A DNA stretch of 64,000 nucleotides, taken from positions 1-64,000 of the forward strand of contig NZ_MKVJ01000021.1 in assembly GCF_001898805.1 (NCBI RefSeq). The letters run 5' to 3'. Positions 1-64,000 of this stretch are shown here, in pieces; position 1 is the stretch's first letter, and each line of letters opens with the position of its first letter. The stretch comes from Leifsonia sp. 71-9. GTDB lineage: Bacteria; Actinomycetota; Actinomycetes; Actinomycetales; Microbacteriaceae. The position numbers and the translations under genes were made by a program. Below the pieces are notes generated by a model, which was not told the DNA's origin, did not search any database, and saw only the letters and a list, made by a program, of their open reading frames with translations.

Positions 1-1
1 C

Positions 2-898
2 GACGCGACGGTCACCCCGGGCACGGGAACGGACCCGGCGACCGTCGCCGGTACCCACACCTACGCGACCGCCGGCGACTTCACGGTCTCGGTCACGGTG
101 GACGACGGGCTGAAGAGCACCGCCGTCACCACCACGGTCCACGTCGACCAGGCCTACCAGCCGAAGCTCGACGCGGTGGCGGGGACGTTCCTGCCCGGCG
201 CGGACGTGACGATCACCGGGCACGGGTTCGCCGCGGGCGAGCCGGTGGCCGTCACCCTGGGCACCACGCCGGCCACGCCGGTCTCGACGACGGCCGACGG
301 CTCCGGTGCGATCAGCACCACGGTGACGATCCCGGCCGGCACCGCCGACGCCACCTACACGGTGACGGCGCGCGGCGACACGTCGCAGACCGACGCGACG
401 ACCTCGGTCGTCGTGAAGGCCCCGGTCGCGCCGGGTGCGGATGCGACGCTGAGCCTCTCCGCCGGGTCCGCCGTGCGCGGCGCGACGGTCGTGGCCTACG
501 GCGACCACTTCCCGGCCGGCCAGACGGTGGCCTTCACCCTCCACTCCGACCCGATCGCGCTCGGGACGGCGACGGTCAACGCGCAGGGCGTCTTCACGGC
601 CCCGCTGGTGGTGCCCGCCGGGGCGGCCACCGGAGCGCACGAGATCGAGGCGACCGCCGGCGGTGTGACCGTGCGGGTGGCGTTCACGGTGCTCGACGCC
701 GCGCCGGTCGACCACGGCACCGCGCCCACGCAGGGCGGTGCCTGGACGGGACTGGCCGACACCGGCTCGAACGCGCAGGGTGCGCAGTCGGCCGCGGCGA
801 TGGGCGCCTGGCTCGTCCTCGCGGGCGCACTGCTCGCCGGGGCCGGCTACCTGGTGAGCCGCCGCATCCGCCGCACCCGCGGAGGATCGGCCGAGTGA
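2..898 (+). CDS. C-terminal part of an LAxTG cell-wall-anchored surface protein (5' end outside window)
   Basis: The reading frame is open from the left edge, so the gene begins upstream. The first visible residues (HTYATAGDFTVSVTVDDG) are the end of a PKD-type beta-sandwich. Two Ig-like modules rich in Thr, Ala and Val follow. The C-terminus is a textbook sorting signal: LADTG at 752-766, a hydrophobic stretch (WLVLAGALLAGAGYLV) and a basic tail (RRIRRTR). LAxTG is the form used by class E sortases of high-GC actinobacteria, so the product is probably exported and covalently anchored to peptidoglycan. No sortase gene is in the window. Its stop codon overlaps the start of the next gene, which suggests co-transcription. 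The ligand is unknown. Confidence 0.85.
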   Translation, partial: DATVTPGTGTDPATVAGTHTYATAGDFTVSVTVDDGLKSTAVTTTVHVDQAYQPKLDAVAGTFLPGADVTITGHGFAAGEPVAVTLGTTPATPVSTTADGSGAISTTVTIPAGTADATYTVTARGDTSQTDATTSVVVKAPVAPGADATLSLSAGSAVRGATVVAYGDHFPAGQTVAFTLHSDPIALGTATVNAQGVFTAPLVVPAGAATGAHEIEATAGGVTVRVAFTVLDAAPVDHGTAPTQGGAWTGLADTGSNAQGAQSAAAMGAWLVLAGALLAGAGYLVSRRIRRTRGGSAE

Positions 899-1260
899 TG
901 GAGGCGACGATCGCGCAGGCGCACGCCGCGGACGAGGAGCAGGAGGAGGGGGAGCGCCCGTACGCCTGGGTGCTCCCCGCCCTCCCGGCCGAGGCCGAGC
1001 GCGTCGTCGCCGCCCTCCAGCAGCGGCAGTGGGAGCGCAGCCGGAGCACGTGGTGGCGTCGGGCCGCCCCGCGCCGGCTGACCCCGCTGGACCGCGAGAT
1101 GGCCGCCGTGCGCGAGCTCCGCGAGCTCGCCACGGCGGTCCTGGACCGCCGCGGCGGCAACCGCTACGGCGCGATCGTCCCGGTCTCGGAGGTCCTGCTC
1201 ATCCTGTCCGACCCGGTCGCCTGGCGCGAGCTGCTCGCCGTGAGCGGACTCGACCGCTAG
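895..1260 (+). CDS. Conserved hypothetical protein, 121 aa, coupled to the surface protein
   Basis: The GTG at 895 (or the ATG at 898) overlaps the stop of the surface protein gene. A GGAGGA ribosome binding site at 881-886 gives 8 nt spacing to GTG, so I prefer 895. The protein is soluble and charged, with no signal peptide. An acidic N-terminal stretch is followed by a basic centre (RSTWWRRAAPRR) and a helical C-terminus. I do not recognise a family. Overlap with a sortase substrate suggests a shared transcript but gives no function. Confidence 0.7.
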   Translation: MMEATIAQAHAADEEQEEGERPYAWVLPALPAEAERVVAALQQRQWERSRSTWWRRAAPRRLTPLDREMAAVRELRELATAVLDRRGGNRYGAIVPVSEVLLILSDPVAWRELLAVSGLDR

Positions 1261-1281
1261 CGCGCATCCCCCTCACAGACC

Positions 1282-1325
1282 CCGACGGGTCGCGGCCCTC
1301 AAAACCTCCGGCCGCGGCCCGTCGG
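1282..1325. terminator. Bidirectional GC-rich terminator hairpin
   Basis: Two 16-base arms (1282-1297 and 1310-1325) pair with a single G-T wobble around a 12-base loop (CTCAAAACCTCC). The hairpin lies between two convergent genes and has no T-tract, which is common for GC-rich actinobacterial terminators. It can serve both strands. Confidence 0.7.
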
Positions 1326-1356
1326 CTGCGTTCTGCTCAGTGGGCAGGGCGCGGGT

Positions 1357-3060
1357 TTATCCGAAGGTGAAGGAGTAGGCGGTCACTCCCTGCGGCACGG
1401 TGACCGTCAGGGTCCCGCTCCCCGTGTCCGTGGTCGAGAGCAGCTGTCGGGCGTTCGGGACTCCCGAGACGTGCACGGTCTGCTTCTTGCCGTCGCGCTC
1501 GACCGTGACGTCACCGGTGCCGGAGAGCACCATCTGCACCACCTTCGCCGTGTACGAGAGGCGGATGGTCGCCGGGCCGGCCGACGGGGTGATGGACTGG
1601 GTGCCCACGTTCCAGCCGCCCTCGAGGGCGAAGGTGTTCGCGGCCTGCTTCGCCGGCAGGCTGAACGTCTGCGCGCCGCTGGTGTACTTCTCGGGACCGT
1701 CGTAGTTGCGGACCTTGGTGTAGCCGAGATAGCTCTCCGGCGTGATCTTGCTGACCTGCGGGGTAGAGTCGGCGACCTCGGTGGGAGCCGGCAGCTTCAC
1801 CGACGGGTTGGCCTGCTGCAGCAGCTGGCGGATGAGCGACTCGGTCTGGGCATAGTTGCCCTCGCCGAACTGCACGTTGCGCACCGTGCCCTTCGCGTCG
1901 ATCAGGTAGTGGGCCGGCCAGTAGCGGTTGCGGTAGTTGGTCCAGGTCGACAGGTTGTTGTCGATCGCGACCGGGTAGGTGATCCCGAAGCCCTTCGCGG
2001 CCGACTCGACGTTCGCCGGCACCTTCTCGAACGCGTACTCGGGGGAGTGGACGCCGATGATCTGCAGCCCCGCCGCCTTGTACGCCTTCTCCCACGCGAC
2101 GACGTGCGGGATGGAGCGCTCGCAGTTGATGCAGGAGTACGCCCAGAAGTCGATGAGGACGACCTTGCCCTTCTCCTGATCGAGCGCGATCGGCTTGTTC
2201 CCGGGGGTGTTGAACCACTGCTGGATGCCCGTGATGTCGGGAGCCGTGCCGCACGACTGAAGCGTGTCGGCGTCGTTCGTGCACTTCGAGAGGTTCTTGT
2301 TCTGGTCGTTGACCAGGCCGCCGAGGTTGAGCGCCTGGCTCACCTGGTCGGAGGACGAGAAGTTGTCCTGCAGCGCCGACGTGTAGTCGGGGATGAGCCG
2401 CTGCAGGGCCTGCGGGATGTTGAAGAACAGGCCGACCGCCAGGGCGACCATCAGCACACCGCCCGTGATGCGGATGCCCTTCTGGTGCTTGCGGAACCCC
2501 TTCACGCGCTCGGAGACCCGTCGGCCCGCCAGCGCGAAGATCAGCAGCGGGATGGCCGCGCCGATTGCGAAGGACAGCGTCAGCACGATCGTCTCCACGC
2601 CGATCTTGCCCGTCGAGCCCGCGACCGTGATCGCCGCGAGCACCGGTCCCGCGCAGGGCACGTACACCGCGCCGAGCGCGATGCCGAGCACGAAGCCGCC
2701 GCGGTCGGTGCCCACGTTGCGCTGCGGGATCCACGAGAACGGCTTCTCCAGGATCTCCTCGAACTTCGGCACGATCAGGCCGACGCCGATCAGCACCAGC
2801 ACGACGATGCCCGCGTACCGGAGCACGTCCTGCGGCAGGTGCAGCAGCGCGAGGAGGAGCGAGCCGAGCAGCGTGAACACGCTGAACGACACCACGAGGC
2901 CCAGGATCACCTGGTACGGCCTCCACCGGGAGGCGCCGGAGGCGCGGTCGCTCTGCGCGCCGCCGGAGAAGAAGATCACCGGCAGCACGGGGAGGATGCA
3001 CGGGGAGATGCCCGTGATGAGGCCGCCGAGGAATCCGATCAGCGCGAGTGTCAGGTACAT
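1357..3060 (-). CDS. dipZ: DipZ-like CcdA/thioredoxin-like fusion (thiol-disulfide transport)
   Basis: This 567-residue protein combines a CcdA-type membrane domain (about residues 1-215) with an extracytoplasmic thioredoxin-like domain (about 275-430) and a C-terminal beta domain. The membrane domain carries the two expected cysteines, in GISPCILP (C21) and VPCAGP (C136). The thioredoxin-like domain carries CINC at 310-313. Known CcdA/DipZ proteins pass electrons from cytoplasmic thioredoxin across the membrane to extracytoplasmic dithiols, for example in cytochrome c maturation. The ATG at 3060 faces the divergent fasciclin gene across a 134-bp intergenic region. A dipZ gene beside fasciclin-domain antigens recalls the mycobacterial mpt83-dipZ-mpt70 locus, which supports a link to exported proteins. 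Confidence 0.9.
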
Positions 3061-3081
3061 GCCCTGCGTTCGGCGGCGGCA

Positions 3082-3123
3082 TCCCGATCGGATTGGCCGG
3101 AAGACGTTCCAATCCGATCGGGA
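3082..3123. promoter_or_regulatory. Perfect 15-bp inverted repeat between dipZ and the fasciclin gene
   Basis: The arm TCCCGATCGGATTGG (3082-3096) is repeated exactly in inverted form at 3109-3123, separated by 12 bases. It lies 22 bp upstream of dipZ and 71 bp upstream of the fasciclin lipoprotein start, in the only space available for both promoters. It could be an operator for a dimeric regulator or two mirror-image promoter elements. Which one cannot be told from sequence alone. Confidence 0.6.
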
Positions 3124-3194
3124 GCGAGGCTCCGAAGCCCCGTCGTAGCAAGCACGTCGAAGTACGTCACATCACTGCACGAAGGAGTCTCACA

Positions 3195-3857
3195 ATGCGC
3201 ACTTCCAAGATCTCACTCGCCGTCGCGGGAACGGTCGCGGCCCTCGCCCTCGCCCTCACCGGATGTTCGTCGGGCTCCGGGACGGGCTCGTCGTCCACCT
3301 CGTCCTCGGGCTCGGCGATGACGACGCCGTCGGCCTCCGCCACCGCCGACCCGGCCGCCGACCTCGTCGGTACGGGCTGCGCCGCCTACGCCAAGCAGGT
3401 CCCGACCGGTGCCGGCTCCGTCGCCGGCATGTCGCAGGACCCGGTGGCCACCGCCGCCTCCAACAACCCGCTGCTGACCACGCTGGTCGCCGCGGTCTCC
3501 GGCAAGCTGAACCCCAAGGTGAACCTGGTCGACACCCTCAACGGCGGCGAGTTCACCGTCTTCGCCCCGGTCGACAGCGCCTTCGCGAAGATCGACTCCG
3601 CCACCCTCGACACGCTGAAGACCGACGCGGGCGCCGCAACGCTCAGCAAGATCCTCACCTACCACGTGGTCCCCGGTCAGATCTCCCCGTCCGACATCGA
3701 CGGCACCCACAAGACGGTCGAGGGCGGCGACGTCACGGTGACCGGCTCCGGCGACTCGATCAAGGTCAACGACGCCAACGTCATCTGCGGCGGCGTCCAC
3801 ACCGCCAACGCGACGGTGTACCTCATCGACTCCGTCCTGATGCCGCCGGCGCAGTGA
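3195..3857 (+). CDS. Fasciclin-domain lipoprotein (MPT70/MPT83-like)
   Basis: A 220-residue exported lipoprotein. The start ATG at 3195 has a strong GAAGGAGT site at 3181-3188; an earlier in-frame start would lie inside the divergent promoter. The N-terminus is a lipobox signal peptide (positive start, hydrophobic core, LTGC). A low-complexity Ser/Gly/Thr linker follows. The rest is one fasciclin (FAS1) domain with the typical [18 protein letters not shown] box and the [10 protein letters not shown] box. FAS1 proteins mediate adhesion or surface interactions. The divergent dipZ, and the Cys residues in GTGCAAY and VICGG, suggest that the disulfide machinery may act on this protein; that is inference. 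Confidence 0.9.
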
Positions 3858-3876
3858 CCCTGAGCTGACGAAACGC

Positions 3877-3911
3877 GATGAAGCGCCCGGTCCCGAACCG
3901 GGCGCTTCGTC
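3877..3911 (+). terminator. Terminator hairpin after the fasciclin gene
   Basis: Arms 3877-3891 and 3897-3911 pair over 15 bases with one G-T wobble around a 5-base loop (CCCGA), 20 bp after the stop codon. There is no T-tract. Confidence 0.75.
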
Positions 3912-3987
3912 GTGTGCGGGGGAGGGTGCGTTAGTTCCGGCGTTCGCTCGCTCGCGCGTCTCCCGGCCCGGTTTGACTGGTGGGGTG

Positions 3988-4644
3988 ATGACCGCGCGAA
4001 CGATCCCCCTCCCCTCGCCCGACCTCTATTACCCGGCGTCGGGAGTGAGCGTCGTCACCGCGCTGCGCGAGCGCCGGTCGCAGCACGAGTTCGCGGCCGA
4101 GCACCTGTCACTCACGGTGCTGGGAACGCTCCTCAACGAGTCGGCCGGCCTCACGGAGGTCTTCGGCCGAGGAACGCCGTCGCCGGGTCGGGCGTACCCC
4201 GTGTCGTGCGTCGTCGCCGCGTGCGCCGTCGACGGTCTGCCCGCCGCGTTCTACCGCTACGACCCGCGGGAGCACACGCTGGCCCCGTTGGACACCGAGG
4301 TCGCGCCCCGCGAGTGGCTGCAGCGGGTGCTCGCCAACCGCACCATCGCCGACACGGAGGCCGCGCACGTCTTCGCGGTCGGCGACCCCCGTTCCGCGGA
4401 GCAGCACTTCGGGCCGAACGCGGACCGCTTCCTCATGCTCGAGGCGGGCCAGCTCGTCCAGAGCATGCTCCTCGTCGCGCAGCACCAGAAGATCGGCGCG
4501 TGCACCATCGGCAGGTTCGACCAGGCCGAGGCGCAGGCGCTGCTCGGCCCGGCGACGGGAGGCGGCCCGGTGCTCCACAGCGCCGCCTTCGGCCACTACC
4601 CGGAGGCCCGGGTGCAGTCGGCCGCGCACCGCTCGGCGGCCTGA
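3988..4644 (+). CDS. SagB/ThcOx-type nitroreductase-family oxidoreductase
   Basis: A 218-residue flavin (FMN) nitroreductase-fold protein. ATG 3988 has a GGTGGGGTG site just upstream. Features typical of the SagB/ThcOx branch are the N-terminal LRERRSQHEF segment, the SPGRAYPVSCVVAA box, YRYDPREHTL, and the LEAGQLVQSMLLVAQHQKIGACTIG segment near the C-terminus. SagB proteins oxidise azolines in peptide natural product clusters, but many stand-alone relatives have no known substrate. No precursor peptide, cyclodehydratase or transporter is seen here, so a RiPP role is not supported. It is single-cistron, between a terminator and a convergent operon. Confidence 0.8.
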   Translation: MTARTIPLPSPDLYYPASGVSVVTALRERRSQHEFAAEHLSLTVLGTLLNESAGLTEVFGRGTPSPGRAYPVSCVVAACAVDGLPAAFYRYDPREHTLAPLDTEVAPREWLQRVLANRTIADTEAAHVFAVGDPRSAEQHFGPNADRFLMLEAGQLVQSMLLVAQHQKIGACTIGRFDQAEAQALLGPATGGGPVLHSAAFGHYPEARVQSAAHRSAA

Positions 4645-4684
4645 CCGCCGCTCCACCGCCTCCCGCACCCGGACGCTCGTGTCC

Positions 4685-5926
4685 TCAGGCGATCACGCGC
4701 AACGGGTGCTCCAGGAGGCTCACCAGCGTCGCGAGGAACTGCGCGGCGAGCGCCCCGTCGATGATGCGGTGGTCGGCGGTGATCGTGAGCCGCATGCGCG
4801 TGCGGTTCACGATCTCCCCGTCCACGAGCGCGAGCTCGTCGCGCGCCGCGCCGACCGCGAGGATCGCTCCCTGCGGCGGGTTGATGATCGCGGTGAAGTG
4901 CTCGACGCCGTGCATCCCGAGGTTGCTGACGGTGAAGGTGCCGTCGGCCAGCTCGGCGGCCGAGAGGGTGCGGTCGGCGGCTTTCTCGACCAGTCGCCGC
5001 GCGACGGCGGAGATCGTGGACACGGAGGCGCGGTCGGCGTCCGGCACCACGGGGACGACCAGCCCGGACGGGGACGCCACGGCGATGCCCACGTTCACGC
5101 GCCGGTGCAGCAGGGTCGCGCCGCCGTCCGCCGCCGAGTAGGACGCGTTCACGCCCGGGTGCTGCCGGAGAGCGAGGGCGACGGCACGGACGAGGAGGTC
5201 GTTCACGCTGATCCGCGTTCCGTCGCCGGCCGCGGCATTGAGCTCCGCGCGCAGGCCCAGCAGACCGGCGACGTCGGCGGACGCAGTGACCGTGAACGTC
5301 GGAACCGTCGTGGCGCTCTCGGTGAGCCGGGACGCGATCGCCCGGCGGATCCCGTCGAAGGGGATCCGGTCGGCCGGGGCCGGGGCCGAGGCCGGGGCCG
5401 GGGCCGGGGCCGAGGCGTCGGCGGGAGGCTGCTCCTGCGTCCGGACGGGGTCGACCGCCGGCGCGACCGGCACCGCGTCCAGGTCGGCGCGGACGATCCG
5501 GCCGCCAGGCCCGGTGCCCGGGATCGCGGCTAGATCGAGGCCGCGCTCGCGGGCGATCTTGCGGACGAGCGGCGACGCGGGCCGACGGTCCGGGGACGCG
5601 GAGGCGGGGGCGGGAGCGGAGGTGGAGGCGGACGCGGCCTGCGGGGCCGGCGCGGCCGGTGCGGCGGCCGCGACCGGCGCATCCTCCCCGCTCCCGTCGT
5701 CGAGTCGCGCGATCGGCGTGCCGATCGCGACGTTCTCGCCCTCGGCGACGAGGATCTCGGCCAGCACCCCCGCCTCGTACGCCTCCTGCTCCATCAGCGC
5801 CTTGTCCGTCTCGATCTCGACGAGCACGTCTCCGGGCGCGACGGCGTCTCCCGGCTTCTTGTGCCAGGCGGCGATCGCCCCCTCGGTCATGGTGTCGGAC
5901 AGGCGGGGCATGAGGATGTCGATCAT
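4685..5926 (-). CDS. 2-oxoacid dehydrogenase E2 (dihydrolipoamide acyltransferase)
   Basis: A 413-residue E2. The N-terminal lipoyl domain (about 1-78) carries the lipoylation motif ETDKALMEQEA with the modified Lys. An Ala/Pro-rich linker, a peripheral subunit-binding domain (SPLVRKIARERGLDLAAIPGTGPGGRIVRADL) and a second Ala/Pro linker follow. The catalytic domain ends with the active-site segment ITADHRIIDGALAAQFL, in which His and Asp are present. It transfers the acyl group from lipoamide to CoA. It is the third gene of an E1alpha-E1beta-E2 operon, with 36 bp to E1beta. No E3 gene is nearby, so lipoamide dehydrogenase must come from elsewhere. Pyruvate, branched-chain oxoacids and acetoin are all possible substrates. 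Confidence 0.9.
   Translation of the reverse strand: MIDILMPRLSDTMTEGAIAAWHKKPGDAVAPGDVLVEIETDKALMEQEAYEAGVLAEILVAEGENVAIGTPIARLDDGSGEDAPVAAAAPAAPAPQAASASTSAPAPASASPDRRPASPLVRKIARERGLDLAAIPGTGPGGRIVRADLDAVPVAPAVDPVRTQEQPPADASAPAPAPASAPAPADRIPFDGIRRAIASRLTESATTVPTFTVTASADVAGLLGLRAELNAAAGDGTRISVNDLLVRAVALALRQHPGVNASYSAADGGATLLHRRVNVGIAVASPSGLVVPVVPDADRASVSTISAVARRLVEKAADRTLSAAELADGTFTVSNLGMHGVEHFTAIINPPQGAILAVGAARDELALVDGEIVNRTRMRLTITADHRIIDGALAAQFLATLVSLLEHPLRVIA
5372..5415 (-). repeat. Low-complexity Ala-Pro linker repeat inside E2
   Basis: A GGCCGGGGCC-type repeat encodes an APAPAPASAPAPA linker between the subunit-binding and catalytic domains. Such swinging-arm linkers are normal in E2 proteins. 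The near-perfect repetition makes this a likely site of length variation. Confidence 0.7.
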
Positions 5927-5962
5927 GGTGCTCTCTTCTCGATACGGGTGCCGGTGGCCGGC

Positions 5963-6955
5963 TCAGTGGCGGCGCGCGACGGCGTCGAGGGTCTCGCGGA
6001 TGGCGGTGATCGCGTCGTCCGCCGAGGGCAGCGCGGCCGTCTCCAGCGGTTTGGCGTAGGGCAGCGGCACCTCCGCCATCGCGACGCGGCGCACGGGGGC
6101 GTCGAGCCAGTCGAAGGCGCCGTCGGAGATCGTCGCCGCGATCTCCGCGCCGATCCCGTAGGTGAGCCAGTCGTCTTCGAGCACGACCGCGCAGTTCGTC
6201 TTCCGCACCGACGCGATCACGGTGTCGCGGTCGAGCGGGCGCAGGCTGCGCAGGTCGACCACCTCCACGTCGATGCCCTCCTCGGCCAGTCGCTCGGCGA
6301 CCTCCAGGGCGACCGTCGCCATCCGGGAGTAGGCGACGACGGTGATGTCCGTGCCCGCGCGGGTCACCGCGGCCCGGCCGATCTCGGCGGGCTTGTCGTC
6401 GTCCGGCACCTCCCCGACCGTGTTGTAGAGGGCGAGGTTCTCCAGCACGAGCACCGGGTCGTCGTCGCGGATCGCGGCGAGCATGAGCGCCTTCGCGTCG
6501 GCGGGGGTGGAGGGGGCGACCACCTTCATCCCGGGCACGAACGCGTAGTAGAGCTCGATGTTCTGCGAGTGGGTGGCGCCGAGCTGCTGGCCGCCGCCTC
6601 CGGGAGTCCGGATGACGAGCGGCACGCGGGTCTGGCCGCCGAACATCCCGTAGATCTTCGCCGCGTGGTTGACGATCTGGTCGAGCGCGAGCAGCGAGAA
6701 GTTGATCGTCATGATCTCGACCACCGGGCGCAGACCGAGCATGGCCGCCCCGATCGCCGCGCCGGTGAAGCCCTCCTCGGCGATCGGGGTGTCGCGCACG
6801 CGCTTCGGCCCGAACTCGTCGAGCATCCCGGCGGTGATCTTGTACGAGCCCTCGAACAGCCCGATCTCCTCGCCGATGAGGAAGACGTCGTCGTCGCGGA
6901 GCATCTCGCTGCGCAGGGCGTCGTGCAGCGCCTGGCGGTAGCTGATCCGGCTCAT
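5963..6955 (-). CDS. 2-oxoacid dehydrogenase E1 beta subunit
   Basis: 330 residues, the usual length for E1 beta. It begins MSRISYRQALHDALRSEMLRDD and contains the conserved GEEIG(x)FEGSYKIT segment, the PIAEEGFTGAAIGAAMLGLRPV helix, GGGGQQLGATHSQ and the C-terminal transketolase domain (VVDLRSLRPLD). E1 alpha and beta form the thiamine-diphosphate-dependent decarboxylase that acylates the lipoyl group of E2. The ATG at 6955 overlaps the E1 alpha stop by 4 bp (ATGA), showing translational coupling. Confidence 0.92.
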   Translation of the reverse strand: MSRISYRQALHDALRSEMLRDDDVFLIGEEIGLFEGSYKITAGMLDEFGPKRVRDTPIAEEGFTGAAIGAAMLGLRPVVEIMTINFSLLALDQIVNHAAKIYGMFGGQTRVPLVIRTPGGGGQQLGATHSQNIELYYAFVPGMKVVAPSTPADAKALMLAAIRDDDPVLVLENLALYNTVGEVPDDDKPAEIGRAAVTRAGTDITVVAYSRMATVALEVAERLAEEGIDVEVVDLRSLRPLDRDTVIASVRKTNCAVVLEDDWLTYGIGAEIAATISDGAFDWLDAPVRRVAMAEVPLPYAKPLETAALPSADDAITAIRETLDAVARRH

Positions 6956-8064
6956 GCGGGCACCCCCGCTCGCGAGGCCGCGACGGGACGCGGCGGTTGC
7001 GGGAACAGCGCCTCGCCCGGCAGGCGGCGCGAATCGTTCGGGACGGGCGTCGCGTACGTGTAGTCGAAGAGCGTCGAGACATCGGGATGCGGACTCGCCT
7101 CGGCGAACGCGGCGGCGTCGGTGACCTGCGCCACGACCTCCGCCTCCACCTCGGCGAGGAGCTCGTCGGTCGCGGCGCCGTCGGCCAGGAGCCGTGCGGC
7201 GAGCCCGGCGACCGGGTCCGCGGCGCGCAGCGCATCGACCTCGGCACCCGCGCGATACCGGGCCGGGTCGACCACCGAGTGACCCTTCAGCCGCCCGGAG
7301 GTCGCCTCCAGCAGGAACGGCCGCCCGGCTCGTGCACCGGCGATCGCCTCCTGCGCCGCTGCGAACACGGCCGCAGGATCGTTGCCGTCGACGCGCGCGG
7401 AGTCCATCCGGTACGCCGCCGCCCGCTTGTAGAGCTCGGGCTCGGCCGACGACTGGTCCACGGTGGTGCCCATCCCGAGCCCGTTGTTGACGACCACGTA
7501 GACGATCGGCAGTCCCCACAGGGCGGCGAGGTTCAGCGACTCGTGGAAGGCGCCGATGTTCGTCGTGCCGTCGCCCATCAGGCAGAGCACCACCTCGCTG
7601 CCGCCGCGGTAGTCGATCGCCAGCGCGGCGCCGGTGGCGAGGGGGAGCTGGCCGCCGACGATCCCGTAGCCGCCCATGAAGCGGGCGGCGACGTCGAACA
7701 TGTGCATGGAGCCGCCCCAGCCGCGCGAGACACCGTCGGTGCGGCCGTAGAGCTCGGCCATCACGCGTCGCGGCTCGATGCCGCGGGCGATGGCGTAGCC
7801 GTGCTCGCGGTAGTTCGTGAAGACGTAGTCGGTGGGCTCGAGGGCAGACATCAGGCCGACGACGGTCGCCTCCTCGCCGAGGTTGAGGTGGCAGTACCCG
7901 CCGATCCTGGCCTCGGTGTAGGCGCGGGCGGTGCGCTCCTCGAAGCGCCGGATCAGCAGCATCCGGCGGTAGAAGGCGAGCAGCCGGGCGGCGTCGGCGG
8001 CCGGGCGCGCGGGGGTGGTGCGCGTGGCGGGCCGCTTGCGGGTGGATGCGGTGGATGGGGGCAT
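6952..8064 (-). CDS. 2-oxoacid dehydrogenase E1 alpha subunit
   Basis: 370 residues from ATG 8064, which has a GAGGAGA site upstream; the longer open frame has no better start. A basic, low-complexity N-terminus (about 30 aa) precedes the dehydrogenase E1 domain. The thiamine diphosphate motif is clear: GDGTTNIGAFHESL through to VVVNN (the GDG-N-NN signature). GWGGSMHMF and GGYGIVGGQLPLATG are also present. It is the first gene of the operon and divergent from a TetR gene, with a palindrome between them that probably controls both. Confidence 0.92.
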   Translation of the reverse strand: MPPSTASTRKRPATRTTPARPAADAARLLAFYRRMLLIRRFEERTARAYTEARIGGYCHLNLGEEATVVGLMSALEPTDYVFTNYREHGYAIARGIEPRRVMAELYGRTDGVSRGWGGSMHMFDVAARFMGGYGIVGGQLPLATGAALAIDYRGGSEVVLCLMGDGTTNIGAFHESLNLAALWGLPIVYVVVNNGLGMGTTVDQSSAEPELYKRAAAYRMDSARVDGNDPAAVFAAAQEAIAGARAGRPFLLEATSGRLKGHSVVDPARYRAGAEVDALRAADPVAGLAARLLADGAATDELLAEVEAEVVAQVTDAAAFAEASPHPDVSTLFDYTYATPVPNDSRRLPGEALFPQPPRPVAASRAGVPA

Positions 8065-8090
8065 GCGGGTTCTCCTCGTCGTCCCATAAT

Positions 8091-8112
8091 GATACGAAAC
8101 TCGTTTCATTGT
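8091..8112. promoter_or_regulatory. Candidate TetR operator between E1 alpha and tetR
   Basis: GAAAC (8096-8100) and GTTTC (8103-8107) form a short palindrome in a stretch that is AT-rich for this genome (ATAATGATACGAAACTCG and on). It lies 27 bp upstream of the E1 alpha start and about 45 bp upstream of tetR. Position and symmetry fit an autoregulatory TetR site. Confidence 0.5.
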
Positions 8113-8153
8113 AGAATGGGAGCCGGACCCGCGACGACCACGAAGGAGGCGCG

Positions 8154-8750
8154 ATGGCCTCCCGAGACGCCCCGGCGACCGCGGCAGCACCGCGCAAGCG
8201 GGGCCGCCCCACCGAGCAGGAGCGCGCCCAGCGCCGCGACGACATCCTCGACGCGGCCGTGCGCCTCCTCCTCGCCGGCGGCTTCCACCAGGTGACCCTC
8301 GACACCATCGCCGCCGAGGCCCACGTCACCAAGCGCACCATCTACAGCTACTTCGGCGACCGCACGGACATCGGCATCGCCGCCGTCGACCGGTTGCGCG
8401 AGCGCGCGCTCGGCGAACCCGACGACGCGCACGGCCTCGCCGAGCTCGCTGCGGCCATCGTCTTCACCCTCCACTCCGACGAGGCGGTCGGCCTGCACCG
8501 GCTCATGATCGCGGAAGCCGGCACCCTCCCCGGTCTGGCCGAGCGCTTCTACGCCGACGGCCCGCGGTCGTATATTGCCGCCCTCGACCGGAGGCTGCCG
8601 CATCCCGACCCGGAACGCGCGACCGCGCTCTTCGCCCTCCTGCTGGGGGAGCCGCACCGCCAGCGCCTGCTCGGCCTGCGGGCGGCGCCGACCCGGCGGG
8701 AGGCCGCCGAGCACGCGAGCGCCGCCCTGCGCCTGCTCGCCCTGGGCTGA
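8154..8750 (+). CDS. TetR-family regulator, probably of the 2-oxoacid dehydrogenase operon
   Basis: 198 residues, ATG 8154 with a GAAGGAGGCG site. A basic N-terminal tail (RKRGRPTEQERAQRRDDIL) leads into the TetR HTH: FHQVTLDTIAAEAHVTKRTIYSYFGDRTDI, the family's recognition helix and tyrosine-rich end. The C-terminal ligand domain is divergent. Gene position makes the E1alpha-E1beta-E2 operon the likely target, with an acyl-CoA or oxoacid as possible effector; that is inference. Confidence 0.88.
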   Translation: MASRDAPATAAAPRKRGRPTEQERAQRRDDILDAAVRLLLAGGFHQVTLDTIAAEAHVTKRTIYSYFGDRTDIGIAAVDRLRERALGEPDDAHGLAELAAAIVFTLHSDEAVGLHRLMIAEAGTLPGLAERFYADGPRSYIAALDRRLPHPDPERATALFALLLGEPHRQRLLGLRAAPTRREAAEHASAALRLLALG

Positions 8751-8760
8751 GCCGCGCGGT

Positions 8761-8794
8761 CCTTGGAGGATTCTTGGGGCGCCGCGGCTTGACT
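8761..8794 (+). promoter_or_regulatory. Direct-repeat box and leaderless promoter of dedA (box 1 of 4)
   Basis: CCTTGG (8761-8766), five bases, TCTTGG (8772-8777), eleven bases, then TTGACT (8789-8794) as a -10-like hexamer. Seven bases later is the dedA ATG, so the mRNA would be leaderless. The 11-bp repeat spacing is one helical turn, as expected for tandem OmpR-family sites. The same geometry recurs at three other promoters in this cluster. Confidence 0.65.
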
Positions 8795-8801
8795 TGACCG
8801 C

Positions 8802-9458
8802 ATGACCCACACCGGACTCCTCGCCACCGGACTCATCGACCCCCAGGGCATCATCCAGGCCGCCGGACCCTGGGCCCTCCTCGGCGTCTGCGCGATCGTG
8901 TTCGTCGAGACCGGCCTGCTCGTCGGGTTCTTCCTCCCCGGCGACACCCTCCTCTTCTTCGCCGGGGTGCTCACCCTCACCGGGCACTTCACCGAGCCGC
9001 TGTGGGTGATCATCGTCGCAGTGATCGTCGCGGCGGTGCTCGGCGATCAGGTCGGCTACCTGATCGGCCGCCGCACCGGTCCGGCGGTCTTCGAGCGCAA
9101 GGAGTCCGGCTTCTTCAGCAGGGCGAGCGTGGACCGCACACAGCACTTCTTCGACCGGTTCGGCGGCGCCGCCGTCACGGTGGCGCGGTTCGTGCCCGTG
9201 GTGCGCACCTTCGCGCCCGTCGCCGCCGGTGTCGGGCGCATGCACTGGACGCTGTTCACCGTCTACAACGTCGTCGGCGCGGCGATCTGGGCGACGGCCG
9301 TCATCCTCCTCGGCTACGGCCTCGGCCACATCCCGGGCGTCGCGGACTTCGTCGCGCAGTACCTCGACCTGGTGCTGATCGGCATCGTCGTGATCTCGGT
9401 CGTCCCGGTGCTCGTGCGCGCCATCACGCTGCGCCGGCGGTCGCGCGCGGATTCGTAG
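8802..9458 (+). CDS. DedA-family membrane protein (VTT domain)
   Basis: 218 residues with several hydrophobic segments and the DedA/VTT signature: FVETGLLVGFFLPGDTLLFFAG near the N-terminus and FGGAAVTVARFVPVVRTFAPVAAGVGRMHW in the re-entrant region, with conserved Arg and Pro. DedA proteins are membrane lipid transporters; some flip undecaprenyl phosphate back across the membrane. The gene is preceded by the two-component box and its end overlaps the convergent histidine kinase gene by 35 bp. The PAP2 phosphatase under the same box makes a lipid-carrier recycling role attractive but unproven. Confidence 0.88.
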   Translation: MTHTGLLATGLIDPQGIIQAAGPWALLGVCAIVFVETGLLVGFFLPGDTLLFFAGVLTLTGHFTEPLWVIIVAVIVAAVLGDQVGYLIGRRTGPAVFERKESGFFSRASVDRTQHFFDRFGGAAVTVARFVPVVRTFAPVAAGVGRMHWTLFTVYNVVGAAIWATAVILLGYGLGHIPGVADFVAQYLDLVLIGIVVISVVPVLVRAITLRRRSRADS

Positions 9459-10434
9459 ACGCCGGGACCCGCATCGCCAGCACTGTGCCGGACGGTCCGG
9501 TCGTCTCGACCGCGACGCCGCCGCCGTGCCGGGCGGCGATCTCGCGCACGAGGGCGAGGCCGATGCCGAAGCCCGCGCCGGCTCGCCGGGGCACGCTCGG
9601 CTGGGCCCGGGCGAACCGGTCGAAGATGCGGGAGGGGTCGATCCCCGAGATCCCCGGACCCTCGTCCGCGACGCGCAGCACCGCGTCCGCCCCGTCGCGG
9701 AGGACGCCGATCGTCACCCGGGTGCCGGACGGCGAGTGGGCGAGCGCGTTGTCCACGAGGGCGGTCGCGCAGCGCTGCAGGCTGGCCGGCGGGATCGTGG
9801 TCAGCACCTGCGGGTCGGCGTCGAGCAGCAGCTCCACCTCGGCGTCGCGCGCGAGCACCTGCAGGGCCTCGACCGCGCGCGCGACGGGCACGGCCATCGG
9901 CGCCGGCTCGACCGCCGCTTCCCGCTCCGGGTCGGCGGCGAGCAGCAGGTCGTTGACCACGTCGATCAGCGTCCGCGCGTCGTCCCGCAGCTCGGCGACC
10001 GTCGCCGCGGAGGGGTCGCCGTCCGGCAGACCGCGCTGCAGCACCTGGAGGCGCGCGTCGAGCACGGCGAGCGGCGTGCGCAGCTCGTGGCTCGCGTCCG
10101 CGACGAACTCGCGCTGGAGCGTGAGGGCGCGGCCGAGCGGGCGCACGGCGCGGCGGGTGACGATCATGCTGAGGACGCCCGCGATCGCCACCGCCAGCAC
10201 TCCGACGACGACGAAGGCGATCATCGCCTCGGTCGTGTCGATGTAGATCTTGTGCTCGCCCGGCTTCGGCGGCTCCTGCAGCTCCGACGGCCGCAGCTGA
10301 TCGAGCACGAAGAAGAACGCGACGCCGATGGCCGCGACGACGAGCGCGCCCGAGGCGATCGCCAGCTGCAGCCCGACCGTGCGGGAGGCGGCCCGCACCT
10401 CCCGCAGATCGGCATCCTCCTGCGCGCCGTTCAC
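9424..10434 (-). CDS. Sensor histidine kinase of a two-component system
   Basis: 336 residues from GTG 10434, overlapping the response regulator stop by 4 bp. Two transmembrane segments (about 20-45 and 71-92) enclose a very short extracytoplasmic loop of about 25 residues. The phosphoacceptor helix FVADASHELRTP places His116 in the H box. The ATPase domain has the N box (DNALAHSP), DEGPGIS and GAGFGIGLALVREIAARHGG. A loop this short suggests sensing within or at the membrane, as in intramembrane-sensing envelope-stress kinases. The promoter lies upstream of the regulator gene. Confidence 0.9.
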   Translation of the reverse strand: MNGAQEDADLREVRAASRTVGLQLAIASGALVVAAIGVAFFFVLDQLRPSELQEPPKPGEHKIYIDTTEAMIAFVVVGVLAVAIAGVLSMIVTRRAVRPLGRALTLQREFVADASHELRTPLAVLDARLQVLQRGLPDGDPSAATVAELRDDARTLIDVVNDLLLAADPEREAAVEPAPMAVPVARAVEALQVLARDAEVELLLDADPQVLTTIPPASLQRCATALVDNALAHSPSGTRVTIGVLRDGADAVLRVADEGPGISGIDPSRIFDRFARAQPSVPRRAGAGFGIGLALVREIAARHGGGVAVETTGPSGTVLAMRVPASTNPRATAGAA

Positions 10435-11096
10435 AGCTGCCCCAGCCGGTAGCCCTGACCGCGGACGGTCGAGATGATGTCGGGATCCGTCTTGCGCCGC
10501 ACGTAGTGCACGTAGGTGTCGACGGTGCCGTCCTGTTCGTCGGCCTCGAAGACCGCCTCGAGGATCTGCCGTCGCGAGAAGGTGCGCAGCGGGTTCTCGG
10601 CGAGCAGGCGCAGGAGCGCGCTCTCCCGGTCGGTCAGCAGGATGCGCCCTTCGTACGGGGAGTAGATCGCCCGGCTCTCGGGGTGGAACCGCCAGCCGCC
10701 GACCGCGATCTCCTTGCCCTCGCCCGTGAAGGTGCGCGTCAGCGCGCGCAGGCGGGCGAGGAGCTCGTCGAACTCGAACGGCTTCACCAGGTAGTCGTTC
10801 GCGCCGGCGTCGAGGCCGTCCACGCGGTCGCGCACGGTGCCGAGCGCGGTGAGCATCAGGATGGGCGCCACGACCCGCCGTTCGCGCAGCGCGGTCACGA
10901 CCTCCGCGCCGTCGAGCCCCGGCAGTCGCCGGTCGACGACCAGCGCGTCGAAATCGCCGGCCAGCCCCGCGGCGAGTCCGGCCTCCCCGTCCTCGACCCG
11001 CGTCACCTCGTACACCTCGGTCAGCACCTGCTCGATGAGCGGCCCGAGCCGCGGGTCGTCCTCGATCAGGAGCACGCGCAGTCTCTCCGTCGCCAC
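10431..11096 (-). CDS. OmpR/PhoB-family response regulator
   Basis: 221 residues, GTG 11096, with a GGAGGT site at about 11102-11107. The receiver domain has the acidic pair (IEDD), the phosphorylation site Asp55 (VVDRRLPG) and the conserved Lys in YLVKPFEFDELLARL. The C-terminal winged helix ends DGTVDTYVHYVRRKTD, as expected of OmpR-type DNA binding. Its own promoter carries the same box as the three neighbouring membrane genes, so autoregulation is likely. Confidence 0.93.
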   Translation of the reverse strand: MATERLRVLLIEDDPRLGPLIEQVLTEVYEVTRVEDGEAGLAAGLAGDFDALVVDRRLPGLDGAEVVTALRERRVVAPILMLTALGTVRDRVDGLDAGANDYLVKPFEFDELLARLRALTRTFTGEGKEIAVGGWRFHPESRAIYSPYEGRILLTDRESALLRLLAENPLRTFSRRQILEAVFEADEQDGTVDTYVHYVRRKTDPDIISTVRGQGYRLGQL

Positions 11097-11120
11097 TCGC
11101 CACCTCCACTCGCCGGCCCC

Positions 11121-11154
11121 AGCATGACGGACCGGCTCCCAGACGGCACTAAGG
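11121..11154 (-). promoter_or_regulatory. Direct-repeat box and promoter of the response regulator/kinase operon (box 2 of 4)
   Basis: On the minus strand: CCTTAG (11154-11149), five bases, TCTGGG (11143-11138), eleven bases, CATGCT (11126-11121) as -10-like hexamer. Transcription would start about 18 nt before the GTG at 11096. The segment from TCTGGG toward the -10 is a mirror image of the divergent promoter: the 14-bp arms 11130-11143 and 11175-11188 are perfectly inverted. Confidence 0.62.
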
Positions 11155-11163
11155 AGCGCGCCG

Positions 11164-11197
11164 TCTCAGAGATTTCTGGGAGCCGGTCGCCGATGCT
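11164..11197 (+). promoter_or_regulatory. Direct-repeat box and leaderless promoter of the COG4705-like gene (box 3 of 4)
   Basis: TCTCAG (11164-11169), five bases, TCTGGG (11175-11180), eleven bases, GATGCT (11192-11197), then six bases to the ATG at 11204. The geometry is identical to the dedA promoter, again predicting a leaderless transcript. Confidence 0.62.
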
Positions 11198-11203
11198 GTC
11201 AGC

Positions 11204-11980
11204 ATGCTGCGCAACAAGGTACCCGAGGTGACCGCCCTCTTCTGGGCGACCAAGCTGCTCACCACCGCGATGGGCGAGACCGCCTCCGACTTCCTGGTGA
11301 AGACCGTCGACCCGTACCTCGCGGTCGGGGTCACCTTCGTCGTGTTCGCCGGTGCGCTCGCGCTGCAGCTGGCCGTGCGCCGCTACATCCCCTGGGTCTA
11401 CTGGCTGGCCGTCCTCATGGTCGCGGTGTTCGGCACGATGGTCGCCGACGTGCTGCACGTGCAGTTCGGCGTGCCCTATCTCGTCTCGACCATCGGGTTC
11501 GCCGTCGTGCTCGCCGCGGTCTTCTCGCTGTGGTGGGGAACGCAGCGCACCCTCTCGGTGCACCGCATCGACACGCGGGCGCGCGAGCTCTTCTACTGGT
11601 GCGCGGTGCTCGCCACCTTCGCGCTCGGCACGGCGATCGGCGACCTCACCGCCGTCACGTTCGGCCTGGGCTACCTCGCCGCCGGCCTCCTGTTCGGCGT
11701 GCTGTTCGCCATCCCCGGCGCCGCCTACCGGTGGTGGGGGATGGGCGCCACCGCCGCCTTCTGGACCTCCTACGTGCTCACCCGCCCGTTCGGCGCCTCC
11801 TTCGCCGACTGGTTCTCGCGCTCCCACGCGCTCGGCGGCCTCGGTCTCGGCACCGGACCGGTCAGCCTCGCGCTGTTCGCCGCGATCGTCGTCTGCGTGG
11901 TCGTGCTGTCGGCGCGCCCTCGCGGATCCTCAGGGTCCGGCGCGGCGTCCTTAGAGGTTCCTCAGCAGCGCTCCGCTTGA
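11204..11980 (+). CDS. Polytopic membrane protein, COG4705-like
   Basis: 258 residues with about eight hydrophobic segments. The protein looks internally duplicated: KVPEVTALFWATKLLTTAMGETASDFL in the first half resembles the FYWCAVLATFALGTAIGDL segment in the second. The KxxEVTxxFWxxKxxxTxxGEtxxDfL opening is what I associate with the uncharacterised COG4705 membrane family. The ATG at 11204 has no ribosome binding site and sits six bases after a -10-like element. It is divergent from the two-component system and shares its regulatory box. Confidence 0.75.
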   Translation: MLRNKVPEVTALFWATKLLTTAMGETASDFLVKTVDPYLAVGVTFVVFAGALALQLAVRRYIPWVYWLAVLMVAVFGTMVADVLHVQFGVPYLVSTIGFAVVLAAVFSLWWGTQRTLSVHRIDTRARELFYWCAVLATFALGTAIGDLTAVTFGLGYLAAGLLFGVLFAIPGAAYRWWGMGATAAFWTSYVLTRPFGASFADWFSRSHALGGLGLGTGPVSLALFAAIVVCVVVLSARPRGSSGSGAASLEVPQQRSA

Positions 11981-11982
11981 CT
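11949..11982 (+). promoter_or_regulatory. Direct-repeat box and promoter of the PAP2 gene (box 4 of 4)
   Basis: CCTTAG (11949-11954), five bases, CCTCAG (11960-11965), eleven bases, TTGACT (11977-11982). The box lies in the last codons of the preceding gene. Here a leader of about 28 nt with a GAAGGGA site precedes the GTG start, unlike the leaderless dedA promoter with the same -10 hexamer. Confidence 0.62.
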
Positions 11983-12017
11983 GTCCTGGTCGACAGAAAC
12001 CGAAGGGACCCTCTGAC

Positions 12018-12692
12018 GTGAACTCCGCCCTCCTGCGCATCCCCCGCCATTGGATCGTCTGGACCGTCGCGCTCTTCGCCCTGACGTTCGTGCTCGGCTT
12101 CGCGGCCAAGGCCGTCCCGGCGCTGCGACTCGCCGGCCTCGACGACGGGATCAACCGGGCGCACTCGCCGTTCGCCGACGGGGTCGCGCTGGTGCTCGAC
12201 GAGCTCGACCGGCCGGTCGTCGTGGCCGGGATCCTCGTCGTCGTGTTCGTCGTGCTGCTCTTCGTCCGCGGCTGGAAAGCGGCCCTCGGCGCCTGCGCCG
12301 TCACCGGTCTCGGCTGGATCACCACCCTCGTCGTCAAGACGATCGTCGCCCAGCCGCGCCCGACCACCGGCGGCCTCGTGCACACCCTGCACGTGAGCCC
12401 CGCGACCCTGAGCTACCCGAGCGGCCACGTCGTCTTCGCGACCGCACTGGTGACCGCCCTGGTGATGGTCTGCCGCGGCCCCGTGGCGCGCGCGGTCGTC
12501 GTCGTGCTCGGCGTCGTCTTCGTGGTGGTGGTCGCCTGGTCGCGCCTCTACCTCGGCGTCCACTTCCCGACCGACGTCGTCGGCGGTGTGCTCAACGGCG
12601 TCGCGGGCGTGCTGCTCTTCGCCGGGCTGTGGAACCTCGCCGCCGCGCGCGTGTTCGCCGAGCGGCGGGAGCCGGCGCGCGTCACCGTCTGA
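12018..12692 (+). CDS. PAP2-family phosphatase
   Basis: 224 residues, several transmembrane segments, and all three parts of the PAP2 active-site signature: KTIVAQPRP (Kx6RP), YPSGH and SRLYLGVHFPTD (SRx5Hx3D). Members dephosphorylate undecaprenyl pyrophosphate, phosphatidic acid or related lipids at the outer face of the membrane. GTG start at 12018 behind a GAAGGGA site. Sharing a regulatory box with DedA points to lipid-carrier or phospholipid turnover. Confidence 0.9.
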   Translation: MNSALLRIPRHWIVWTVALFALTFVLGFAAKAVPALRLAGLDDGINRAHSPFADGVALVLDELDRPVVVAGILVVVFVVLLFVRGWKAALGACAVTGLGWITTLVVKTIVAQPRPTTGGLVHTLHVSPATLSYPSGHVVFATALVTALVMVCRGPVARAVVVVLGVVFVVVVAWSRLYLGVHFPTDVVGGVLNGVAGVLLFAGLWNLAAARVFAERREPARVTV

Positions 12693-12701
12693 CGCCCTGG
12701 A

Positions 12702-13256
12702 TCAGGGGCCGAGGACACCGGTCGGCCAGCCGTGACGGCCGAAGTAGTCGCGAAGACGCTCCAGCACCTCGCTGTCCGTGGCGTTCGGGTCTCTCAACCA
12801 GCGCCGACGGGCCATGTCGACGAGGGCGGCGACGGCTTCAGCCGGAGAGACATCGATCGCGTACGTGAGAAACACCGGCATGCGTTGTGCGTCGACGAGG
12901 CGGCTCCGGTTGACCTCGTTGTGAAGGTTCTCGTCCTCGGTCAACAAGACATCGGCGTGGCCCCAGAGCGCCGCGGCAACCACATGACGGTCCTTCTCGT
13001 TGACATCCAGGCGTACATGGATATCGACCTCGCCCGGCCATTCCACCAGCGCCTCAGGGAAGGCGTCGTTCATGGCCGTGAACAAGCCGGCTCGGGCCCC
13101 TGCGTCCATACTGGCGGGAAGGTGCCGATCGGCTTCCTCCAGCACAAGAGGGCTCCAGAGGATCTCGAACAGGTCGGCCGCGGCGAGGGTCAAGACGATG
13201 TCGCGCCAACGCCCTGGAACGAGGACGTTGGCGTCGACGAAGACTCGAAACGGCAC
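12702..13256 (-). CDS. PIN-domain protein, probable toxin of a type II pair
   Basis: 184 residues from GTG 13256, one base beyond the stop of the upstream HTH gene. The PIN fold is shown by the N-terminal FRVFVDANVLVPG strand and by DVNEKDRHVVAAALWGHADVLLTEDENL, giving the usual metal-binding Asp cluster. PIN toxins are Mg-dependent ribonucleases. The protein is longer than typical VapC (about 130 aa) and closer to the longer PIN proteins paired with excisionase-type HTH antitoxins. Direct adjacency to such a gene supports the call. Confidence 0.8.
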   Translation of the reverse strand: MPFRVFVDANVLVPGRWRDIVLTLAAADLFEILWSPLVLEEADRHLPASMDAGARAGLFTAMNDAFPEALVEWPGEVDIHVRLDVNEKDRHVVAAALWGHADVLLTEDENLHNEVNRSRLVDAQRMPVFLTYAIDVSPAEAVAALVDMARRRWLRDPNATDSEVLERLRDYFGRHGWPTGVLGP

Positions 13257-13257
13257 G

Positions 13258-13710
13258 TCAGAACGGGTCGCCGTCGTAGCCGCCGGTCTGGGCCGTGACC
13301 TCGGCGATCGCATCGAGCGTGGCGCGACGCTCCCGCTTGGACTCCTCGAGGTACCGGACGGTCTCGGTCAGAGACACCCGGCGATGCGTTCCGCGGAACT
13401 CGTAGGCGAGCTGCCCGTCGTCGATCAGGTGGACCACGAACGACCGCGATACCCCGAGAAGGTCTGCGACCTGGGAGGTCGTCAGCAGAGTGCGCGCGGA
13501 GCCGATGACGACGCTGTCGCCGTTCGCGAAACGTGCCAGCAGGTCCTGAACGGCGTCAGCGACATCGCTCGGAAGGGTGATGACCTCGTCGCCGACCAGG
13601 ATCCGGGGAGACGTGACGGAGTCTCCCACTCGGGCCGCGGCTGACTTCAGCGCGCTCAACTCCGATGCATCCACGACTGCCTTCGTCGCGTGCGGGCTCA
13701 AGAGAGTCAT
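13258..13710 (-). CDS. Excisionase-type HTH protein, probable antitoxin
   Basis: 150 residues. I choose ATG 13710 because a GGAGG site sits five bases upstream; a second ATG at 13731 has none. The MerR/excisionase-like HTH is LLTTSQVADLLGVSRSFVVHLIDDGQLAYEFRGTHRRV at about 80-120, which would bind DNA. The N-terminal half has no recognised domain. It is followed immediately by the PIN gene and preceded by an array of 9-bp repeats, the likely autoregulatory operator. Confidence 0.8.
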   Translation of the reverse strand: MTLLSPHATKAVVDASELSALKSAAARVGDSVTSPRILVGDEVITLPSDVADAVQDLLARFANGDSVVIGSARTLLTTSQVADLLGVSRSFVVHLIDDGQLAYEFRGTHRRVSLTETVRYLEESKRERRATLDAIAEVTAQTGGYDGDPF

Positions 13711-13742
13711 CGGGGCCTCCAACAGGTCCATCGTGAGACACC

Positions 13743-13787
13743 AGCATAACCGACAAAACCGCCATAAACGCCATAACTCACTTAACT
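13743..13787. repeat. Five tandem 9-bp repeats upstream of the PIN/HTH pair
   Basis: Successive 9-mers read AGCATAACC, GACAAAACC, GCCATAAAC, GCCATAACT and CACTTAACT, with the A/T core in constant phase. The array overlaps a possible minus-strand -10 (TATGCT, 13748-13743) and the stop codon of the convergent-side gene. AT-rich phased repeats like these suit cooperative binding by the excisionase-type protein. Confidence 0.55.
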
Positions 13788-14354
13788 CACATCACGTTCC
13801 GGCCGCCGTCCCTTGTGGGGCGGGGTGTGGATGCCTGCCTGCAACCGCCGGATGACCGATCCCAGCACTCCCCGCGCGAGGAGGCCGGAGCCGAGCGGAC
13901 CCGCGGGGTCCTCGCCGAGCGCGGGCAGCTGCGCCAGCGCCGCCCGCGCCTCCGGGCTCAGGTGGTCGAGCTGCCAGCGGATCTCCTCGTCCATCGCGTC
14001 GGGCCGATCGGGGGCGGCGAGTCCTGCGGCCTTGGCTGCGTAGGCGGCGGCTCCGAGCGCGTGCGCTCCCATGTGGGCCACACCCGCGGCTTGGGCGGCG
14101 GCGCGGGCGGCGGCGATCGCGGCCGGTCCGGTCACGGCTCCCGCCGCGCGGCCGGCGACGAAGCGGCGACGGATCTCCCCGGCGGCGTCGAGCTCGCCGC
14201 GGGCGAAGGCGCGGGTGCGCGCGATCGCGTCGCGGGGACGGTCGTCGTCCGGCGCTTCCGCCTCGAACAGCCTCAGAACCCGCTCGGCGCAGTCCGCCGC
14301 CCAGACCGCGACGACGCGTCGATCCCGGTCGCTCAACGACTGCGAAGAACCCAC
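13782..14354 (-). CDS. Putative immunity-type protein, Ala-rich helical
   Basis: 190 residues, probably from GTG 14354. The protein is alpha-helical and alanine-rich, beginning LSDRDRRVVAVWAADCAERVLRLFEAEAPDDDRPRDAI and continuing with an ARAAAQAAGVAHMGAHALGAAAYAAKAAG segment. This layout matches a family annotated as putative immunity proteins in polymorphic toxin databases. No toxin is adjacent, so the assignment is by resemblance only. Its 3' end reaches into the repeat array upstream of the HTH gene. Confidence 0.6.
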   Translation of the reverse strand: MGSSQSLSDRDRRVVAVWAADCAERVLRLFEAEAPDDDRPRDAIARTRAFARGELDAAGEIRRRFVAGRAAGAVTGPAAIAAARAAAQAAGVAHMGAHALGAAAYAAKAAGLAAPDRPDAMDEEIRWQLDHLSPEARAALAQLPALGEDPAGPLGSGLLARGVLGSVIRRLQAGIHTPPHKGRRPERDVS

Positions 14355-14444
14355 CCGAGCACACTCTCATACCGCGGCCGCAGCGTGCACTCGATCCGCA
14401 GCAGACCGCCCGATTCGCGGCGTAAGGTGCAGGGGAGGAGGCAC

Positions 14445-15413
14445 ATGATCGTCGACAACGCCGTGTACGTGAACGGTGAACGCACCCCCACGGTGTCGCT
14501 GGAGGACACCTGCGAGACCGTCCGCGACCGCGGAGGATTCGCCTGGATCGGCCTCTACCGGCCCACCGAGCAGGAGCTCGGCGCCGTCGCCACCGAGTTC
14601 GGCCTTCCGGCGCTCGCCGTGGAGGACGCCCTCGCGGGACACCAGCGCGCCAAGATCGAGAAGTACAGCAGCACCACCTTCGTCGTGCTGCGCCCCGCGA
14701 ACTACGTGGACGAGACCGAGAAGGTGGAGTTCGGCGAGGTCCACGTGTTCCTCGGCTCCGACTTCCTGATCACCGTCCGCCACTTCGACTCCCCCGATCT
14801 GGGATCCGTCCGCCGCCGGCTGGAGGCAGAGCCCGAGCTGCTGGAGCACGGGCCGATGTCCGCCCTCTACGGCATCCTCGACCAGGTCGTCGACGAGTAC
14901 GGCCCGGTCATGGCCGGCCTCGAGAACGACATCGACGAGATCGAGGACCAGCTCTTCAACGGCGACCGCGGCGTCTCCCGCCGCATCTACGAGCTCTCCA
15001 CCGAGGTGATGATGTTCCAGCGGGCCGTCAACCCGCTCCGGGATGTGCTGCAGTCGCTGCGCGAGACCCTCGCCGCGCGCGGGGTGGACGACGTTCTCCT
15101 CGACGGGATCCGGGATGTGCAGGACCACGCCATCCGCGTCATCGAGCGCGCCGACGGGTTCCGGCAGATCCTGCAGAACGCCCTCACCGTCCACACCACC
15201 CTCGTCGGCCAGGCGCAGAACGACGAGGTCAAGAAGGTCTCCGGCTGGGCGGCCATCCTGTTCACGCCCACCCTGGTCGCCTCGGTCTACGGCATGAACT
15301 TCCGCATCATGCCCGAGCTGCACTGGGCGCTCGGCTACCCGTTCGCCATCCTGCTGATGCTCGTCATGGGCTTCGGCCTCTACACCGTCTTCAAGCGCAA
15401 GAACTGGATCTGA
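14445..15413 (+). CDS. corA: CorA-family magnesium/cobalt channel
   Basis: 322 residues; ATG 14445 follows a GGGGAGGAGG site. The cytoplasmic domain is mixed alpha/beta. The long stalk helices end in two transmembrane segments, with the diagnostic YGMN motif at the end of the first (YGMNFRIMPELHW) and a basic C-terminus (FKRKNWI). CorA forms a pentameric Mg channel. It is monocistronic, with a strong terminator downstream. Confidence 0.95.
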   Translation: MIVDNAVYVNGERTPTVSLEDTCETVRDRGGFAWIGLYRPTEQELGAVATEFGLPALAVEDALAGHQRAKIEKYSSTTFVVLRPANYVDETEKVEFGEVHVFLGSDFLITVRHFDSPDLGSVRRRLEAEPELLEHGPMSALYGILDQVVDEYGPVMAGLENDIDEIEDQLFNGDRGVSRRIYELSTEVMMFQRAVNPLRDVLQSLRETLAARGVDDVLLDGIRDVQDHAIRVIERADGFRQILQNALTVHTTLVGQAQNDEVKKVSGWAAILFTPTLVASVYGMNFRIMPELHWALGYPFAILLMLVMGFGLYTVFKRKNWI

Positions 15414-15420
15414 CGACGGT

Positions 15421-15453
15421 GCTGCGGGCCGATCCCCCGGATCGGCCCGCAGC
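15421..15453 (+). terminator. Terminator hairpin after corA
   Basis: A perfect 15-bp stem (15421-15435 with 15439-15453) and a CCC loop, starting 8 bp after the corA stop. No T-tract. Confidence 0.8.
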
Positions 15454-15642
15454 CACTCGGCGATGCCCGGGCCTTCCGGCCCGACCCCCCCCCGGTGCGG
15501 GCGTCGCGGGTGAGATCGGCGTCCCCCTGAACGTTTCGCTCTCATAGGGGAATGTCCGGATGGCGGCAGAGGTTCCGCCCCGCTGCATCCCGGGCGTGTC
15601 GCGCGAGCTCGCCACGGCGAGAGCGGGAGTAGCGTCCTGACC

Positions 15643-16464
15643 ATGAGCGCCCCCTCCGACGGCGAGATCGTCGTCACCGACGGCCCGCCCACCCGATACT
15701 CGCGGCTGTATCACTGGGTGCTGGACCACCTCGCGAAGTTCCCCGGGCGGGTCACGGTCGTGACGTTCCTCGCCGGGGTCGTCGTGACGATCGTCGTCGT
15801 GCTGATCGGCGGCGACGGGAGTCCGTCGTCCGTCGTCGGGCTGGTGGCGACGCTGTGGGCCCTCTTCTTCGCGGTGATGATCTACCTGCTCACCGCGCGC
15901 GACACCGACACCGTGCTGGAGCAGATCGCCGACCTGCACGAGCAGCTCGCCACCGCGCTGGCGTCGCCGGACGACGGGGGCGAGGATGCCGGAGACGGTG
16001 CGGAGGAGGGCGACGGTGAGGACGAGCCGTCGGCGACAGAGGCTCCGCATGCTCCCGAGCCCTCTGCTCCCGAACCCGCGACTCCGACGCCCGCGACACC
16101 AGCGACGCCCGCACCTCCCGCCCCGGCGCATCCAGCACCCGGCACCCCCGCCCGCACGCGCCAGCAAGGCGGCCCGCGTGGCGAGACCCGCGTCCTGACC
16201 GGTGCGGCCGACATCGTCGCCGGCGTGCCACCCGAGCTCCTCGCCGCGTGGACGTCGGCGACGGGCGGCTCCGCCGACGATCTCGTGCGGGCGTGGACGC
16301 GCGACCCCCGGTCGGACCGGCAGTGGGTGTTCGAGACGACCCTGGGCGAGCGCTGGGTGGTCTTCAACCGCGGCCCGCACGGGACGGGCGTCATCTCGCT
16401 GACGAACCCGCCCGGTGGCGGACGCCTCCGCCGGCCGGCGCGACCGCAGCGGGGGACCCGCTAG
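15643..16464 (+). CDS. Membrane protein with acidic, Pro/Ala-rich linker, unknown function
   Basis: 273 residues. Two adjacent hydrophobic segments (about 37-56 and 64-83) form a hairpin near the N-terminus. Next come an acidic stretch, a Pro/Ala/Thr low-complexity linker (about 125-170) and a compact C-terminal domain with conserved-looking aromatics (RQWVFETTLGERWVVFNRGPHGTGVISL). I do not recognise the family. The stop codon overlaps the convergent phosphohydrolase gene by 4 bp. The 190 bp upstream hold a run of nine C at 15485-15493 and no other clear element. Confidence 0.65.
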   Translation: MSAPSDGEIVVTDGPPTRYSRLYHWVLDHLAKFPGRVTVVTFLAGVVVTIVVVLIGGDGSPSSVVGLVATLWALFFAVMIYLLTARDTDTVLEQIADLHEQLATALASPDDGGEDAGDGAEEGDGEDEPSATEAPHAPEPSAPEPATPTPATPATPAPPAPAHPAPGTPARTRQQGGPRGETRVLTGAADIVAGVPPELLAAWTSATGGSADDLVRAWTRDPRSDRQWVFETTLGERWVVFNRGPHGTGVISLTNPPGGGRLRRPARPQRGTR

Positions 16465-17993
16465 ACCCGGTGCCCGAGCGACCAGATCCGGTCGCCGCGG
16501 CCCGACAGCGCATCCGAGAGGTCGGCCGCCTGGGCGTCGGAGAGCGAGGCGACGTAGTCGATCACGCCGCGGCCGCGGGCGAGGTCGTCGACGGGGCGCC
16601 AGGCGGCGATCGCGCGGTAGCGCGCCTGGTCCATGGCGGCGTAGTCCTCGTGGGCGAGCTCGATCAGCTCGCGGAGGCGGCGCGGCACCCGCTGCCGGTC
16701 GTGCTCGTCCTCCATCCACTCGATCAGGGCGCGGACGGTGCGGGAGATGACGGTGCTGAGCCCGCGCTGCTGGATGGCGAGGTCCGGGCGGCTGAGCACG
16801 AACTGCCGGTGCAGGAACTTGAGGATCTCGACCCGGTGCCAGGCGGCGGTGCCGAGGCTGATCGGGCCGGTGCGGAGCGACTCCACCTGGGTGATGCCCA
16901 CCGAGTCCACGAATCCGCGGATCCAGCGGCCGGTGAAGGCGGCCAGCTCGCGTTCCAGCCCGAGCGAGCCGTCGAAGGGGCGGATGAGGAGGGCGTCGAC
17001 GAGTTCGGCGTTGACCGCCCAGACCGCGTCGTAGAAGGCGTCGTCGGTCGCGATCCACGGGTCGTCGCGGTCGATCTTGCGGCGCAGACGCTCCAGGGCG
17101 GCGCCGGGCGCGGTGCTCGCGGCGAGGTCGCGGGCGTCGGCGATCGCCCAGGTCGGCACGGCGTCGAGCCAGCCGTGGAACTCGGCGGTGACCGACGCGT
17201 GGTCGAGGATCCCGGCCCGGTAGAAGTCGTCGATGTCGTGCACCGAGTAGGCGATGTCGTCGGCGATGTCCATGACGGCGCCCTCGACCGTCTGCCGCAG
17301 CGGCCGCGCCTCCACCTCCCGCCGCGCCTCGTCGAGGTCGGCCTCGTCGACGAAGTAGGTGGAGTACTTGAACACGTCGTAGTCGGCGCCGGCCCGGTGG
17401 ATGCCGCGCGGCACCCCGTCGGCGTGGTGCAGCTCGCGCGCATCCACCCGCGGCGACCACGGGTACTTCGCGATGGCGGCGCGCGTGGCGGCGGTGAGGT
17501 CGAGTCCGCTCGGGGCGTGCTCCACCACGTCGAGGGAGGCGATGATCCGGTAGGTCTGCGCGTTGCCCTCGAAGCCGTCCGTCAGCCCGAGCTCGTCGCG
17601 CGCGATGCGGTTCAGCACGGACTCGCCGAGGTGCCCGAACGGTGGATGCCCGAGATCGTGGGCGTTCGCGGCCGCCTCCACCACGGTCGGGTCGCACGGC
17701 CCGGCGGCGCTCGTCCCGATGCCGTCGGCGATGGAGCGCGCGACCGACGCGACCTTCAGCGTGTGGGTGAGCCGGTTGTGCACCGGTGCCCCGGCCGTCG
17801 ACGGCGACACCACCTGCGTGACGGCCGACAGCCGCGAGAAGTAGGGCGAGAACTGCACCCGCTCGAGGTCGACGATGAAGGGGTTCTGCTCGGGTTCGGC
17901 ATCGCGCTCGGCGAACCGGCGGGTCTCTCTGGGCACGGCGTATCCGATCTGTGGTCCTCCCGTAGATGTACCACGATCCGCCGCCGGCCGCAC
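16461..17993 (-). CDS. dGTPase-like HD-domain dNTP triphosphohydrolase
   Basis: An HD-superfamily phosphohydrolase of up to 510 residues. Metal-binding residues are visible in VHNRLTHTLKVASVARSIADG, ANAHDLGHPPFGHLGE (the HD pair) and VMDIADDIAYSVHDIDDF. Known relatives hydrolyse dNTPs to deoxynucleosides and triphosphate. The start is uncertain: GTG 17993 has no site, a GGGAGGA lies at about 17954-17959, and the next in-frame GTG is at 17936. The conserved part begins soon after 17936, so the shorter form (491 aa) is quite possible. The role may be dNTP balance; a defence role is possible but not indicated by the neighbours. Confidence 0.85.
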   Translation of the reverse strand: MRPAADRGTSTGGPQIGYAVPRETRRFAERDAEPEQNPFIVDLERVQFSPYFSRLSAVTQVVSPSTAGAPVHNRLTHTLKVASVARSIADGIGTSAAGPCDPTVVEAAANAHDLGHPPFGHLGESVLNRIARDELGLTDGFEGNAQTYRIIASLDVVEHAPSGLDLTAATRAAIAKYPWSPRVDARELHHADGVPRGIHRAGADYDVFKYSTYFVDEADLDEARREVEARPLRQTVEGAVMDIADDIAYSVHDIDDFYRAGILDHASVTAEFHGWLDAVPTWAIADARDLAASTAPGAALERLRRKIDRDDPWIATDDAFYDAVWAVNAELVDALLIRPFDGSLGLERELAAFTGRWIRGFVDSVGITQVESLRTGPISLGTAAWHRVEILKFLHRQFVLSRPDLAIQQRGLSTVISRTVRALIEWMEDEHDRQRVPRRLRELIELAHEDYAAMDQARYRAIAAWRPVDDLARGRGVIDYVASLSDAQAADLSDALSGRGDRIWSLGHRV

Positions 17994-18071
17994 CGGGAGC
18001 CGTCCGTCGGCACGCGACAGCCGCGCGGCTCCGCGCTAGCCTGAGGGCACGCTCAGGATCGGGAGGATCCC

Positions 18072-18251
18072 ATGGAACAGGTGCGACGGCGTTCGCCCCT
18101 CGTCCGCATCGGACGGGCGATCGGAGCCGTGATCAGCCGCATCGTCGGAGCGCTCATGATCGTGGGCAGCTCGCTCGGCGATGCCCGCGGCGCCGGCGAC
18201 CCGCAGGCCAGGAAGGGCTACGAGCCGCCACCGCCCGAGTACCGTCCGTGA
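18072..18251 (+). CDS. Small hydrophobic protein, 59 aa
   Basis: ATG 18072 follows a GGGAGGATCC site. The product begins MEQVRRRSPLVRIGRAIG, has a hydrophobic centre (AVISRIVGALMIVGSSL) and ends in a Pro-rich YEPPPPEYRP tail. It could be a single-span membrane or amphipathic peptide. Codon use and the ribosome binding site support it as real; no function is recognised. Confidence 0.55.
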   Translation: MEQVRRRSPLVRIGRAIGAVISRIVGALMIVGSSLGDARGAGDPQARKGYEPPPPEYRP

Positions 18252-18300
18252 CGACGGAGCACGGAGCGACGGAGCGGAGCGACGCCCCGGTCGTGCGCGG

Positions 18301-19089
18301 TCAGCGCGCCGTCCAGCCTCCATCGATCGCGAGGGTCTGCCCGGTGACGAGGGAGGCCGCCGGCGAGGCCAGGAACGCGACCGCACCAGACACCTCGGCG
18401 GGCACCCCGATGCGGTGGAGGGCGGCGATCCGGTCGATGGTGTCGGCGCGGAAGGCGTCGTCGGAGAGGGCGGCGGCCGTCCCGTCCGTCTCGATGAAGG
18501 TCGGTGCGACAGCGTTGACGCGGATGCCGTACTCGCCCCACTCGACCGCCAGGCAGCGGGTGAGATGCACGACGGCGGCCTTGGCGGCGCAGTAGGACGC
18601 TTCGCCCGGAAGCGCGATCAGCCCGGCCTGCGAGGCGACGTTGACGATCGACCCGCCGCCGTTCGCCAGCATGCTCTTCGCCACGTGCTGGGAGAGGAAG
18701 AACGTCGAGCGGGTGTTGAGCTGCCAGACCCGGTCGAAGTCCTCCTCCGTGACCTCGAGCGCGGGCGCATCGACGCCGCCGCCGGCGTTGTTGACCAGGA
18801 TGTCGAACGGACCGGCCTCCGCGGTGGCCGCATCGATGGCGGCGCGGCTCGCGGCGAGGTCGAGCACGTCCATCCGGATCGCCGCCGCACGGACGCCGAA
18901 GGCGGCGAGCTCGTCGACCAGCCCGGCGGAGCCGTCGGGATCCCGCACGCCGATCACGACATCCGCCCCCTGCCCGGCGAGCTCGAGCGCGATCTCCCGG
19001 CCCAGGCCGCGGCTCGCCGCCGTGACGAGGGCGCGCGAGCCGGTCAGGTCGAAGGGGGTGCGGGTCGGGGAGGTCGTAGCGGAGCTCAT
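18301..19089 (-). CDS. SDR-family oxidoreductase
   Basis: 262 residues, a classical short-chain dehydrogenase: the nucleotide-binding TAASRGLGREIA glycine motif, VNNAGGG, catalytic Ser in NVASQAG, YCAAK as the YxxxK pair, and the TGQTLAIDGGW C-terminus. The Ala in place of the first Gly of TGxxxGxG is tolerated in the family. The substrate cannot be inferred; FabG-like 3-oxoacyl or sugar/steroid alcohol roles are all possible. Monocistronic. Confidence 0.88.
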   Translation of the reverse strand: MSSATTSPTRTPFDLTGSRALVTAASRGLGREIALELAGQGADVVIGVRDPDGSAGLVDELAAFGVRAAAIRMDVLDLAASRAAIDAATAEAGPFDILVNNAGGGVDAPALEVTEEDFDRVWQLNTRSTFFLSQHVAKSMLANGGGSIVNVASQAGLIALPGEASYCAAKAAVVHLTRCLAVEWGEYGIRVNAVAPTFIETDGTAAALSDDAFRADTIDRIAALHRIGVPAEVSGAVAFLASPAASLVTGQTLAIDGGWTAR

Positions 19090-19134
19090 GCTGCGACGAT
19101 ACTTCCCGGCGTGCCGGTCGCGCGCGGTGGCCGC

Positions 19135-19329
19135 CTATCGCGAGAGCCCGAGGATGCGCTCGGCGCGGGCGCGCACGCGCAGGTCGACCGGGCGATCGAA
19201 CTCGTCGACCGCGGTGACCAGGGTCCGGTACGCCAGCTCCCCGGTCGTGGTCCGCAGGGCCAGGGTGGTGCACGTCACGAGCCCGAAGCCCGGGACCAGC
19301 AGGGTGTGCGTCGTCGTCGACTCCGCCAT
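19135..19329 (-). CDS. Small hypothetical protein, 64 aa
   Basis: From ATG 19329 the product is MAESTTTHTLLVPGFGLVT and onward, ending RVRARAERILGLSR. It looks like a small beta-rich protein followed by a basic helix. No ribosome binding site is obvious. The frame also extends upstream to 19479, but that part is low in conserved-looking features. Function unknown. Confidence 0.45.
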   Translation of the reverse strand: MAESTTTHTLLVPGFGLVTCTTLALRTTTGELAYRTLVTAVDEFDRPVDLRVRARAERILGLSR

Positions 19330-19505
19330 GACCGCACCGTACGCTCGTGCGCTCGGCCGTTCACCTCCGGGGGCGGCCGCTACGACCGTGGCCGTCCCCG
19401 CCGCCGACGGGTCCGCGATTCTGAGGTCGTGGACACGGGAACGGCGCACGAACTTGACGATTGCAGAGCGGACCGGCACGCTCGACTCATGAGCCCGGAG
19501 CAGCG

Positions 19506-20936
19506 ATGCCGTTGACCGACACCGACTTCGGTGAGGTGGCGCGCATGCAGCCCTTCCCGCGAGCCCTGATCGACAGGGACCACGTCGTGCTGGACGCCAA
19601 TCTGGCGCTGGAGGTGTGGGCCGCGCGACCCGCCGGGGAGCTGGTCGGCCTGCCGCTCGCGACCGTCCTCGGCGTCGACGACGACGAGCTCTCCGCCGCT
19701 CTGGCGACGGGCAACCCCGGGGGGATCCGGCTCGGCACCACCGCCCACGGGTACCAGGGCACGCGGAGCTCGGTGGTGATCCGTGCGGTGCGCATCTCGG
19801 GCGGTCGCACGATCGTCGCCTTCGACCCCGAGCTGGCCGCCGTCGGCGAGCGCACGCAGGCCCTCGGCCGACGCGAGAGTGACCGACTGCAGTTGCTGCT
19901 CTCCGCCTCCGTCGCCTTCGCCAAGACCCGTTCCGAGCCCGAGCTCGGCGAGCTCCTCTCGGAGACCGCGCGCCGCGCGTTCAACGCGACCGCGTGCAGC
20001 GTGCACACCGGGGCGCCCGGCCGCTACGAACTCGTCGCGGGGGAGAACCTGCTTGCGTCGGTGTGGCCCGCCGACGCTCCACCCCGGGCCGGGATGACGG
20101 TCGAGCTCGGACGGGTGGTGACGATCGAGTCGCCCGACGACGCCGATCAGGTCGCGCCCGACATCGGACTCAGCGACATCTTCCGCCGAGCCGGAGTGTT
20201 CTCCGTCATCGGCGCCCCGATCATCGAGGACGGCACTCCGTTCGGCGCCTTCGCGTGCTACTTCGACCAGCCGCGAACGTTCGACGACCAGGCCGTGCCG
20301 CTGGCGGAGGCGCTGGCCGAGCTCGCCGGGCAGGTCCTGGTGCGGTTGCGGCTGGAGCAGCGCTTGCGCCGTGCCGCGATGCTCGACGACGTCACCGGTC
20401 TGTCGAACCGGCGGCTCTTCGACCAGAACCTGCAGCGCAGGGAGCGTGCGCAGACCGGCCAGGTCGCCGTGCTCTTCGTCGACCTCGACGGGTTCAAGGC
20501 GGTCAACGACTCGCTGGGCCATGCCGCCGGCGACGAGGTCCTCCGTGTCGTGGCGGAGCGCTTGACGCGGATCTTCCGCGCGGAGGACGAGATCGCCCGC
20601 TACGGCGGCGACGAGTTCGTCGTCGCCCTCCAGGTCGCCGACACCTCCGACGCCCTCGAGCTCGCCGACCGCGCCCGAGCCGCCATCGCCGAGCCGATCG
20701 AGGGCATCCCCGCCGGGCTCACGATCACGGCGAGCGTCGGCATCGCCATCACCGACGGCCCCGCCGCCGACCAGCCGGTCGACTACCTCATCCGCCTGGC
20801 GGACCAGGCCATGTACGCCGCGAAGCGCAGCGGAGGCGACCAGGCGGTCGTCCACCGCGGCCACCTGCATTCGCAGGACCTCTCGGTGCGCGACCCGGCG
20901 CCGGTTGCCGCGCGCGAGCGGGTTTCGGGGGCGTGA
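19506..20936 (+). CDS. PAS-GAF-GGDEF diguanylate cyclase
   Basis: 476 residues from ATG 19506 (GGAG at 19497-19500). A PAS-like domain spans about 15-110, a GAF domain about 130-280 and a GGDEF domain about 290-450. The catalytic YGGDEF motif is intact at 367-371. The product inhibition site RxxD is also present (RAED, 358-361) at the standard five-residue distance. The protein should make cyclic di-GMP in response to a cytoplasmic signal sensed by PAS or GAF. No EAL domain is attached, and no other c-di-GMP gene is in the window. Confidence 0.92.
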   Translation: MPLTDTDFGEVARMQPFPRALIDRDHVVLDANLALEVWAARPAGELVGLPLATVLGVDDDELSAALATGNPGGIRLGTTAHGYQGTRSSVVIRAVRISGGRTIVAFDPELAAVGERTQALGRRESDRLQLLLSASVAFAKTRSEPELGELLSETARRAFNATACSVHTGAPGRYELVAGENLLASVWPADAPPRAGMTVELGRVVTIESPDDADQVAPDIGLSDIFRRAGVFSVIGAPIIEDGTPFGAFACYFDQPRTFDDQAVPLAEALAELAGQVLVRLRLEQRLRRAAMLDDVTGLSNRRLFDQNLQRRERAQTGQVAVLFVDLDGFKAVNDSLGHAAGDEVLRVVAERLTRIFRAEDEIARYGGDEFVVALQVADTSDALELADRARAAIAEPIEGIPAGLTITASVGIAITDGPAADQPVDYLIRLADQAMYAAKRSGGDQAVVHRGHLHSQDLSVRDPAPVAARERVSGA

Positions 20937-21033
20937 GAGCGGCGGAGGTCGCGGCCCCGTTCTCCGCGCGGTCGTCGTCGCTGCCGGTATCGACGACCGT
21001 CTCCGCGTCAGCCCCGGCGGCTACGGTCGTCGG

Positions 21034-21462
21034 ATGAGTGACTTCTTCGTGGCCGGCAGCTGGCGCAATCGTGACGCGATCGAGGAGGTGCTCGCTGCGC
21101 TCGATGCGGCCGGCTCGAGCACGTACTGCTTCGTGCGTGCCGGCTATTCGGCGGCCGGGGCTGCCCTCGCGGCGCCGGGCGGGGCGGATGCGGCGGATCT
21201 CGGCAGTGCGGCCGTTCACGACGTCTTCGAGCAGGATCTGCAGGCGTTGCGTGCCGCAGAACGATTCCTGCTCGTGCTCCCGGCCGGGCAGGCGGCGCAC
21301 ATCGAGGCAGGGATCGCGTACGGCCTGGGCATGCCGTGCTACGCCGTCGGTCCGGTGGAGCGCTCCGAGACGCTTTACCGCATCTTCGATCGGATGTTCC
21401 GGGATGCGGGCGAACTTCAGCACTGGTCCGCCTCGACACGGACCGACCAGCCGGGAGGCTGA
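21034..21462 (+). CDS. Nucleoside 2-deoxyribosyltransferase-like protein
   Basis: 142 residues from ATG 21034. The layout MSDFFVAGSWRNRDAIEEV...LRAAERFLLVLPAGQAAHIEAGIAYGLGMPCYAVGP resembles the nucleoside 2-deoxyribosyltransferase/TIR-like fold, in which the Glu of xxExGxAxGLG is catalytic. The actual substrate is unknown. A sugar-nucleotide or base-modification role is possible. Confidence 0.65.
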   Translation: MSDFFVAGSWRNRDAIEEVLAALDAAGSSTYCFVRAGYSAAGAALAAPGGADAADLGSAAVHDVFEQDLQALRAAERFLLVLPAGQAAHIEAGIAYGLGMPCYAVGPVERSETLYRIFDRMFRDAGELQHWSASTRTDQPGG

Positions 21463-21505
21463 GCTGTCCACGCGTTTCCCGCTGGGCCGCCGTTAGGGTG
21501 AGGGA

Positions 21506-22819
21506 GTGGAGAAGCACGCTTTCGACGAACGGTATGAGCTGCGCGAGTTCGCGCCCGGCACGGACGACGACGGGGCACCGGACGCCGACACCGGGGCGTG
21601 GATGCAGGCGGTCGGGTTCGGCTTTCACGAGCCGCGGCCGGACGACGTCACGGCGGCGCGCATGGTCTCGAACTTCATCGCGGACGGGGAGACCTACCTC
21701 GGCGTGTACGTCCGCCGTCCGCTTCCGGGGTCGGTGGATGCGACCTGGCCGGTCGGCACGTTCGCCTGGCTTCGCAAGGCGCTGAGCTGGGGCGACGGGT
21801 CGTCCATCGACACCCAGGCGATCGCCGCCGTCACCGTTCGCGCGACGGAACGGCGACGCGGGATCCTGCGCCGGATGATGACCCACGCGCTCGAGCGCGG
21901 CGTCGCCGAGGGATACGCCGTCGCATCCCTGACGGCGTCGGAGGGCACGATCTACCGCCGGTTCGGTTTCGGCAGCGCCATCCGCGAGCGGGCCGTCAGC
22001 GTCCGCCGGGACCGCGCCCTCCCGTTCCTCGCCCCGACATCGGGCACGGTCGCCGTGGTCACCCCTGAGTGGCTCGCCGACGGGCCGGGCCGCGCCGTCT
22101 TCGACCGGTTCAACGCGCGCACCCCCGGTTCGATGGTCCGGAACGCCGCCAGCTGGCCGGTGATGTTCGGGCTCCGGAACGGCGACGGCGGCGCGGCGAA
22201 CGACGTCCGCGCCGCGGTCCACCGCCCCGACGACTCGGACGAGGTCGACGGCTACGTGACCTGGCGCGTCAAGGCGGTGAGCGATGCGGAGGGGCGGCTG
22301 GAGATCGTCGATTTCGTCTACGCCACCGACGAGGCCTACCTGTCGCTGTGGGAGTTCCTGCTCTCGATCGACTTGAACCACGTCGTGAAGTACGGTCGGT
22401 CGCGCCTGGACGACCCGATCGTGGCGGCCCTCGGCGACAATCGCGCCTACGAGGTCGACCACGAGGAGGACCACGTCTGGTTGCGGATCCTCGATGTGCC
22501 GGCGGTGCTGACCTCCCGCCCGTACGCCGTCGACGGTTCCGTGACCCTCGCCGTGACCGACGCGCTCGGATTCGCCGCCGGCACGTACCGGCTCGACGTC
22601 GTGGCGAGGCGGGGCACCGTCACGAGGGTCGACGCGGCCACGGCCGCGGCGGACCTGGAGCTCGACGTCGCCGACCTCAGTGCGCTGCTCATCGGTTCGG
22701 TGTCACCGGCGACGTTGGCGGCGGCGGGACTCGTCCGCGCCGTCGACCCGGCGGCGCCGGCCCTGCTGGGCGCGATGCTGACCCCGCCGCGGACGCCGCA
22801 CGGGATCACCTACTTCTGA
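21506..22819 (+). CDS. Eis-type GNAT N-acetyltransferase
   Basis: 437 residues, start GTG 21506. The Eis architecture is clear: an N-terminal GNAT domain with the acetyl-CoA loop VRATERRRGILRRMMTHALE, a second degenerate GNAT-like domain, and a C-terminal sterol-carrier-like domain. The chain ends in ...ITYF; in mycobacterial Eis the C-terminal carboxylate acts as catalytic base, and a terminal Phe fits. Eis enzymes acetylate many amines, including aminoglycosides. Whether this one confers resistance cannot be read from sequence. Its end overlaps the convergent phosphatase gene by 14 bp. Confidence 0.88.
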   Translation: MEKHAFDERYELREFAPGTDDDGAPDADTGAWMQAVGFGFHEPRPDDVTAARMVSNFIADGETYLGVYVRRPLPGSVDATWPVGTFAWLRKALSWGDGSSIDTQAIAAVTVRATERRRGILRRMMTHALERGVAEGYAVASLTASEGTIYRRFGFGSAIRERAVSVRRDRALPFLAPTSGTVAVVTPEWLADGPGRAVFDRFNARTPGSMVRNAASWPVMFGLRNGDGGAANDVRAAVHRPDDSDEVDGYVTWRVKAVSDAEGRLEIVDFVYATDEAYLSLWEFLLSIDLNHVVKYGRSRLDDPIVAALGDNRAYEVDHEEDHVWLRILDVPAVLTSRPYAVDGSVTLAVTDALGFAAGTYRLDVVARRGTVTRVDAATAAADLELDVADLSALLIGSVSPATLAAAGLVRAVDPAAPALLGAMLTPPRTPHGITYF

Positions 22820-23435
22820 CCGGTCGGCGGCCTGCGGGCCGGGTCGCCGGCCGTCGGGGTCCGTGCCCGAGCGCGTTCTCGTTGCTCGGATCGACGACGG
22901 CCGTCAGCTGCCACGATCCCCGCCTGCGCTCCAGGACGATCGCGGAGCCGTTGCCCACGAAGCCCGGGTCGATGCCGGTGACGGACCGGACGATGGTGCG
23001 GACGATCACGACGTGGGTCACCGCGATCACCCCCGCCTCCGCCGACTCGAGCCGGTGCCAGGCGCGGACGGCGCGCTCGTCGACCGCGCCGATCGGCTCC
23101 GAGTCGGGGAAGTCCTGGTCCGGCCAGCGAGCCGTCGCCCGATCCCGATCGACCCCTTCGGCCGCACCGAAGGCCCGTTCGGTGAGGTCGGGCCACGGCT
23201 CGCTGGCCGGCGGGAGGCTCAGCCGTTCGCCGATCGCGCGAGCGGTCTGCTGCGCGCGCGTCAGGGGAGAGCTGACGACGCGGCCCCATCTCCATCGGCT
23301 CAGGAACGCGGCGGCGCCGTCGGCCTGTCGCAGACCGTTCCCGTTCAGCGGCCGATCGACGCGGCCCTGGAAGACATTCCTGGCGTTCCAATCGGTTTCA
23401 CCGTGGCGGACGAGGGCGATGCGCGGGTCGTTCAC
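22806..23435 (-). CDS. Histidine phosphatase family protein (phosphoglycerate mutase-like)
   Basis: 209 residues, starting MNDPRIALVRHGETDWNA with the catalytic RHGET motif. SPLTRAQQTARAI, an acidic E/D pair (LTERAFG) and the second catalytic His in VIAVTHVVIVRTI are in place. The C-terminal 25 residues are basic and low in complexity. Family members dephosphorylate small metabolites; the substrate is unknown. Confidence 0.9.
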   Translation of the reverse strand: MNDPRIALVRHGETDWNARNVFQGRVDRPLNGNGLRQADGAAAFLSRWRWGRVVSSPLTRAQQTARAIGERLSLPPASEPWPDLTERAFGAAEGVDRDRATARWPDQDFPDSEPIGAVDERAVRAWHRLESAEAGVIAVTHVVIVRTIVRSVTGIDPGFVGNGSAIVLERRRGSWQLTAVVDPSNENALGHGPRRPATRPAGRRPVRSR

Positions 23436-23486
23436 GACTCCACGGTAGCGAAAATACTTAGTGCACGAATCAATCGTCGAGAACTC

Positions 23487-25661
23487 TCAGCGTGCGCGCT
23501 CGAGCGGTGCCCGGAAGAACGCGTCCTCGAGCTCCGCGGACGCTCGGAACGCGTCCCAGGCGCGGGAGCGGGTGGTCGCGTCCGCCGCGTTCCACGCCGA
23601 GGTCACGTAGTCGATCGCGCGACGGGTGCTCTCGTGGAACGCCTCGGCGGCGTACGCCTCCAGCCACTCCCGGTACGGGTGGTCCGTCGTCGCAGGGGTT
23701 CGCCCCGCCCCGACGTCCGCGTAGATCCGGAAGCAGGGCAGCACGGCGGCGATCAGCACCGCGTGCTCGGCGTGCGACGCGGCCGCCCGCAGCTGACCGA
23801 GGTAGGCGGCGGTGACGGGCGAGAGGGCGTGCACCTCGTCCCCGAGTTCGTCGCGATGCAGGCGCAGCTCCTCCTCCCGGCAGGCGCGGGCCGCGTCCGC
23901 CCAGAAGGTCGACTCCTCCGCCGTCGGGGCGGAGGCGGAGGCGCGATCGAGCAGGTCGGCGTACCCGGCCAGGTAGAGCGCGTCCTGCCCGAGGTACCAG
24001 CGGTAGGCGGACCGCTCGAGCCGCCCGTCGATCAGCCCGCGGACGAACGGGGAGGAGCGGATGCGGTCGCGCACGTCCGCGATGCCCGACCACCACGATT
24101 CCGGCAGCGGCGGCGCCAGCGGCGCGGAACCGGGCATCGCCCGACTCCACAGACCCGCGAGGTGATGGATGGGGCCGGCCCCGCCTCCGACCTCCAGCCC
24201 GTCCGCGGCGGCGAGGCTCTCGGTCAGCCACGCCTTCGCGTCCGCGATCGGCTGCTCCCAGTCGTCGGCGCCCGCGAGCCGGGTGGACAGCGCGGAGGAG
24301 AGGGAGCAACCGGTCCCGTGGGTGTTGGCGGTCATCACCCGGGCGGTCCGGAACTCCCGGACGGCCGGGAGACCGGGTTCGGCGGCCACGGCGTCGACCA
24401 GCGCGTCCGGGGCGTCGGCGTCGCGCAGGTGGCCGCCCTTCGCCAGCACCCGGACGCCCAGTTCGCGGGAGACGCGTTCGGCCTGGGCGAGCGCCTCCGG
24501 CCAGTCGCGGGCGATCGGAGCGCCCGCGAGGATGGCCAGCTCCGGGATGTTCGGCGTGATCAGATCCGCCCGGCGGGCCAGGCGTCGCACCGCGTCGACC
24601 GCGTCCTGCTCCAGCAGCCGGTCGCCGCTGGTCGCGACCATCACCGGGTCGAGGACCGTCAACGGCGGGCGGACGCGGCCGAGCCATTCGTCGACGACAC
24701 CCGCGATCTCGGCTGTGGCGAGCATGCCGATCTTGACGGCGTCGATCGTCACATCGTCCGACACGGCATCCAGCTGCTCCCGGAGGAAGGATGCCGGCGG
24801 CACGTGGACGGACCGCACGCCACGCGTGTTCTGGGCGACCAGGGCGGTGACGACGGCCATCCCGTAGCCGCCGTTCGCCGCGATCGACTTCAGATCGGCC
24901 TGGATGCCCGCGCCCCCGGTCGGGTCGGTGCCCGCGATGGCGAGCACGCGCGGTGGACGCGGCGAGAACGGCGTCCGGTCCACGCGGGCGCCGCCGGAAC
25001 GGGGCGCTCGGTCCGCTCCCGCCCACGCCGCCGCCAGCTCGGCGGCCGCCTCCCGCGGGTCGGACGCGGCGCACACCGCGGAGACGACGGCTGCTCCCGC
25101 TGCCCCGGCCGTGCGGAGTCGTGGCAGGTCCGCCGCGGTCACGCCGCCGATCGCCACGGCGGGGAGGGGGCTCAGCGCGCACAGCTCCGCGAAGCGCTCG
25201 ATTCCGAGCGGTTCCGGCGCGTCCTTCTTCGTCGCCGTCGGATGCAGGGCGCCGATTCCGACGTACGCGACGCCGGCCGGGTCGGCCGCGGCGGCCGCGA
25301 GCTGCGATGGTGTCGACGCGCTCAGGCCGATCACGGCCTCCGGCCCCGCGATGGCGCGCACCGTCGACACGGGGAGGTCGGACTGGCCGACATGGATGCC
25401 GGTGACCCGCACCCCGCGGGCCCGGGCCGCCGCGTACACGTCGACGCGATCGTTCACGAACAGGGCGACGTGTTCCGGCAGGACCGCCGACACCGCCGTC
25501 ACGAGCTGCAGGAACGCGCGCGGCGAGCAGTCCTTCTCGCGCAGCTGCACGGTGGTCGCGCCGCCGGCGACCGCGGCGGCGACCGTCTCGACCACGGTGC
25601 GTCCGGCCCGCAGGCAGGTGTCGGTGTCCGTCACGAGATAGACGGAGAGGTCGGGGGTCAT
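23487..25661 (-). CDS. ThiE-ThiD-TenA trifunctional thiamine enzyme
   Basis: One uninterrupted 724-residue frame carries three thiamine enzymes. Residues 1-215 are ThiE (thiamine phosphate synthase): [50 protein letters not shown]. Residues 238-500 are ThiD (HMP/HMP-P kinase): [41 protein letters not shown]. Residues 525-724 are Ten[20 protein letters not shown] and [14 protein letters not shown] with Cys643 where class-C TenA proteins have their catalytic Cys. TenA releases HMP from thiamine breakdown products, ThiD phosphorylates it and ThiE joins it to thiazole phosphate. ATG 25661 overlaps the thiM stop (ATGA), so the TPP riboswitch upstream of thiM controls all four activities. No ThiC or ThiG is nearby, so this is salvage. 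Confidence 0.92.
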
Positions 25662-26437
25662 CGTCCCGCCTCCGCCAGCTCGTCGACGAAACGGGCCGCG
25701 AAGGTTCCGGGCCCGCTCGCAGCGGCGGCGGCCCGCTCGGCCGCAGCCGAGTACACGGCGTGGGCGGCGGCCACCGCGTCGATGTCGTCCGTCCCCTGCG
25801 CACGGCCCGCCGCGACGAACGCGCCGACGACCGCTCCGAGGGCGCATCCGCCTCCCGTCACACGGGTGAGGATCTCGTCCCCTCCGGGCACCCGGATCGT
25901 CGAGGCGCCGTCCGTGACGAGGTCGACGGCCCCGGAGACCGCGACGACGCCTCCCGTGCGCCGGGCGAGGGCGGCAGCGGCCTCGCCCGCCGACTCCACG
26001 TCGTCCACGGCATCCACACCGCGACCGCCGGTCCCCGCACCCGCGAGCGCCCGGATCTCGCTCGCGTTGCCGCGGATCACGGTCGGCCGCAGCGCGAGCA
26101 GCTCGTCGGCGAGGGCGGTCCGCACGCTCAGCAGCCCGACCGCGACCGGGTCGAGCACCCAGGGAGCGCCGGTGGAGGAGGCGGCTCCCGCGGCCTCCCG
26201 CATCGCGATGCGCTGCTCCTCGCGCGGCGTGCCGAGGTTGATCAGCACGGCCCCGGCGACCCGGGCGAACGGACCGGCTTCGCCCGGGATGTCGACCATC
26301 GCCGGGGCCGCCCCGACGGCGAGCAGGACGTTGGCGGTGAAGTTGGAGACCACCGCATTGGTGAGGCACTGCACGAGCGGAGTGCTCTCGCGGAGCGCCG
26401 CGTGCAGGCGTGGAGGTTCGACAATGGTGCGCGACAT
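25658..26437 (-). CDS. thiM: Hydroxyethylthiazole kinase
   Basis: 259 residues, ThiM family: [29 protein letters not shown] at the N-terminus, [17 protein letters not shown] and the catalytic-loop [14 protein letters not shown]. It phosphorylates 4-methyl-5-hydroxyethylthiazole, giving the second substrate for the ThiE domain encoded next. It is the first gene behind the TPP riboswitch; its start codon lies about 10 nt after the riboswitch 3' end. Confidence 0.93.
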
Positions 26438-26445
26438 GGCGCGAC

Positions 26446-26518
26446 ATCCCTTCGCTAGTCCGAACTAGATCAGGTTCGACGGGTGTGATCTCAGCCCTCG
26501 CGGGCACCCCGTGTCACG
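26446..26518 (-). promoter_or_regulatory. TPP riboswitch (THI element)
   Basis: Read on the minus strand, the element shows the conserved ACGGGGTGCCC arm, the GGCTGAGATCACACCC pyrimidine-sensing core, the GAACCTGATCTAGTTCGGACTAGCGAAGGGA segment in parts (GAACCTGATC, then CGAAGGGA) and ends just before the thiM start. These are the signature blocks of the thiamine pyrophosphate aptamer. The terminal AAGGGA is also the only candidate ribosome binding site, so ligand binding probably blocks translation initiation. Confidence 0.95.
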
Positions 26519-26576
26519 TGTTGAGGTCAGCGTAGCAGCCGTCGGAGCGACGACGACGTGGCCCCTTGCCGGCCCC

Positions 26577-27344
26577 CTACCGCCCCCTGACCGCCTCCAG
26601 ATCCCGGCGGAACGCCTCCGGCTCCTGGTCGAGGGGGAGGACGGATGCGTCCTCCGCTCCGTCGAGGGAGCCGGGTGCATCGTGCTGCAGGGCGGCGAAG
26701 AGCGGGGTGAGGTCGTCCTGCTCCTGGCCCTTCTCGGCGACGAGCTCGAAGGTGGTGTGGTCGGCGGCGTCGATGCGGAGGGCGTCGATGAGCACGCGGG
26801 CGATCTCGTCGCGGGCGATCACGCCGTCGCGGGGCGTGCCGGACTGACGGGTGTCGCCCTGGAGCAGGTGGATGGTGCGCTGGTCGTCGTCGTTGTAGTC
26901 GAACCACCCGGGCCGGACGATCGTGTACGCGTTGCCGCTGGCGCGGACGAGGCGCTCGCCGCGGAGCTTCCACTGGGCGTAGGGGGCGCCGGGGCGGGTG
27001 ACGCCGATCGCGGTCATCAGGGCGATGCGCACGCGGCGGCCGCCGAGGGCGTCGAGGATGTTGGCGACGCCGGCGTAGTCGATGGCGCGCACGTCGCGCT
27101 CGTCGGTGGTGGAGCCGTGGACGAAGACGACGGCGTCGACGCCCTCCACGGCGGGCGGCAGGGTGGCGGGCTGCGTCAGGTCGCCGATCACGACCTCCAC
27201 CTCGTCGGGCAGACGGCGCGCACGGCCGGCGTCACGGGCCAGGGCGCGCACGCGATAGCCCTGGCGGAGGGCCTCGGCAACGGCGTGGGTGCCGATGCTG
27301 CCGGTGGCGCCGACGATGAGGACGGTGGTGGGACGGTCGGTCAT
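26577..27344 (-). CDS. NmrA-like NAD(P)-binding oxidoreductase
   Basis: 255 residues, an atypical SDR. The N-terminus has the Rossmann motif VLIVGATGSIGTHAVAEALRQGYRVRALARD with the Arg that favours NADP. WKLRGERLVRASGNAYTIVRPGWF is the usual NmrA/SDR_a5 region, without a clear YxxxK pair. Such proteins act as redox sensors, quinone reductases or sugar epimerases. The ATG overlaps the stop of the XRE regulator (ATGA), so both are translated together. Confidence 0.85.
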   Translation of the reverse strand: MTDRPTTVLIVGATGSIGTHAVAEALRQGYRVRALARDAGRARRLPDEVEVVIGDLTQPATLPPAVEGVDAVVFVHGSTTDERDVRAIDYAGVANILDALGGRRVRIALMTAIGVTRPGAPYAQWKLRGERLVRASGNAYTIVRPGWFDYNDDDQRTIHLLQGDTRQSGTPRDGVIARDEIARVLIDALRIDAADHTTFELVAEKGQEQDDLTPLFAALQHDAPGSLDGAEDASVLPLDQEPEAFRRDLEAVRGR

Positions 27345-28291
27345 TGCTTCTCCACGGTGGTCGGGTCGGTGTCCTGCGCAGCCTGGTCCGGTGCAGCCGG
27401 CTGCGGTGCCGCCGGCTGCTGCGCCGCCTGCTCCTGAGTCGCCTGCTCCTGGGTCGCCGCCCAGCTGGCGAGGACCTTGAGCGCGTCCTCGGAGGGGGTG
27501 CCGGGGTCGGCGGTGTAGACGTTGACGCGCAGGCCGGGGTCGCCGGGCAGCTCGAACGCCTCGAAGGCGAGGTCGAGGTCGCCGACGATGGGGTGGTGGA
27601 CGCGTTTGCGCCCGGTCCGGTGGTGGTGCACGTCGTGGCGGGCCCAGCGGATGCGGAACTCATCGCTGCGGGTGCTCAGCTCGCCGATCAGGTCGGTGAG
27701 GTCTTTGTCGAACGGATTGCGGCCGGCGGTCGAGCGCAGGATGGCGACGATGTCGTCGGCCGCCTGCTCCCAGTCGACGTAGAACTCGCGCGCCTTCGGG
27801 TTGAGGAAGGTGAAGCGGGAGTTGTTGGGCGGCTGCACGGTCTCGGCCAGCAGGTCGACGTAGAGGGCGCGGCCGAGCTGGTTGGCGGCGAGCACGTCGC
27901 CGCGGTCGTTGCGGATCCACGCGGGAGCGGACTCGATCGCGTCGATGACGCGCTGCAGGCCGGGCCGGACGGTCTGCGGGCTGCGCTTGCGGCGCACCCG
28001 CGGGGCGACGGAGGCGGCGCGCGCGAGGTCGTAGAGGTGCGCGGTCTCGGCGTCGTTCAGCTGCAGGGCGCGGGCGAGCGCCTCGAGCACGCTATCGGAG
28101 GCGCCGGAGAGGTTCCCGCGCTCGATGCGGGTGTAGTAGTCGACGCTCATTCCGGCGAGCATCGCGACCTCCTCCCGGCGCAGTCCCGCGACGCGGCGGT
28201 TGCCGCCGTACGCGGGCAGTCCGGCCTGGTCGGGGGTGATCTTCGCGCGACGGGAGGTGAGGAACTCCCGCACGTCGTCGGTGTGGGTCAT
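27341..28291 (-). CDS. XRE-family regulator with MmyB-like ligand-binding domain (copy 1)
   Basis: 316 residues from ATG 28291. The HTH is GLRREEVAMLAGMSVDYYTRIERGNLSGASDSVLEALARAL at about 35-80. The MmyB-type PAS-like domain follows (AWIRNDRGDVLAANQLGRALY ... NPFDKDLTDLIGELSTRSDEFR). The C-terminus adds a Gln/Ala/Pro-rich tail of about 40 residues. A close paralogue lies at 45327-46247. It is divergent from an aldo/keto reductase and coupled to an NmrA-like reductase, which are its likely targets. Confidence 0.88.
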   Translation of the reverse strand: MTHTDDVREFLTSRRAKITPDQAGLPAYGGNRRVAGLRREEVAMLAGMSVDYYTRIERGNLSGASDSVLEALARALQLNDAETAHLYDLARAASVAPRVRRKRSPQTVRPGLQRVIDAIESAPAWIRNDRGDVLAANQLGRALYVDLLAETVQPPNNSRFTFLNPKAREFYVDWEQAADDIVAILRSTAGRNPFDKDLTDLIGELSTRSDEFRIRWARHDVHHHRTGRKRVHHPIVGDLDLAFEAFELPGDPGLRVNVYTADPGTPSEDALKVLASWAATQEQATQEQAAQQPAAPQPAAPDQAAQDTDPTTVEKQ

Positions 28292-28409
28292 GGCCCCGAC
28301 CCTACGCCGCGGGCCGCCGGGCAGGGAGGCACTGACAGCCCCTCCCACAGGACCAGACGGGCTCCTAGCGTGAGAGGACGGAGAGCCCGTCCAGAGAGAA
28401 GGAACCACC
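28292..28409. promoter_or_regulatory. Divergent promoter region of the XRE regulator and aldo/keto reductase
   Basis: A short inverted repeat, GGGAGG (28324-28329) and CCTCCC (28341-28346), sits midway between the two starts and could bind the XRE protein. The aldo/keto reductase has a GAGAAGGAACC site before its ATG. No clear -35/-10 pair is visible. Confidence 0.35.
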
Positions 28410-29432
28410 ATGCAGTACCGCACCCTCGGCCGCACCGGCGTGCAGGTCAGCCCGCTCTGCCTCGGCGCGATGATGTTCGGCCCGTGGGGCAACGACGATC
28501 GCGCCGACGCGATCCGCATCATCCACCGGGCGCTGGATGCCGGCATCAACTTCGTCGACACCGCCGACGTCTACTCGGGCGGGGTGTCGGAGGAGATCGT
28601 GGGCGAGGCCATCGCCGGCCGCCGCGACGACGTGTTCCTCGCCACCAAGTTCTTCATGCCGATGGATGCCGACGACCCCAACCAGCGCGGCGGCTCCCGC
28701 CGGTGGATCATGCGCGAGGTCGAGAACTCGCTGCGACGCCTGAACACCGACCACATCGACCTCTACCAGGTCCACCGGCCCAGCCCCGACACGGATGTGG
28801 AGGAGACGCTCGGCGCCCTGACCGACCTCGTGCGCCAGGGCAAGGTGCGCTACCTCGGCTCGTCGTCGTACTCCGGGTCGCAGATCGTGGAGGCGCAGTG
28901 GGCGTCGCGTTCGCGCAACCTCGAGCGGTTCGTCACCGAGCAGCCGCCGTACTCGATCCTCGTGCGCGGCATCGAGGAGGACGTGCTGCCGACCCTCCAG
29001 CGGCACGGGATGGGCTCCCTCACGTACAGCCCGCTCTCCGGCGGCTGGCTCTCGGGACGCTGGCGCAAGGATGCGGCGGCCGCGCCGACCTCCTCCGCCC
29101 GACCGCGCGCTCGGTTCGACATGAGCAGCCCGGCCAACCAGCGCAAGCTCGACATCGTCGAGGAGCTCGCCGTGCTCGCCGAACAGTCGGGCCTCACGCT
29201 CATCGAGCTGGCGATCGCCTTCGTCATCCGCCATCCCGGCGTCACGTCCGCGATCGTCGGGCCGCGCACGATGGAGCAGCTGGAGTCGTACCTCCCGGCC
29301 GCGGACGTGGTGCTGACGGCGGACGTGCTCGACCGCATCGACGAGCTCGTCGCGCCCGGGACGACCCTCAACCCGGACGACAACAGTTACGGTGCGGCGG
29401 AGTTGCAGCCCTCCGCGCGGCGCCGCCCCTAG
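28410..29432 (+). CDS. Aldo/keto reductase
   Basis: 340 residues. The AKR tetrad is recognisable: Asp and Tyr in FVDTADVYSGG, Lys in FLATKFFMP and His in DLYQVHRPSP. The C-terminal NADPH site reads TSAIVGPRTMEQLESYL. The YRTLGRTGVQVSPLCLGAMMFG opening is typical of the YajO/AKR11-13 type. Substrate unknown. Its position opposite an XRE/MmyB regulator suggests inducible expression. Confidence 0.92.
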   Translation: MQYRTLGRTGVQVSPLCLGAMMFGPWGNDDRADAIRIIHRALDAGINFVDTADVYSGGVSEEIVGEAIAGRRDDVFLATKFFMPMDADDPNQRGGSRRWIMREVENSLRRLNTDHIDLYQVHRPSPDTDVEETLGALTDLVRQGKVRYLGSSSYSGSQIVEAQWASRSRNLERFVTEQPPYSILVRGIEEDVLPTLQRHGMGSLTYSPLSGGWLSGRWRKDAAAAPTSSARPRARFDMSSPANQRKLDIVEELAVLAEQSGLTLIELAIAFVIRHPGVTSAIVGPRTMEQLESYLPAADVVLTADVLDRIDELVAPGTTLNPDDNSYGAAELQPSARRRP

Positions 29433-29441
29433 CGGAGCCCG

Positions 29442-29867
29442 TCAGCCGGTGACGACGGCCGTTCCCTGTCCGCTCGCGACCAGGACGCGGCCGGACTCGG
29501 CCTCGGAGAACACCTCGCACCGCACGACGGCCTGGCGTCTCGTCGTGCCGACGACGGTCGCGACAGCCGTGAGGTCACCCGTCGCGGGCCGGAGGTAGGA
29601 GATCGTGATGCCGGAGGTCAGGATGCCCGGGCCGAGGCGCGTGCCGGCGGCGAAGGTGACGGCGTTGTCGATCGCGTAGGCGATCACGCCCCCGTGGACG
29701 AAACCGAACTGCTGACGGAGCTGCTCCCGGAACGGCACCCGCACCTCGGCGACCCCCGGATCGAACCGCACCAGCTCCGCGCCGATCAGCGCGCTGAAGT
29801 CCTGCGCGGCGAAGGCGGCGCGCGCCGTCGCGACCGCCTCCTCCCACTGCCCGTCGTCATCGCTCAT
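29442..29867 (-). CDS. PaaI-family hotdog thioesterase
   Basis: 141 residues from ATG 29867. The hotdog fold is shown by FGFVHGGVIAYAIDNAVTFAAGT (the conserved helix with His-Gly-Gly) and ILTSGITISYLRPATGDLTAVATVV. Relatives hydrolyse acyl- or aryl-CoA esters. Monocistronic and convergent with the aldo/keto reductase, 9 bp apart. Confidence 0.85.
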   Translation of the reverse strand: MSDDDGQWEEAVATARAAFAAQDFSALIGAELVRFDPGVAEVRVPFREQLRQQFGFVHGGVIAYAIDNAVTFAAGTRLGPGILTSGITISYLRPATGDLTAVATVVGTTRRQAVVRCEVFSEAESGRVLVASGQGTAVVTG

Positions 29868-30073
29868 GCGCCCATCCCACACCATCGGGTCGGGAGGCGG
29901 CCAGACCGGAGCGGTCAGGCGTCTTCGGGCCGATCGCGGCGGCGCTGCTGGTGATGTGGCCGCCGCGGGTCACCGGGGGCGCGCCCTCCGCGGACACGCC
30001 CTCGTCCTGACCGCGCGGCGCGCGGCCCGGCTCGAGCCTTGCCGGGCCCCGCGCGGAGGGCGAGGATGGCGGC

Positions 30074-30472
30074 ATGCCGCTCAGCGATTTCCCGGTACGC
30101 GCGTCCATCGCGGTCTCCGACATCGATCGGGCCGTCGCCTTCTACGAGGGCGCGCTCGGCCTGCCCCTGGAGCAGGCCGGCCCCAGCGCCTCGATCGCCG
30201 ACGGGTCGCGCATCTACCGTTCGGGCGGCGACGTCGCACTGAACGTCTTCCAGTCCGTCACCGCCGGCTCCTCCGAGGCCACGATGGCGACCTGGTACGT
30301 CGACGACCTCGACGCGATCGTCGACGAACTCGCATCCGCCGGCGTCCGCTTCGCCCGCTACGACGGCCTCGTCCACGACGCCCGCGGCATCACCGAGCGG
30401 GCCGGCGGCGGCCGCATCGCCTGGTTCCGCGACCCGGACGGGAACACCTTCGCGATCGAGTCGGATCGGTGA
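30074..30472 (+). CDS. VOC-family (glyoxalase-like) protein
   Basis: 132 residues from ATG 30074. Two beta-alpha-beta-beta-beta halves are visible (VRASIAVSDIDRAVAFYEGALGLPLE and TWYVDDLDAIVDELASAGVRF) and the domain ends IAWFRDPDGNTFAIE, the standard VOC finish with its metal-ligand Glu. Function could be dioxygenase, isomerase or drug binding; nothing nearby decides it. Confidence 0.85.
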   Translation: MPLSDFPVRASIAVSDIDRAVAFYEGALGLPLEQAGPSASIADGSRIYRSGGDVALNVFQSVTAGSSEATMATWYVDDLDAIVDELASAGVRFARYDGLVHDARGITERAGGGRIAWFRDPDGNTFAIESDR

Positions 30473-30525
30473 GTCTATTCGGCCCGAATTCTGCGCTCGA
30501 TTAAATGAGCCGAATAAAATAGACT
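30472..30525. promoter_or_regulatory. AT-rich inverted repeat and promoter of the BrnT-like/RHH pair
   Basis: AGTCTATTCGGC (30472-30483) is mirrored by GCCGAATAAAATAGACT (30509-30525), the second arm carrying a five-base insertion. The block is strikingly AT-rich against its surroundings. TAAAAT at 30515-30520 is a good -10, which puts the transcription start next to the toxin GTG at 30532. The ribbon-helix-helix antitoxin is the likely binder. Confidence 0.6.
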
Positions 30526-30531
30526 GCATGC

Positions 30532-30810
30532 GTGGCGCCGATCTGGACCTCTTCGACAGCCAAACACGGCGTGCCGCGGCACGACGCCCAATACGCGCTG
30601 CTGCACCCGAACTATGTGCGCGATCTGGAACACAATGACGACGGAACAGTGAACCGGCTGTTCATCGGACCAGCGCACGCGCAGACGACCCGCGAGCTGG
30701 AGGTGATCGTCCGGATAGCGATCGACGGTTCCGGACGCGAGGCGGTCGTGTTTCATGTGATGCAGTTGGGGCCGAAGTTCCGGCGGTTGAGGGAGGAGAA
30801 CCCGAGATGA
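30532..30810 (+). CDS. BrnT-like toxin candidate
   Basis: 92 residues from GTG 30532, probably on a leaderless or nearly leaderless mRNA. The N-terminal STAKHGVPRHDAQYALLHPNYV (KHGV box and the following helix), the strand LEVIVRIAIDGS and the VVFHVMQLGPKFRRL end match the layout of BrnT-type ribonuclease toxins found in many actinobacteria. The next gene overlaps by 4 bp and encodes a ribbon-helix-helix protein, giving the toxin-first order of brnTA. Resemblance is structural, not close. An out-of-frame ATG at 30528 opens only a 36-codon frame. Confidence 0.65.
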   Translation: MAPIWTSSTAKHGVPRHDAQYALLHPNYVRDLEHNDDGTVNRLFIGPAHAQTTRELEVIVRIAIDGSGREAVVFHVMQLGPKFRRLREENPR

Positions 30811-31160
30811 GCGAGAAGGACGTCGACTACGACGCGCTGAGCGACCGGTACGCGGATCCGGATGCGGCAGTGCAGCCCTCCGGGCCGGCGGTGACGGGGG
30901 AGGCGGCTGCGGCGGCCGGACGTGAATTCGCGATCGCCGAGTACGGCTCGGTGGAGGCGATGGAATCGGAGATCCGTCGCGGTCGTCCGCGCATCGGTCG
31001 CGAGCCGGAACGCTCCGCGTCGCAACGCACCGTGCGGGCGACCCTCTCGGATCAGGACTGGGAGGCGTTCGAGGAACTGCGCGCGCAGACCGGAGCCCAG
31101 CAAGCGACCCTCGTGCGCAACGCAATCCATCAGTACCTGCTCGCCCAGCGGGCGTCCTGA
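30807..31160 (+). CDS. Ribbon-helix-helix antitoxin candidate
   Basis: 117 residues; the ATG overlaps the toxin stop. The C-terminal 45 residues (RTVRATLSDQDWEAFEELRAQTGAQQATLVRNAIHQYLLAQ) form a CopG/Arc-type ribbon-helix-helix. The N-terminal half is acidic and probably disordered until bound to the toxin. It likely neutralises the preceding protein and represses the promoter at 30472-30525. Confidence 0.7.
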   Translation: MSEKDVDYDALSDRYADPDAAVQPSGPAVTGEAAAAAGREFAIAEYGSVEAMESEIRRGRPRIGREPERSASQRTVRATLSDQDWEAFEELRAQTGAQQATLVRNAIHQYLLAQRAS

Positions 31161-31300
31161 CCCCGAGGATCTGAGCGACGCCCTCGCTCGGATGGAAGAA
31201 TGGGATGCGATCGGGGGGATCGCCATGCAGACTCGCGCCACAGGCAGCGTTCCGGCGGCCCTCGCGCGCATCCACGCGCGTCTTTCCAGGGGGGGAAACC

Positions 31301-32608
31301 ATGAACGGACACAGGAGCAGACGCGCCCTCGCGGCCGGGCTGACGTTGGCGCTCGGCGCAGCGATCGTCAGTGCCGCGCCCGCCTCGGCCGAGGGCAGCA
31401 ACTGGTGGTACGACTACTACTCCGTGGGAGAGGTGCACGCCGACGGCTGGACCGGCAAGGGCGTCACGATCGCCGTGATGGACGACGGCATCAACCCGGC
31501 GACGCCCGCCCTCCAGGGCACCGACCTCACCGTCGACCCCGAGGGGCTGTGCGAGGGCGACGACGGCAAGCCGCGTCCGGGTGCGGGCACCGAGATGTCC
31601 CGCTACTGGCACGGCACCAACGTGACCTCCTACATCATCGGCAACGGCACCGGACCCAACCAGGTCCAGGGGATCGCGCCGGACGCGAAGGTGCTGTTCT
31701 ACGCCGACGCCGGAGAGGACGAGAAGGTCTGCAGTCGCGCGGCGGATTGGTCCTCGCAGGTGTACGAGGCGGTGGACGCAGGGGCCGACATCATCACCAC
31801 CTCGGTGGGCTGGGCGTCGCTCACACCGGATGGGCTCTCCGCCGTGGCGTATGCGCTGGCGAAGGGGGTCATCTTCCTCGCCGCGCAGCCGAACAGCCAG
31901 CTGAGCATCTACGAGTATCCCGCCAAGCTCAACGGCGTGGTCCAGGTGAGCGCGTACAACGCGGCGGGTCAGATCGAGTCGGACGAGGACCTCGCCGACG
32001 AGCGCGCGATCCACGCCGACACCACCGTCGTCGCACCCGGCGAAGGCCTGCTGAGCATCGGCAACGAGGAGACCGGGAACTGGGACGAATCCGTGGAGAT
32101 GGCGGGCACCTCCTTCGCCACCCCGATGGTGGCGGCCGCGCTGGCGGACGTGTGGCAGAAATACCCGAAGGCGACCTCGAACCAGCTCATCCAGTCGCTG
32201 ATCCACAACACCACGCTGGAGGATCACCCGCTGCTGCGGGACACCGAGAGCGGGTACGGCTACGGCCCGATGTCGCTGCGCCACATGCTGCGGGTCGATC
32301 CCACCCAGTACCCCGATGTGAACCCGCTGTTCGACAAGGACTACGCCAAACCGACGTCGGCGGAGGTGGACGCGATCACGGCGAAGATCGCTGCGGGCGA
32401 GGACGCGCATCCCAAGAAGTGGTCCTCCTTCGACGAGTACTCCGAGAGCGGGGCGACCACCCCCTCCCTGCTCGGCGCCCTGTCCGGCATCCCGCTCTGG
32501 CTGGTGATCGGAGCCGGCGTCCTCGCGCTCATCGTCCTCGCGGGAATCGTGCTCACCATCGTGCTCATCGCCCGACGGAACAAACCAGGAAGCGGCGCGA
32601 CCCCGTAG
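31301..32608 (+). CDS. Membrane-anchored subtilisin-like protease (mycosin-like)
   Basis: 435 residues from ATG 31301. A signal peptide runs to about residue 30 (APASA). The S8 catalytic triad is present: Asp61 (VMDDGINP), His104 (YWHGTNVTSYI) and Ser271 (AGTSFATPM). The segment that usually carries AAGN is AAQPNSQ. A C-terminal transmembrane helix (IPLWLVIGAGVLALIVLAGIVLTIVLIA) with a basic tail anchors it facing outward, as in mycosins of type VII secretion. No ESX genes are adjacent, so the substrate is open. It is convergent with the sigma-factor partner gene. Confidence 0.9.
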   Translation: MNGHRSRRALAAGLTLALGAAIVSAAPASAEGSNWWYDYYSVGEVHADGWTGKGVTIAVMDDGINPATPALQGTDLTVDPEGLCEGDDGKPRPGAGTEMSRYWHGTNVTSYIIGNGTGPNQVQGIAPDAKVLFYADAGEDEKVCSRAADWSSQVYEAVDAGADIITTSVGWASLTPDGLSAVAYALAKGVIFLAAQPNSQLSIYEYPAKLNGVVQVSAYNAAGQIESDEDLADERAIHADTTVVAPGEGLLSIGNEETGNWDESVEMAGTSFATPMVAAALADVWQKYPKATSNQLIQSLIHNTTLEDHPLLRDTESGYGYGPMSLRHMLRVDPTQYPDVNPLFDKDYAKPTSAEVDAITAKIAAGEDAHPKKWSSFDEYSESGATTPSLLGALSGIPLWLVIGAGVLALIVLAGIVLTIVLIARRNKPGSGATP

Positions 32609-32620
32609 GCGGAGGTCGTC

Positions 32621-33979
32621 CTACTCCGTCGCGAAGTCGAGCTTGGCGTCGGCGACGGCGATGACGGACCAGGTGCCGCCGTCGGCGTCGGTGAGCTCGT
32701 AGGCGGGCAGGACGAGCACACTGCCGTCCGGCTGCCACTGGCTGGCGAGGCCGAGGCGGGCCTTGACGATGTGGACCTCGTTCACCGGCCACGACGGCGA
32801 GACCCCGGGAGAGGGGAGGGCCGGCGGCTGCGTGGGAGCCTCCGCGGGCGTCGGAGTGACGGACCCCTCCGCCGTGCGCATGGCGAGCGGCATGACCGTC
32901 TGCTGCGCGCCGAACCGCGGGTCGGAGAGCCGCTCGAACGCCTGCTGCGCGCTCACCACGGGGTAGTCGCCGAGGCTGACGATCGGCGCCAGGGCGCCGG
33001 AGGCGCTGACGATGCCCTCCGTGGTCAGCTCCACCGACCAGGACTGGTCGATACGCTGGCCGTCGATGACGGGCCACGCCTGGGCGGAGCGCGTGTAGGC
33101 GCCGTCCGGCGTCTCCGAAGTGAACTCGAACGCCCCGGCGTCGCGCCCGGAGGCGGTGATGATCGAGCGCAGGGCGGCGATCGCGGCGTCGGGGGCGGGG
33201 AGGGACGGGCTCGGCGCCGTGCACGGCTCGGCCGTTCCGCCGCTCCCTTCACTGCTGCCGCCGCCGCTGGTGTCGGTCGTGACGCAGGGCATCGGGTTGA
33301 GCGCCGGGTTCGAGAAGAAGAAGCTGAGGGTCCCGTCCAGGCCGACGGTGAGGGAGGGCGCGGTGCCGTCCTGGGGGCCGGCCTGCCAGCTGCCGTCCTT
33401 CAGGGCGGGGGCCGCGTCGATCCCGAGCGCCTTCGCGAGGGCGCCGACCGTCGTGGCGTCGGAGGCGGCGCGCGCGTCGAAACCGTACGCCCGCGCGGTT
33501 CCCGTCGAGGTGGAGAGGCCGGAGGCCGTGAAGCTGTTGCGCCCGTAGCCGGAGCGGTAGACCTGATCGGAGGCCCCGGGAGCCGCGATCTTCTGCCCGG
33601 CGGTGGGGCTCCCGACCGCACTGCGCCCTTCCGCCGTCTGCGCGCCGCCGCCCTGGAGCGAGACCGGCGCCGCCGCTCCTCCTGCGACGCTCGAGGCGGT
33701 CGTGCCCGCACCGATCGCGAACCCGGCGCCGCCGAAGACGACCACGGACGCCGCGACCGCCGCGATGGGCAGCCAGAGGCGACGTCGCCGCGCTCGCGCC
33801 GAGGCGATCTCCGCGACCGGCGCGTGCTGATCCGCCGATTCGTGCCCGGCCCCGCCCGTCGTGCTGCCCGTCGCCTCGGCGACGACCTGCGCGGCGAACC
33901 CGGCCGGCGCCTCCACGTCCGCGGCCGGGTCGGCGGCGCGCAGCCGGGCCAGTGGGTCGAGCTCGTTGTCGTCGGTCAT
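32621..33979 (-). CDS. Membrane protein downstream of an ECF sigma factor, probable anti-sigma/regulatory partner
   Basis: 452 residues; I take ATG 33979, which has GGAGGG about 8 nt upstream, over two ATGs just before it. A cytoplasmic N-terminal part (DELDP-type opening: ELDPLARLRAADPAADVEAPAGF, about 1-70) precedes one transmembrane helix (LWLPIAAVAASVVVFGGAGFAIGA). A large extracytoplasmic Ser/Gly/Pro-rich domain follows. The arrangement, in tandem 69 bp after an ECF sigma gene, is that of a membrane anti-sigma factor, though no zinc-binding anti-sigma motif is visible. Confidence 0.7.
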   Translation of the reverse strand: MTDDNELDPLARLRAADPAADVEAPAGFAAQVVAEATGSTTGGAGHESADQHAPVAEIASARARRRRLWLPIAAVAASVVVFGGAGFAIGAGTTASSVAGGAAAPVSLQGGGAQTAEGRSAVGSPTAGQKIAAPGASDQVYRSGYGRNSFTASGLSTSTGTARAYGFDARAASDATTVGALAKALGIDAAPALKDGSWQAGPQDGTAPSLTVGLDGTLSFFFSNPALNPMPCVTTDTSGGGSSEGSGGTAEPCTAPSPSLPAPDAAIAALRSIITASGRDAGAFEFTSETPDGAYTRSAQAWPVIDGQRIDQSWSVELTTEGIVSASGALAPIVSLGDYPVVSAQQAFERLSDPRFGAQQTVMPLAMRTAEGSVTPTPAEAPTQPPALPSPGVSPSWPVNEVHIVKARLGLASQWQPDGSVLVLPAYELTDADGGTWSVIAVADAKLDFATE

Positions 33980-34048
33980 GTCCATCACCCTCCGTGGGAA
34001 CGCTTCATCAACGTCTATGTCCGGCCCGCCGGGGACCTTGCACGACGG

Positions 34049-34570
34049 TCAGAACGAGAGCCGTTCGCCCCAGGCCTCGCGCAGCCGCTTGCGGGCGCGC
34101 GACAGGGCGGCATCCGCCCCCGATCGCGAGATGCCGAGGGCGGTGGCGAGCTCCTCGCCGCTCAGCCCCTCCCAGGCGTGCAGCAGCAGGATGTCCCGGT
34201 CGCGCTCGCCGACGCTCGCCAGGGCTCCGCGCAGCTCGGCATCGAACAGCGCGCTGAGCTCGGGGTCGTCGGCCACCCGGGTCGTGCCCGCCTCCGGCAC
34301 CTCGCCCACCGGGAGGTCCACCGTCTTGCGGCGGTGGTTGGCGAGGGTGAACCCGGCGGTGCGGTACAGCCACGGCAGCACCGCCTCGTCGGGCACGTCG
34401 GCGCGGCGCCGCCACGCCGTCGTGAAGACGTCGGCCGCGAGGTCCTCCGCGTCCTGCCGGGGCGCGCGGCGGGCGAAATACCGCACGAGCGCCGTCGAGT
34501 GCTCCTCGACCACCGCGGTGAACCAGGCGACGTCGTGCGCGGAGGTGCGCGGGAGGTCGGCGTCGGCCAT
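34049..34570 (-). CDS. ECF-type sigma factor
   Basis: 173 residues from ATG 34570 with GAGGGGGA upstream; the frame is open further upstream, but those residues do not look like sigma sequence. Region 2 is LVRYFARRAPRQDAEDLAADVFTTAWRR and region 4 is ERDRDILLLHAWEGLSGEELATALGISRSGADAALSRARKRL. It has no extra C-terminal domain. It is followed by its probable membrane partner and divergent from the giant surface protein gene. Confidence 0.92.
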   Translation of the reverse strand: MADADLPRTSAHDVAWFTAVVEEHSTALVRYFARRAPRQDAEDLAADVFTTAWRRRADVPDEAVLPWLYRTAGFTLANHRRKTVDLPVGEVPEAGTTRVADDPELSALFDAELRGALASVGERDRDILLLHAWEGLSGEELATALGISRSGADAALSRARKRLREAWGERLSF

Positions 34571-34952
34571 CCCGTCCCCCTCGGTCGTCTCGGCGTCGGT
34601 CCCGGTGTCGGCTGCGGTTCTGGCGATCCTCACACCCTGGCTGTGTCGAGTATTCCGTGGATCTTGCAGGCTGTGCGCGATCGACCGGGCCTCGCGGAGG
34701 TCCTCGGCGCCCTCCTGACGCGGTAGCGCTCGCCCCTTTCGGGGTACAGAACGGTCCCCCAGGAGGCGGACTGTCCCCAACAATGGGGTGATCGGTCCAC
34801 TACAGGTGTGATCGAAATTCCGCTAGGAAAGACGTGAGGGATTTCTCACCGGACCCGACCGGCGAGCCGCTACCCGAACGACACCCGTCGATCTACCCGG
34901 ACGACGTGGTCGATGCGGACTGGGATCCTTCGTCCTGCCTGGGGGACCCGTT
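34571..34952. other. 382-bp intergenic region between the sigma factor and the giant surface protein
   Basis: Holds the promoters of two divergent genes. Small symmetric elements are visible: CCCC/GGGG around AACAAT near 34775-34790 and GTGAG (34834-34838) with CTCAC (34845-34849). The part from about 34740 to 34835 is AT-richer than its flanks and is the likeliest place for the surface protein promoter. I see no convincing coding sequence or RNA structure here. Confidence 0.5.
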
Positions 34953-37900
34953 TTGCTTACCCGAATCCGCGCTATTTTCGTGCGCCCGCGCGGCCGTCAC
35001 TCCGCCGCCCGACTCGCTCTGCGGACGCCCGTCAGCGTCGCCGCCGCGCTCGCCCTGGTGCTCCTCGGCTCCTCCGTCATCGGTGTGCAGGCGGCCAACG
35101 CCGACGACCTCGGCTCCGGCGTCCTGAACCTGTCGAAGACGACGACGGTCACGGATGTCGCCCCCGGCCAGCAGTTCGTCTACACCCTCAACTTCGGCTG
35201 CTCGTCGACGACGACCGGTTGCGTCGACGCCACGATCACCGACCCGCTGCCGGCCCCGCTGACCGTGGTCGGCACCCCGACCGTCGTCGGCGGCAGCGGC
35301 ACGGTCTCCGTCGACAACGGCACCATGAAGGTCGTCTTCGGCGACGTCGTCCCCAACACCACCCCGGCGAGCACGGGACTCGCCGCCGGTGCGACGGGCA
35401 CGGTCCAGCTCGTCGTCAAGGTGCCGGACGACATCGCGAAGTCGTTCGACGGCCAGACCCTCACGAACACCGCGAGCTTCACCGCGAAGAACGCGGCGAC
35501 GGTGCAGGCCTCCGCCCCCGTGGTCGTGCACGTCCCCGACGTCCTCGCCGCGACCGCCGCCAAGACCTGGAAGCCGGCGTCCACGCAGTACAACGCGGGT
35601 GAGCAGTCCACCGCCACGCTGAAGGCGGCCAGCGCGTCGAACATCGCCGCGAGCGCCCTGACCATCGCCGAGCCGGGCGACCCGTCGGTCGCGGGCGGCG
35701 TCTTCGACTTCTACGACTTCGCCGGATTCGGCGCCGTGACGTTCCCCGCCGGCGCGGACCAGGTGCAGGTCATCGCGATCACCGCCGGCCAGGACGGCGG
35801 CCCCGGCGGCGAGGTCGCCGGGCCGATCGGGACGACGCCGACCCTCCCCTCCAGTGTCGACCCGGGCGACGTGATCGGGCTCAAGCTCGTCTTCAGCTCG
35901 TCGCAGGGCGCCACCATCGCGCCGGGCGCGAACGGCTCCGCCGACGTCGTGTTCGCCCAGCGCGCCACGAACCGGCGGACGGACGCGACCCTCGTCGCGG
36001 GCGGCACCCGCGTCAACTCGATCACCGCCTCCGTCACCACCCCCAAGGGCGACGCCACCTCCAACCCGGCCACGGCCGCGCAGGAGATCGCGCCGCTGAC
36101 CGTGAGCGTCTCCGCCGACAAGAGCTTCAGCGTCCAGCAGCTGCCGGCGGGCCAGTCCACCACGGCGACCCTGACCGCGACGAACACCTCCACCGGCCCG
36201 CTGACCACCCTGTCGGTGCGCGAGCCCGGCACCGGCACGTTCTTCTCCGACAAGATCTCGTTCTCGGGCTTCACCTCCGGGGCCGCGTGGCCGGACGGCG
36301 CGACCGGCGCCACCGTCTCGTGGTCGGTCAACACCGGCAGCGCCCCGGCCGACTCGACGTTCACCGCCGCCTCCGGCCTCCCCACGACCCCGACGCTCGC
36401 GCCGGGGCAGTACATCACCGCGTTCCAGGTGACGTACACCGGGACCATCGCCACGGGCGCCTCGGCGAAGCTGCCGTTCGGCGTCGGCACGACCACGAAC
36501 GCGGGACCCGTGGGCTCCGGCTTCGTCACGTACCCCAACGCCGCGACCGTGACCGGCACGAACGCCGCCGGCAGCGACGACGACACCGCGACGGCCGACC
36601 TCCAGGTCTACTTCCCCGAGGTCATGCTGTCGCTCGCCAAGACGATCACGCCGCAGACGGTCATCCCGGGCGGCGCGAGCCTCGTCCAGCTGTCGGCGCA
36701 GACGCCGACCGGCACCAGCTCGGTGCGCCCGAACACGATCGTGGTGACCGAGCCGCAGGACACCGCGGCCGCGCCGTACTGGAACGCGTTCGACGCGACG
36801 GCCGTCGCGCCCACCTCGGTTCCCGCCGGCTCGAAGCTCACCATCGAGTACACGACCGACGGCACCACCTGGAAGACGCTCGACACCGTGGACGCGACCT
36901 CGGGCGCGAAGACGTACTCGGCCGTCCTCGACGACGTGCTGCCCAGCGGCACCACCCACTCCGACGTGCGCGGGCTGCGCTTCACCTTCACCGACCCGGC
37001 CGGCTTCGGCCAGGCCACCAACGTGAAGCCGGGCATCGTCTTCGTCGCCCGCGGCGCGCTCCGCGACGGCAGCGGCCCGACCAACCCGGGCACCTACCCG
37101 GCGCTGACCGCGTACGAGAACTGCTCCGTCAGCTCCGCGAGCGGCAGCGTCAACGGCGGCACCACGATCACGAGCCGTCCCGCCACCTCCTGCGCCACCG
37201 CGAACGTGCAGGCCACCGACGGCGGCCCCGGCCCGCTGATGGCGAGCAAGGCGTGGGACGGCACCAAGGTGCTGCAGGCGCAGTCCGGCGTCACCACGGG
37301 CGTCACCCTCGGCTGGGGCACCCAGACCACCGGCATCCGCTCGATGGTCGTGCAGGACCCGGCGACCCCCTCGCCGCTGACCGGCAGCGTATTCCAGGCG
37401 TTCGACCTGACGCGCATCGACGCGATCACGCCGACCTCGACCGGAGGCGCCACCTTCGACCCGCTGATCCGCTACGACAAGGTCTCGAAGGTCGAGCTGT
37501 TCGACGGCACCACCTGGAACGACATCACGTCCAAGGCGTGCACCACCGCGAACGCCTGCGACGGGACCTTCCCTGGCTACACGCTGAGCACCGCCGAGCG
37601 AGGCTCCACCCAGGGCGTGCGCCTGACGTTCATCGAGAGTCCGAATCGTGCCGCGACGATCGCCGCGACCGGCGACCCGATGGCGCCGACCGTGGGCAGC
37701 GGCGTCGCGAGCGCCTCCGCCGGCGCCTTCCCGGGCGCCGACGCGAACGCGCGCACCATCCACCTCGACCTGAAGCTGCGCAACGCCGTGCGCGGAAGCA
37801 CCCCGACTGACTGGGTGACCGGCACGCGCACGTACAACATGGCCGGCTCGGCGGGCGCGGTCGACAACACCGTCCTCGTCCGCGGCATCCCCGCCACCGG

Positions 37901-40900
37901 CGACCCGTTCGAGCGGACCGCGGACGACCACGTCACGATCATCGACCCGACCTTCACCACCAAGGTGACGAAGACCGCGAACCCGACGTCGCTCGTGATC
38001 CCGCAGCCGGACGTGCCCGCGGCCTCCTACCCGACCACGGTCTACACGACCACGATCGCCAACACCTCCACCAGCAGCACCTGGCAGCTGCGGATCAGCG
38101 ACCCGGTCGACTGCACCAACGCGGCGACCACCGCGCCGTGCGACTTCGGAACGTACGACGCGGCCGCCAACCCGCTGGACAAGCTGAACCTGACCAAGAT
38201 CGCCGTCGACCTCAGCTCGGCCGCCGGCGTGCAGACCTCGCTCAGCGTGGTCTCGCTGCTGCACCGCACCGCGGACGGGTCGCTCTCGACCACGACGCAC
38301 ACGATCGCGCAGGCCACCGCGCTGACCGCCTCCCAGCTCGCCGACGTCGTCGGCGTCAGCGTGCTGCTCCGCGGCACGAACGCGCAGGGGACCGACGGCA
38401 CCGGCGCCACCATCGCGTCGGGTCAGAAGGCCACCGTCACCCTGACCACGCAGCTGCGGCCGACCAGCCGCGCGGCGGGCGTCGCGCCCACAGCCGGCAC
38501 CTTCGTCAACACCGTGTACGGCGCACTGCACGACGACGTCTACCCGGCGGTGCAGGCGACGGACACGCAGAGCGCCTCCGTCACGCTGGCCAACGGCAAC
38601 CTCCAGGTCGCCACGGCCAAGACCTTCACGCCGACCAGCACGCTGCAGGCCAGCCCGACGAACCCGATCCAGGTGAACCTGCGGGCCCGCGCCACGGGGA
38701 CGCTCGCGCCGAAGATCCTCGTCATCGAGGACTCCGCGCCCACCTTCTGGAACGCGTTCACCCTCACGGGCTTCGCCATCCCGAACGTGCCGACCGGCGC
38801 CGACCGGGTGACGATCGACGCGCAGACCGGTCAGGGCGCGTCCGCGACCTGGACCTCCGGCACCGCGACGACGATCGCGACCGCGTCGCTGCCCTCGGGC
38901 GTCGCGGCCGCCGACGTGACCGGCCTCCGCTTCACGTTCACGAAGGCCGACGGCACCAGCTTCACCGCCTCGAACAACGCGGACAACGTGCGGCTCAGCG
39001 TGAGCCTGCGCTCCCAGCTGCGCGACGGCTCCGGCCCGGTCGCCTCGACCGCGGTCTCCACGCCGATGCCGGGTGAGACCGCTGCAGGCACCATCACGAA
39101 CACGGTGTCCGCCGACGCCTCCTACAACGACGTGAAGGCCACGCGCGCCACGGCGACCGCCACCTTCACGGTCAACCCCGGCACCGCCGCCATCGCGGTG
39201 GAGAAGACGAGCCCCGGTCAGGCGGCCTCCGGCAAGGAGGTCAACTGGACCCTGCGGTTCAAGAACACCGGCACCGGCTACCTGCCCAACCCGGTCGTGA
39301 TGGACACCCTCCCGGGCGACGGCTCGCTGCTCTTCGTGCCGACCAACGTGCCGGTGTACAGCACCTCGACCGGCGGCACGCTGCCGACCGACGCGACCAA
39401 GGTGTCCCGTGCGTACGACCAGACGGCGGGGACCATCCGCTTCACCTGGCCGGCCGGATCGCAGCTGGCCCCGGGTGAGACCTACAGCATCACCATCTCG
39501 CTGCAGATCAAGCCGGGCCTGCCGCCCGCGACGGTCGCGACCAACCGGTTCGGCGTGAGCACCGACCGCGTCCTCACGGCCGGCGTCTGCACCGCGCTCA
39601 ACCCGGGCAACGGCCGCCCCGTCAGCTTCGCGGCGAACACGTGCTCCACGTCCAACGTCGTCACCACGCTGTCGCAGGGCTCCTTCACCGCCTCGAAGGG
39701 CGTCCGCTCCGACAGCGGCGCCGCGCAGAACATCAACAACCCGGCCCTGCCCTGCACCTCCGACGCGGACGGCTACTACCGCTACCCCTGCGCGGCCGTC
39801 AGCGCGATCGGCGACACCGACCACTGGAAGCTCGAGATGGTGAACGGCGGGAACGTCGCCGCCAAGAGCCTCACGGCCGTCGACGTCTTCCCGTACCCCG
39901 GCGACGTCGGCGTGGTCGACCCGTCGCAGCGCGGCTCGGTCTACACGCCGCGGTTCAACGGCGACGTCGCCTTCCAGACGTCGGGCGGCCAGGACGGCAG
40001 CCGGATGGACTGGTACGTCACCACCTCCGCGAACCCCTGCACCAAGGAGATCACCCCGGGCGCCGGCTCCTGCCCCGCGGGATCGTGGCTGCCCTCCAGC
40101 GTGGTCGGCACGACCGTCGACGCCGGTGCGGTCACCGCGATCAAGATGGTCTTCGACTTCAGCGGCGCCCCCGGAGCGGTGCTGCCGGCCGGCGGCTCGC
40201 TCAAGGTGACCTACTCGACGACCAACGTCCCGACGACGAAGGCCGGGGACGACCGCGCACCGGTCACCGCCCCGGTGACCGGCGTGCGCGCCTGGAACTC
40301 CTTCGGCTTCTACCCGACCTACGTGTCGGGATCGCAGCCGGCGGGACCGCAGGAGCCGATCAAGTCCGGCGTCATCCTCACCGGCGGCCCGCTGCAGATC
40401 ACGAAGACGATCACGGGAGACGCGGCCCAGTACGCGCCGACCAGTTTCGTCGCCGACGTGGTGTGCACGATCGAGGGCGTGAAGGTCGACCTCGGCAGCG
40501 CCTCCTCGGTCACGCTGAGCAAGGCCGGCGGCTACACGGCCCGCATCGACGGCATCCCGGTCGGCGCGTCCTGCGCGGTCACCGAGCACGGCGCCGACGG
40601 CTCGTACGGCGAGTCCAGCCGCACGGTCACCCCGTCGAGCGTGGTCATCGCGACCGCGGCCGACGCGACCGCCGCGGTCCCGGCCGGCCAGAGCGTCGCG
40701 ATCGCGAACGACTACGCGGTCACGCAGCTCACCGTCACGAAGCACGTCGACACCGCGGCGTCCGCCGGATCGTTCGGGCCGTTCGGGATGACGCTGGTCT
40801 GCACCAGCGCCCTCGGTACGCGGATCCCGCTCGCCGCGGCCGACGCGGCCTTCACGCTCGCCGACGGCGCCTCGCGCACCGTGACCGGCCTGCCGGTCGG

Positions 40901-42542
40901 CGCCACCTGCGTGATCAGCGAGACGGACGCCGACGGCGCCGCCACCGCTCCCAACCACGTCGGCATCGCGTTCGACGGCGCGGCGGAGACCTCGGGCGCG
41001 TCGGCCACGGTGACCCTCACGAACGCGGACGGCGGTGACGACGCGGTGGTGACCAACCACTACGCGGCGGGCACCCTGACGATCACCAAGACCGTCGACG
41101 GCGACGCCGCGGGCGACTACGGCACCGGTCCCTTCACGGTGCACGCGACCTGCGTATACGACGGCGACCAGACCCTGTTCGACGGTGACGTGACCATCCG
41201 CGGCGGCGAGACCGTGACGGTCCCGGGCGTGTACCCGGCCGGCACCGTCTGCGATGTGACGGAGACGGCGACCGGAGGCGCGACGGACAGCACCGTCGAC
41301 ACGCCCTCGGTCACCATCCCCGGCGCCCTCGACGGCAGCGTGCAGAACGTGACGGTCGACGTGACCAACACCTTCTCCGCCGGCTCCGTCGCGATCGAGA
41401 AGGTCCGCACCGGCGACGGCGCCGCGACCTACGGCTCCGGTCCGTTCACCGCCCAGCTCACCTGCACCTGGGTCAAGGACGGCGTCACGCTCACCATCCC
41501 GCTGCCCGACGCCGGGCGGGTCGTCCTGAACGACGCGAACGGCTACAAGGCCACCGTCACCGGGCTCATCCAGGGCGCCCACTGCGACACCGCCGAGACG
41601 GCCACGGGAGGCGCGACCTCCGTCGCGATCGCCCCGGCCGCCGGAGTGACGGTTCCGGCGGGCAGCCCGGCGGCGGTGACGATCACCAACACCTTCGACA
41701 CCGGGTCGCTCACCATCGACAAGAAGCGCGTCGGCGACGGCGTCGCCCTCTTCGGAGCCGGTCCGTTCACGATGCAGGTGACCTGCACCTACCTGGTCGA
41801 CGGCGTGACCACGCCGATCGACCTCGGGAAGAACGCGACGCTGACGCTCTCGAAGGCGAACGGGTACACGGCGACGATCGACGATCTGATCGCGGGCGCC
41901 TCCTGCTCGGTCGAGGAGACGGACGCGGGCCTCGCCACGCAGACGACCCTCGACCCGGCCGATGGCATCGTCGCGATCCCGTCCGGCTCGGCCGCCACGG
42001 TCACGGTGACCAACCGCTTCGACATCGGGCACCTCTCGATCCTGAAGAGCGCGGACCGGGCCTCGGCCTCGGTGGGCGACACGATCGTCTACACGATCGT
42101 CGTCACCAACGACGGCCAGATCGACGCGGTGGACGCGACGGTGAGCGACCTCCTGCCGAAGGGGCTCCGGGTGATCAGCACCAACCCGCTCTCCACGGCC
42201 TCGGCGGGCAAGCTGACGTGGAAGATCCCCTCGCTCGCGGTGGGCAAGTCCGTCACGTTCACGGTGACCACCGTGCTCGACGCACCGCTCGACACCAGCA
42301 ACCGCGCGACGGTCACCACCCCTCCGGGGCCGTGGGAGCCGTCCACCGGTGAGGGCGGCTGCGGCGACGCCGGCGTCGCGTGCGCCGTCGTGCTCGACCC
42401 GCCGCGCGCCGCCGGCACCGGGCTCGCGAGCACCGGCTCCGACCAGCGCACCGGGATGCTGTGGGCGCTCGGCCTGCTCATCGCCGGCGCCGGCGGACTC
42501 GTGTCCACGCGTCTGCGCCGCCGCCACCCGCGGCACGGCTGA
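34953..42542 (+). CDS. Giant LAxTG surface protein with DUF5979 and DUF11 repeats
   Basis: 2,529 residues. The start is TTG 34953 behind a GGGGGACCC site; a signal peptide follows (RTPVSVAAALALVLLGSSVIGVQA). Residues about 50-1800 are a long series of Thr/Ala-rich beta-sandwich modules of the kind that carry DPLPAPLTV or DTLPGDGSLLFVPTNVPVYS motifs. Five DUF5979-type repeats occupy about 1814-2360 and one DUF11 repeat (SILKSADRASASVGDTIVYTIVVTN) about 2361-2470. LASTG at 2491-2495, a hydrophobic stretch and RLRRRHPRHG complete a class E sortase signal. It is probably a stalk-like adhesin on the cell wall. No enzyme motif was seen. Confidence 0.9.
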   Translation: MLTRIRAIFVRPRGRHSAARLALRTPVSVAAALALVLLGSSVIGVQAANADDLGSGVLNLSKTTTVTDVAPGQQFVYTLNFGCSSTTTGCVDATITDPLPAPLTVVGTPTVVGGSGTVSVDNGTMKVVFGDVVPNTTPASTGLAAGATGTVQLVVKVPDDIAKSFDGQTLTNTASFTAKNAATVQASAPVVVHVPDVLAATAAKTWKPASTQYNAGEQSTATLKAASASNIAASALTIAEPGDPSVAGGVFDFYDFAGFGAVTFPAGADQVQVIAITAGQDGGPGGEVAGPIGTTPTLPSSVDPGDVIGLKLVFSSSQGATIAPGANGSADVVFAQRATNRRTDATLVAGGTRVNSITASVTTPKGDATSNPATAAQEIAPLTVSVSADKSFSVQQLPAGQSTTATLTATNTSTGPLTTLSVREPGTGTFFSDKISFSGFTSGAAWPDGATGATVSWSVNTGSAPADSTFTAASGLPTTPTLAPGQYITAFQVTYTGTIATGASAKLPFGVGTTTNAGPVGSGFVTYPNAATVTGTNAAGSDDDTATADLQVYFPEVMLSLAKTITPQTVIPGGASLVQLSAQTPTGTSSVRPNTIVVTEPQDTAAAPYWNAFDATAVAPTSVPAGSKLTIEYTTDGTTWKTLDTVDATSGAKTYSAVLDDVLPSGTTHSDVRGLRFTFTDPAGFGQATNVKPGIVFVARGALRDGSGPTNPGTYPALTAYENCSVSSASGSVNGGTTITSRPATSCATANVQATDGGPGPLMASKAWDGTKVLQAQSGVTTGVTLGWGTQTTGIRSMVVQDPATPSPLTGSVFQAFDLTRIDAITPTSTGGATFDPLIRYDKVSKVELFDGTTWNDITSKACTTANACDGTFPGYTLSTAERGSTQGVRLTFIESPNRAATIAATGDPMAPTVGSGVASASAGAFPGADANARTIHLDLKLRNAVRGSTPTDWVTGTRTYNMAGSAGAVDNTVLVRGIPATGDPFERTADDHVTIIDPTFTTKVTKTANPTSLVIPQPDVPAASYPTTVYTTTIANTSTSSTWQLRISDPVDCTNAATTAPCDFGTYDAAANPLDKLNLTKIAVDLSSAAGVQTSLSVVSLLHRTADGSLSTTTHTIAQATALTASQLADVVGVSVLLRGTNAQGTDGTGATIASGQKATVTLTTQLRPTSRAAGVAPTAGTFVNTVYGALHDDVYPAVQATDTQSASVTLANGNLQVATAKTFTPTSTLQASPTNPIQVNLRARATGTLAPKILVIEDSAPTFWNAFTLTGFAIPNVPTGADRVTIDAQTGQGASATWTSGTATTIATASLPSGVAAADVTGLRFTFTKADGTSFTASNNADNVRLSVSLRSQLRDGSGPVASTAVSTPMPGETAAGTITNTVSADASYNDVKATRATATATFTVNPGTAAIAVEKTSPGQAASGKEVNWTLRFKNTGTGYLPNPVVMDTLPGDGSLLFVPTNVPVYSTSTGGTLPTDATKVSRAYDQTAGTIRFTWPAGSQLAPGETYSITISLQIKPGLPPATVATNRFGVSTDRVLTAGVCTALNPGNGRPVSFAANTCSTSNVVTTLSQGSFTASKGVRSDSGAAQNINNPALPCTSDADGYYRYPCAAVSAIGDTDHWKLEMVNGGNVAAKSLTAVDVFPYPGDVGVVDPSQRGSVYTPRFNGDVAFQTSGGQDGSRMDWYVTTSANPCTKEITPGAGSCPAGSWLPSSVVGTTVDAGAVTAIKMVFDFSGAPGAVLPAGGSLKVTYSTTNVPTTKAGDDRAPVTAPVTGVRAWNSFGFYPTYVSGSQPAGPQEPIKSGVILTGGPLQITKTITGDAAQYAPTSFVADVVCTIEGVKVDLGSASSVTLSKAGGYTARIDGIPVGASCAVTEHGADGSYGESSRTVTPSSVVIATAADATAAVPAGQSVAIANDYAVTQLTVTKHVDTAASAGSFGPFGMTLVCTSALGTRIPLAAADAAFTLADGASRTVTGLPVGATCVISETDADGAATAPNHVGIAFDGAAETSGASATVTLTNADGGDDAVVTNHYAAGTLTITKTVDGDAAGDYGTGPFTVHATCVYDGDQTLFDGDVTIRGGETVTVPGVYPAGTVCDVTETATGGATDSTVDTPSVTIPGALDGSVQNVTVDVTNTFSAGSVAIEKVRTGDGAATYGSGPFTAQLTCTWVKDGVTLTIPLPDAGRVVLNDANGYKATVTGLIQGAHCDTAETATGGATSVAIAPAAGVTVPAGSPAAVTITNTFDTGSLTIDKKRVGDGVALFGAGPFTMQVTCTYLVDGVTTPIDLGKNATLTLSKANGYTATIDDLIAGASCSVEETDAGLATQTTLDPADGIVAIPSGSAATVTVTNRFDIGHLSILKSADRASASVGDTIVYTIVVTNDGQIDAVDATVSDLLPKGLRVISTNPLSTASAGKLTWKIPSLAVGKSVTFTVTTVLDAPLDTSNRATVTTPPGPWEPSTGEGGCGDAGVACAVVLDPPRAAGTGLASTGSDQRTGMLWALGLLIAGAGGLVSTRLRRRHPRHG
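40392..42032 (+). repeat. Five tandem DUF5979-type repeats inside the giant surface protein
   Basis: The units start near 40392, 40728, 41076, 41388 and 41709, each about 105-116 codons. Each opens with a LTITKTVDGDAA-like line, has GPFT or FGPFGM followed by a Cys (VTCTY, LTCTW, LVCTS), then GAxCxVxET, and closes with VTNxF. Paired cysteines suggest one disulfide or isopeptide-like crosslink per module. Confidence 0.8.
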
Positions 42543-42561
42543 CATCGGCACGGCTGACCCT

Positions 42562-42603
42562 GCAGCGGCGGGATGAGGGCGACACCCCTCGTCCCGCCGC
42601 TGC
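42562..42603. terminator. Bidirectional terminator after the giant surface protein
   Basis: 18-base arms (42562-42579 and 42586-42603) pair with one G-T wobble around a six-base loop. It lies 19 bp after the surface protein stop and 14 bp beyond the stop of the convergent MFS gene. Confidence 0.8.
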
Positions 42604-42617
42604 GGTGTATCGCGTCG

Positions 42618-43829
42618 TCAGGCCGTGCGGCGTCGCGCCCGCCCGGCCATGACCAGCAGGGCGGCCAGTCCGAGGACCGCCATCGCGATCCCGATCAGCA
42701 CGGGTCCGATCGCGCCGAGCGGCGACGCGATCGCCCCGGCCCCGGCCGCGGTTCCGATCGCCGTCCCGCCGTTGAACGCGGCGACGGAGACCGCCGCCGC
42801 GAGGGTGGGTGCCGCGCGGGCGTAGCGCACCGCGAGGCCCGTGCCGACGGGCGGGATCCCCATCCCGGCGACGCCCAGGAGGAACAGCAGCACGAAGGTC
42901 GCGACGGCGTCGGTCGACAGCGGGACGAGCGCCACGAGGACGACGACGCTGCCGGCCGTCGCCGTGATGAAGGTCGCGAGCGGCCGCTCGTCGGCGAAGC
43001 GCCCGGCGAGGTTCGTGCCGAGGACGGCTCCGACGCCGAACGCGACGAAGAGCAGGGGCACGGCCGCCTCGGGGATCCCGGCGCGTCCCGTGGCCAGCGG
43101 CGAGAGGTAGCTGAACGCGGTCATGTAACCGCCGGTGGCGAGCACCGTCGCGACCAGGAGGATCGCCATGCGTCCGGTGGCGACCGCGCGGAGCTCGTCC
43201 CGCACCGATGACGCCGCGTGCTCGTCGTCGCGCGGCGTGAACCGGGCGATCACCGGGGCGGCCAGAGCGGCGAGCACGGCCAGGGCCCAGAAGGTCCCCC
43301 GCCAGCCGAGCAGCTGACCGGCGACGGCCCCGAGCGGCACGCCCGCCACGGTGGCCAGCCCGACGCCGGTCATCATCACCTCGAGCGCGCGCGAGCTGCT
43401 CGCCGGGCCGGCGGCGGTCGTCGCGACGGCCGAGGCGACGGCCCAGAAGGCGCCCGCCGCGAGCGCCGTGATCACCCGCGCGACGAGCACGATCCCGAAC
43501 GCGCCGCCGGCCGCGGCGAGCACGTGCCCGGCGGCGAAGACGAGCAGAGCGAGTACGAGGGTGGCGCGGCGCGGCAGCCGGAGGGTCGCGAGCGCCATGA
43601 GCGGTGACCCGACGATCATCCCGCCGGCGAAGGCGGTGATCAGCAGACCGGCCTGCGCGACCGAGACGTGCAGGTCCGCGGCGATCTCCGGCAGGAGGCC
43701 GGCGACGATGTATTCGGTCGTGATCATGAGGAACGTGCCGAGCGTGAGCAGCGGCACCACGAACGGGAGCCGGGGCCGGCGGCCCGGGGAGCCCGTCGCG
43801 GTCGTGGAGGCGGTGGAGGGTGCGGTCAT
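42618..43829 (-). CDS. MFS transporter, 12-helix efflux type
   Basis: 403 residues, twelve predicted hydrophobic segments. VPLLTLGTFLMITTEYIVAGLLPEIAADLHVS and the RLPRRATLVLALLVFAAGH loop are typical of the sugar-efflux/chloramphenicol-type (DHA1) proton antiporters. ATG 43829 overlaps the stop of another MFS gene (ATGA). Substrates unknown. Confidence 0.88.
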   Translation of the reverse strand: MTAPSTASTTATGSPGRRPRLPFVVPLLTLGTFLMITTEYIVAGLLPEIAADLHVSVAQAGLLITAFAGGMIVGSPLMALATLRLPRRATLVLALLVFAAGHVLAAAGGAFGIVLVARVITALAAGAFWAVASAVATTAAGPASSSRALEVMMTGVGLATVAGVPLGAVAGQLLGWRGTFWALAVLAALAAPVIARFTPRDDEHAASSVRDELRAVATGRMAILLVATVLATGGYMTAFSYLSPLATGRAGIPEAAVPLLFVAFGVGAVLGTNLAGRFADERPLATFITATAGSVVVLVALVPLSTDAVATFVLLFLLGVAGMGIPPVGTGLAVRYARAAPTLAAAVSVAAFNGGTAIGTAAGAGAIASPLGAIGPVLIGIAMAVLGLAALLVMAGRARRRTA

Positions 43830-45196
43830 TCTGAACCGGCCTTTCGGGTCTGGGGCCCGCGGATGCGGAGGCTGACGAGTGCCGCGGCGAGCAGACCGGC
43901 CGCAGCGATCGCGAAGGCGAGCTGCATGCCGGGCACGAACGTCGCCGGATCCGCGACGAACGCGCCGAAGACGGCGATCGCGACGGCTCCGCCGACCTGG
44001 CGGACGGTGTTGAACACGGCGCTCGCCGCTCCAGCGCGGTGGGCGGGCGCACTGGCGAGGACGACGGAGGTCACCGGCGGCATGGCGATCGAGCCGCCCG
44101 TCCCGGTGAAGACGAGGAAGAGTCCGGCGAGCAGCGGGGAGCCGGTCGGCGCGCAGGCCAGCAGGCCGACGAACCCCAGCGCCATCAGGCCGAGCCCGAG
44201 GGCCGCCGGAACGCGCGGACCGTAGCGGTTGGCGAGCCTCCCGCTGACGAGGTTGCCGGTGATGCTGAACGCGGCCGACGGCAGGAACACGAGGCCGGCG
44301 AGCAGCGGTGACAGCCCGAGGTGCTGCTGCAGGTACAGGCTGACGACGAACACCGAGCCGAAGTTGCCGACCATGAAGGCGAACCCGTCGAGCAGCGCGA
44401 TCCGCATCCCCGCCGGCCGGAACAGGTCCAGCGGCATCATCGGGTGGCGCACGCGGGACTGGAGCAGCACGAAGCACGCGATCCCGGCCACGGCGATGAC
44501 GAGCGCCGCGATCACCGCCGGCCGGGCGAACCCGCTGTCGCCGCCGGTGATGAGCCCGTACATCAGCGCGGTCAGCGCGACCGCGGCGACCGCCTGACCG
44601 GCCCAGTCGAACGGCGTGGGCCGCGCCGGCGACGGGGCGACCGCGGTGAGCAGGGCGAGCATCGCGACGCCGACGGGGAGGTTGATCGCGAAGACCAGCC
44701 GCCAGTCGACCGTCGTGAGGAGACCTCCGACCAGCGGGCCGACGGCTCCGGCGACCGCGCCGCCGACCGCCCAGATCCCGAGCGCGTGCGTGCGCTGCCG
44801 CGGGTCGGGGAACGCCTCCCTGATCAACGCCATCGAGGCCGGCAGCATGATCGCCGCGCCGGCCCCCTGGACGACACGCGCCGCGATGAGCAGGCCGAGC
44901 GTCGGGGCGACCGCGCACGCGATCGACGCCAGCAGGAACAGGGCGATCCCGGCGCCGAACGCCCGCTTCGCTCCGATCCGGTCGGAGAGGTTGCCCGCGA
45001 AGAGCAGCAGGACGGCGAACGTCAGCGTGTACCCGTCGATCACCCACTGGCGGCCGGAGGCGCCGCCGCCGAGCTCGACGCCGATCTGCGTCAGCGCGAG
45101 GTTCACGATCAGGATGTCGAGCGTGATCAGGAAGAACCCCAGCGACGCCAGCAGCAGGGTGGCGCGCGCTCGGGTCGCGGTCTGGGGGCGGTACAC
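43826..45196 (-). CDS. MFS transporter, 14-helix DHA2 type
   Basis: 456 residues from GTG 45196, directly behind GGAGGAGCGCC; longer starts lack a site. ATLLLASLGFFLITLDILIVNLALTQIGVELG is the standard DHA2 first helix (LD.TIVNVALP-like) and GWRLVFAINLP appears as VDWRLVFAINLPVG. Predicted multidrug efflux. It is translationally coupled to the next MFS gene and divergent from an XRE/MmyB regulator, which probably controls the pair. Confidence 0.88.
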   Translation of the reverse strand: MYRPQTATRARATLLLASLGFFLITLDILIVNLALTQIGVELGGGASGRQWVIDGYTLTFAVLLLFAGNLSDRIGAKRAFGAGIALFLLASIACAVAPTLGLLIAARVVQGAGAAIMLPASMALIREAFPDPRQRTHALGIWAVGGAVAGAVGPLVGGLLTTVDWRLVFAINLPVGVAMLALLTAVAPSPARPTPFDWAGQAVAAVALTALMYGLITGGDSGFARPAVIAALVIAVAGIACFVLLQSRVRHPMMPLDLFRPAGMRIALLDGFAFMVGNFGSVFVVSLYLQQHLGLSPLLAGLVFLPSAAFSITGNLVSGRLANRYGPRVPAALGLGLMALGFVGLLACAPTGSPLLAGLFLVFTGTGGSIAMPPVTSVVLASAPAHRAGAASAVFNTVRQVGGAVAIAVFGAFVADPATFVPGMQLAFAIAAAGLLAAALVSLRIRGPQTRKAGSE

Positions 45197-45326
45197 GGCG
45201 CTCCTCCGGTCGGCGGCGATGGTCGGGGTCCAGCCAACCGGGGTCCGCGTGCGCGAGGGAGTCTCCGTCGAAAGGTGTTCCGCCAGGGCACCCCACGACG
45301 GCCGATCGGCTCGTACGGTGGGAGGC

Positions 45327-46247
45327 ATGACGACGAATCGCGACGAGGTCCGGGGGTTCCTCACGACCCGCCGGGCGAAGGTGCGGCCCGAGCAGGTCGA
45401 CCTGCCCGCCGGGCCGAACCGCCGCGTCCCCGGGCTGCGCCGGACCGAGGTCGCGATGCTCGCCGGCGTGAGCGTCGAGTACTACGCGCGGCTCGAGCGG
45501 GGCGACCTGGCCGGGGCGTCGGAGTCCGTGCTGCACGCCGTCGCGACCGCGCTCCGGCTCGACGAGGCCGAGCGCGACCACCTCTTCGATCTGGCCCGCA
45601 CGGCGAACGGCTCGACCGCGCGCCGCCCGCGCGCGCGTTCCCGCACCGCGTCGGTGCGTCCGTCCCTCCAGCTGATGCTCGACGCCATCACGGCCGGTCC
45701 GGCGCTGATCCGCAACGGGCGCATGGACATCCTGGCGACGAACCTGCTCGCACGGGCCCTCCACGTCGACGCCCTCACCGCTGTCCCGGAGCGTCCGCTC
45801 AACATGGCGCGCTTCGCCTTCCTGCATCGGGAGAGCGCCGAGCGGTTCTACCCCGACTGGGATGTCGCCGCCGACATGATCGTCGCCATCCTTCGCGCGG
45901 AGGCCGGCCGCGACCCCTACGACCGCGACCTGCAGGACCTCGTCGGCGAGCTCTCCACCCGCAGCGCCGAGTTCCGCACGAAGTGGGGCGACCACAACGT
46001 GCGCAGGCACGTCACCGGCGTGAAGCGGTTCCGGCATCCCGTGGTCGGCGACGTGGAGTTCCTCTTCGAGGGCACCGAGCTGCCCGGCACCCCCGGCTGG
46101 AACCTGAACGTCTACCTCGCCGAGCCCGGCACCCCCACCGAAGACGCCCTGCGGCTCCTCGCCAGCTGGGCGGCGACCCAGGAGCAGGAGGCGCCGCAGG
46201 GCGCCCCGGAGGAGAAGGCAGCAGGTCCGCGTACGCTGGGCGGATGA
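45327..46247 (+). CDS. XRE-family regulator with MmyB-like ligand-binding domain (copy 2)
   Basis: 306 residues, ATG 45327 behind GGAGG. HTH: GLRRTEVAMLAGVSVEYYARLERGDLAGASESVLHAVATAL. The ligand domain and even the ELSTRSAEFRTKW and LLASWAATQEQ segments are close to copy 1 at 27341-28291, indicating duplication. It is divergent from two coupled MFS pumps and its stop overlaps a lipid kinase gene. Confidence 0.88.
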   Translation: MTTNRDEVRGFLTTRRAKVRPEQVDLPAGPNRRVPGLRRTEVAMLAGVSVEYYARLERGDLAGASESVLHAVATALRLDEAERDHLFDLARTANGSTARRPRARSRTASVRPSLQLMLDAITAGPALIRNGRMDILATNLLARALHVDALTAVPERPLNMARFAFLHRESAERFYPDWDVAADMIVAILRAEAGRDPYDRDLQDLVGELSTRSAEFRTKWGDHNVRRHVTGVKRFRHPVVGDVEFLFEGTELPGTPGWNLNVYLAEPGTPTEDALRLLASWAATQEQEAPQGAPEEKAAGPRTLGG

Positions 46248-47230
46248 GCGCTGACATCGAGGGGGCGTCGCGGCAGCGGCGGGCGGCCGTCGTCGTCAAC
46301 CCCACCAAGGTGCGGTTGTCCGCGCTCCAGAGCGCCGTCGCGGCGCAGGAGGCGAAGGTCGGCTGGGCGGCCGCGGAGTGGTTCGAGACCAGCGCCGACG
46401 ACGACGGACGCGACGCCGTCGAGCGTGCCGCCGCCTCCTCTCCCGACCTCATCGTCGTCGCGGGCGGCGACGGCACCCTGCGCGCGGCCGCCGCGGTGCT
46501 GGCCGGGTCCGGGATCGCGATCGGCGTCATCCCCTCCGGCACCGGCAACCTTTTCGCCCGCGAGCTCGGCCTGCCCGTGAACAACCTCGGCTCGGCGGTG
46601 GCGACCGCGTTCGACGGGGACGACCGCCCGGTGGACCTCGGCTTCGCCCGGCTGGAGCGCGACGGCGGCGACAGCGAAGAACGCGCGTTCCTCGTCATGG
46701 CGGGCATCGGCCTCGACGCCCACATGGCCGCGCACACCAACCAGAAGCTGAAGAAGCGGATCGGCTGGCTCGCCTACTCCGACCCCATCGCGCGGAGCAT
46801 CCTCGGCAACCGCCGGTTCGACATGGTCTACGGCCTCGACGACAAGCCCGACGTCGAGATGCGCGCCCACACCGTGATCGTGGGCAACTCCGGCAGCCTG
46901 ACGGCCGGGATGCTGCTCATCCCGGACGCGGTCATCGACGACGGCCTGCTCGACGCGGTCGTCATGCGGCCGAAGGGCGGGGGAGGCTGGACCAACATCG
47001 GCTACCGCCTCGCGTTCAACCGCGTTCTGCACCGCACCCGCTTCGGCCGCTTCATCGGCCGGCTGACGCCCAAGCCGCGCGCCATCCTCTACGCGCAGGC
47101 GAAGACCCTCCGGGTCCGCTTCCGCGAGCCGCAGGAGATCCAGCTCGACGGCGACCCCAACGGCTCCGTCATCGCCGTGCACCTGCGCGTGGAGCACCTC
47201 GCGCTGACCATCCGGGTGCCGCAGGGCTGA
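46244..47230 (+). CDS. Diacylglycerol kinase family lipid kinase
   Basis: 328 residues. The catalytic GGDGT motif (VVAGGDGTLRAAAAVL) and the PSGTGNLFARELGLP segment are intact; the C-terminal beta domain has GNSGSLTAGMLLIPDAVIDDGLLD and LDGDPNG. Relatives (DgkB, YegS, sphingosine kinase-like) phosphorylate diacylglycerol or similar lipids in the membrane. ATG overlaps the XRE stop, so it is read from the regulator's transcript. Confidence 0.9.
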   Translation: MSADIEGASRQRRAAVVVNPTKVRLSALQSAVAAQEAKVGWAAAEWFETSADDDGRDAVERAAASSPDLIVVAGGDGTLRAAAAVLAGSGIAIGVIPSGTGNLFARELGLPVNNLGSAVATAFDGDDRPVDLGFARLERDGGDSEERAFLVMAGIGLDAHMAAHTNQKLKKRIGWLAYSDPIARSILGNRRFDMVYGLDDKPDVEMRAHTVIVGNSGSLTAGMLLIPDAVIDDGLLDAVVMRPKGGGGWTNIGYRLAFNRVLHRTRFGRFIGRLTPKPRAILYAQAKTLRVRFREPQEIQLDGDPNGSVIAVHLRVEHLALTIRVPQG

Positions 47231-47242
47231 GCGGTCGCCCGG

Positions 47243-47380
47243 TCAGCCGGGCTCCTCCTCCGACTCCAGCGTCTCGTCCGCGTCGACGCCCGAGTCGTCG
47301 GTCTCGGTCGCCTCGATCGCGGCCTCCGCCTCGGCCTGCGCCTCTGCGGCAGCGGCCTCCCGGCGCTTCTCTCTGCTCAT
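47243..47380 (-). CDS. Small acidic Glu/Ala-rich protein, 45 aa
   Basis: ATG 47380 has an AAGGGGAA site upstream. The product begins MSREKRREAAAAEAQAEAEAA and ends in an acidic ETLESEEEPG tail: a charged helix followed by a disordered acidic stretch. Function unknown. The sequence is simple, but the start signal is good. Confidence 0.5.
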   Translation of the reverse strand: MSREKRREAAAAEAQAEAEAAIEATETDDSGVDADETLESEEEPG

Positions 47381-47520
47381 GCCGTCGTTCCCCTTTCGAT
47401 GCGTGCGTGCACACAGTGTCTCGCGGATCCGTAAGAGCGCGTAATGAAAGGACGCGCCGGGAGCCGCGCGCGACGACGATGGGCACACCCGCACACCGAC
47501 CGCGAACGAGGGGACCCGTC

Positions 47521-48093
47521 ATGAGCGACGCGCAGACGATCAGCACCGAGAGCTCCGGCCAGGGCCCGCGCCGTGCGGGATTCTCGGTCGGGCTGAGCCC
47601 CGACGAGTTCAAGCGGGCGTTCCGCAACCACGCGGCCGGTGTGGCCGTGATCACGGCCGACGACGGCAACGGCCCGGTCGGGCTCACGGCGACGAGCGTG
47701 TTCTCGGTGAGCGCCGAGCCCGCCCTGCTCGTCTTCTCCGTCTCAGCGCAGTCGTCCAGCGCGCCGACGCTGCTGCGCGCCGAGCACGTGGTGGTGCACC
47801 TGCTGGCCGAGGGGCAGCGCGACCTGGCGCAGCTGTGCGCGACCAGCGGCATCGACCGCTTCGCCGACACGAGCATCTGGACCCGGCTGATCACCGGGGA
47901 GCCCTACTTCCCCGCCGCGCACTCCTGGATCCGCGGTCGCGTGGTGGACACGATGAGCGCGGGCACGTCGACCATCGTCGCCGTGCAGGCGCTGCAGGCG
48001 CAGGTGCCCGAGCGGGAGGCGGCGCCGCTGGTCTACCACAACCGCACCTGGCACAGCCTCGGCGATGCGTCGCGCATCGATCCGCATCGCTAG
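47521..48093 (+). CDS. Flavin reductase domain protein
   Basis: 190 residues. FKRAFRNHAAGVAVITADDGNGPVGLTATSVFSVSAEPALLVFSV is the flavin reductase-like FMN-binding domain, and the protein ends with LVYHNRTWHSLGD. It would supply reduced flavin to a partner monooxygenase or act alone; no oxygenase is adjacent. ATG 47521 follows GAGGGGACCCGTC. trpF starts 12 bp after its stop. Confidence 0.88.
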   Translation: MSDAQTISTESSGQGPRRAGFSVGLSPDEFKRAFRNHAAGVAVITADDGNGPVGLTATSVFSVSAEPALLVFSVSAQSSSAPTLLRAEHVVVHLLAEGQRDLAQLCATSGIDRFADTSIWTRLITGEPYFPAAHSWIRGRVVDTMSAGTSTIVAVQALQAQVPEREAAPLVYHNRTWHSLGDASRIDPHR

Positions 48094-48105
48094 GCTGAGG
48101 AACCG

Positions 48106-48711
48106 ATGTACGTCAAGATCTGCGGTCTCTCCACGATCGAGTCGGCCCGGGTCGCGCTCGACGCCGGTGCGGACGCCGTCGGCGTCGTCATGAGCAGACG
48201 CAGCCGTCGCACGGTCTCCGCCGACGTCGCGCGCGAGATCGCCGGCTTCGTCGGCGGCGCCGCCGACGTCGTGCTCGTCGTGGACGAGCTCCCCGCGCTG
48301 GAGGCGGCTTCCGTCGCGGGTGGGATCGGCGCCGACGTGGTCCAGCTGCACGGACCTGGGTACCGACCGGACGATGTCGCCGCGGCCGCCGGTGCAGGTC
48401 TTCGCGTCTGGCGCGCGACCTCCGTGACCTCGGCCGACGAGGTCGACGTCGGATCCTGGGGAGAGGAGGCCCTTCTCCTGGACTCGCCCGACCCCGGCTC
48501 GGGCCGCCGCTGGGACTTCGCCGTGCTCGAGGGCCGGCCCCTGGACGGCCAGTGGATGCTCGCGGGTGGCCTCGACCCCGAGAACGTCGCGGAGGCCGTC
48601 GCCTCCGCGCGCCCGTCGGGAGTCGACGTCTCCAGCGGCGTCGAATCCGCGCCCGGGGTCAAGGACCTCGACCGCATCCGCGCGTTCGTCGCGGCGGCGA
48701 AGGCGGGCTGA
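48106..48711 (+). CDS. trpF: Phosphoribosylanthranilate isomerase
   Basis: 201 residues, a TIM barrel: YVKICGLSTIESARVALDAGADAVGVV (catalytic Cys in KICG), VVQLHGPGYR, LLDSPDPGSGRRWDF (catalytic Asp region), MLAGGLDPENVAEAV and SGVESAPGVKD. It performs the third committed step of tryptophan synthesis. It is separated from other trp genes, behind a flavin reductase gene with a GAGGA site. Confidence 0.9.
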   Translation: MYVKICGLSTIESARVALDAGADAVGVVMSRRSRRTVSADVAREIAGFVGGAADVVLVVDELPALEAASVAGGIGADVVQLHGPGYRPDDVAAAAGAGLRVWRATSVTSADEVDVGSWGEEALLLDSPDPGSGRRWDFAVLEGRPLDGQWMLAGGLDPENVAEAVASARPSGVDVSSGVESAPGVKDLDRIRAFVAAAKAG

Positions 48712-48718
48712 CCTAGCC

Positions 48719-48733
48719 TCGGGGACGCCCCGA
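48719..48733 (+). terminator. Possible weak hairpin after trpF
   Basis: TCGGGG (48719-48724) and CCCCGA (48728-48733) pair around ACG, 8 bp after the trpF stop. Short for a terminator in this genome. Confidence 0.35.
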
Positions 48734-48759
48734 AACGCGCCTAGCCAAGGCAGATCCCG

Positions 48760-49746
48760 TCATCGCCTCCACAACTCCTGGTCTTCCCAACCCATAGGTG
48801 CTCCCATATCGGCGACGGTGAGCTCTCCGACAGGGAAGTCACGCATATGCCCGGCCATCGTCAGCTTCCACTGACACGCTGGGTCGAGAACCGATATGAG
48901 GTAGGCCATGATCGCGAGAGCGTTATAGGTACCGAATGTAGCTTTGGATCCACTGTTCGCGCGGAGATGCCCGAGGAGAGGTAACAGCTCGGGGTTCGGG
49001 CGGCTGGGCGCGACGACGAGTTTGCGGTTGAAGAGCCTGGCGTGGTGGGCGGCTACATTTCGCACGTAGTTGAGGCTCGAGACCCAGCTTCCGAACATCT
49101 TCTTCGACGGAACGGAATAGGCGTTAGCGATGCGGGTTCCCAAGTCGTTCTGGAGGCCGCCGAACATCTGCCCGAGATGACCGAGCTCAAGGATCTCGGT
49201 GAGTGCCCAAATCGGGAGTCGATCGTCGTAGCGTTCCCGAAAATGGGCCACGAATGCCTCATCGGAGCTGGCTTGCCGGAGCTGGATCCGGGCAAGTAGT
49301 GATGAGAACTTGCTCGGGGTTCGTTCGCCGGTGACCTCATCCACATGCTCCTCGGTGAACGAGCGGGTGTACGACGTCGGATCCTGGTGCGCGAACGCCG
49401 AACGAGCGCCGAGGGTGTATCCGATCTGCATGCGCAACGAGATTTCGATGCGCTCTACAGCCTCAAGGACCAGCATGCGCAGTCGACGGTCGAAGTCGAT
49501 GAGCTCGGCCGCATACCTGATCGACGTGCCCATTCGATAGTCGGCTAAAACCCGTACCCTCTCCCGGCCGCCCTCGACGGAGGATTCAGATTGCCGGAAG
49601 GGGTAGAGGTATCCGGTTAGGCGGTAATACCCGACCTGCGCCAATAGGTCGCGAGCGTCAGCGCGATTGCCGATGTCGACGCCACGCGCCATGAGCGTAT
49701 CGATCTGCTCATCGATCGATAACCACGGTTTGCTGTACTCAGTCAA
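48760..49746 (-). CDS. Abi_2 family (AbiF/AbiD-type) abortive infection protein
   Basis: 328 residues. The family opening is present (YSKPWLSIDEQIDTLMARGVDI ... YYRLTGYLYPFR), as is the HEPN active-site motif RNVAAHH with Arg229 and His234. The catalytic His-rich end and LFNRKLV follow. Abi_2 proteins are HEPN RNases of phage defence, and Cas13 is thought to be related. The start is TTG 49746 with GGAAG upstream; it alone gives the conserved N-terminus. The gene is clearly AT-richer than its surroundings, which suggests recent transfer. A hairpin with a T-tract lies 15-20 bp before its start. Confidence 0.9.
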   Translation of the reverse strand: MTEYSKPWLSIDEQIDTLMARGVDIGNRADARDLLAQVGYYRLTGYLYPFRQSESSVEGGRERVRVLADYRMGTSIRYAAELIDFDRRLRMLVLEAVERIEISLRMQIGYTLGARSAFAHQDPTSYTRSFTEEHVDEVTGERTPSKFSSLLARIQLRQASSDEAFVAHFRERYDDRLPIWALTEILELGHLGQMFGGLQNDLGTRIANAYSVPSKKMFGSWVSSLNYVRNVAAHHARLFNRKLVVAPSRPNPELLPLLGHLRANSGSKATFGTYNALAIMAYLISVLDPACQWKLTMAGHMRDFPVGELTVADMGAPMGWEDQELWRR

Positions 49747-49760
49747 CGGACTTCCAGTTA

Positions 49761-49798
49761 AAGAAAATCAGCCCGAGCCGTGAGGCGAGCGGGCTGAT
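49761..49798 (-). terminator. Intrinsic terminator or leader hairpin upstream of the Abi_2 gene
   Basis: On the minus strand ATCAGCCCG (49798-49790) pairs with CGGGCTGAT (49775-49767), with an inner GCC/GGC pair, followed by TTTTCTT (49767-49761). It is the only T-tract terminator I recognise in the window. It ends transcription from the upstream tetR gene but lies within the leader of the Abi_2 gene. Confidence 0.75.
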
Positions 49799-49827
49799 CG
49801 TGATAAGTCCAGGCTAGCACAGCGTAG

Positions 49828-50541
49828 TTAGCGCTCACCGGGGTCGTCGGGGTAGACGAGCGGACGCACATCCGATCCCGGGTCCACCCGTCGACTGCAC
49901 GCTGAGGTGCAGCCGAACGCGGCGAGGAAGGTCTCGACTCCGGCGCGCACCGACCCGTCGAGTTCGGAGCTCGTCAGACGGCGGGTGCCGTACCCGCTGG
50001 CGGGGAGGGCGCCGTCCGTGACGAGCGCCATGAAGTGGGAGGCCGCGCGTCCCGGGTCGGGGAGTCGCAGGAGGCCGCGCGCGCTGTACTGCGCGAGTTT
50101 GCCGGCGAGCTGGTCGAGGTTCGACGCGCGGGACCGCTCCGACGTCTCGTCGAGTTCAGGGAAGCGGGAGCGCTCGCCCGCCTGGAGGCGGAGGATGGCC
50201 GACCCCTCCTCGTCGGTGACGCACTCGACCAGCGCGTGCCCGAGCGCGACGAGCGTGCGCTCGAGGTCGTCCGGTCGCGGATCGGCCGACTCGATCGCCC
50301 GCTGCACACGGTCTCGGGATCGCAGCGCGCCGGTGGTCCACGCGCGGATGAAAAGCGAGCGCTTGTCGCCGAAGCGGTTGTACACCGTGGGCTTCGCGAC
50401 TCCCGCGGCGCGGGCGATGTCGTCCACGCTGGCGTCGGCGTAGCCGGATCTGCCGAACTCGGCGAGAGCCGCGGTCAGGATGGCGGCCTCCCGGTCCGCC
50501 ACGGCGCCGCCTGTGCGTCGCGAGGGAGGCGGGGTGGTCAT
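49828..50541 (-). CDS. TetR-family regulator of the divergent MFS pump
   Basis: 237 residues. HTH: AALAEFGRSGYADASVDDIARAAGVAKPTVYNRFGDKRSLF. The C-terminus matches the AcrR/TetR_C_7-like type (LALVTDGALP region) and has a short Cys-containing tail. ATG 50541. It is divergent from the DHA2 pump, with 54 bp between; a palindrome there overlaps the pump's start codon. Confidence 0.88.
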   Translation of the reverse strand: MTTPPPSRRTGGAVADREAAILTAALAEFGRSGYADASVDDIARAAGVAKPTVYNRFGDKRSLFIRAWTTGALRSRDRVQRAIESADPRPDDLERTLVALGHALVECVTDEEGSAILRLQAGERSRFPELDETSERSRASNLDQLAGKLAQYSARGLLRLPDPGRAASHFMALVTDGALPASGYGTRRLTSSELDGSVRAGVETFLAAFGCTSACSRRVDPGSDVRPLVYPDDPGER

Positions 50542-50561
50542 GCCTCGATGTTACTCGAGGG

Positions 50562-50606
50562 TTGCGAAGAATGAACTGATGCGTATATTGAACCCATGAG
50601 TTCAAT
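50562..50606 (+). promoter_or_regulatory. Leaderless promoter with operator overlapping the start codon of the MFS gene
   Basis: TTGCGA (50562-50567), 16 bases, TATATT (50584-50589), then six bases to the ATG at 50596, which therefore is probably position +1. ATTGAAC (50587-50593) and GTTCAAT (50600-50606) form a perfect palindrome spanning the -10 end and the start codon. Binding of the TetR protein there would block initiation directly. Confidence 0.6.
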
Positions 50607-51963
50607 TCTCTTGTCGCGGCGATACAGTCTGGGTCGGACGGCGGCGCTCCTCGTCCCGGGAGGGATCCTCGCCCTGCTGAGTGTGACCGTCGCCGGGGTG
50701 ATGATCCCCTCGATGCGGGCCGAGTTCCCCGCCGCGGGCGGAGCGGTCCCGTGGGTCACCACCGTCTACCTCCTCGTCAGCGCGACAGCGATCCCGGTCG
50801 GCGGCTGGGCGGGGACGAGGTTCGGTGTCCGGCGAACGTGGCTCATCGCGCTCGCCGTGTTCGCAGCCGGTGCGCTGGCGAGCGCGGTCGCCCCGGACGT
50901 GTCCCTCCTCATCGCCGCACGCGCCCTGCAGGCTGCGGGCGGCGGAGTGCTCGAGCCCCTGATGCTCACCGCGCTGGCGCGTGCCGCCGGGCCGGCTCGG
51001 ATGGGGCGGGTGATGGGGGGTGTCGCGGCAGCGATGTCGATCGGCCCCCTGGCCGGTCCCGCCCTGGCGGCCGCGGTCGTCACCGTCGCGGGATGGCGGA
51101 CGGTGTTCCTCGTCATCGCCGCGGTGGCGGTCGTGCTTCTCGCGTGCGCGGCGCTGTGGTTGCCGGCGGGAGCGGATGCGGAGGGCGACGGGTCGCGACG
51201 GCTCGATGGCGTCGGCCTGCTTCTGCTGAGCGCAGGCGCCGTCGGCCTCCTCGTCGCGCTCGGCCAGTCCGTGCTCTGGGCGGGAATCGTCGGTGTCGCG
51301 GGTCTCGGTGGGGCGATCGCGTGGATGCGACGCCACGGAGACGAGGCCCTGATCCCGCCGCGGACGTTCCGGCAGCGGGGATTCGGCCCGGCCGTCGTGA
51401 TCATGGTCGGCCTGGGTGCGGCGATCTTCCCGCTCTTCTTCGCCGTCCCGCAGTACCTCGGCGCTGCGGTCGGAGTTCCGGTCGTCGCCGCGGGCTCCCT
51501 CCTGATCCCGTACGGGATCGGGACGGTGATCGCGATGCCGGTCGTCGGTGCGCTCAGCGACCGTATCGCGGCCCGCAGGCTCGTCACCGTCGGGGCGGTT
51601 GTCGCGGCCCTGGGGTTCGTGGGACTCGTCGTCGCTCCCTCGCTGCCCGTCTCGCCGGTGGCTCGCGGGGCCCTTCTCGTCGGAAGCCTGCTCCTGGTGG
51701 GGCTCGGTCTCGGCGCCGTGGGGAGCCCGACCGTCGCCACGCTGTACCGCGTCCTCCCGCCCGACCTGCTCGGCACGGGATCGACGGTGCTGTTCGTCGG
51801 CAATCAGCTCGGAGGCGCCGCCGGTGTGGCCGTGGTCGCCGCCCTGATCGGTTCCGACGGCTGGACCGTTGCTGACGGCGCCGTCCCGCTTCTGCTCCCG
51901 CTGGCCGCTGTGGCGCTCATCGCCGTGCTGGCGCAGCGGCTCCCCGCGCCGACGCCGGCGTGA
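50596..51963 (+). CDS. MFS transporter, DHA2 multidrug type
   Basis: 455 residues, 14 predicted helices. GGILALLSVTVAGVMIPSMRAEFPAAGGAVPWVTTVYLLVSATAIPVGGW resembles the DHA2 N-terminus, and AGWRTVFLVIA is the family's loop. No ribosome binding site precedes the ATG; see the promoter. Likely TetR-controlled drug efflux. Confidence 0.88.
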   Translation: MSSILLSRRYSLGRTAALLVPGGILALLSVTVAGVMIPSMRAEFPAAGGAVPWVTTVYLLVSATAIPVGGWAGTRFGVRRTWLIALAVFAAGALASAVAPDVSLLIAARALQAAGGGVLEPLMLTALARAAGPARMGRVMGGVAAAMSIGPLAGPALAAAVVTVAGWRTVFLVIAAVAVVLLACAALWLPAGADAEGDGSRRLDGVGLLLLSAGAVGLLVALGQSVLWAGIVGVAGLGGAIAWMRRHGDEALIPPRTFRQRGFGPAVVIMVGLGAAIFPLFFAVPQYLGAAVGVPVVAAGSLLIPYGIGTVIAMPVVGALSDRIAARRLVTVGAVVAALGFVGLVVAPSLPVSPVARGALLVGSLLLVGLGLGAVGSPTVATLYRVLPPDLLGTGSTVLFVGNQLGGAAGVAVVAALIGSDGWTVADGAVPLLLPLAAVALIAVLAQRLPAPTPA

Positions 51964-51984
51964 CACCGGCGCGGGAGCCGTCGT

Positions 51985-52881
51985 TCAGTCGCCCGCGTAC
52001 GCCCCGCCCAGGATGTCCTCGATCAGTGTCGGCCCGGTCGGCTCCCAGCCCAGCAGCTCGCGCGTGCGTGCGCTGGAGCCGGTCATGGTGCGGCCGAAGA
52101 AGTGCCCGACGACGCCGAAGTGGGCTCCTGCGTCGGCGGGGTCGATGGAGGTGACGGGCAGGCCGAGGGCCTCGCCGAGTGCTTCCGCGATGGCCTTCGT
52201 CGTGATCGTCTGCTCGGCGACCGCGTGCAGGCGGGTGCCGCCCGGCGCGCCCTCCAGGCCCAGCCGGATCAGGCGGGCGGTGTCGGAGACGTGGACCGCC
52301 GACCATTCGCTCGTGCCGTCGCCGATGTAGCCGGAGACGCCCTGCTCGCGTGCGGCGTCCGCCAGCCAGCGGACGAAGCCCCAGTCGCCGTGCCCGTGGA
52401 CGCTGGGCGCGAAGCGGATCGCGATCGAGCGGATGCCGCGAGTGACGGCGTCGAGGGCGAGGTTCTCGGTTCCGCCGCGGTCCGACTCCGGGCCGATCGC
52501 GGGGGAGGCGTCGGCCTCGGTGACCGGGCGTCCCTCCACGATGTCGGAGAGGCCGTTGGCGATGACGAACGGCTTGGCCGAGCCGTCGAGGGCGTCGAGG
52601 ATGGCCTCCACCGCCCTCAGCTGCACGCGGTCGTTGCCCGCCGGGTCCGCCCAGTCGTGCTTGTTGGCGAGGTGGACGACCGCGTCGGAGGAGCTCGCCC
52701 CGGCGTGGAACGCGGCCGGGTCGTCGAGGTCGCCGCGGAGCACCTGCGCGCCCGTGGCGGCCAGCGTCGCGGCGGAGGCGTCGGAGCGGGCGAGGCCGAG
52801 CACCTCGTGCCCGGAGTGGAGGAGTTCCTGGACGGTGGCGGATCCGATCCAGCCGGTGGAACCTGTGACGAAGACGCGCAT
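51985..52881 (-). CDS. NAD-dependent epimerase/dehydratase family (extended SDR)
   Basis: 298 residues. The N-terminal MRVFVTGSTGWIGSATVQELLHSGHEVLGLARS is the Rossmann glycine motif. The middle has VVHLANKHD and IAIRFAPSVHGHGDWGFVRWLADAA. No clear YxxxK is seen, which suggests a degenerate active site. It probably forms a unit with the MFS gene 31 bp upstream. Confidence 0.82.
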   Translation of the reverse strand: MRVFVTGSTGWIGSATVQELLHSGHEVLGLARSDASAATLAATGAQVLRGDLDDPAAFHAGASSSDAVVHLANKHDWADPAGNDRVQLRAVEAILDALDGSAKPFVIANGLSDIVEGRPVTEADASPAIGPESDRGGTENLALDAVTRGIRSIAIRFAPSVHGHGDWGFVRWLADAAREQGVSGYIGDGTSEWSAVHVSDTARLIRLGLEGAPGGTRLHAVAEQTITTKAIAEALGEALGLPVTSIDPADAGAHFGVVGHFFGRTMTGSSARTRELLGWEPTGPTLIEDILGGAYAGD

Positions 52882-52912
52882 GGTGCGGTCTCCTTTCTGC
52901 CCGTGCGGGCGA

Positions 52913-54388
52913 TCAGTGGGTGTGTCGAGCGGCCCAGGCGCTTCCGGCGACGACGACGAGTCCGGCCGCGAACGCGATGAGGCTCGTGATCAGGAGGGCC
53001 GAAGCGGCGCCGTCGGTGAAGGCGTGGACGATTTCGGGGCGTTGCGCGGGCGCGGTGGCCAGCGCCTCGGCGACGGTGTGCGGGCCGTCCGGCCCGCGGA
53101 GGGAGGCGGGCAGGGCGCCGCTGAAGACGGCGGTGAGGATGGTGCCGACGACGGCGACGCCGAGGGCGCTCCCGAGTTCGCGGGTCGCGGACTGGAGGCC
53201 GCCGGCGACTCCGGCCTGTTCGGCGGGGAGGCCGTCGGTGATCTCGGCGGTCAGCGTGGGCAGTGCCAGCGTGACGCCGATCCCGACGACCACCAGCCAG
53301 CACGCGTAGACGGCGTACGGCTGCGCGATCGCGGTCGAGAGACCGAGCAGGCCGCCCGAGGTGGCGAGGAACGCGAGGGCGAGCACGGCCGAGCGGCCGA
53401 TCCGGGAGACCAGGCGCGGCACGAAGCGGACGCCGGCCAGCACCGGGACGACCAGGGGCACCACGCCCAGCCCCGCCTCGAGCACGGTGAACCCGCGCCC
53501 GTACTGGAGGAGCGAGGCGTTGACGTAGAAGAGCCCGAAGTTGGCGAAGAACGCGACGAGCATCCCGACGCTGGCGGCGCTCAGCAGGGGGCTGCGGAAG
53601 ATCCGCGGGTCCAGCATCGGGTGGGCGACCCGCCGCTCGATCAGCACCCAGACCACCAGCAGCGCCGCCGCGGCGGCGAAGCAGCCCAGGACGAGCGGGC
53701 TCGCCCAGCCGCTCTCCGGTCCCTCGATGATGCCGGCGAGCAGCGCCACGATCGCCGCGACGAACGTCACGGTCCCGGCGGGGTCGAGGGCGCGGGAGTG
53801 ACGACCGGTGCGCGGGACGGCGACGGCCACCCAGGTCGCGCACCCGGCGGCGATGAGGGCGACGGCGACGAAGAGCAGACGCCAGTCCCCCGTCGTCATC
53901 AGGAGGCCGCCGCCGACGTTGCCGATGACGCCGCCGATCCCGGACATCCCGGCCCAGGTGGCGATCGCGCGTCCGCGGCGGGCGGGCGGCATCGTGTGCA
54001 CGAGCACGCCCATCGTGTTCGGCAGGACGAGCGCGGCGCCGATGCCCGTGAGCACGCGCCCGGCGAGCATGATCGCGACAGTCGGTGCGAGCGCGGAGAC
54101 CGCCGCACCGGCGGCGAGCGCGGCCAGCCCGGCCAGCAGCACCCCCTTGCGGCCGAACCGGTCGCCGGCCGCCCCGGCCGGGATGACCAGGCACGCGAAC
54201 ACGACCACATAGCCGTCGACGATCCAGAGCAGCTCGCTCGACGACGGGTGGAGGGCGCTCGCCGCGATCATCGGCACGGCGAGGTTGATCGCGGCGACGA
54301 AGCCGATCACGAGGGCGGTGCACGCGCACAGCGCAGCGAGGACGGACGAGGCCCGACGGCCGTCGAGAGGGGGGATGGTGTCGGTCAC
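52913..54388 (-). CDS. MFS transporter, DHA2 multidrug type
   Basis: 491 residues, GTG 54388 with AGGAG upstream. LVIGFVAAINLAVPMIAASALHPSSSELLWIVDGYVVVFACLVIPAGAAGDRFGRK is the DHA2 N-terminus with its motif A loop (GDRFGRK), followed by TGDWRLLFVAVALIA. Divergent from a TetR gene with a large palindromic region between them; export of antibiotics or toxic metabolites is likely. Confidence 0.9.
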   Translation of the reverse strand: MTDTIPPLDGRRASSVLAALCACTALVIGFVAAINLAVPMIAASALHPSSSELLWIVDGYVVVFACLVIPAGAAGDRFGRKGVLLAGLAALAAGAAVSALAPTVAIMLAGRVLTGIGAALVLPNTMGVLVHTMPPARRGRAIATWAGMSGIGGVIGNVGGGLLMTTGDWRLLFVAVALIAAGCATWVAVAVPRTGRHSRALDPAGTVTFVAAIVALLAGIIEGPESGWASPLVLGCFAAAAALLVVWVLIERRVAHPMLDPRIFRSPLLSAASVGMLVAFFANFGLFYVNASLLQYGRGFTVLEAGLGVVPLVVPVLAGVRFVPRLVSRIGRSAVLALAFLATSGGLLGLSTAIAQPYAVYACWLVVVGIGVTLALPTLTAEITDGLPAEQAGVAGGLQSATRELGSALGVAVVGTILTAVFSGALPASLRGPDGPHTVAEALATAPAQRPEIVHAFTDGAASALLITSLIAFAAGLVVVAGSAWAARHTH

Positions 54389-54403
54389 CGGAGCTGACTC
54401 CTA

Positions 54404-54462
54404 ATTACGAGGCATTGTGTATCGAAACAGTAACACAATAACGATGCAACGTGTCTCGTAAT
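54404..54462. promoter_or_regulatory. Double inverted-repeat operator between the MFS gene and tetR
   Basis: ATTACGAG (54404-54411) is mirrored by CTCGTAAT (54455-54462); the symmetry continues inward imperfectly for about 21 bases per arm. A second perfect palindrome lies inside: TTGTGT (54415-54420) and ACACAA (54433-54438). The block is AT-rich and fills the divergent promoter, so the TetR protein probably binds two sites. Confidence 0.6.
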
Positions 54463-54486
54463 GCGTCGGTCGGTAGGCTTCGAGGC

Positions 54487-55062
54487 ATGGAGCAGACCGT
54501 CGGCCGGGGACGACCGCGCAGCGAGAGCGCGCGGATCGCCGTGCTGCACGCGGTCGACGACCTGCTCGTGGAGGTCGGCTACGCGAACCTCTCCCTCAAG
54601 GGCATCGCGGACCGCGCCGGCGTCGGCCGGCAGACCCTCTACCGCTGGTGGTCGACCAAGGCCGAGATCCTCCTGGAGGCGAGTTCGCACGACGCGCGAC
54701 ACGAGCTCGCCGTCCCGGAGACCGGCGGCGCTGAGGAGCAGCTGGTCGCCTACCTCGACGCGCTCGGCGTCTTCCTCACCCGCTCGCACGCGGGCACCGC
54801 GTACCGGGCACTGCTGGGCGAGGCTCAGCACGACCCGGCCGTGGCCGAACTGCTCGCCCGCAACGACCTCCTCGGCGACAGCGCCCGGCTCGTCATCGCC
54901 CGCGTGACGGAGGACGACCTCCCCGAGCCCGCTCTCGGCCGTGCCGTCGCGACGCTCGTCGGGCCGGCGTTCTTCTGGGCGCTCACCGGCCACGACCCGT
55001 CGGTGCTCGACCGGGCCGGGGCCGCGCGGGCGTGTCTGGAGGAGGCTCGCGCAGGCCGGTGA
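54487..55062 (+). CDS. TetR-family regulator
   Basis: 191 residues from ATG 54487. GRGRPRSESARIAVLHAVDDLLVEVGYANLSLKGIADRAGVGRQTLYRWWSTKAEIL is a complete TetR HTH of the type with TLYRWW. The C-terminal domain (TetR_C_11-like) has AYLDALGVFLTRSHAGTAYRALLGEAQHDP. It probably represses the divergent MFS and epimerase unit. Confidence 0.9.
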   Translation: MEQTVGRGRPRSESARIAVLHAVDDLLVEVGYANLSLKGIADRAGVGRQTLYRWWSTKAEILLEASSHDARHELAVPETGGAEEQLVAYLDALGVFLTRSHAGTAYRALLGEAQHDPAVAELLARNDLLGDSARLVIARVTEDDLPEPALGRAVATLVGPAFFWALTGHDPSVLDRAGAARACLEEARAGR

Positions 55063-55103
55063 CCCGCGCGAGCCGATGACCGGGGCCGCCGAACCTCCGG
55101 AAC

Positions 55104-55817
55104 TCAGTCCACCAGCGCCGTGTCGGCCGCCGTCCAGCGCACTGCGGTGACGGCCTCCGTGCGCACCACGGCGGCGAGCGCCTCCTCGATCGCCCGGTCG
55201 TCGCGCTCGCCGCTGTGGACGGCGGCGGTGATGAGCACGGCGCCGTCCGGTTCGTCGGTCGCGGTGATGGAGCGGACGGTGAAGCCGGGGCGGTGGACGG
55301 CGTCGAAGACGAGGGCGCGCACGTCCGGTTCGGCATCCACCCGGCAGCGGACCTCGAACGTGTAGTCGACCTCCGTGCTCTCCAGGCCCGCGCCTGCGGC
55401 CCGGCGGTCGAGCAGGCGGCCGACCGGGCGCAGGAGCGTGTTGGCGAGCATGATGAGCACCGTCCCGCCGGCGGCGACCGCCCAGAGGCCGCCGCCGGCG
55501 AGCGCCCCGACCGCGGCGGACGCCCAGAGCGTCGCCGCGGTGTTGAGGCCGGAGATGGAGGCGCCCTGCTTCATGATGACGCCGGCGCCGAGGAAGCCGA
55601 TGCCCGAGACGACCTGGGCGGCGACCCGGGTGGGGTCGGCGTCCGGGCCGTGGAAGCTGAAGGCTCCCATCACCACGAACAGCGCGGCGCCGAGGCTGAC
55701 GAGCGCGTTGGTGCGCACGCCGGCGGTGCGGGCGCGCCACTGGCGTTCCAGGCCGATGAGGGCTCCGCAGCCGACGGCGAGCAGCACGCGGAGGGCGATG
55801 TCGATGGTGATGGTCAT
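55104..55817 (-). CDS. MgtC/SapB family membrane protein
   Basis: 237 residues. Four to five transmembrane segments carry the MgtC signature: GCGALIGLERQWRARTAGVRTNALVSLGAALFVVMG and VVSGIGFLGAGVIMKQGASISGLNTAATLWASAAVGALAGGG. The C-terminal cytoplasmic domain is ACT-like. MgtC proteins aid growth at low Mg and modulate the ATP synthase in pathogens. It follows the MgtA gene by 13 bp. Confidence 0.92.
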   Translation of the reverse strand: MTITIDIALRVLLAVGCGALIGLERQWRARTAGVRTNALVSLGAALFVVMGAFSFHGPDADPTRVAAQVVSGIGFLGAGVIMKQGASISGLNTAATLWASAAVGALAGGGLWAVAAGGTVLIMLANTLLRPVGRLLDRRAAGAGLESTEVDYTFEVRCRVDAEPDVRALVFDAVHRPGFTVRSITATDEPDGAVLITAAVHSGERDDRAIEEALAAVVRTEAVTAVRWTAADTALVD

Positions 55818-55830
55818 CGGTTCTCTCCTC

Positions 55831-58560
55831 TCAGATCCAGGTGCCGAACCTGCGGATGAACACGGTCTTGGCGAGCTGCGTCAGCGCGCAGTAGGCGGCG
55901 AGGGTCGCCACCAGCCAGGGGAAGTACGTCCACGGCAGCGACACGAGTCCGAGCTCGTGGCCCCAGCCGGTGAACGGCAGCAGCAGCCCGAAGACGCAGA
56001 CCGCTCCGGTCGCCAGGAGCACCGGGAGGCTGGCGCGGGACTGCACGAACGGGATCCGCTTGGTGCGCAGCATGTGCACGATCAGCGTCTGCGAGATGAT
56101 CGACTCGACGAACCAGCCCGACTGGAACAGGGCCGCGTGGGCGGGGCTGTTCGCCTGGAACACGAACCACATCAGCGCGTACGTCGTGATGTCGAAGATC
56201 GACGAGATGGGCCCGATCCGGATCATGAACGTCGAGAGGCTCTTCGACTCCCACGTGCGCGGCTTCTTGAGGTCCGCCTTGTCGACCTTGTCCCACGGCA
56301 GGGTGAGCATCGACAGGTCGTAGGTGAGGTTCTGCACGAGCACCACCAGCGGGATCATCGGGATGAACGGCAGCAGCGCGCTCGCGACGAGCACCGAGAA
56401 CATGTTCCCGAAGTTCGACGACGCCGTCATCTTGATGTACTTCATCGTGTTGACGAACGTGCGGCGGCCCTCGATCACGCCGCCCTCGAGCACCGTGAGG
56501 TCCTTCTCGAGCAGGATGATGTCGGCCGACTCCTTGGCGATGTCCACGGCCGTGTCGACGGAGATGCCGACGTCGGCCGCGCGCAGGGCCGCAGTGTCGT
56601 TGATGCCGTCGCCGAGGTAGCCGACGGTGTGGCCGTGGTGGCGCATGGCCTCCACGATCCGGGCCTTCTGGGCCGGGGCGACCTTGGCGAACACCGTCGT
56701 CTCGTCGGCGAGGGCGCCGAGCTCCTCGAGGGTGAGGTCGTCGGTCTCCGGGCCGAGCACGATCGTTCCGGGCTCGATGCCGACCTTGCGGCAGACCGCT
56801 GCCGCGACGAGCGCGTTGTCGCCCGTGATCACCTTCACGTCGGTCCCGTGCGTGCGGAGGCTGGCGATCGCGGCCCCCGCGCTCGCCTTCGGCGGGTCGA
56901 GGAAGGAGAGGAAGCCCAGCAGCGTCAGGCTGTCCTCGTCGTCGCGCGTGTACTCGGCGCGGTCGCGGTCGGCGAACTCGCGGACGGCGACGGCGAGCAC
57001 GCGCAGCCCCTGCTCGTTCTGCTCGGCGACGAGCTGGTCGATCTCGGCCAGCCGGCCCGGCGTGAGCGCGACGTCCCCGCCGCGGACCCGCTCGGCCGTG
57101 CACGCCGCGAGCACCTCCTCGGCCGCTCCTTTCGTGATCAGCAGGTGCGCGTCGCCGCGGTCGACGACCACGGACATGCGGCGCCGCTCGAAGTCGAACG
57201 GCAGCTCGTCGATCAGCGTCCACTCCCGGCGGATGCGGTCGAGCTCGTCCGGTCCGGCCGCGGCGATCACGGCCTCGTCGAGCAGGTTGCGCAGCCCCGT
57301 CTGGAACAGCGAGTTGGCGGCCGCGTGGCCCAGCGTGGTCTCGCTGGAGCGGCCGGCGGTGTTCAGGTGGCGCTCCAGCACGATGCGGTCCTCGGTCAGC
57401 GTGCCCGTCTTGTCCGTGGCGAGCACGTCGATCGCGCCGAGGTTCTGGATGGAGTTGAGCCGCTTGACGATCACCTTGCGCTTGGCCATGAACTGGGCGC
57501 CCTTGGCGAGGTTCGCCGTGACGATCAGGGGCAGCATCTCGGGGGTGAGCCCGACCGCGGTCGTGACGCCGAAGAGGAAGGCCGTCGTCCAGTCCTTGGT
57601 GAGCCCGTTGATGACGAACACCACCGGGACCATGATCAGCATGAACCGGATGAGGGTCGCCGTGACCCGCTTGATCCCGAGGTCGAACGCCGTCTCGGGG
57701 CGCGCGCCGACGAGTGCGGACGAGAGGCTGCCGAACGACGTCGACCGCCCGGTCCCGACCACCACGCCCGTGCCCGATCCGGACACCACGGAGGTGCCCA
57801 TGAACCCCAGGTTCGGGGCGTCGAGCAGGTTCGCCTCCGTGACGTCCGCCCGTGCTCCCGCGGACTTCTCGGCCGGGAGCGCCTCGCCGGTGAGCATGGA
57901 CTGGTTCACCTGGAGGTCCTTGGCACGCACGATGCGCAGGTCGGCCGGGAGCATGTCGCCCGCGGCGAGCTGGACGATGTCGCCGCGCACCACCTCCTCC
58001 ACCGGGATCTCGGAGGTCACCGGCGTGCCGTGCGAGGAGCGCGTCACCGCGGTCGTGGTGCGCACCATCGCCGTGAGCTGCTCGGCCGCACGGGACGAGC
58101 GGTACTCCTGCCAGAAGCGCAGGCACACGCTGACGAGCACCATGATGCTCACCGTCGCGACGCCGGTGTAGTCGGGGCCGTCGGCCGGGTCGGCGAAGAT
58201 CACGTCGGTGAACACCATGACGACCACAAGGAACAGCAGGATGAGGATGAACGGGTTCCGGAACGTCGCCAGGAACTGGATGACGGCCGGAGCGGGCTTG
58301 CCGTGGTTCACGGCGTTGTCGCCGAACCGTGCACGGCGGTCGCGCACGGCGTCGGCGGTCAGCCCGTCGAGGTCGGTCGAGAACGACTTGAGCGTCGCCT
58401 CGGCGGGGAGCCGGGCGGACTCCACCAGCAGGTGCTGCTGGGCGGCGGGCAGGGAGCCGCGGCGGATCTCCGCCTGAGCGCGGTCGTCGCCGCGGGTGGG
58501 CCGTGCGCCGCGGAGGGCGGGGTTCAGAGTGTCGAGATCGGTACGGAAGAAGGGTCGCAT
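55831..58560 (-). CDS. mgtA: Magnesium-transporting P-type ATPase (MgtA/MgtB)
   Basis: 909 residues from ATG 58560 (GGAGA upstream); a longer frame has no better start. It is a P3B-type P-ATPase: TGEALPAEK in the A domain, the phosphorylation site DKTGTLT, KGAAEEVL nucleotide-binding residues, VGYLGDGINDTAALRAADVGISV and the late membrane helices with NLTYDLSMLTLPWDKVD. It imports Mg at low external concentration. MgtC follows directly. The 180-bp leader contains a translated small frame and hairpins. Confidence 0.94.
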   Translation of the reverse strand: MRPFFRTDLDTLNPALRGARPTRGDDRAQAEIRRGSLPAAQQHLLVESARLPAEATLKSFSTDLDGLTADAVRDRRARFGDNAVNHGKPAPAVIQFLATFRNPFILILLFLVVVMVFTDVIFADPADGPDYTGVATVSIMVLVSVCLRFWQEYRSSRAAEQLTAMVRTTTAVTRSSHGTPVTSEIPVEEVVRGDIVQLAAGDMLPADLRIVRAKDLQVNQSMLTGEALPAEKSAGARADVTEANLLDAPNLGFMGTSVVSGSGTGVVVGTGRSTSFGSLSSALVGARPETAFDLGIKRVTATLIRFMLIMVPVVFVINGLTKDWTTAFLFGVTTAVGLTPEMLPLIVTANLAKGAQFMAKRKVIVKRLNSIQNLGAIDVLATDKTGTLTEDRIVLERHLNTAGRSSETTLGHAAANSLFQTGLRNLLDEAVIAAAGPDELDRIRREWTLIDELPFDFERRRMSVVVDRGDAHLLITKGAAEEVLAACTAERVRGGDVALTPGRLAEIDQLVAEQNEQGLRVLAVAVREFADRDRAEYTRDDEDSLTLLGFLSFLDPPKASAGAAIASLRTHGTDVKVITGDNALVAAAVCRKVGIEPGTIVLGPETDDLTLEELGALADETTVFAKVAPAQKARIVEAMRHHGHTVGYLGDGINDTAALRAADVGISVDTAVDIAKESADIILLEKDLTVLEGGVIEGRRTFVNTMKYIKMTASSNFGNMFSVLVASALLPFIPMIPLVVLVQNLTYDLSMLTLPWDKVDKADLKKPRTWESKSLSTFMIRIGPISSIFDITTYALMWFVFQANSPAHAALFQSGWFVESIISQTLIVHMLRTKRIPFVQSRASLPVLLATGAVCVFGLLLPFTGWGHELGLVSLPWTYFPWLVATLAAYCALTQLAKTVFIRRFGTWI

Positions 58561-58672
58561 GAGAGGGGTCTCCTCGGACTTTCGGGCGCGGCGAGACACC
58601 CGCCGCCGCAGGGGCGGGCAGGATCGCGCGAAGCGCTGAGAGGGGGGATGCCCGCGGAGACGACGCAGAGGT

Positions 58673-58691
58673 CGCGGTCAGAGGGACCGCG
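58673..58691 (-). promoter_or_regulatory. Hairpin overlapping the stop codon of the mgtA leader frame
   Basis: CGCGGTC and GACCGCG pair perfectly around a five-base loop (CCTCT on the minus strand). The leader frame's TGA lies at the loop/right-arm junction, so a ribosome finishing the small frame would hold this hairpin open. GCGGCG and CGCCGC/CCCGCC segments further down (about 58585-58625) can form mutually exclusive stems. Confidence 0.5.
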
Positions 58692-58740
58692 CCGGAGCCG
58701 GCCCGCGAGCGCAGAGAGATCGACTGTCGCCGTCGCTCAT
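58678..58740 (-). CDS. Candidate leader peptide of the mgtA-mgtC operon, 20 aa
   Basis: ATG 58740 follows an excellent GGAGGAGGTGAC site. The frame has 20 codons; the peptide begins MSDGDSRS, is acidic at its start, and has GPAPA near its end. It stops 117 bp before the mgtA ATG. The mgtL leader of enteric bacteria is also a short acidic/proline peptide that couples translation to mgtA expression. Similarity here is in layout, not in sequence. Confidence 0.5.
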   Translation of the reverse strand: MSDGDSRSLCARGPAPARSL

Positions 58741-58760
58741 CGGGTCACCTCCTCCACACG

Positions 58761-59038
58761 GTCGGCAGGCGCTTCGCAGACGTGGGAGCGCGAAGCCGCG
58801 TGCTTCATAAGAAGATCACTTCCACGTAAGAGCTTTGGCACTGCACGACGTGTCCCGCCGGAGCGGGAAGCCACTTGGGATCACCCCTTGAGCCGGGGAG
58901 ACCTGTCCTGATCTTGGGCGTCTCTCGACGTCGTGAGATCAGTGCCTGTGTTCGTGCAGGAGCCTCGCCTAACGAAGTGCTGCAGACCGACCATAACATC
59001 CGTGCGGGATGCCGTGGCGTTTTCTGTGAGGATTCGAG
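58761..59038. other. Unassigned 278-bp region upstream of the magnesium operon
   Basis: AT-richer than the flanks. It must contain the mgtA promoter. TGATCT and AGATCA arms near 58912-58945 could form a weak hairpin. Both strands have open frames of about 65 codons, but neither has a ribosome binding site or normal codon composition, so I call no gene. Part of it may be the remains of a gene. Confidence 0.45.
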
Positions 59039-59344
59039 TCACTCGAACACCGGCGTGAGGAAGCGGCGCTCGTAGCGGCGGATGCAGCCGGTGTCGCGCG
59101 CGAACTGGAAGGCCTCCTGGCATTCGGGGTCCGTCGCCGAGGCCTCCCGGTACCGCTCGTACTCCGCCAGCGACGGGAAGGTGAACAGGGCGAAGGCTTC
59201 GTCGCTGTCGCCTTCGCTGGGCATGAAGTAGCCGTGGTGGGTGCCGCCGAGCCTATTGACGAGGCGGATCCAGCGCTGCCCGTAGTCGGTGAACTCCGCC
59301 AGCTTGTCGGCATCGATCTCGTAACGCAGGTGGACGGTGATCAC
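59039..59344 (-). CDS. NIPSNAP family protein
   Basis: 101 residues, GTG 59344. ITVHLRYEIDADKLAEFTDYGQRWIRLVNRLGGTHHGYFMPSEGDSDEAFALFTFPSLAEYERYREA is the alpha+beta ferredoxin-like NIPSNAP/dimeric barrel domain. Role unknown; similar small proteins act as dimeric binding proteins or enzymes. The alkyl sulfatase gene ends 55 bp away on the same strand, downstream of this region. Confidence 0.78.
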   Translation of the reverse strand: MITVHLRYEIDADKLAEFTDYGQRWIRLVNRLGGTHHGYFMPSEGDSDEAFALFTFPSLAEYERYREASATDPECQEAFQFARDTGCIRRYERRFLTPVFE

Positions 59345-59399
59345 GGACGCTCGCTCTCGTCGGCAGGCAGGGACGAGCTCATCCTGGCAGAGCGGGGGA

Positions 59400-61271
59400 T
59401 CACGGCGTCACGATGTCGAACCCCGTGTCTCCCTGGTCGAGCACGCCGAGGAGGGCCTGGAGGGTGCCCTGGTCGCCGGCGAGCTCGATGCCGGGGCCGG
59501 TCAGGTCTCCTCCGGCGAGCTGGATGAGCCGCGGCTTCGTCAGGGTGAGGTGCACGTCGGCATCCGCGTCCGCGGGTTGTTTCGTGTAGATGAGCACGCC
59601 GTTGTGGAGCTCGAGCCGGTAGTTCGCGTCCAGGTCGGTGAGGGTGATGTCGATGGCGAGCGTCAGGTCCCACGCCTTCGGGCCGTCGACGGAGAGGGAG
59701 AGGGAGTCGAAGAGCTGCTCCGGGGTCAGCTGGGCGACGATGGCCGGCGCGGCCGCGACCGTCGGCGTGCCGAAGTTGCCGTCGCGCAGCTCGGTCGCGC
59801 CGGAGAGGAAGAAGTTGCGCCAGGTGCCGTTCTCGGCTCCGTAGGCGAGCTGTTCGAGGGTGTCGGCGTAGAGCTCGCGGGCGGCCGCGTGGCCGGCGTC
59901 GGCGAAGACCGCGTGGTCGAGCAGGGTCGCCGCCCAGCGGAAGTCGGCGGCGTCGAAGGCAGTCTGCGCGAGCTCGACGACGCGGTCGACCCCGCCGAGC
60001 GCCTCCACGTACCGGGCGGCGAGCTCAGCCGGCGGGTGCGGCCAGAGCCGGGCCGGGTTGCCGTCGAACCAGCCCATGTAGCGCTGGTAGACCGCCTTCA
60101 CGTTGTGGCTGACCGACCCGTAGTAGCCGTGCGCGTTCCACGCCTTCTCGAGCGCCGGCGGCAGCTGGAACATCTCGGCGATCTCCGGCCCGGTGAACCC
60201 CTTGTTCAGGAGGCGGAGGGTCTGGTCGTGCAGGTAGGCGTACAGGTCGCGCTGCGTCGCCAGGAACTCGACGATGCGGTCCGACCCCCAGGTCGGCCAG
60301 TGGTGGGAGGCGAACACGACGTCGCTGCGGTCGCCGAAGCTGCCGATCGCCTCGGTGAGGTAGATCGACCAGATGTGCGGGTCGCGCACGAGCGCGCCAC
60401 GCAGGGTGAGGAGGTTGTGGAGGGTGTGCGTCGCGTTCTCCGCCATGCACAGCGCCCGGAACCGCGGGAAGTAGAAGTGCATCTCCGCCGGCGCCTCCGT
60501 GCCCGGCGCCAGCTGGAACTCGATCTCGACGCCGTCCACCGTGAGGGTCTCGCCCGTCTCCGTGATGGACACCGTGGGCGGGATGACGCCGACCTCTCCG
60601 ATCGAGGTCGTCTGGCCGAGACCCGCGCCGACCTGGCCCTGCGGCCCGCGGGCCAGCGCCGCCCCGTACATGTAGCCGGCCCGGCGGCTCATCGCGACGC
60701 CTGCGTACACGTTCTCCTCGACGGCGTGCCCGAGGAACCCCTCGGGGGCGATGATCTGCACCCTCCCCGCATCCACGTCCTCCACACTGGTCACCCCGAA
60801 GACGCCGCCGAAATGGTCGACGTGGCTGTGCGTGTAGATCACCGCGACGACCAGGCGCTCGCCGCGGTGCGCACGGTAGAGCGCCAGCGAAGCGGCCGCC
60901 GTCTCCGTGGAGATCAGCGGGTCGATGACGATGACGCCGGTGTCGCCCTCGACGAACGTGATGTTCGACAGGTCGAAGCCGCGCACCTGGTAGATGCCCT
61001 CCACCACCTCGTAGAGCCCGTGCTTGGCGACGAGTCTGGATTGCCGCCACAGGCTCGGATTCACCGAGGCGGGTGCGTCACCGGTGAGGAAGTCGTAGCT
61101 GCTGAAGTCCCAGACCGTCCGTCCGTCGGCCCTCGTGATCGTCGGCGCCTCCACCGTCCCGAGGAACCCGCGATCGGCGTCCTCGAAGTCGGTCTCGTCG
61201 TCGAACGGCAACGTCTGCAGCAGCGCCGCGTTCGCCTTCCTGATCGCGTCGGTCGGCGGCTTCTGCTCCAT
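59400..61271 (-). CDS. Linear alkyl sulfatase, zinc metallo-beta-lactamase fold
   Basis: 623 residues from ATG 61271, the usual length for SdsA1/BDS1-type enzymes. The metallo-beta-lactamase motif is THSHVDHFGG (His148, His150, Asp152, His153). Further conserved pieces are GVAMSRRAGYMYG, CMAENATHTLHNLLTLRGA and FASHHWPTWGSDRIVEF. The C-terminal domain (from about residue 500) is SCP2-like. These enzymes hydrolyse alkyl sulfates such as SDS, releasing sulfate. No signal peptide is visible, so it is predicted to be cytoplasmic. Confidence 0.92.
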   Translation of the reverse strand: MEQKPPTDAIRKANAALLQTLPFDDETDFEDADRGFLGTVEAPTITRADGRTVWDFSSYDFLTGDAPASVNPSLWRQSRLVAKHGLYEVVEGIYQVRGFDLSNITFVEGDTGVIVIDPLISTETAAASLALYRAHRGERLVVAVIYTHSHVDHFGGVFGVTSVEDVDAGRVQIIAPEGFLGHAVEENVYAGVAMSRRAGYMYGAALARGPQGQVGAGLGQTTSIGEVGVIPPTVSITETGETLTVDGVEIEFQLAPGTEAPAEMHFYFPRFRALCMAENATHTLHNLLTLRGALVRDPHIWSIYLTEAIGSFGDRSDVVFASHHWPTWGSDRIVEFLATQRDLYAYLHDQTLRLLNKGFTGPEIAEMFQLPPALEKAWNAHGYYGSVSHNVKAVYQRYMGWFDGNPARLWPHPPAELAARYVEALGGVDRVVELAQTAFDAADFRWAATLLDHAVFADAGHAAARELYADTLEQLAYGAENGTWRNFFLSGATELRDGNFGTPTVAAAPAIVAQLTPEQLFDSLSLSVDGPKAWDLTLAIDITLTDLDANYRLELHNGVLIYTKQPADADADVHLTLTKPRLIQLAGGDLTGPGIELAGDQGTLQALLGVLDQGDTGFDIVTP

Positions 61272-61336
61272 GGCGTCCCCATCCACTCGTCTGATGGGAC
61301 CGACTCTGGACCTCGCGGGTCCGCCGCGGCAAGGGG

Positions 61337-62599
61337 TCACGCGACGGGGCGGTCGCGCCCGACCGAGGACAGCCGCGTCAGCGCCCGCACCCCCAGCGCC
61401 GATCCGAGGAAGACCGCGGCGAGGGCGATCCAGCCCGGCATGCCGTGGTCGAGGGCGGTCAGGGTGACGACCAGCGGCGCCAGCATGCTGCCGAGCGAGA
61501 AGCCCATCGCGAAGACCCCCTGGTAGGCGCCGGGGCGCGCTCGGTCGGCGAGTTCGAAGCTGAGGCTCCAGGTGCCCGCCGACGACAGGATCTCGGCGAA
61601 CGTGTGGAGGAGCACGGCGGCGAGGAGGAGCGCCACGGCGAGCGGTGCGACGACCCCGGACGCCCCGCCGTACGCGACGCACGCCACCGCCATCAGCGCA
61701 CCGGCCAGACCGGTCATGCTGCCGGCGCGGCGGAGGTCCTCTGACCCCCTCGACAGCGGGATCTGCAGCAGGATGACCCCCGCTGTGTTGACGATGAGCG
61801 CGATCGAGACGATGACGTGGGGCGCCCGCGTGTCCGAGACCACCCAGAGCGGGAGGGCGACCTCGGCCACGCCGAACTGCATCGCGAAGACGCCCGCCAG
61901 CAGCGTGAGCGCGAGGTAGCGGGGGTCGCGGAACGGCGACCGGCCCAGCGGCGCGGTCGGGTGCGAGACGGCGCCGACGGGGGAGGGCGCCCGGCCGTCG
62001 ACGGAGCGCGGGAGGGCGAGCAGCGTCACCGCTCCGGCGAGCGTCGTGCATCCCGCGACGATGAAGGTGACGCGGTAGGCCGCGGGCGAGCCGATGAGCA
62101 CGGGGATGCCGGCTGCGGCCGAGCCTGCGGCGATCCCGGCGTTCGCGACGGTGCGCAGGACGGCGCGCGTCGCCGCCCGGGCCGGCCCCTCGAAGGCGCG
62201 GGCCACGATCGCCGAGCGCACCGCGTTGGAGGCGCGGTTCGCTCCGATCGCGAGGGAGGCGATCGCCGCCACGACGACCACGGCCGGCGACCAGGTGAAG
62301 ACGATGAGCGCGCATCCCTCGGCCGCCACCAGGACGACGAGCAGCAGGCGGGCCGAGACCCGGTCCGCCAGATGGCCCGCGACCACCGAGGTGAGCACGC
62401 CAACCCCGCTGGCGATGGTGAGGACGACGGCGACGGCGGCCGCCGACAGCCCGGCGGCGAGGGTCAGGTACAGGATCGACAGCGTCAGGAAGACGCCGCG
62501 CCCGAGCGCGTTGACGAGGGCGGCGGACGCGAGGATCCGCAGCACCGGATCGCCGAGCGCGGTGAGGGCGGGAGGGCGGAGGCGAGGGAGGACGGGCAC
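61337..62599 (-). CDS. MFS transporter
   Basis: 420 residues, GTG 62599, about twelve transmembrane segments. LRILASAALVNALGRGVFLTLSILYLTLAAGLSAAAVAVVLTIASGVGVLTSVVAGHLADRVSAR has the family motif A-like loop (GHLADR). No specific substrate class is recognised. It is divergent from an ArsR-type regulator that probably controls it. Confidence 0.88.
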   Translation of the reverse strand: MPVLPRLRPPALTALGDPVLRILASAALVNALGRGVFLTLSILYLTLAAGLSAAAVAVVLTIASGVGVLTSVVAGHLADRVSARLLLVVLVAAEGCALIVFTWSPAVVVVAAIASLAIGANRASNAVRSAIVARAFEGPARAATRAVLRTVANAGIAAGSAAAGIPVLIGSPAAYRVTFIVAGCTTLAGAVTLLALPRSVDGRAPSPVGAVSHPTAPLGRSPFRDPRYLALTLLAGVFAMQFGVAEVALPLWVVSDTRAPHVIVSIALIVNTAGVILLQIPLSRGSEDLRRAGSMTGLAGALMAVACVAYGGASGVVAPLAVALLLAAVLLHTFAEILSSAGTWSLSFELADRARPGAYQGVFAMGFSLGSMLAPLVVTLTALDHGMPGWIALAAVFLGSALGVRALTRLSSVGRDRPVA

Positions 62600-62635
62600 A
62601 CGTCCGTTATTCCAGCCGGGTCGCTGACGGCGAAC

Positions 62636-62655
62636 TGATGTAGCGTATTACTTCA
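62636..62655 (+). promoter_or_regulatory. Candidate operator overlapping the ArsR-type gene start
   Basis: TGATGTA (62636-62642) and TACTTCA (62649-62655) form an inverted repeat with one mismatch and a six-base spacer. It ends at the A of the start codon and is AT-rich for the region, as expected of an autoregulatory ArsR-type site. Confidence 0.5.
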
Positions 62656-63608
62656 TGCTGACGTACGAGCTCGACGAGGACGACGTCGGCGCGGTCCGCC
62701 TCGCGCTCTCGCCGCTCTGCGAGCTGGGCCTCTCGATCCGCGCGCTCACGCGGCCGGAGCTCTACCCCCTCCAGCTGCCGTGGGTCCGGCTCACCGAGGA
62801 CGCCCGGCGCGGTCTCGATCAGGATGCCCTGCTCGCGCTGGTGAACGACGGCCTCTCCACCCCCGACTTCCTCAACCCGCGGCCGTCGTCCCCGCTCACG
62901 CGCATCGACGACGAGCTCGACGCCCTGCGCCGCCTCGACGCCGACCGCTTCCGCCGGCAGCTCCTCGAGGTGCACGGCGAGCTCCCCGTGCCGTTCCGCG
63001 GCGACCCTCGCCGGGCGATCGATCGCATGGTCGACGCGCTCGCCGAGTACTGGAGCGCCGCCTTCGCGCCCCACTGGCCACGGATGCGGCGCATCCTCGA
63101 GGCGGACATCGTGCATCGCGGCCGGGAGTTCGCCCGGGCCGGCCTCACCGGCATGCTGAACGGCATCTCCCCGAACCTCCGCTTCGCAGATCGGGTGCTG
63201 TCGGTCACGCTGCACACCCGCATCCACCGGCACGAGGTGATCGGCGGCCACGGCCTGACGCTGGTCCCGACGATGTTCTCCCGCCGGGTCTCCGCCCCCA
63301 TCGCGGCCGGCGAGCCCCCGATGATCCTCTACGCCGCCCGCGGCCAGGGCGTCATGTGGGAGGCGGGGGAGGCCGTCGACGACCGCGCCCTCGTCGCCCT
63401 GATCGGGCGCACCCGCACGACCCTGCTGCACGCGATCGCCGAGCCCGCCTCCTCGACCGAGCTCGCCGCGCGGTTCGGCGTCACCACGGCGGCGGTCAAC
63501 CAGCACCTCCGCGCGTTGCGGGATGCGCGGCTGCTGACGTCGACGCGGTACGGACGGAGCGTGCTCTACTTCCGCACCGACCTCGGGAACGCCCTGCTCG
63601 GCGGCTGA
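62655..63608 (+). CDS. ArsR-type winged-helix regulator with long N-terminal domain
   Basis: 317 residues. About 240 residues without a recognised enzyme motif (DUF5937-like) precede the HTH at the C-terminus: TLLHAIAEPASSTELAARFGVTTAAVNQHLRALRDARLLTSTRYGRSVLYFRT. ATG 62655 lacks a ribosome binding site and may be leaderless. Likely represses itself and the divergent MFS gene. Confidence 0.85.
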   Translation: MLTYELDEDDVGAVRLALSPLCELGLSIRALTRPELYPLQLPWVRLTEDARRGLDQDALLALVNDGLSTPDFLNPRPSSPLTRIDDELDALRRLDADRFRRQLLEVHGELPVPFRGDPRRAIDRMVDALAEYWSAAFAPHWPRMRRILEADIVHRGREFARAGLTGMLNGISPNLRFADRVLSVTLHTRIHRHEVIGGHGLTLVPTMFSRRVSAPIAAGEPPMILYAARGQGVMWEAGEAVDDRALVALIGRTRTTLLHAIAEPASSTELAARFGVTTAAVNQHLRALRDARLLTSTRYGRSVLYFRTDLGNALLGG

Positions 63609-63669
63609 CGGTTCGGCGCTCCGACGCTCCTTCGCCCATCCGCCGCCCAGCCCTCAGGCGCTCACCCGC

Positions 63670-64000
63670 TCACCCGCCGGTCGGCACCTCGGGCTCCGGG
63701 CTGCCGACGACCGTCCCGATCGTCCAGGACCGGTGGTCCTGATCCCAGTACATCCACCAGCTGCACGACCCCGCGCGGGGGACGGTGTACGCCGGCTGAC
63801 CGTCCGCGACGACGAGCACCGCCTGGGGGCCGTTGCTCTCGCTGAGGTTCGGATGGATGCCCGGGTCGTGCTGGCCAGCGCACAGGCCCATCACCTCGTC
63901 GACCTCGACCGCCGGCGAGCCGGGCACCATCCTGTCGACCGCCGCCCGGTCGCCCGCCTCCAGCGCCCGCAACAGGCCGGGCGCGAGCTGCGCGGCGCTG
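63670..64000 (-). CDS. C-terminal part of an unknown protein (5' end beyond the window)
   Basis: The frame is open to the right edge, so at least 109 residues are seen and the start is outside. There is a helical stretch (LAPGLLRALEAGDRAAVDRM), a Cys pair (GLCAGQHDP and GSCSWWMYWDQDHRSWTIGTV) and a Pro-rich end. The Trp/Tyr-rich strand suggests an extracytoplasmic beta domain, but no family is recognised. Confidence 0.6.
   Translation of the reverse strand, partial: SAAQLAPGLLRALEAGDRAAVDRMVPGSPAVEVDEVMGLCAGQHDPGIHPNLSESNGPQAVLVVADGQPAYTVPRAGSCSWWMYWDQDHRSWTIGTVVGSPEPEVPTGG

Follow-up and report, generated by a model that had tools for sequence, protein, structure and literature searches.

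A conserved tandem-site regulon of Leifsonia sp. 71-9 that probably turns on lipid-carrier-recycling membrane proteins under envelope or metal stress

Introduction

The mmf cassette (mmfA-B-C1-D-C2-R-S), described in Tn6048, pMOL98 and pHB44, clusters an OmpR-type regulator, a kinase, a PAP2 protein and DUF347 proteins, as does the locus analyzed here, which lies in a 64,000-nucleotide stretch of Leifsonia sp. 71-9 (contig NZ_MKVJ01000021.1, positions 1 to 64,000; hereafter the window). The identities between the window and mmf proteins are 33% for the regulator, 30% for the kinase, 38% over 106 aa for PAP2, and 47% and 33% for DUF347. The mmf cassette differs from the window by having PepSY, MmfD and two DUF347 genes, by lacking DedA and by carrying all of its genes on one strand. 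No PepSY protein was found among the eight window proteins scanned (8154-13731), MmfA and MmfD had no match from any window query at E ≤ 1, and a search for a tandem site of the window type in the fetched pHB44 mmf stretch yielded none (best score, 10.5 bits).

At pho promoters there is an 11-nt step from the regulator site to the -10 element, and PmrAB/BasRS has an N5-spaced repeat site. The 11-bp period of the window sites is shared by the head-to-tail repeats of 7 + 4 bp in the PHO box of PhoB and in the M. tuberculosis PhoP site, whose half-site sequence and regulon, in the available parts of the reports, are unlike those of the window (PMC4415409, PMC4832192). As far as an excerpt of its description goes, PmrAB/BasRS resembles the window in the ExxE motif of the sensor outer domain and in its envelope-modification targets (PMC12666569); the NCBIfam PmrA and PmrB models scored far below cut-off (119/330 and 72/314 bits, respectively).

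The ColRS system of Pseudomonas, in the excerpts at hand, is like the window in its OmpR-family regulator, direct-repeat site, adjoining PAP2 target, membrane targets and kinase with a conserved ExxE motif (PMC2689224, PMC4074579). In those excerpts, however, the ColR consensus is T-rich, unlike the window site, the ColS loop has 96 aa rather than the 25-26 aa of the window kinase, and the targets given do not include DUF347 or DedA. No ColRS model appeared among the best 25 NCBIfam matches listed per protein. Lead-induced operons of Frankia are partly similar to the window in joining DUF347 with an undecaprenyl phosphatase gene (UppP), and the available part of that report describes neither a two-component system nor a DNA site (PMC4531530). 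Among the matches listed from titles and abstracts of the open-licence PMC literature, none dealt with the regulon described below.

Results

Four tandem sites and the proteins of the locus

The four tandem sites proposed in the original prediction are all present, and both the 11-bp repeat spacing and the distance of exactly 11 nt to a hexamer ending in T are exact at each of them (Table 1). The promoters had been called identical, which is true of their architecture but not of their letters. The DUF347 and regulator sites stand back to back, 9 bp apart, and the hexamer TTGACT of dedA and PAP2 does not have the A of nAnnnT. At three loci of relatives (L088, L089 and L090) similar tandem sites are found before dedA, before PAP2 and at the regulator/kinase promoter.

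Table 1. Tandem sites, -10-like hexamers and genes of the locus (window coordinates)
Feature	Position	Strand	Remarks
dedA tandem site	8761..8777	+	CCTTGG-N5-TCTTGG, 11-bp period; 23.2 bits, rank 2/127,968
dedA -10-like hexamer TTGACT	8789..8794	+	7 nt 5' of dedA ATG; predicted leaderless
dedA, VTT/DedA protein	8802..9458	+	Pfam PF09335
Sensor histidine kinase	9424..10434	-	Pfam HisKA + HATPase; 2 TM helices predicted by hydropathy
OmpR/PhoB-family response regulator	10431..11096	-	Pfam Response_reg + Trans_reg_C, over cut-off
Regulator/kinase -10-like hexamer CATGCT	11121..11126	-	
Regulator/kinase tandem site	11138..11154	-	Weakest of the four, 15.3 bits; putative autoregulation
DUF347 tandem site	11164..11180	+	Matrix rank 1
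DUF347 -10-like hexamer GATGCT	11192..11197	+	6 nt 5' of DUF347 ATG; predicted leaderless
DUF347 (COG4705-like) multi-pass membrane protein	11204..11980	+	Pfam PF03988, 4 stretches
PAP2 tandem site	11949..11965	+	Matrix rank 3; within last codons of DUF347 gene
PAP2 -10-like hexamer TTGACT	11977..11982	+	
PAP2 phosphatase	12018..12692	+	Pfam PF01569

The Pfam assignments derive from a scan of the same eight window proteins (8154-13731). In DedA, E36-x11-D48 and R129-x5-R135, the acidic and arginine pairs of the COG0586 Und-P flippases, are intact, and their spacing equals that of E39/D51 and R130/R136 in YghB, as given in the accessible part of PMC10127716. DedA scored below the cut-offs of the curated UptA NCBIfam models (67/250 and 63/300 bits). 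The three catalytic motifs of PAP2 are intact, and its nearest NCBIfam models, likewise below cut-off, are Und-PP phosphatases. The regulator has the phospho-Asp D55 and Lys K105, and the outer loop of the kinase carries ExxE.

Start codons lie at a short and recurrent distance from the hexamers. The DUF347 site is placed 37-40 nt 5' of the start in 15/24 genus orthologues, the window's own included, and the start falls exactly 6 nt past the hexamer in the window and at 16/33 of the relatives' DUF347 sites ending in T, where the start codons are those predicted by alignment to the window protein. For dedA the gap at two sites in relatives is 6 nt. These conserved short gaps support the leaderless DUF347 and dedA mRNAs that had been predicted, whereas the PAP2 mRNA should be leadered because its hexamer is 35 nt before the GTG.

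Strength of the pattern

Five matches to a loose form of the pattern occur in the window, compared with a mean of 1.58 in shuffled sequences, 3/100 of which reach five. Genome-wide, the loose pattern is rarer than its reversed control (56 and 105 matches, respectively), and this count was dropped as proof. Taken alone, the loose pattern carries little weight, and its significance, as judged from the sequence comparison, comes through the relatives. A 17-column matrix made from 27 sites of other genomes ranks the four window sites 1, 2, 3 and 5 of 127,968 positions, although two of the four window strings (11164 and 11949) are also found, unchanged, in that set of 27. Since the matrix sites were picked by eye, the enrichment of approximately 80- to 140-fold is partly circular, which does not apply to the -10 spacing test, where sites were located by the 17-mer alone, without the hexamer. 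In this test an nAnnnT hexamer (A2 + T6) stood at a spacer of exactly 11 nt in 35/50 non-redundant sites, and at 17 other spacings in at most 7/50. In all, 71 tandem sites were collected at promoters of the four families (DUF347, PAP2, DedA and the regulator) of Leifsonia and other Microbacteriaceae, and 65 of them have T at hexamer position 6.

A strict 34-mer, written after inspection of the relatives' sites and fitted by only one window site (11164), gave 19 matches and no control match in 28 genus genomes; these lie upstream of DUF347 (14), PAP2 (2), the regulator (2) and DedA (1), and none elsewhere. The looser 17-mer gave 90 matches in the same genomes against 45 in the control, many of them off target. 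An abundance of the motif at random positions of the genome, which the original prediction counted against itself, is thus true of the loose pattern and false of the refined 34-mer. The four sites might owe their clustering to chance alone, the pattern being loose and the DNA GC-rich, and the lack of genome-wide enrichment would allow this reading, but the fixed -10 spacing over 50 non-redundant sites, the co-occurrence with the regulator described below and the 19 to 0 count of the strict pattern make this extremely improbable.

Outside the window, scoring of 30 of the 51 loose matches with the matrix returned six positions of at least 10 bits, and at one of them the hexamer ends in T (L004, 11.9 bits). 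No site lies within the loci of the three further PAP2 genes and three further DedA genes found in the genome (best score, 10.4 bits). The 17-mer YCTTGGTGGATTCTTAG, recurrent in six genus genomes, was rejected as an extra member because it lies within a nearly identical stretch without an nAnnnT hexamer; its copy L163, the only one tested, matched no Rfam family.

Co-occurrence of the site with the regulator

The strict 34-mer is present in 17/19 regulator-positive and 0/9 regulator-negative genus genomes. For the DUF347 site and the regulator in 24 genus genomes the counts were 15/2/0/7 (Fisher p = 1e-4), and for the regulator and DUF347 in 150 family genomes 25/7/18/100 (p = 4e-11), both p values being too small since related genomes are not independent. 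A DUF347, PAP2 or DedA gene lies within 7 kb of the regulator at 20/20 genus loci, in varying gene order. The site could instead be bound by another protein, such as the neighboring TetR or a paralogous OmpR-family regulator, since its binding by the regulator encoded here is a prediction and the genomes hold many response regulators. Nevertheless, the site follows this regulator in the genus, being absent in its strict form from the nine genomes without it, and a TetR homologue is found at 6/41 loci. Repeats with an 11-bp direct period suit OmpR-family proteins and not the palindromes of TetR. We consider binding by such another regulator improbable.

The original proposal that an OmpR-type tandem site replaces the -35, and that dedA, DUF347 and PAP2 are targets within one regulon, is supported by this conservation. 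Autoregulation, as also proposed, fits the window and its nearest relatives but is conserved to a lesser extent than the DUF347 site: many relatives have a weak site or none at the regulator promoter, and an own-strand site of at least 12 bits lies within 250 bp upstream of the regulator in 4/29 family genes (51-80% identical, the lowest being perhaps not orthologues). In a family sample of 27 loci from 43 genomes with DUF347, the site directly upstream is missing at 9/19 regulator-positive DUF347 genes, some of which resemble second genes of operons.

In the order, the regulator was found outside the family of the window in 3 of 297 genomes (E ≤ 1e-65), a set that includes the family's own members. 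In one of the three (L316), where the regulator match runs through a single stop, a site of 28.7 bits lies 756 bp upstream of this gene.

The signal: metal excess or carrier stress

The same regulon and sites might serve mainly a response to metal excess, in which the ExxE loop would bind Fe3+/Zn2+/Pb2+-like ions as in ColS and PmrB, DUF347 would move metal, and PAP2 and DedA would repair the envelope or help to precipitate metal as phosphate. ExxE is found in 20/25 kinase loops, the window's included, with variable middle residues. According to excerpts of the ColRS reports, ColS senses Zn/Fe via ExxE, and ColR activates the PAP2 gene PP0900, which adjoins colR (PP0901) (PMC4074579, PMC2689224). 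Similarly, in the parts available, the mmf cassette with its DUF347, PAP2 and two-component system is termed multiple metal response (PMC4914505), and the DUF347 + UppP operons are induced by lead (PMC4531530). RppA and cztR/silR/copR are among the best NCBIfam neighbors of the regulator, at scores below cut-off (142.5/279.2 bits for TIGR01387, CzcR/SilR/CopR). On the other hand, ExxE is short and is missing from five divergent kinases of the 25, the cytoplasmic part of BqsS has ExxE and yet bound no iron (PMC12666569, in excerpt), DUF347 transport is conjectural, and no known metal-resistance family was found among the eight neighboring proteins scanned. We regard metal excess as the main signal as a real possibility, short of an even chance.

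Alternatively, the signal might arise when the undecaprenyl carrier is depleted or blocked (by bacitracin, a lipopeptide or a cationic peptide). The kinase would then be of the intramembrane type, its loop reduced to a minimum, and PAP2 and DedA would bring direct relief. The intact hallmark residues of DedA and PAP2 and the loop of only 25-26 aa agree with this proposal, and in relatives a matching site also precedes genes for PMT_2-like GT-C proteins and, in one case each, for a GT2 and a CDP-glycerol transferase. An ABC exporter is usual in Bce-type systems, but none was found among the eight neighbors scanned. The GT-C homologue of the genome itself (L315, 50% identity) was rejected as a fifth target because it has no site, and no link between DUF347 and the undecaprenyl carrier is known. 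Bacitracin resistance is conferred by mmf plasmids, according to the accessible part of PMC4914505. A signal from the carrier appears possible, if somewhat doubtful. The lipid-carrier theme of the original prediction is partly supported by the DedA and PAP2 residues and the relatives' transferases, but the ExxE loop and the mmf and Frankia parallels favor metal excess at least as much as undecaprenyl-carrier stress.

Discussion

The conserved tandem-site regulon described here probably turns on lipid-carrier-recycling membrane proteins under envelope or metal stress, and the interpretation originally given to the locus is partly supported. The promoter architecture, with half-sites of an 11-bp period replacing the -35 at a fixed -10 distance, is that of PhoB-like class II activation, and from the sequence comparison we consider it quite likely that the system is a self-controlled two-component regulon with a PhoB-type class II activator of regulator/kinase, DUF347, PAP2 and DedA. 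We infer that the kinase would use its short conserved loop to sense metal excess or envelope stress on the outer side of the membrane and would phosphorylate the OmpR/PhoB-family regulator. Two molecules of the regulator would bind the YCTNRG half-sites head to tail, in the -35 position, and draw RNA polymerase to the weak nAnnnT-like -10 that follows at a distance of exactly 11 nt downstream. At the four targets this would raise expression of the regulator/kinase operon itself, of DUF347, a putative transporter-like protein, and of PAP2 (Und-PP to Und-P) and DedA (Und-P flipping), which may speed the recycling of the cell-wall lipid carrier.

A more speculative suggestion, which we hold to be rather unlikely, is that a new metal-sensing two-component system of Microbacteriaceae couples metal excess to undecaprenyl-carrier recycling by PAP2, DedA and the carrier-linked glycosyltransferases seen in relatives, with DUF347 as the missing transporter of the pathway. 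If true, it would account for the association of DUF347 and PAP2 with a two-component system in actinobacteria as well as in the mmf cassette of proteobacteria.

DUF347 is a widespread membrane family, and the analysis gives it a likely regulator with a defined DNA site and connects it with genes for recycling of the lipid carrier. The refined site has the specificity needed to predict regulon members in unstudied genomes, and two questions become testable, namely the role of DUF347 and the control of Und-P recycling by metal or envelope stress in actinobacteria.

Gene content of the window locus

The final codons of the DUF347 gene contain the PAP2 tandem site, and the DUF347 protein of one genus genome (G001) is 94% identical to that of the window. 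The dedA and kinase genes are convergent, and their 3' ends share 35 bp (9424-9458).

Genes and tandem sites of the window locus
Feature	Position	Strand	Basis
TetR gene	8154-8750		Pfam
Tandem site, dedA	8761-8777	+	
VTT/DedA protein (dedA)	8802-9458	+	Pfam
Histidine kinase	9424-10434	-	Pfam
OmpR-type regulator	10431-11096	-	Pfam
Tandem site, regulator/kinase	11154-11138	-	
Tandem site, DUF347	11164-11180	+	
DUF347 protein, four repeats	11204-11980	+	Pfam
Tandem site, PAP2	11949-11965	+	
PAP2 phosphatase	12018-12692	+	Pfam

Conservation of the site and promoter in relatives

The original prediction placed four tandem YCTNRG-N5-YCTNRG sites in the window, and their positions, the 11-bp repeat period and the 11-nt step to a T-ending hexamer were all borne out. 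This loose pattern matched 5 times in the window versus 1.58 expected, and 56 times in the whole genome versus 105 for the reversed control, and by itself it does not clearly set the window sites apart from chance; relatives were therefore examined. Matrix scoring of 30 of the 51 loose-pattern matches outside the window in the own genome gave six positions of at least 10 bits, one of them with a T-ending hexamer (locus L004, 11.9 bits).

Stretches around DUF347 genes were fetched from the genus and family (40, then 20 more), and in these relatives a matrix from the four window sites alone detected strong sites before DUF347, PAP2, DedA and regulator genes. A 17-column matrix, built from 27 relatives' sites chosen by eye from these results, returned 71 sites at promoters of these gene families, and 50 were left once those at least 70% alike were dropped. 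The site was present at 31/55 DUF347 (both paralogues counted), 16/22 PAP2, 9/21 DedA and 8/27 regulator genes, and in 15 of the 24 genus DUF347 orthologues, the window's included, it starts 37-40 nt ahead of the start codon.

The 11 nt downstream of the repeats showed little conservation across sites, and the hexamers of the 50 sites carried A at position 2 in 37 and T at position 6 in 44. With a spacing of 11 nt, both bases occurred jointly in 35/50 sites; none of the 17 other spacings tested gave more than 7/50. Because the hexamer played no part in finding the sites, this result independently confirms the predicted N11 rule; the repeats also occupy the position expected for the -35, as had been proposed. 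Of the 33 DUF347 sites with a T-ending hexamer, 16 have the start codon 6 nt past the hexamer, as expected for the predicted leaderless messages.

Within the window, a 24-nt inverted repeat (83%, 11120-11143 versus 11175-11198) spans the divergent regulator and DUF347 promoters and extends across the spacer and into the -10; it looks as though one promoter were derived from the other by inverted duplication. The TTGACT hexamers of dedA (8789-8794) and PAP2 (11977-11982) are unusual in having T instead of A at position 2; they are conserved in the fetched loci L088 and L089, and may be the sign of a weaker, more activator-dependent promoter class.

Association of the site with the regulator

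The regulator was found in 19 of the 28 genus genomes (E <= 1e-70). Among the 24 genus genomes with a DUF347 orthologue (the closer one of two paralogues), 15 had both site and regulator, 2 the regulator only, 0 the site only and 7 neither (p = 1e-4); in 150 family genomes (regulator threshold E <= 1e-65) regulator and DUF347 co-occurred (25/7/18/100, p = 4e-11), and among 27 DUF347 loci fetched from the 43 genomes with DUF347 the site was found in 10/19 regulator-positive versus 0/8 regulator-negative genomes (p = 0.012), all of these p values overstating the case because the genomes share ancestry. In the two exceptions (genus genomes G015 and G026), the regulator lies elsewhere, next to PAP2 or to a site-bearing DUF347 paralogue. 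At each of the 20 regulator loci of the genus, from 19 genomes, at least one of DUF347, PAP2 and DedA lies at most 7 kb away, although gene order varies, and in seven genus genomes a site-bearing PAP2 gene stands ahead of the regulator on the same strand, so that autoregulation may run via PAP2 there.

A 17-mer of middling strictness gave 90 matches versus 45 for the control in the 28 genus genomes, many of them off target. The genome-wide scan proposed with the original prediction revealed no enrichment of the loose pattern, whereas a strict 34-mer, composed after the relatives' sites had been seen and fitted by the window site at 11164 but by none of the other three, gave 19 matches versus 0 for the control in these genomes, located upstream of DUF347 (14), PAP2 (2), regulator (2) and DedA (1) genes. 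It had no match in the 9 genus genomes without the regulator, nor in G019 and G025, two genus genomes in which the regulator is present.

Site variants and possible rewiring

A DUF347 paralogue (44-48% identity) in six fetched loci (L172, L174, L175, L176, L127 and L089) has a related site, TCTTAGC...CTTGG-like, followed by a TAGCGT or TAGCCT -10 and a leader, and both DUF347 paralogues may belong to the regulon. Seven other loci (L097, L099, L101, L102, L103, L109 and L110) hold DUF347 orthologues without a linked regulator, which is absent from six of the seven genomes and lies elsewhere in that of L101. All seven retain a GATGCT or GATCCT hexamer immediately ahead of the ATG, and about 100 nt before the gene they have a different common element (CTCTNARYCCTCTCAG-like, then CYCAG; less clear in L099), suggesting a possible rewiring to another regulator. 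Six genus genomes (L162-L167) share an identical or almost identical segment, some 90 nt long, that contains YCTTGGTGGATTCTTAG; no -10 was found beside it, and the L163 copy matched no Rfam family.

Predicted targets

The window PAP2 has all three catalytic motifs of its family, and the curated models nearest to it include Und-PP phosphatases, with scores below cut-off. The window DedA carries the acidic and arginine pairs that part of PMC10127716 describes for COG0586 undecaprenyl phosphate (Und-P) flippases. In nine relatives' loci the same tandem site stands ahead of a protein of about 510 aa, with hexamers that include TGAACT, TTGACT and TGGACT; the five such proteins scanned all matched PMT_2, three above cut-off and two just under. 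TGAACT is frequent at GT-C promoters of relatives, and lipid-carrier sugars are common substrates of GT-C enzymes. The own-genome GT-C homologue was ruled out as a target, having no site, and none was found at the further PAP2 and DedA genes of the own genome, three of each, where the best score was 10.4 bits. Sites found once each in relatives before a CDP-glycerol transferase, a GT2 and a DUF2079 protein could be due to chance.

Kinase and candidate signal

Two TM helices are predicted in the kinase, and its loop of 25-26 aa contains ExxE and GEHKIYIDT. ExxE is present in the loops of 20 of the 25 kinases, as in the metal sensor ColS, and would point to metal excess as the signal; parts of PMC4074579 and PMC2689224 describe this motif of ColS as the route of zinc and ferric iron sensing, and a PAP2 gene as activated by ColR. 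In the same direction, the proteobacterial mmf cassette (locus L257), termed a multiple metal response in an excerpt of PMC4914505, has four protein families in common with the window locus (OmpR-type regulator, kinase, PAP2 and DUF347), and an excerpt of PMC4531530 names DUF347 + UppP operons among the lead-raised genes of Frankia. However, five of the kinases are without ExxE, and according to part of PMC12666569 the motif by itself need not bind metal. Metal excess and carrier/envelope stress are rated about equally probable as signals.

The tandem sites are real and conserved in relatives, and the activation mechanism predicted for the probable regulon is an ordinary, PhoB-like class II one. 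This regulon was not found in the open PMC literature searched, and its novelty lies in how cleanly one predicted regulator and one site link DUF347 to putative Und-P recycling genes.
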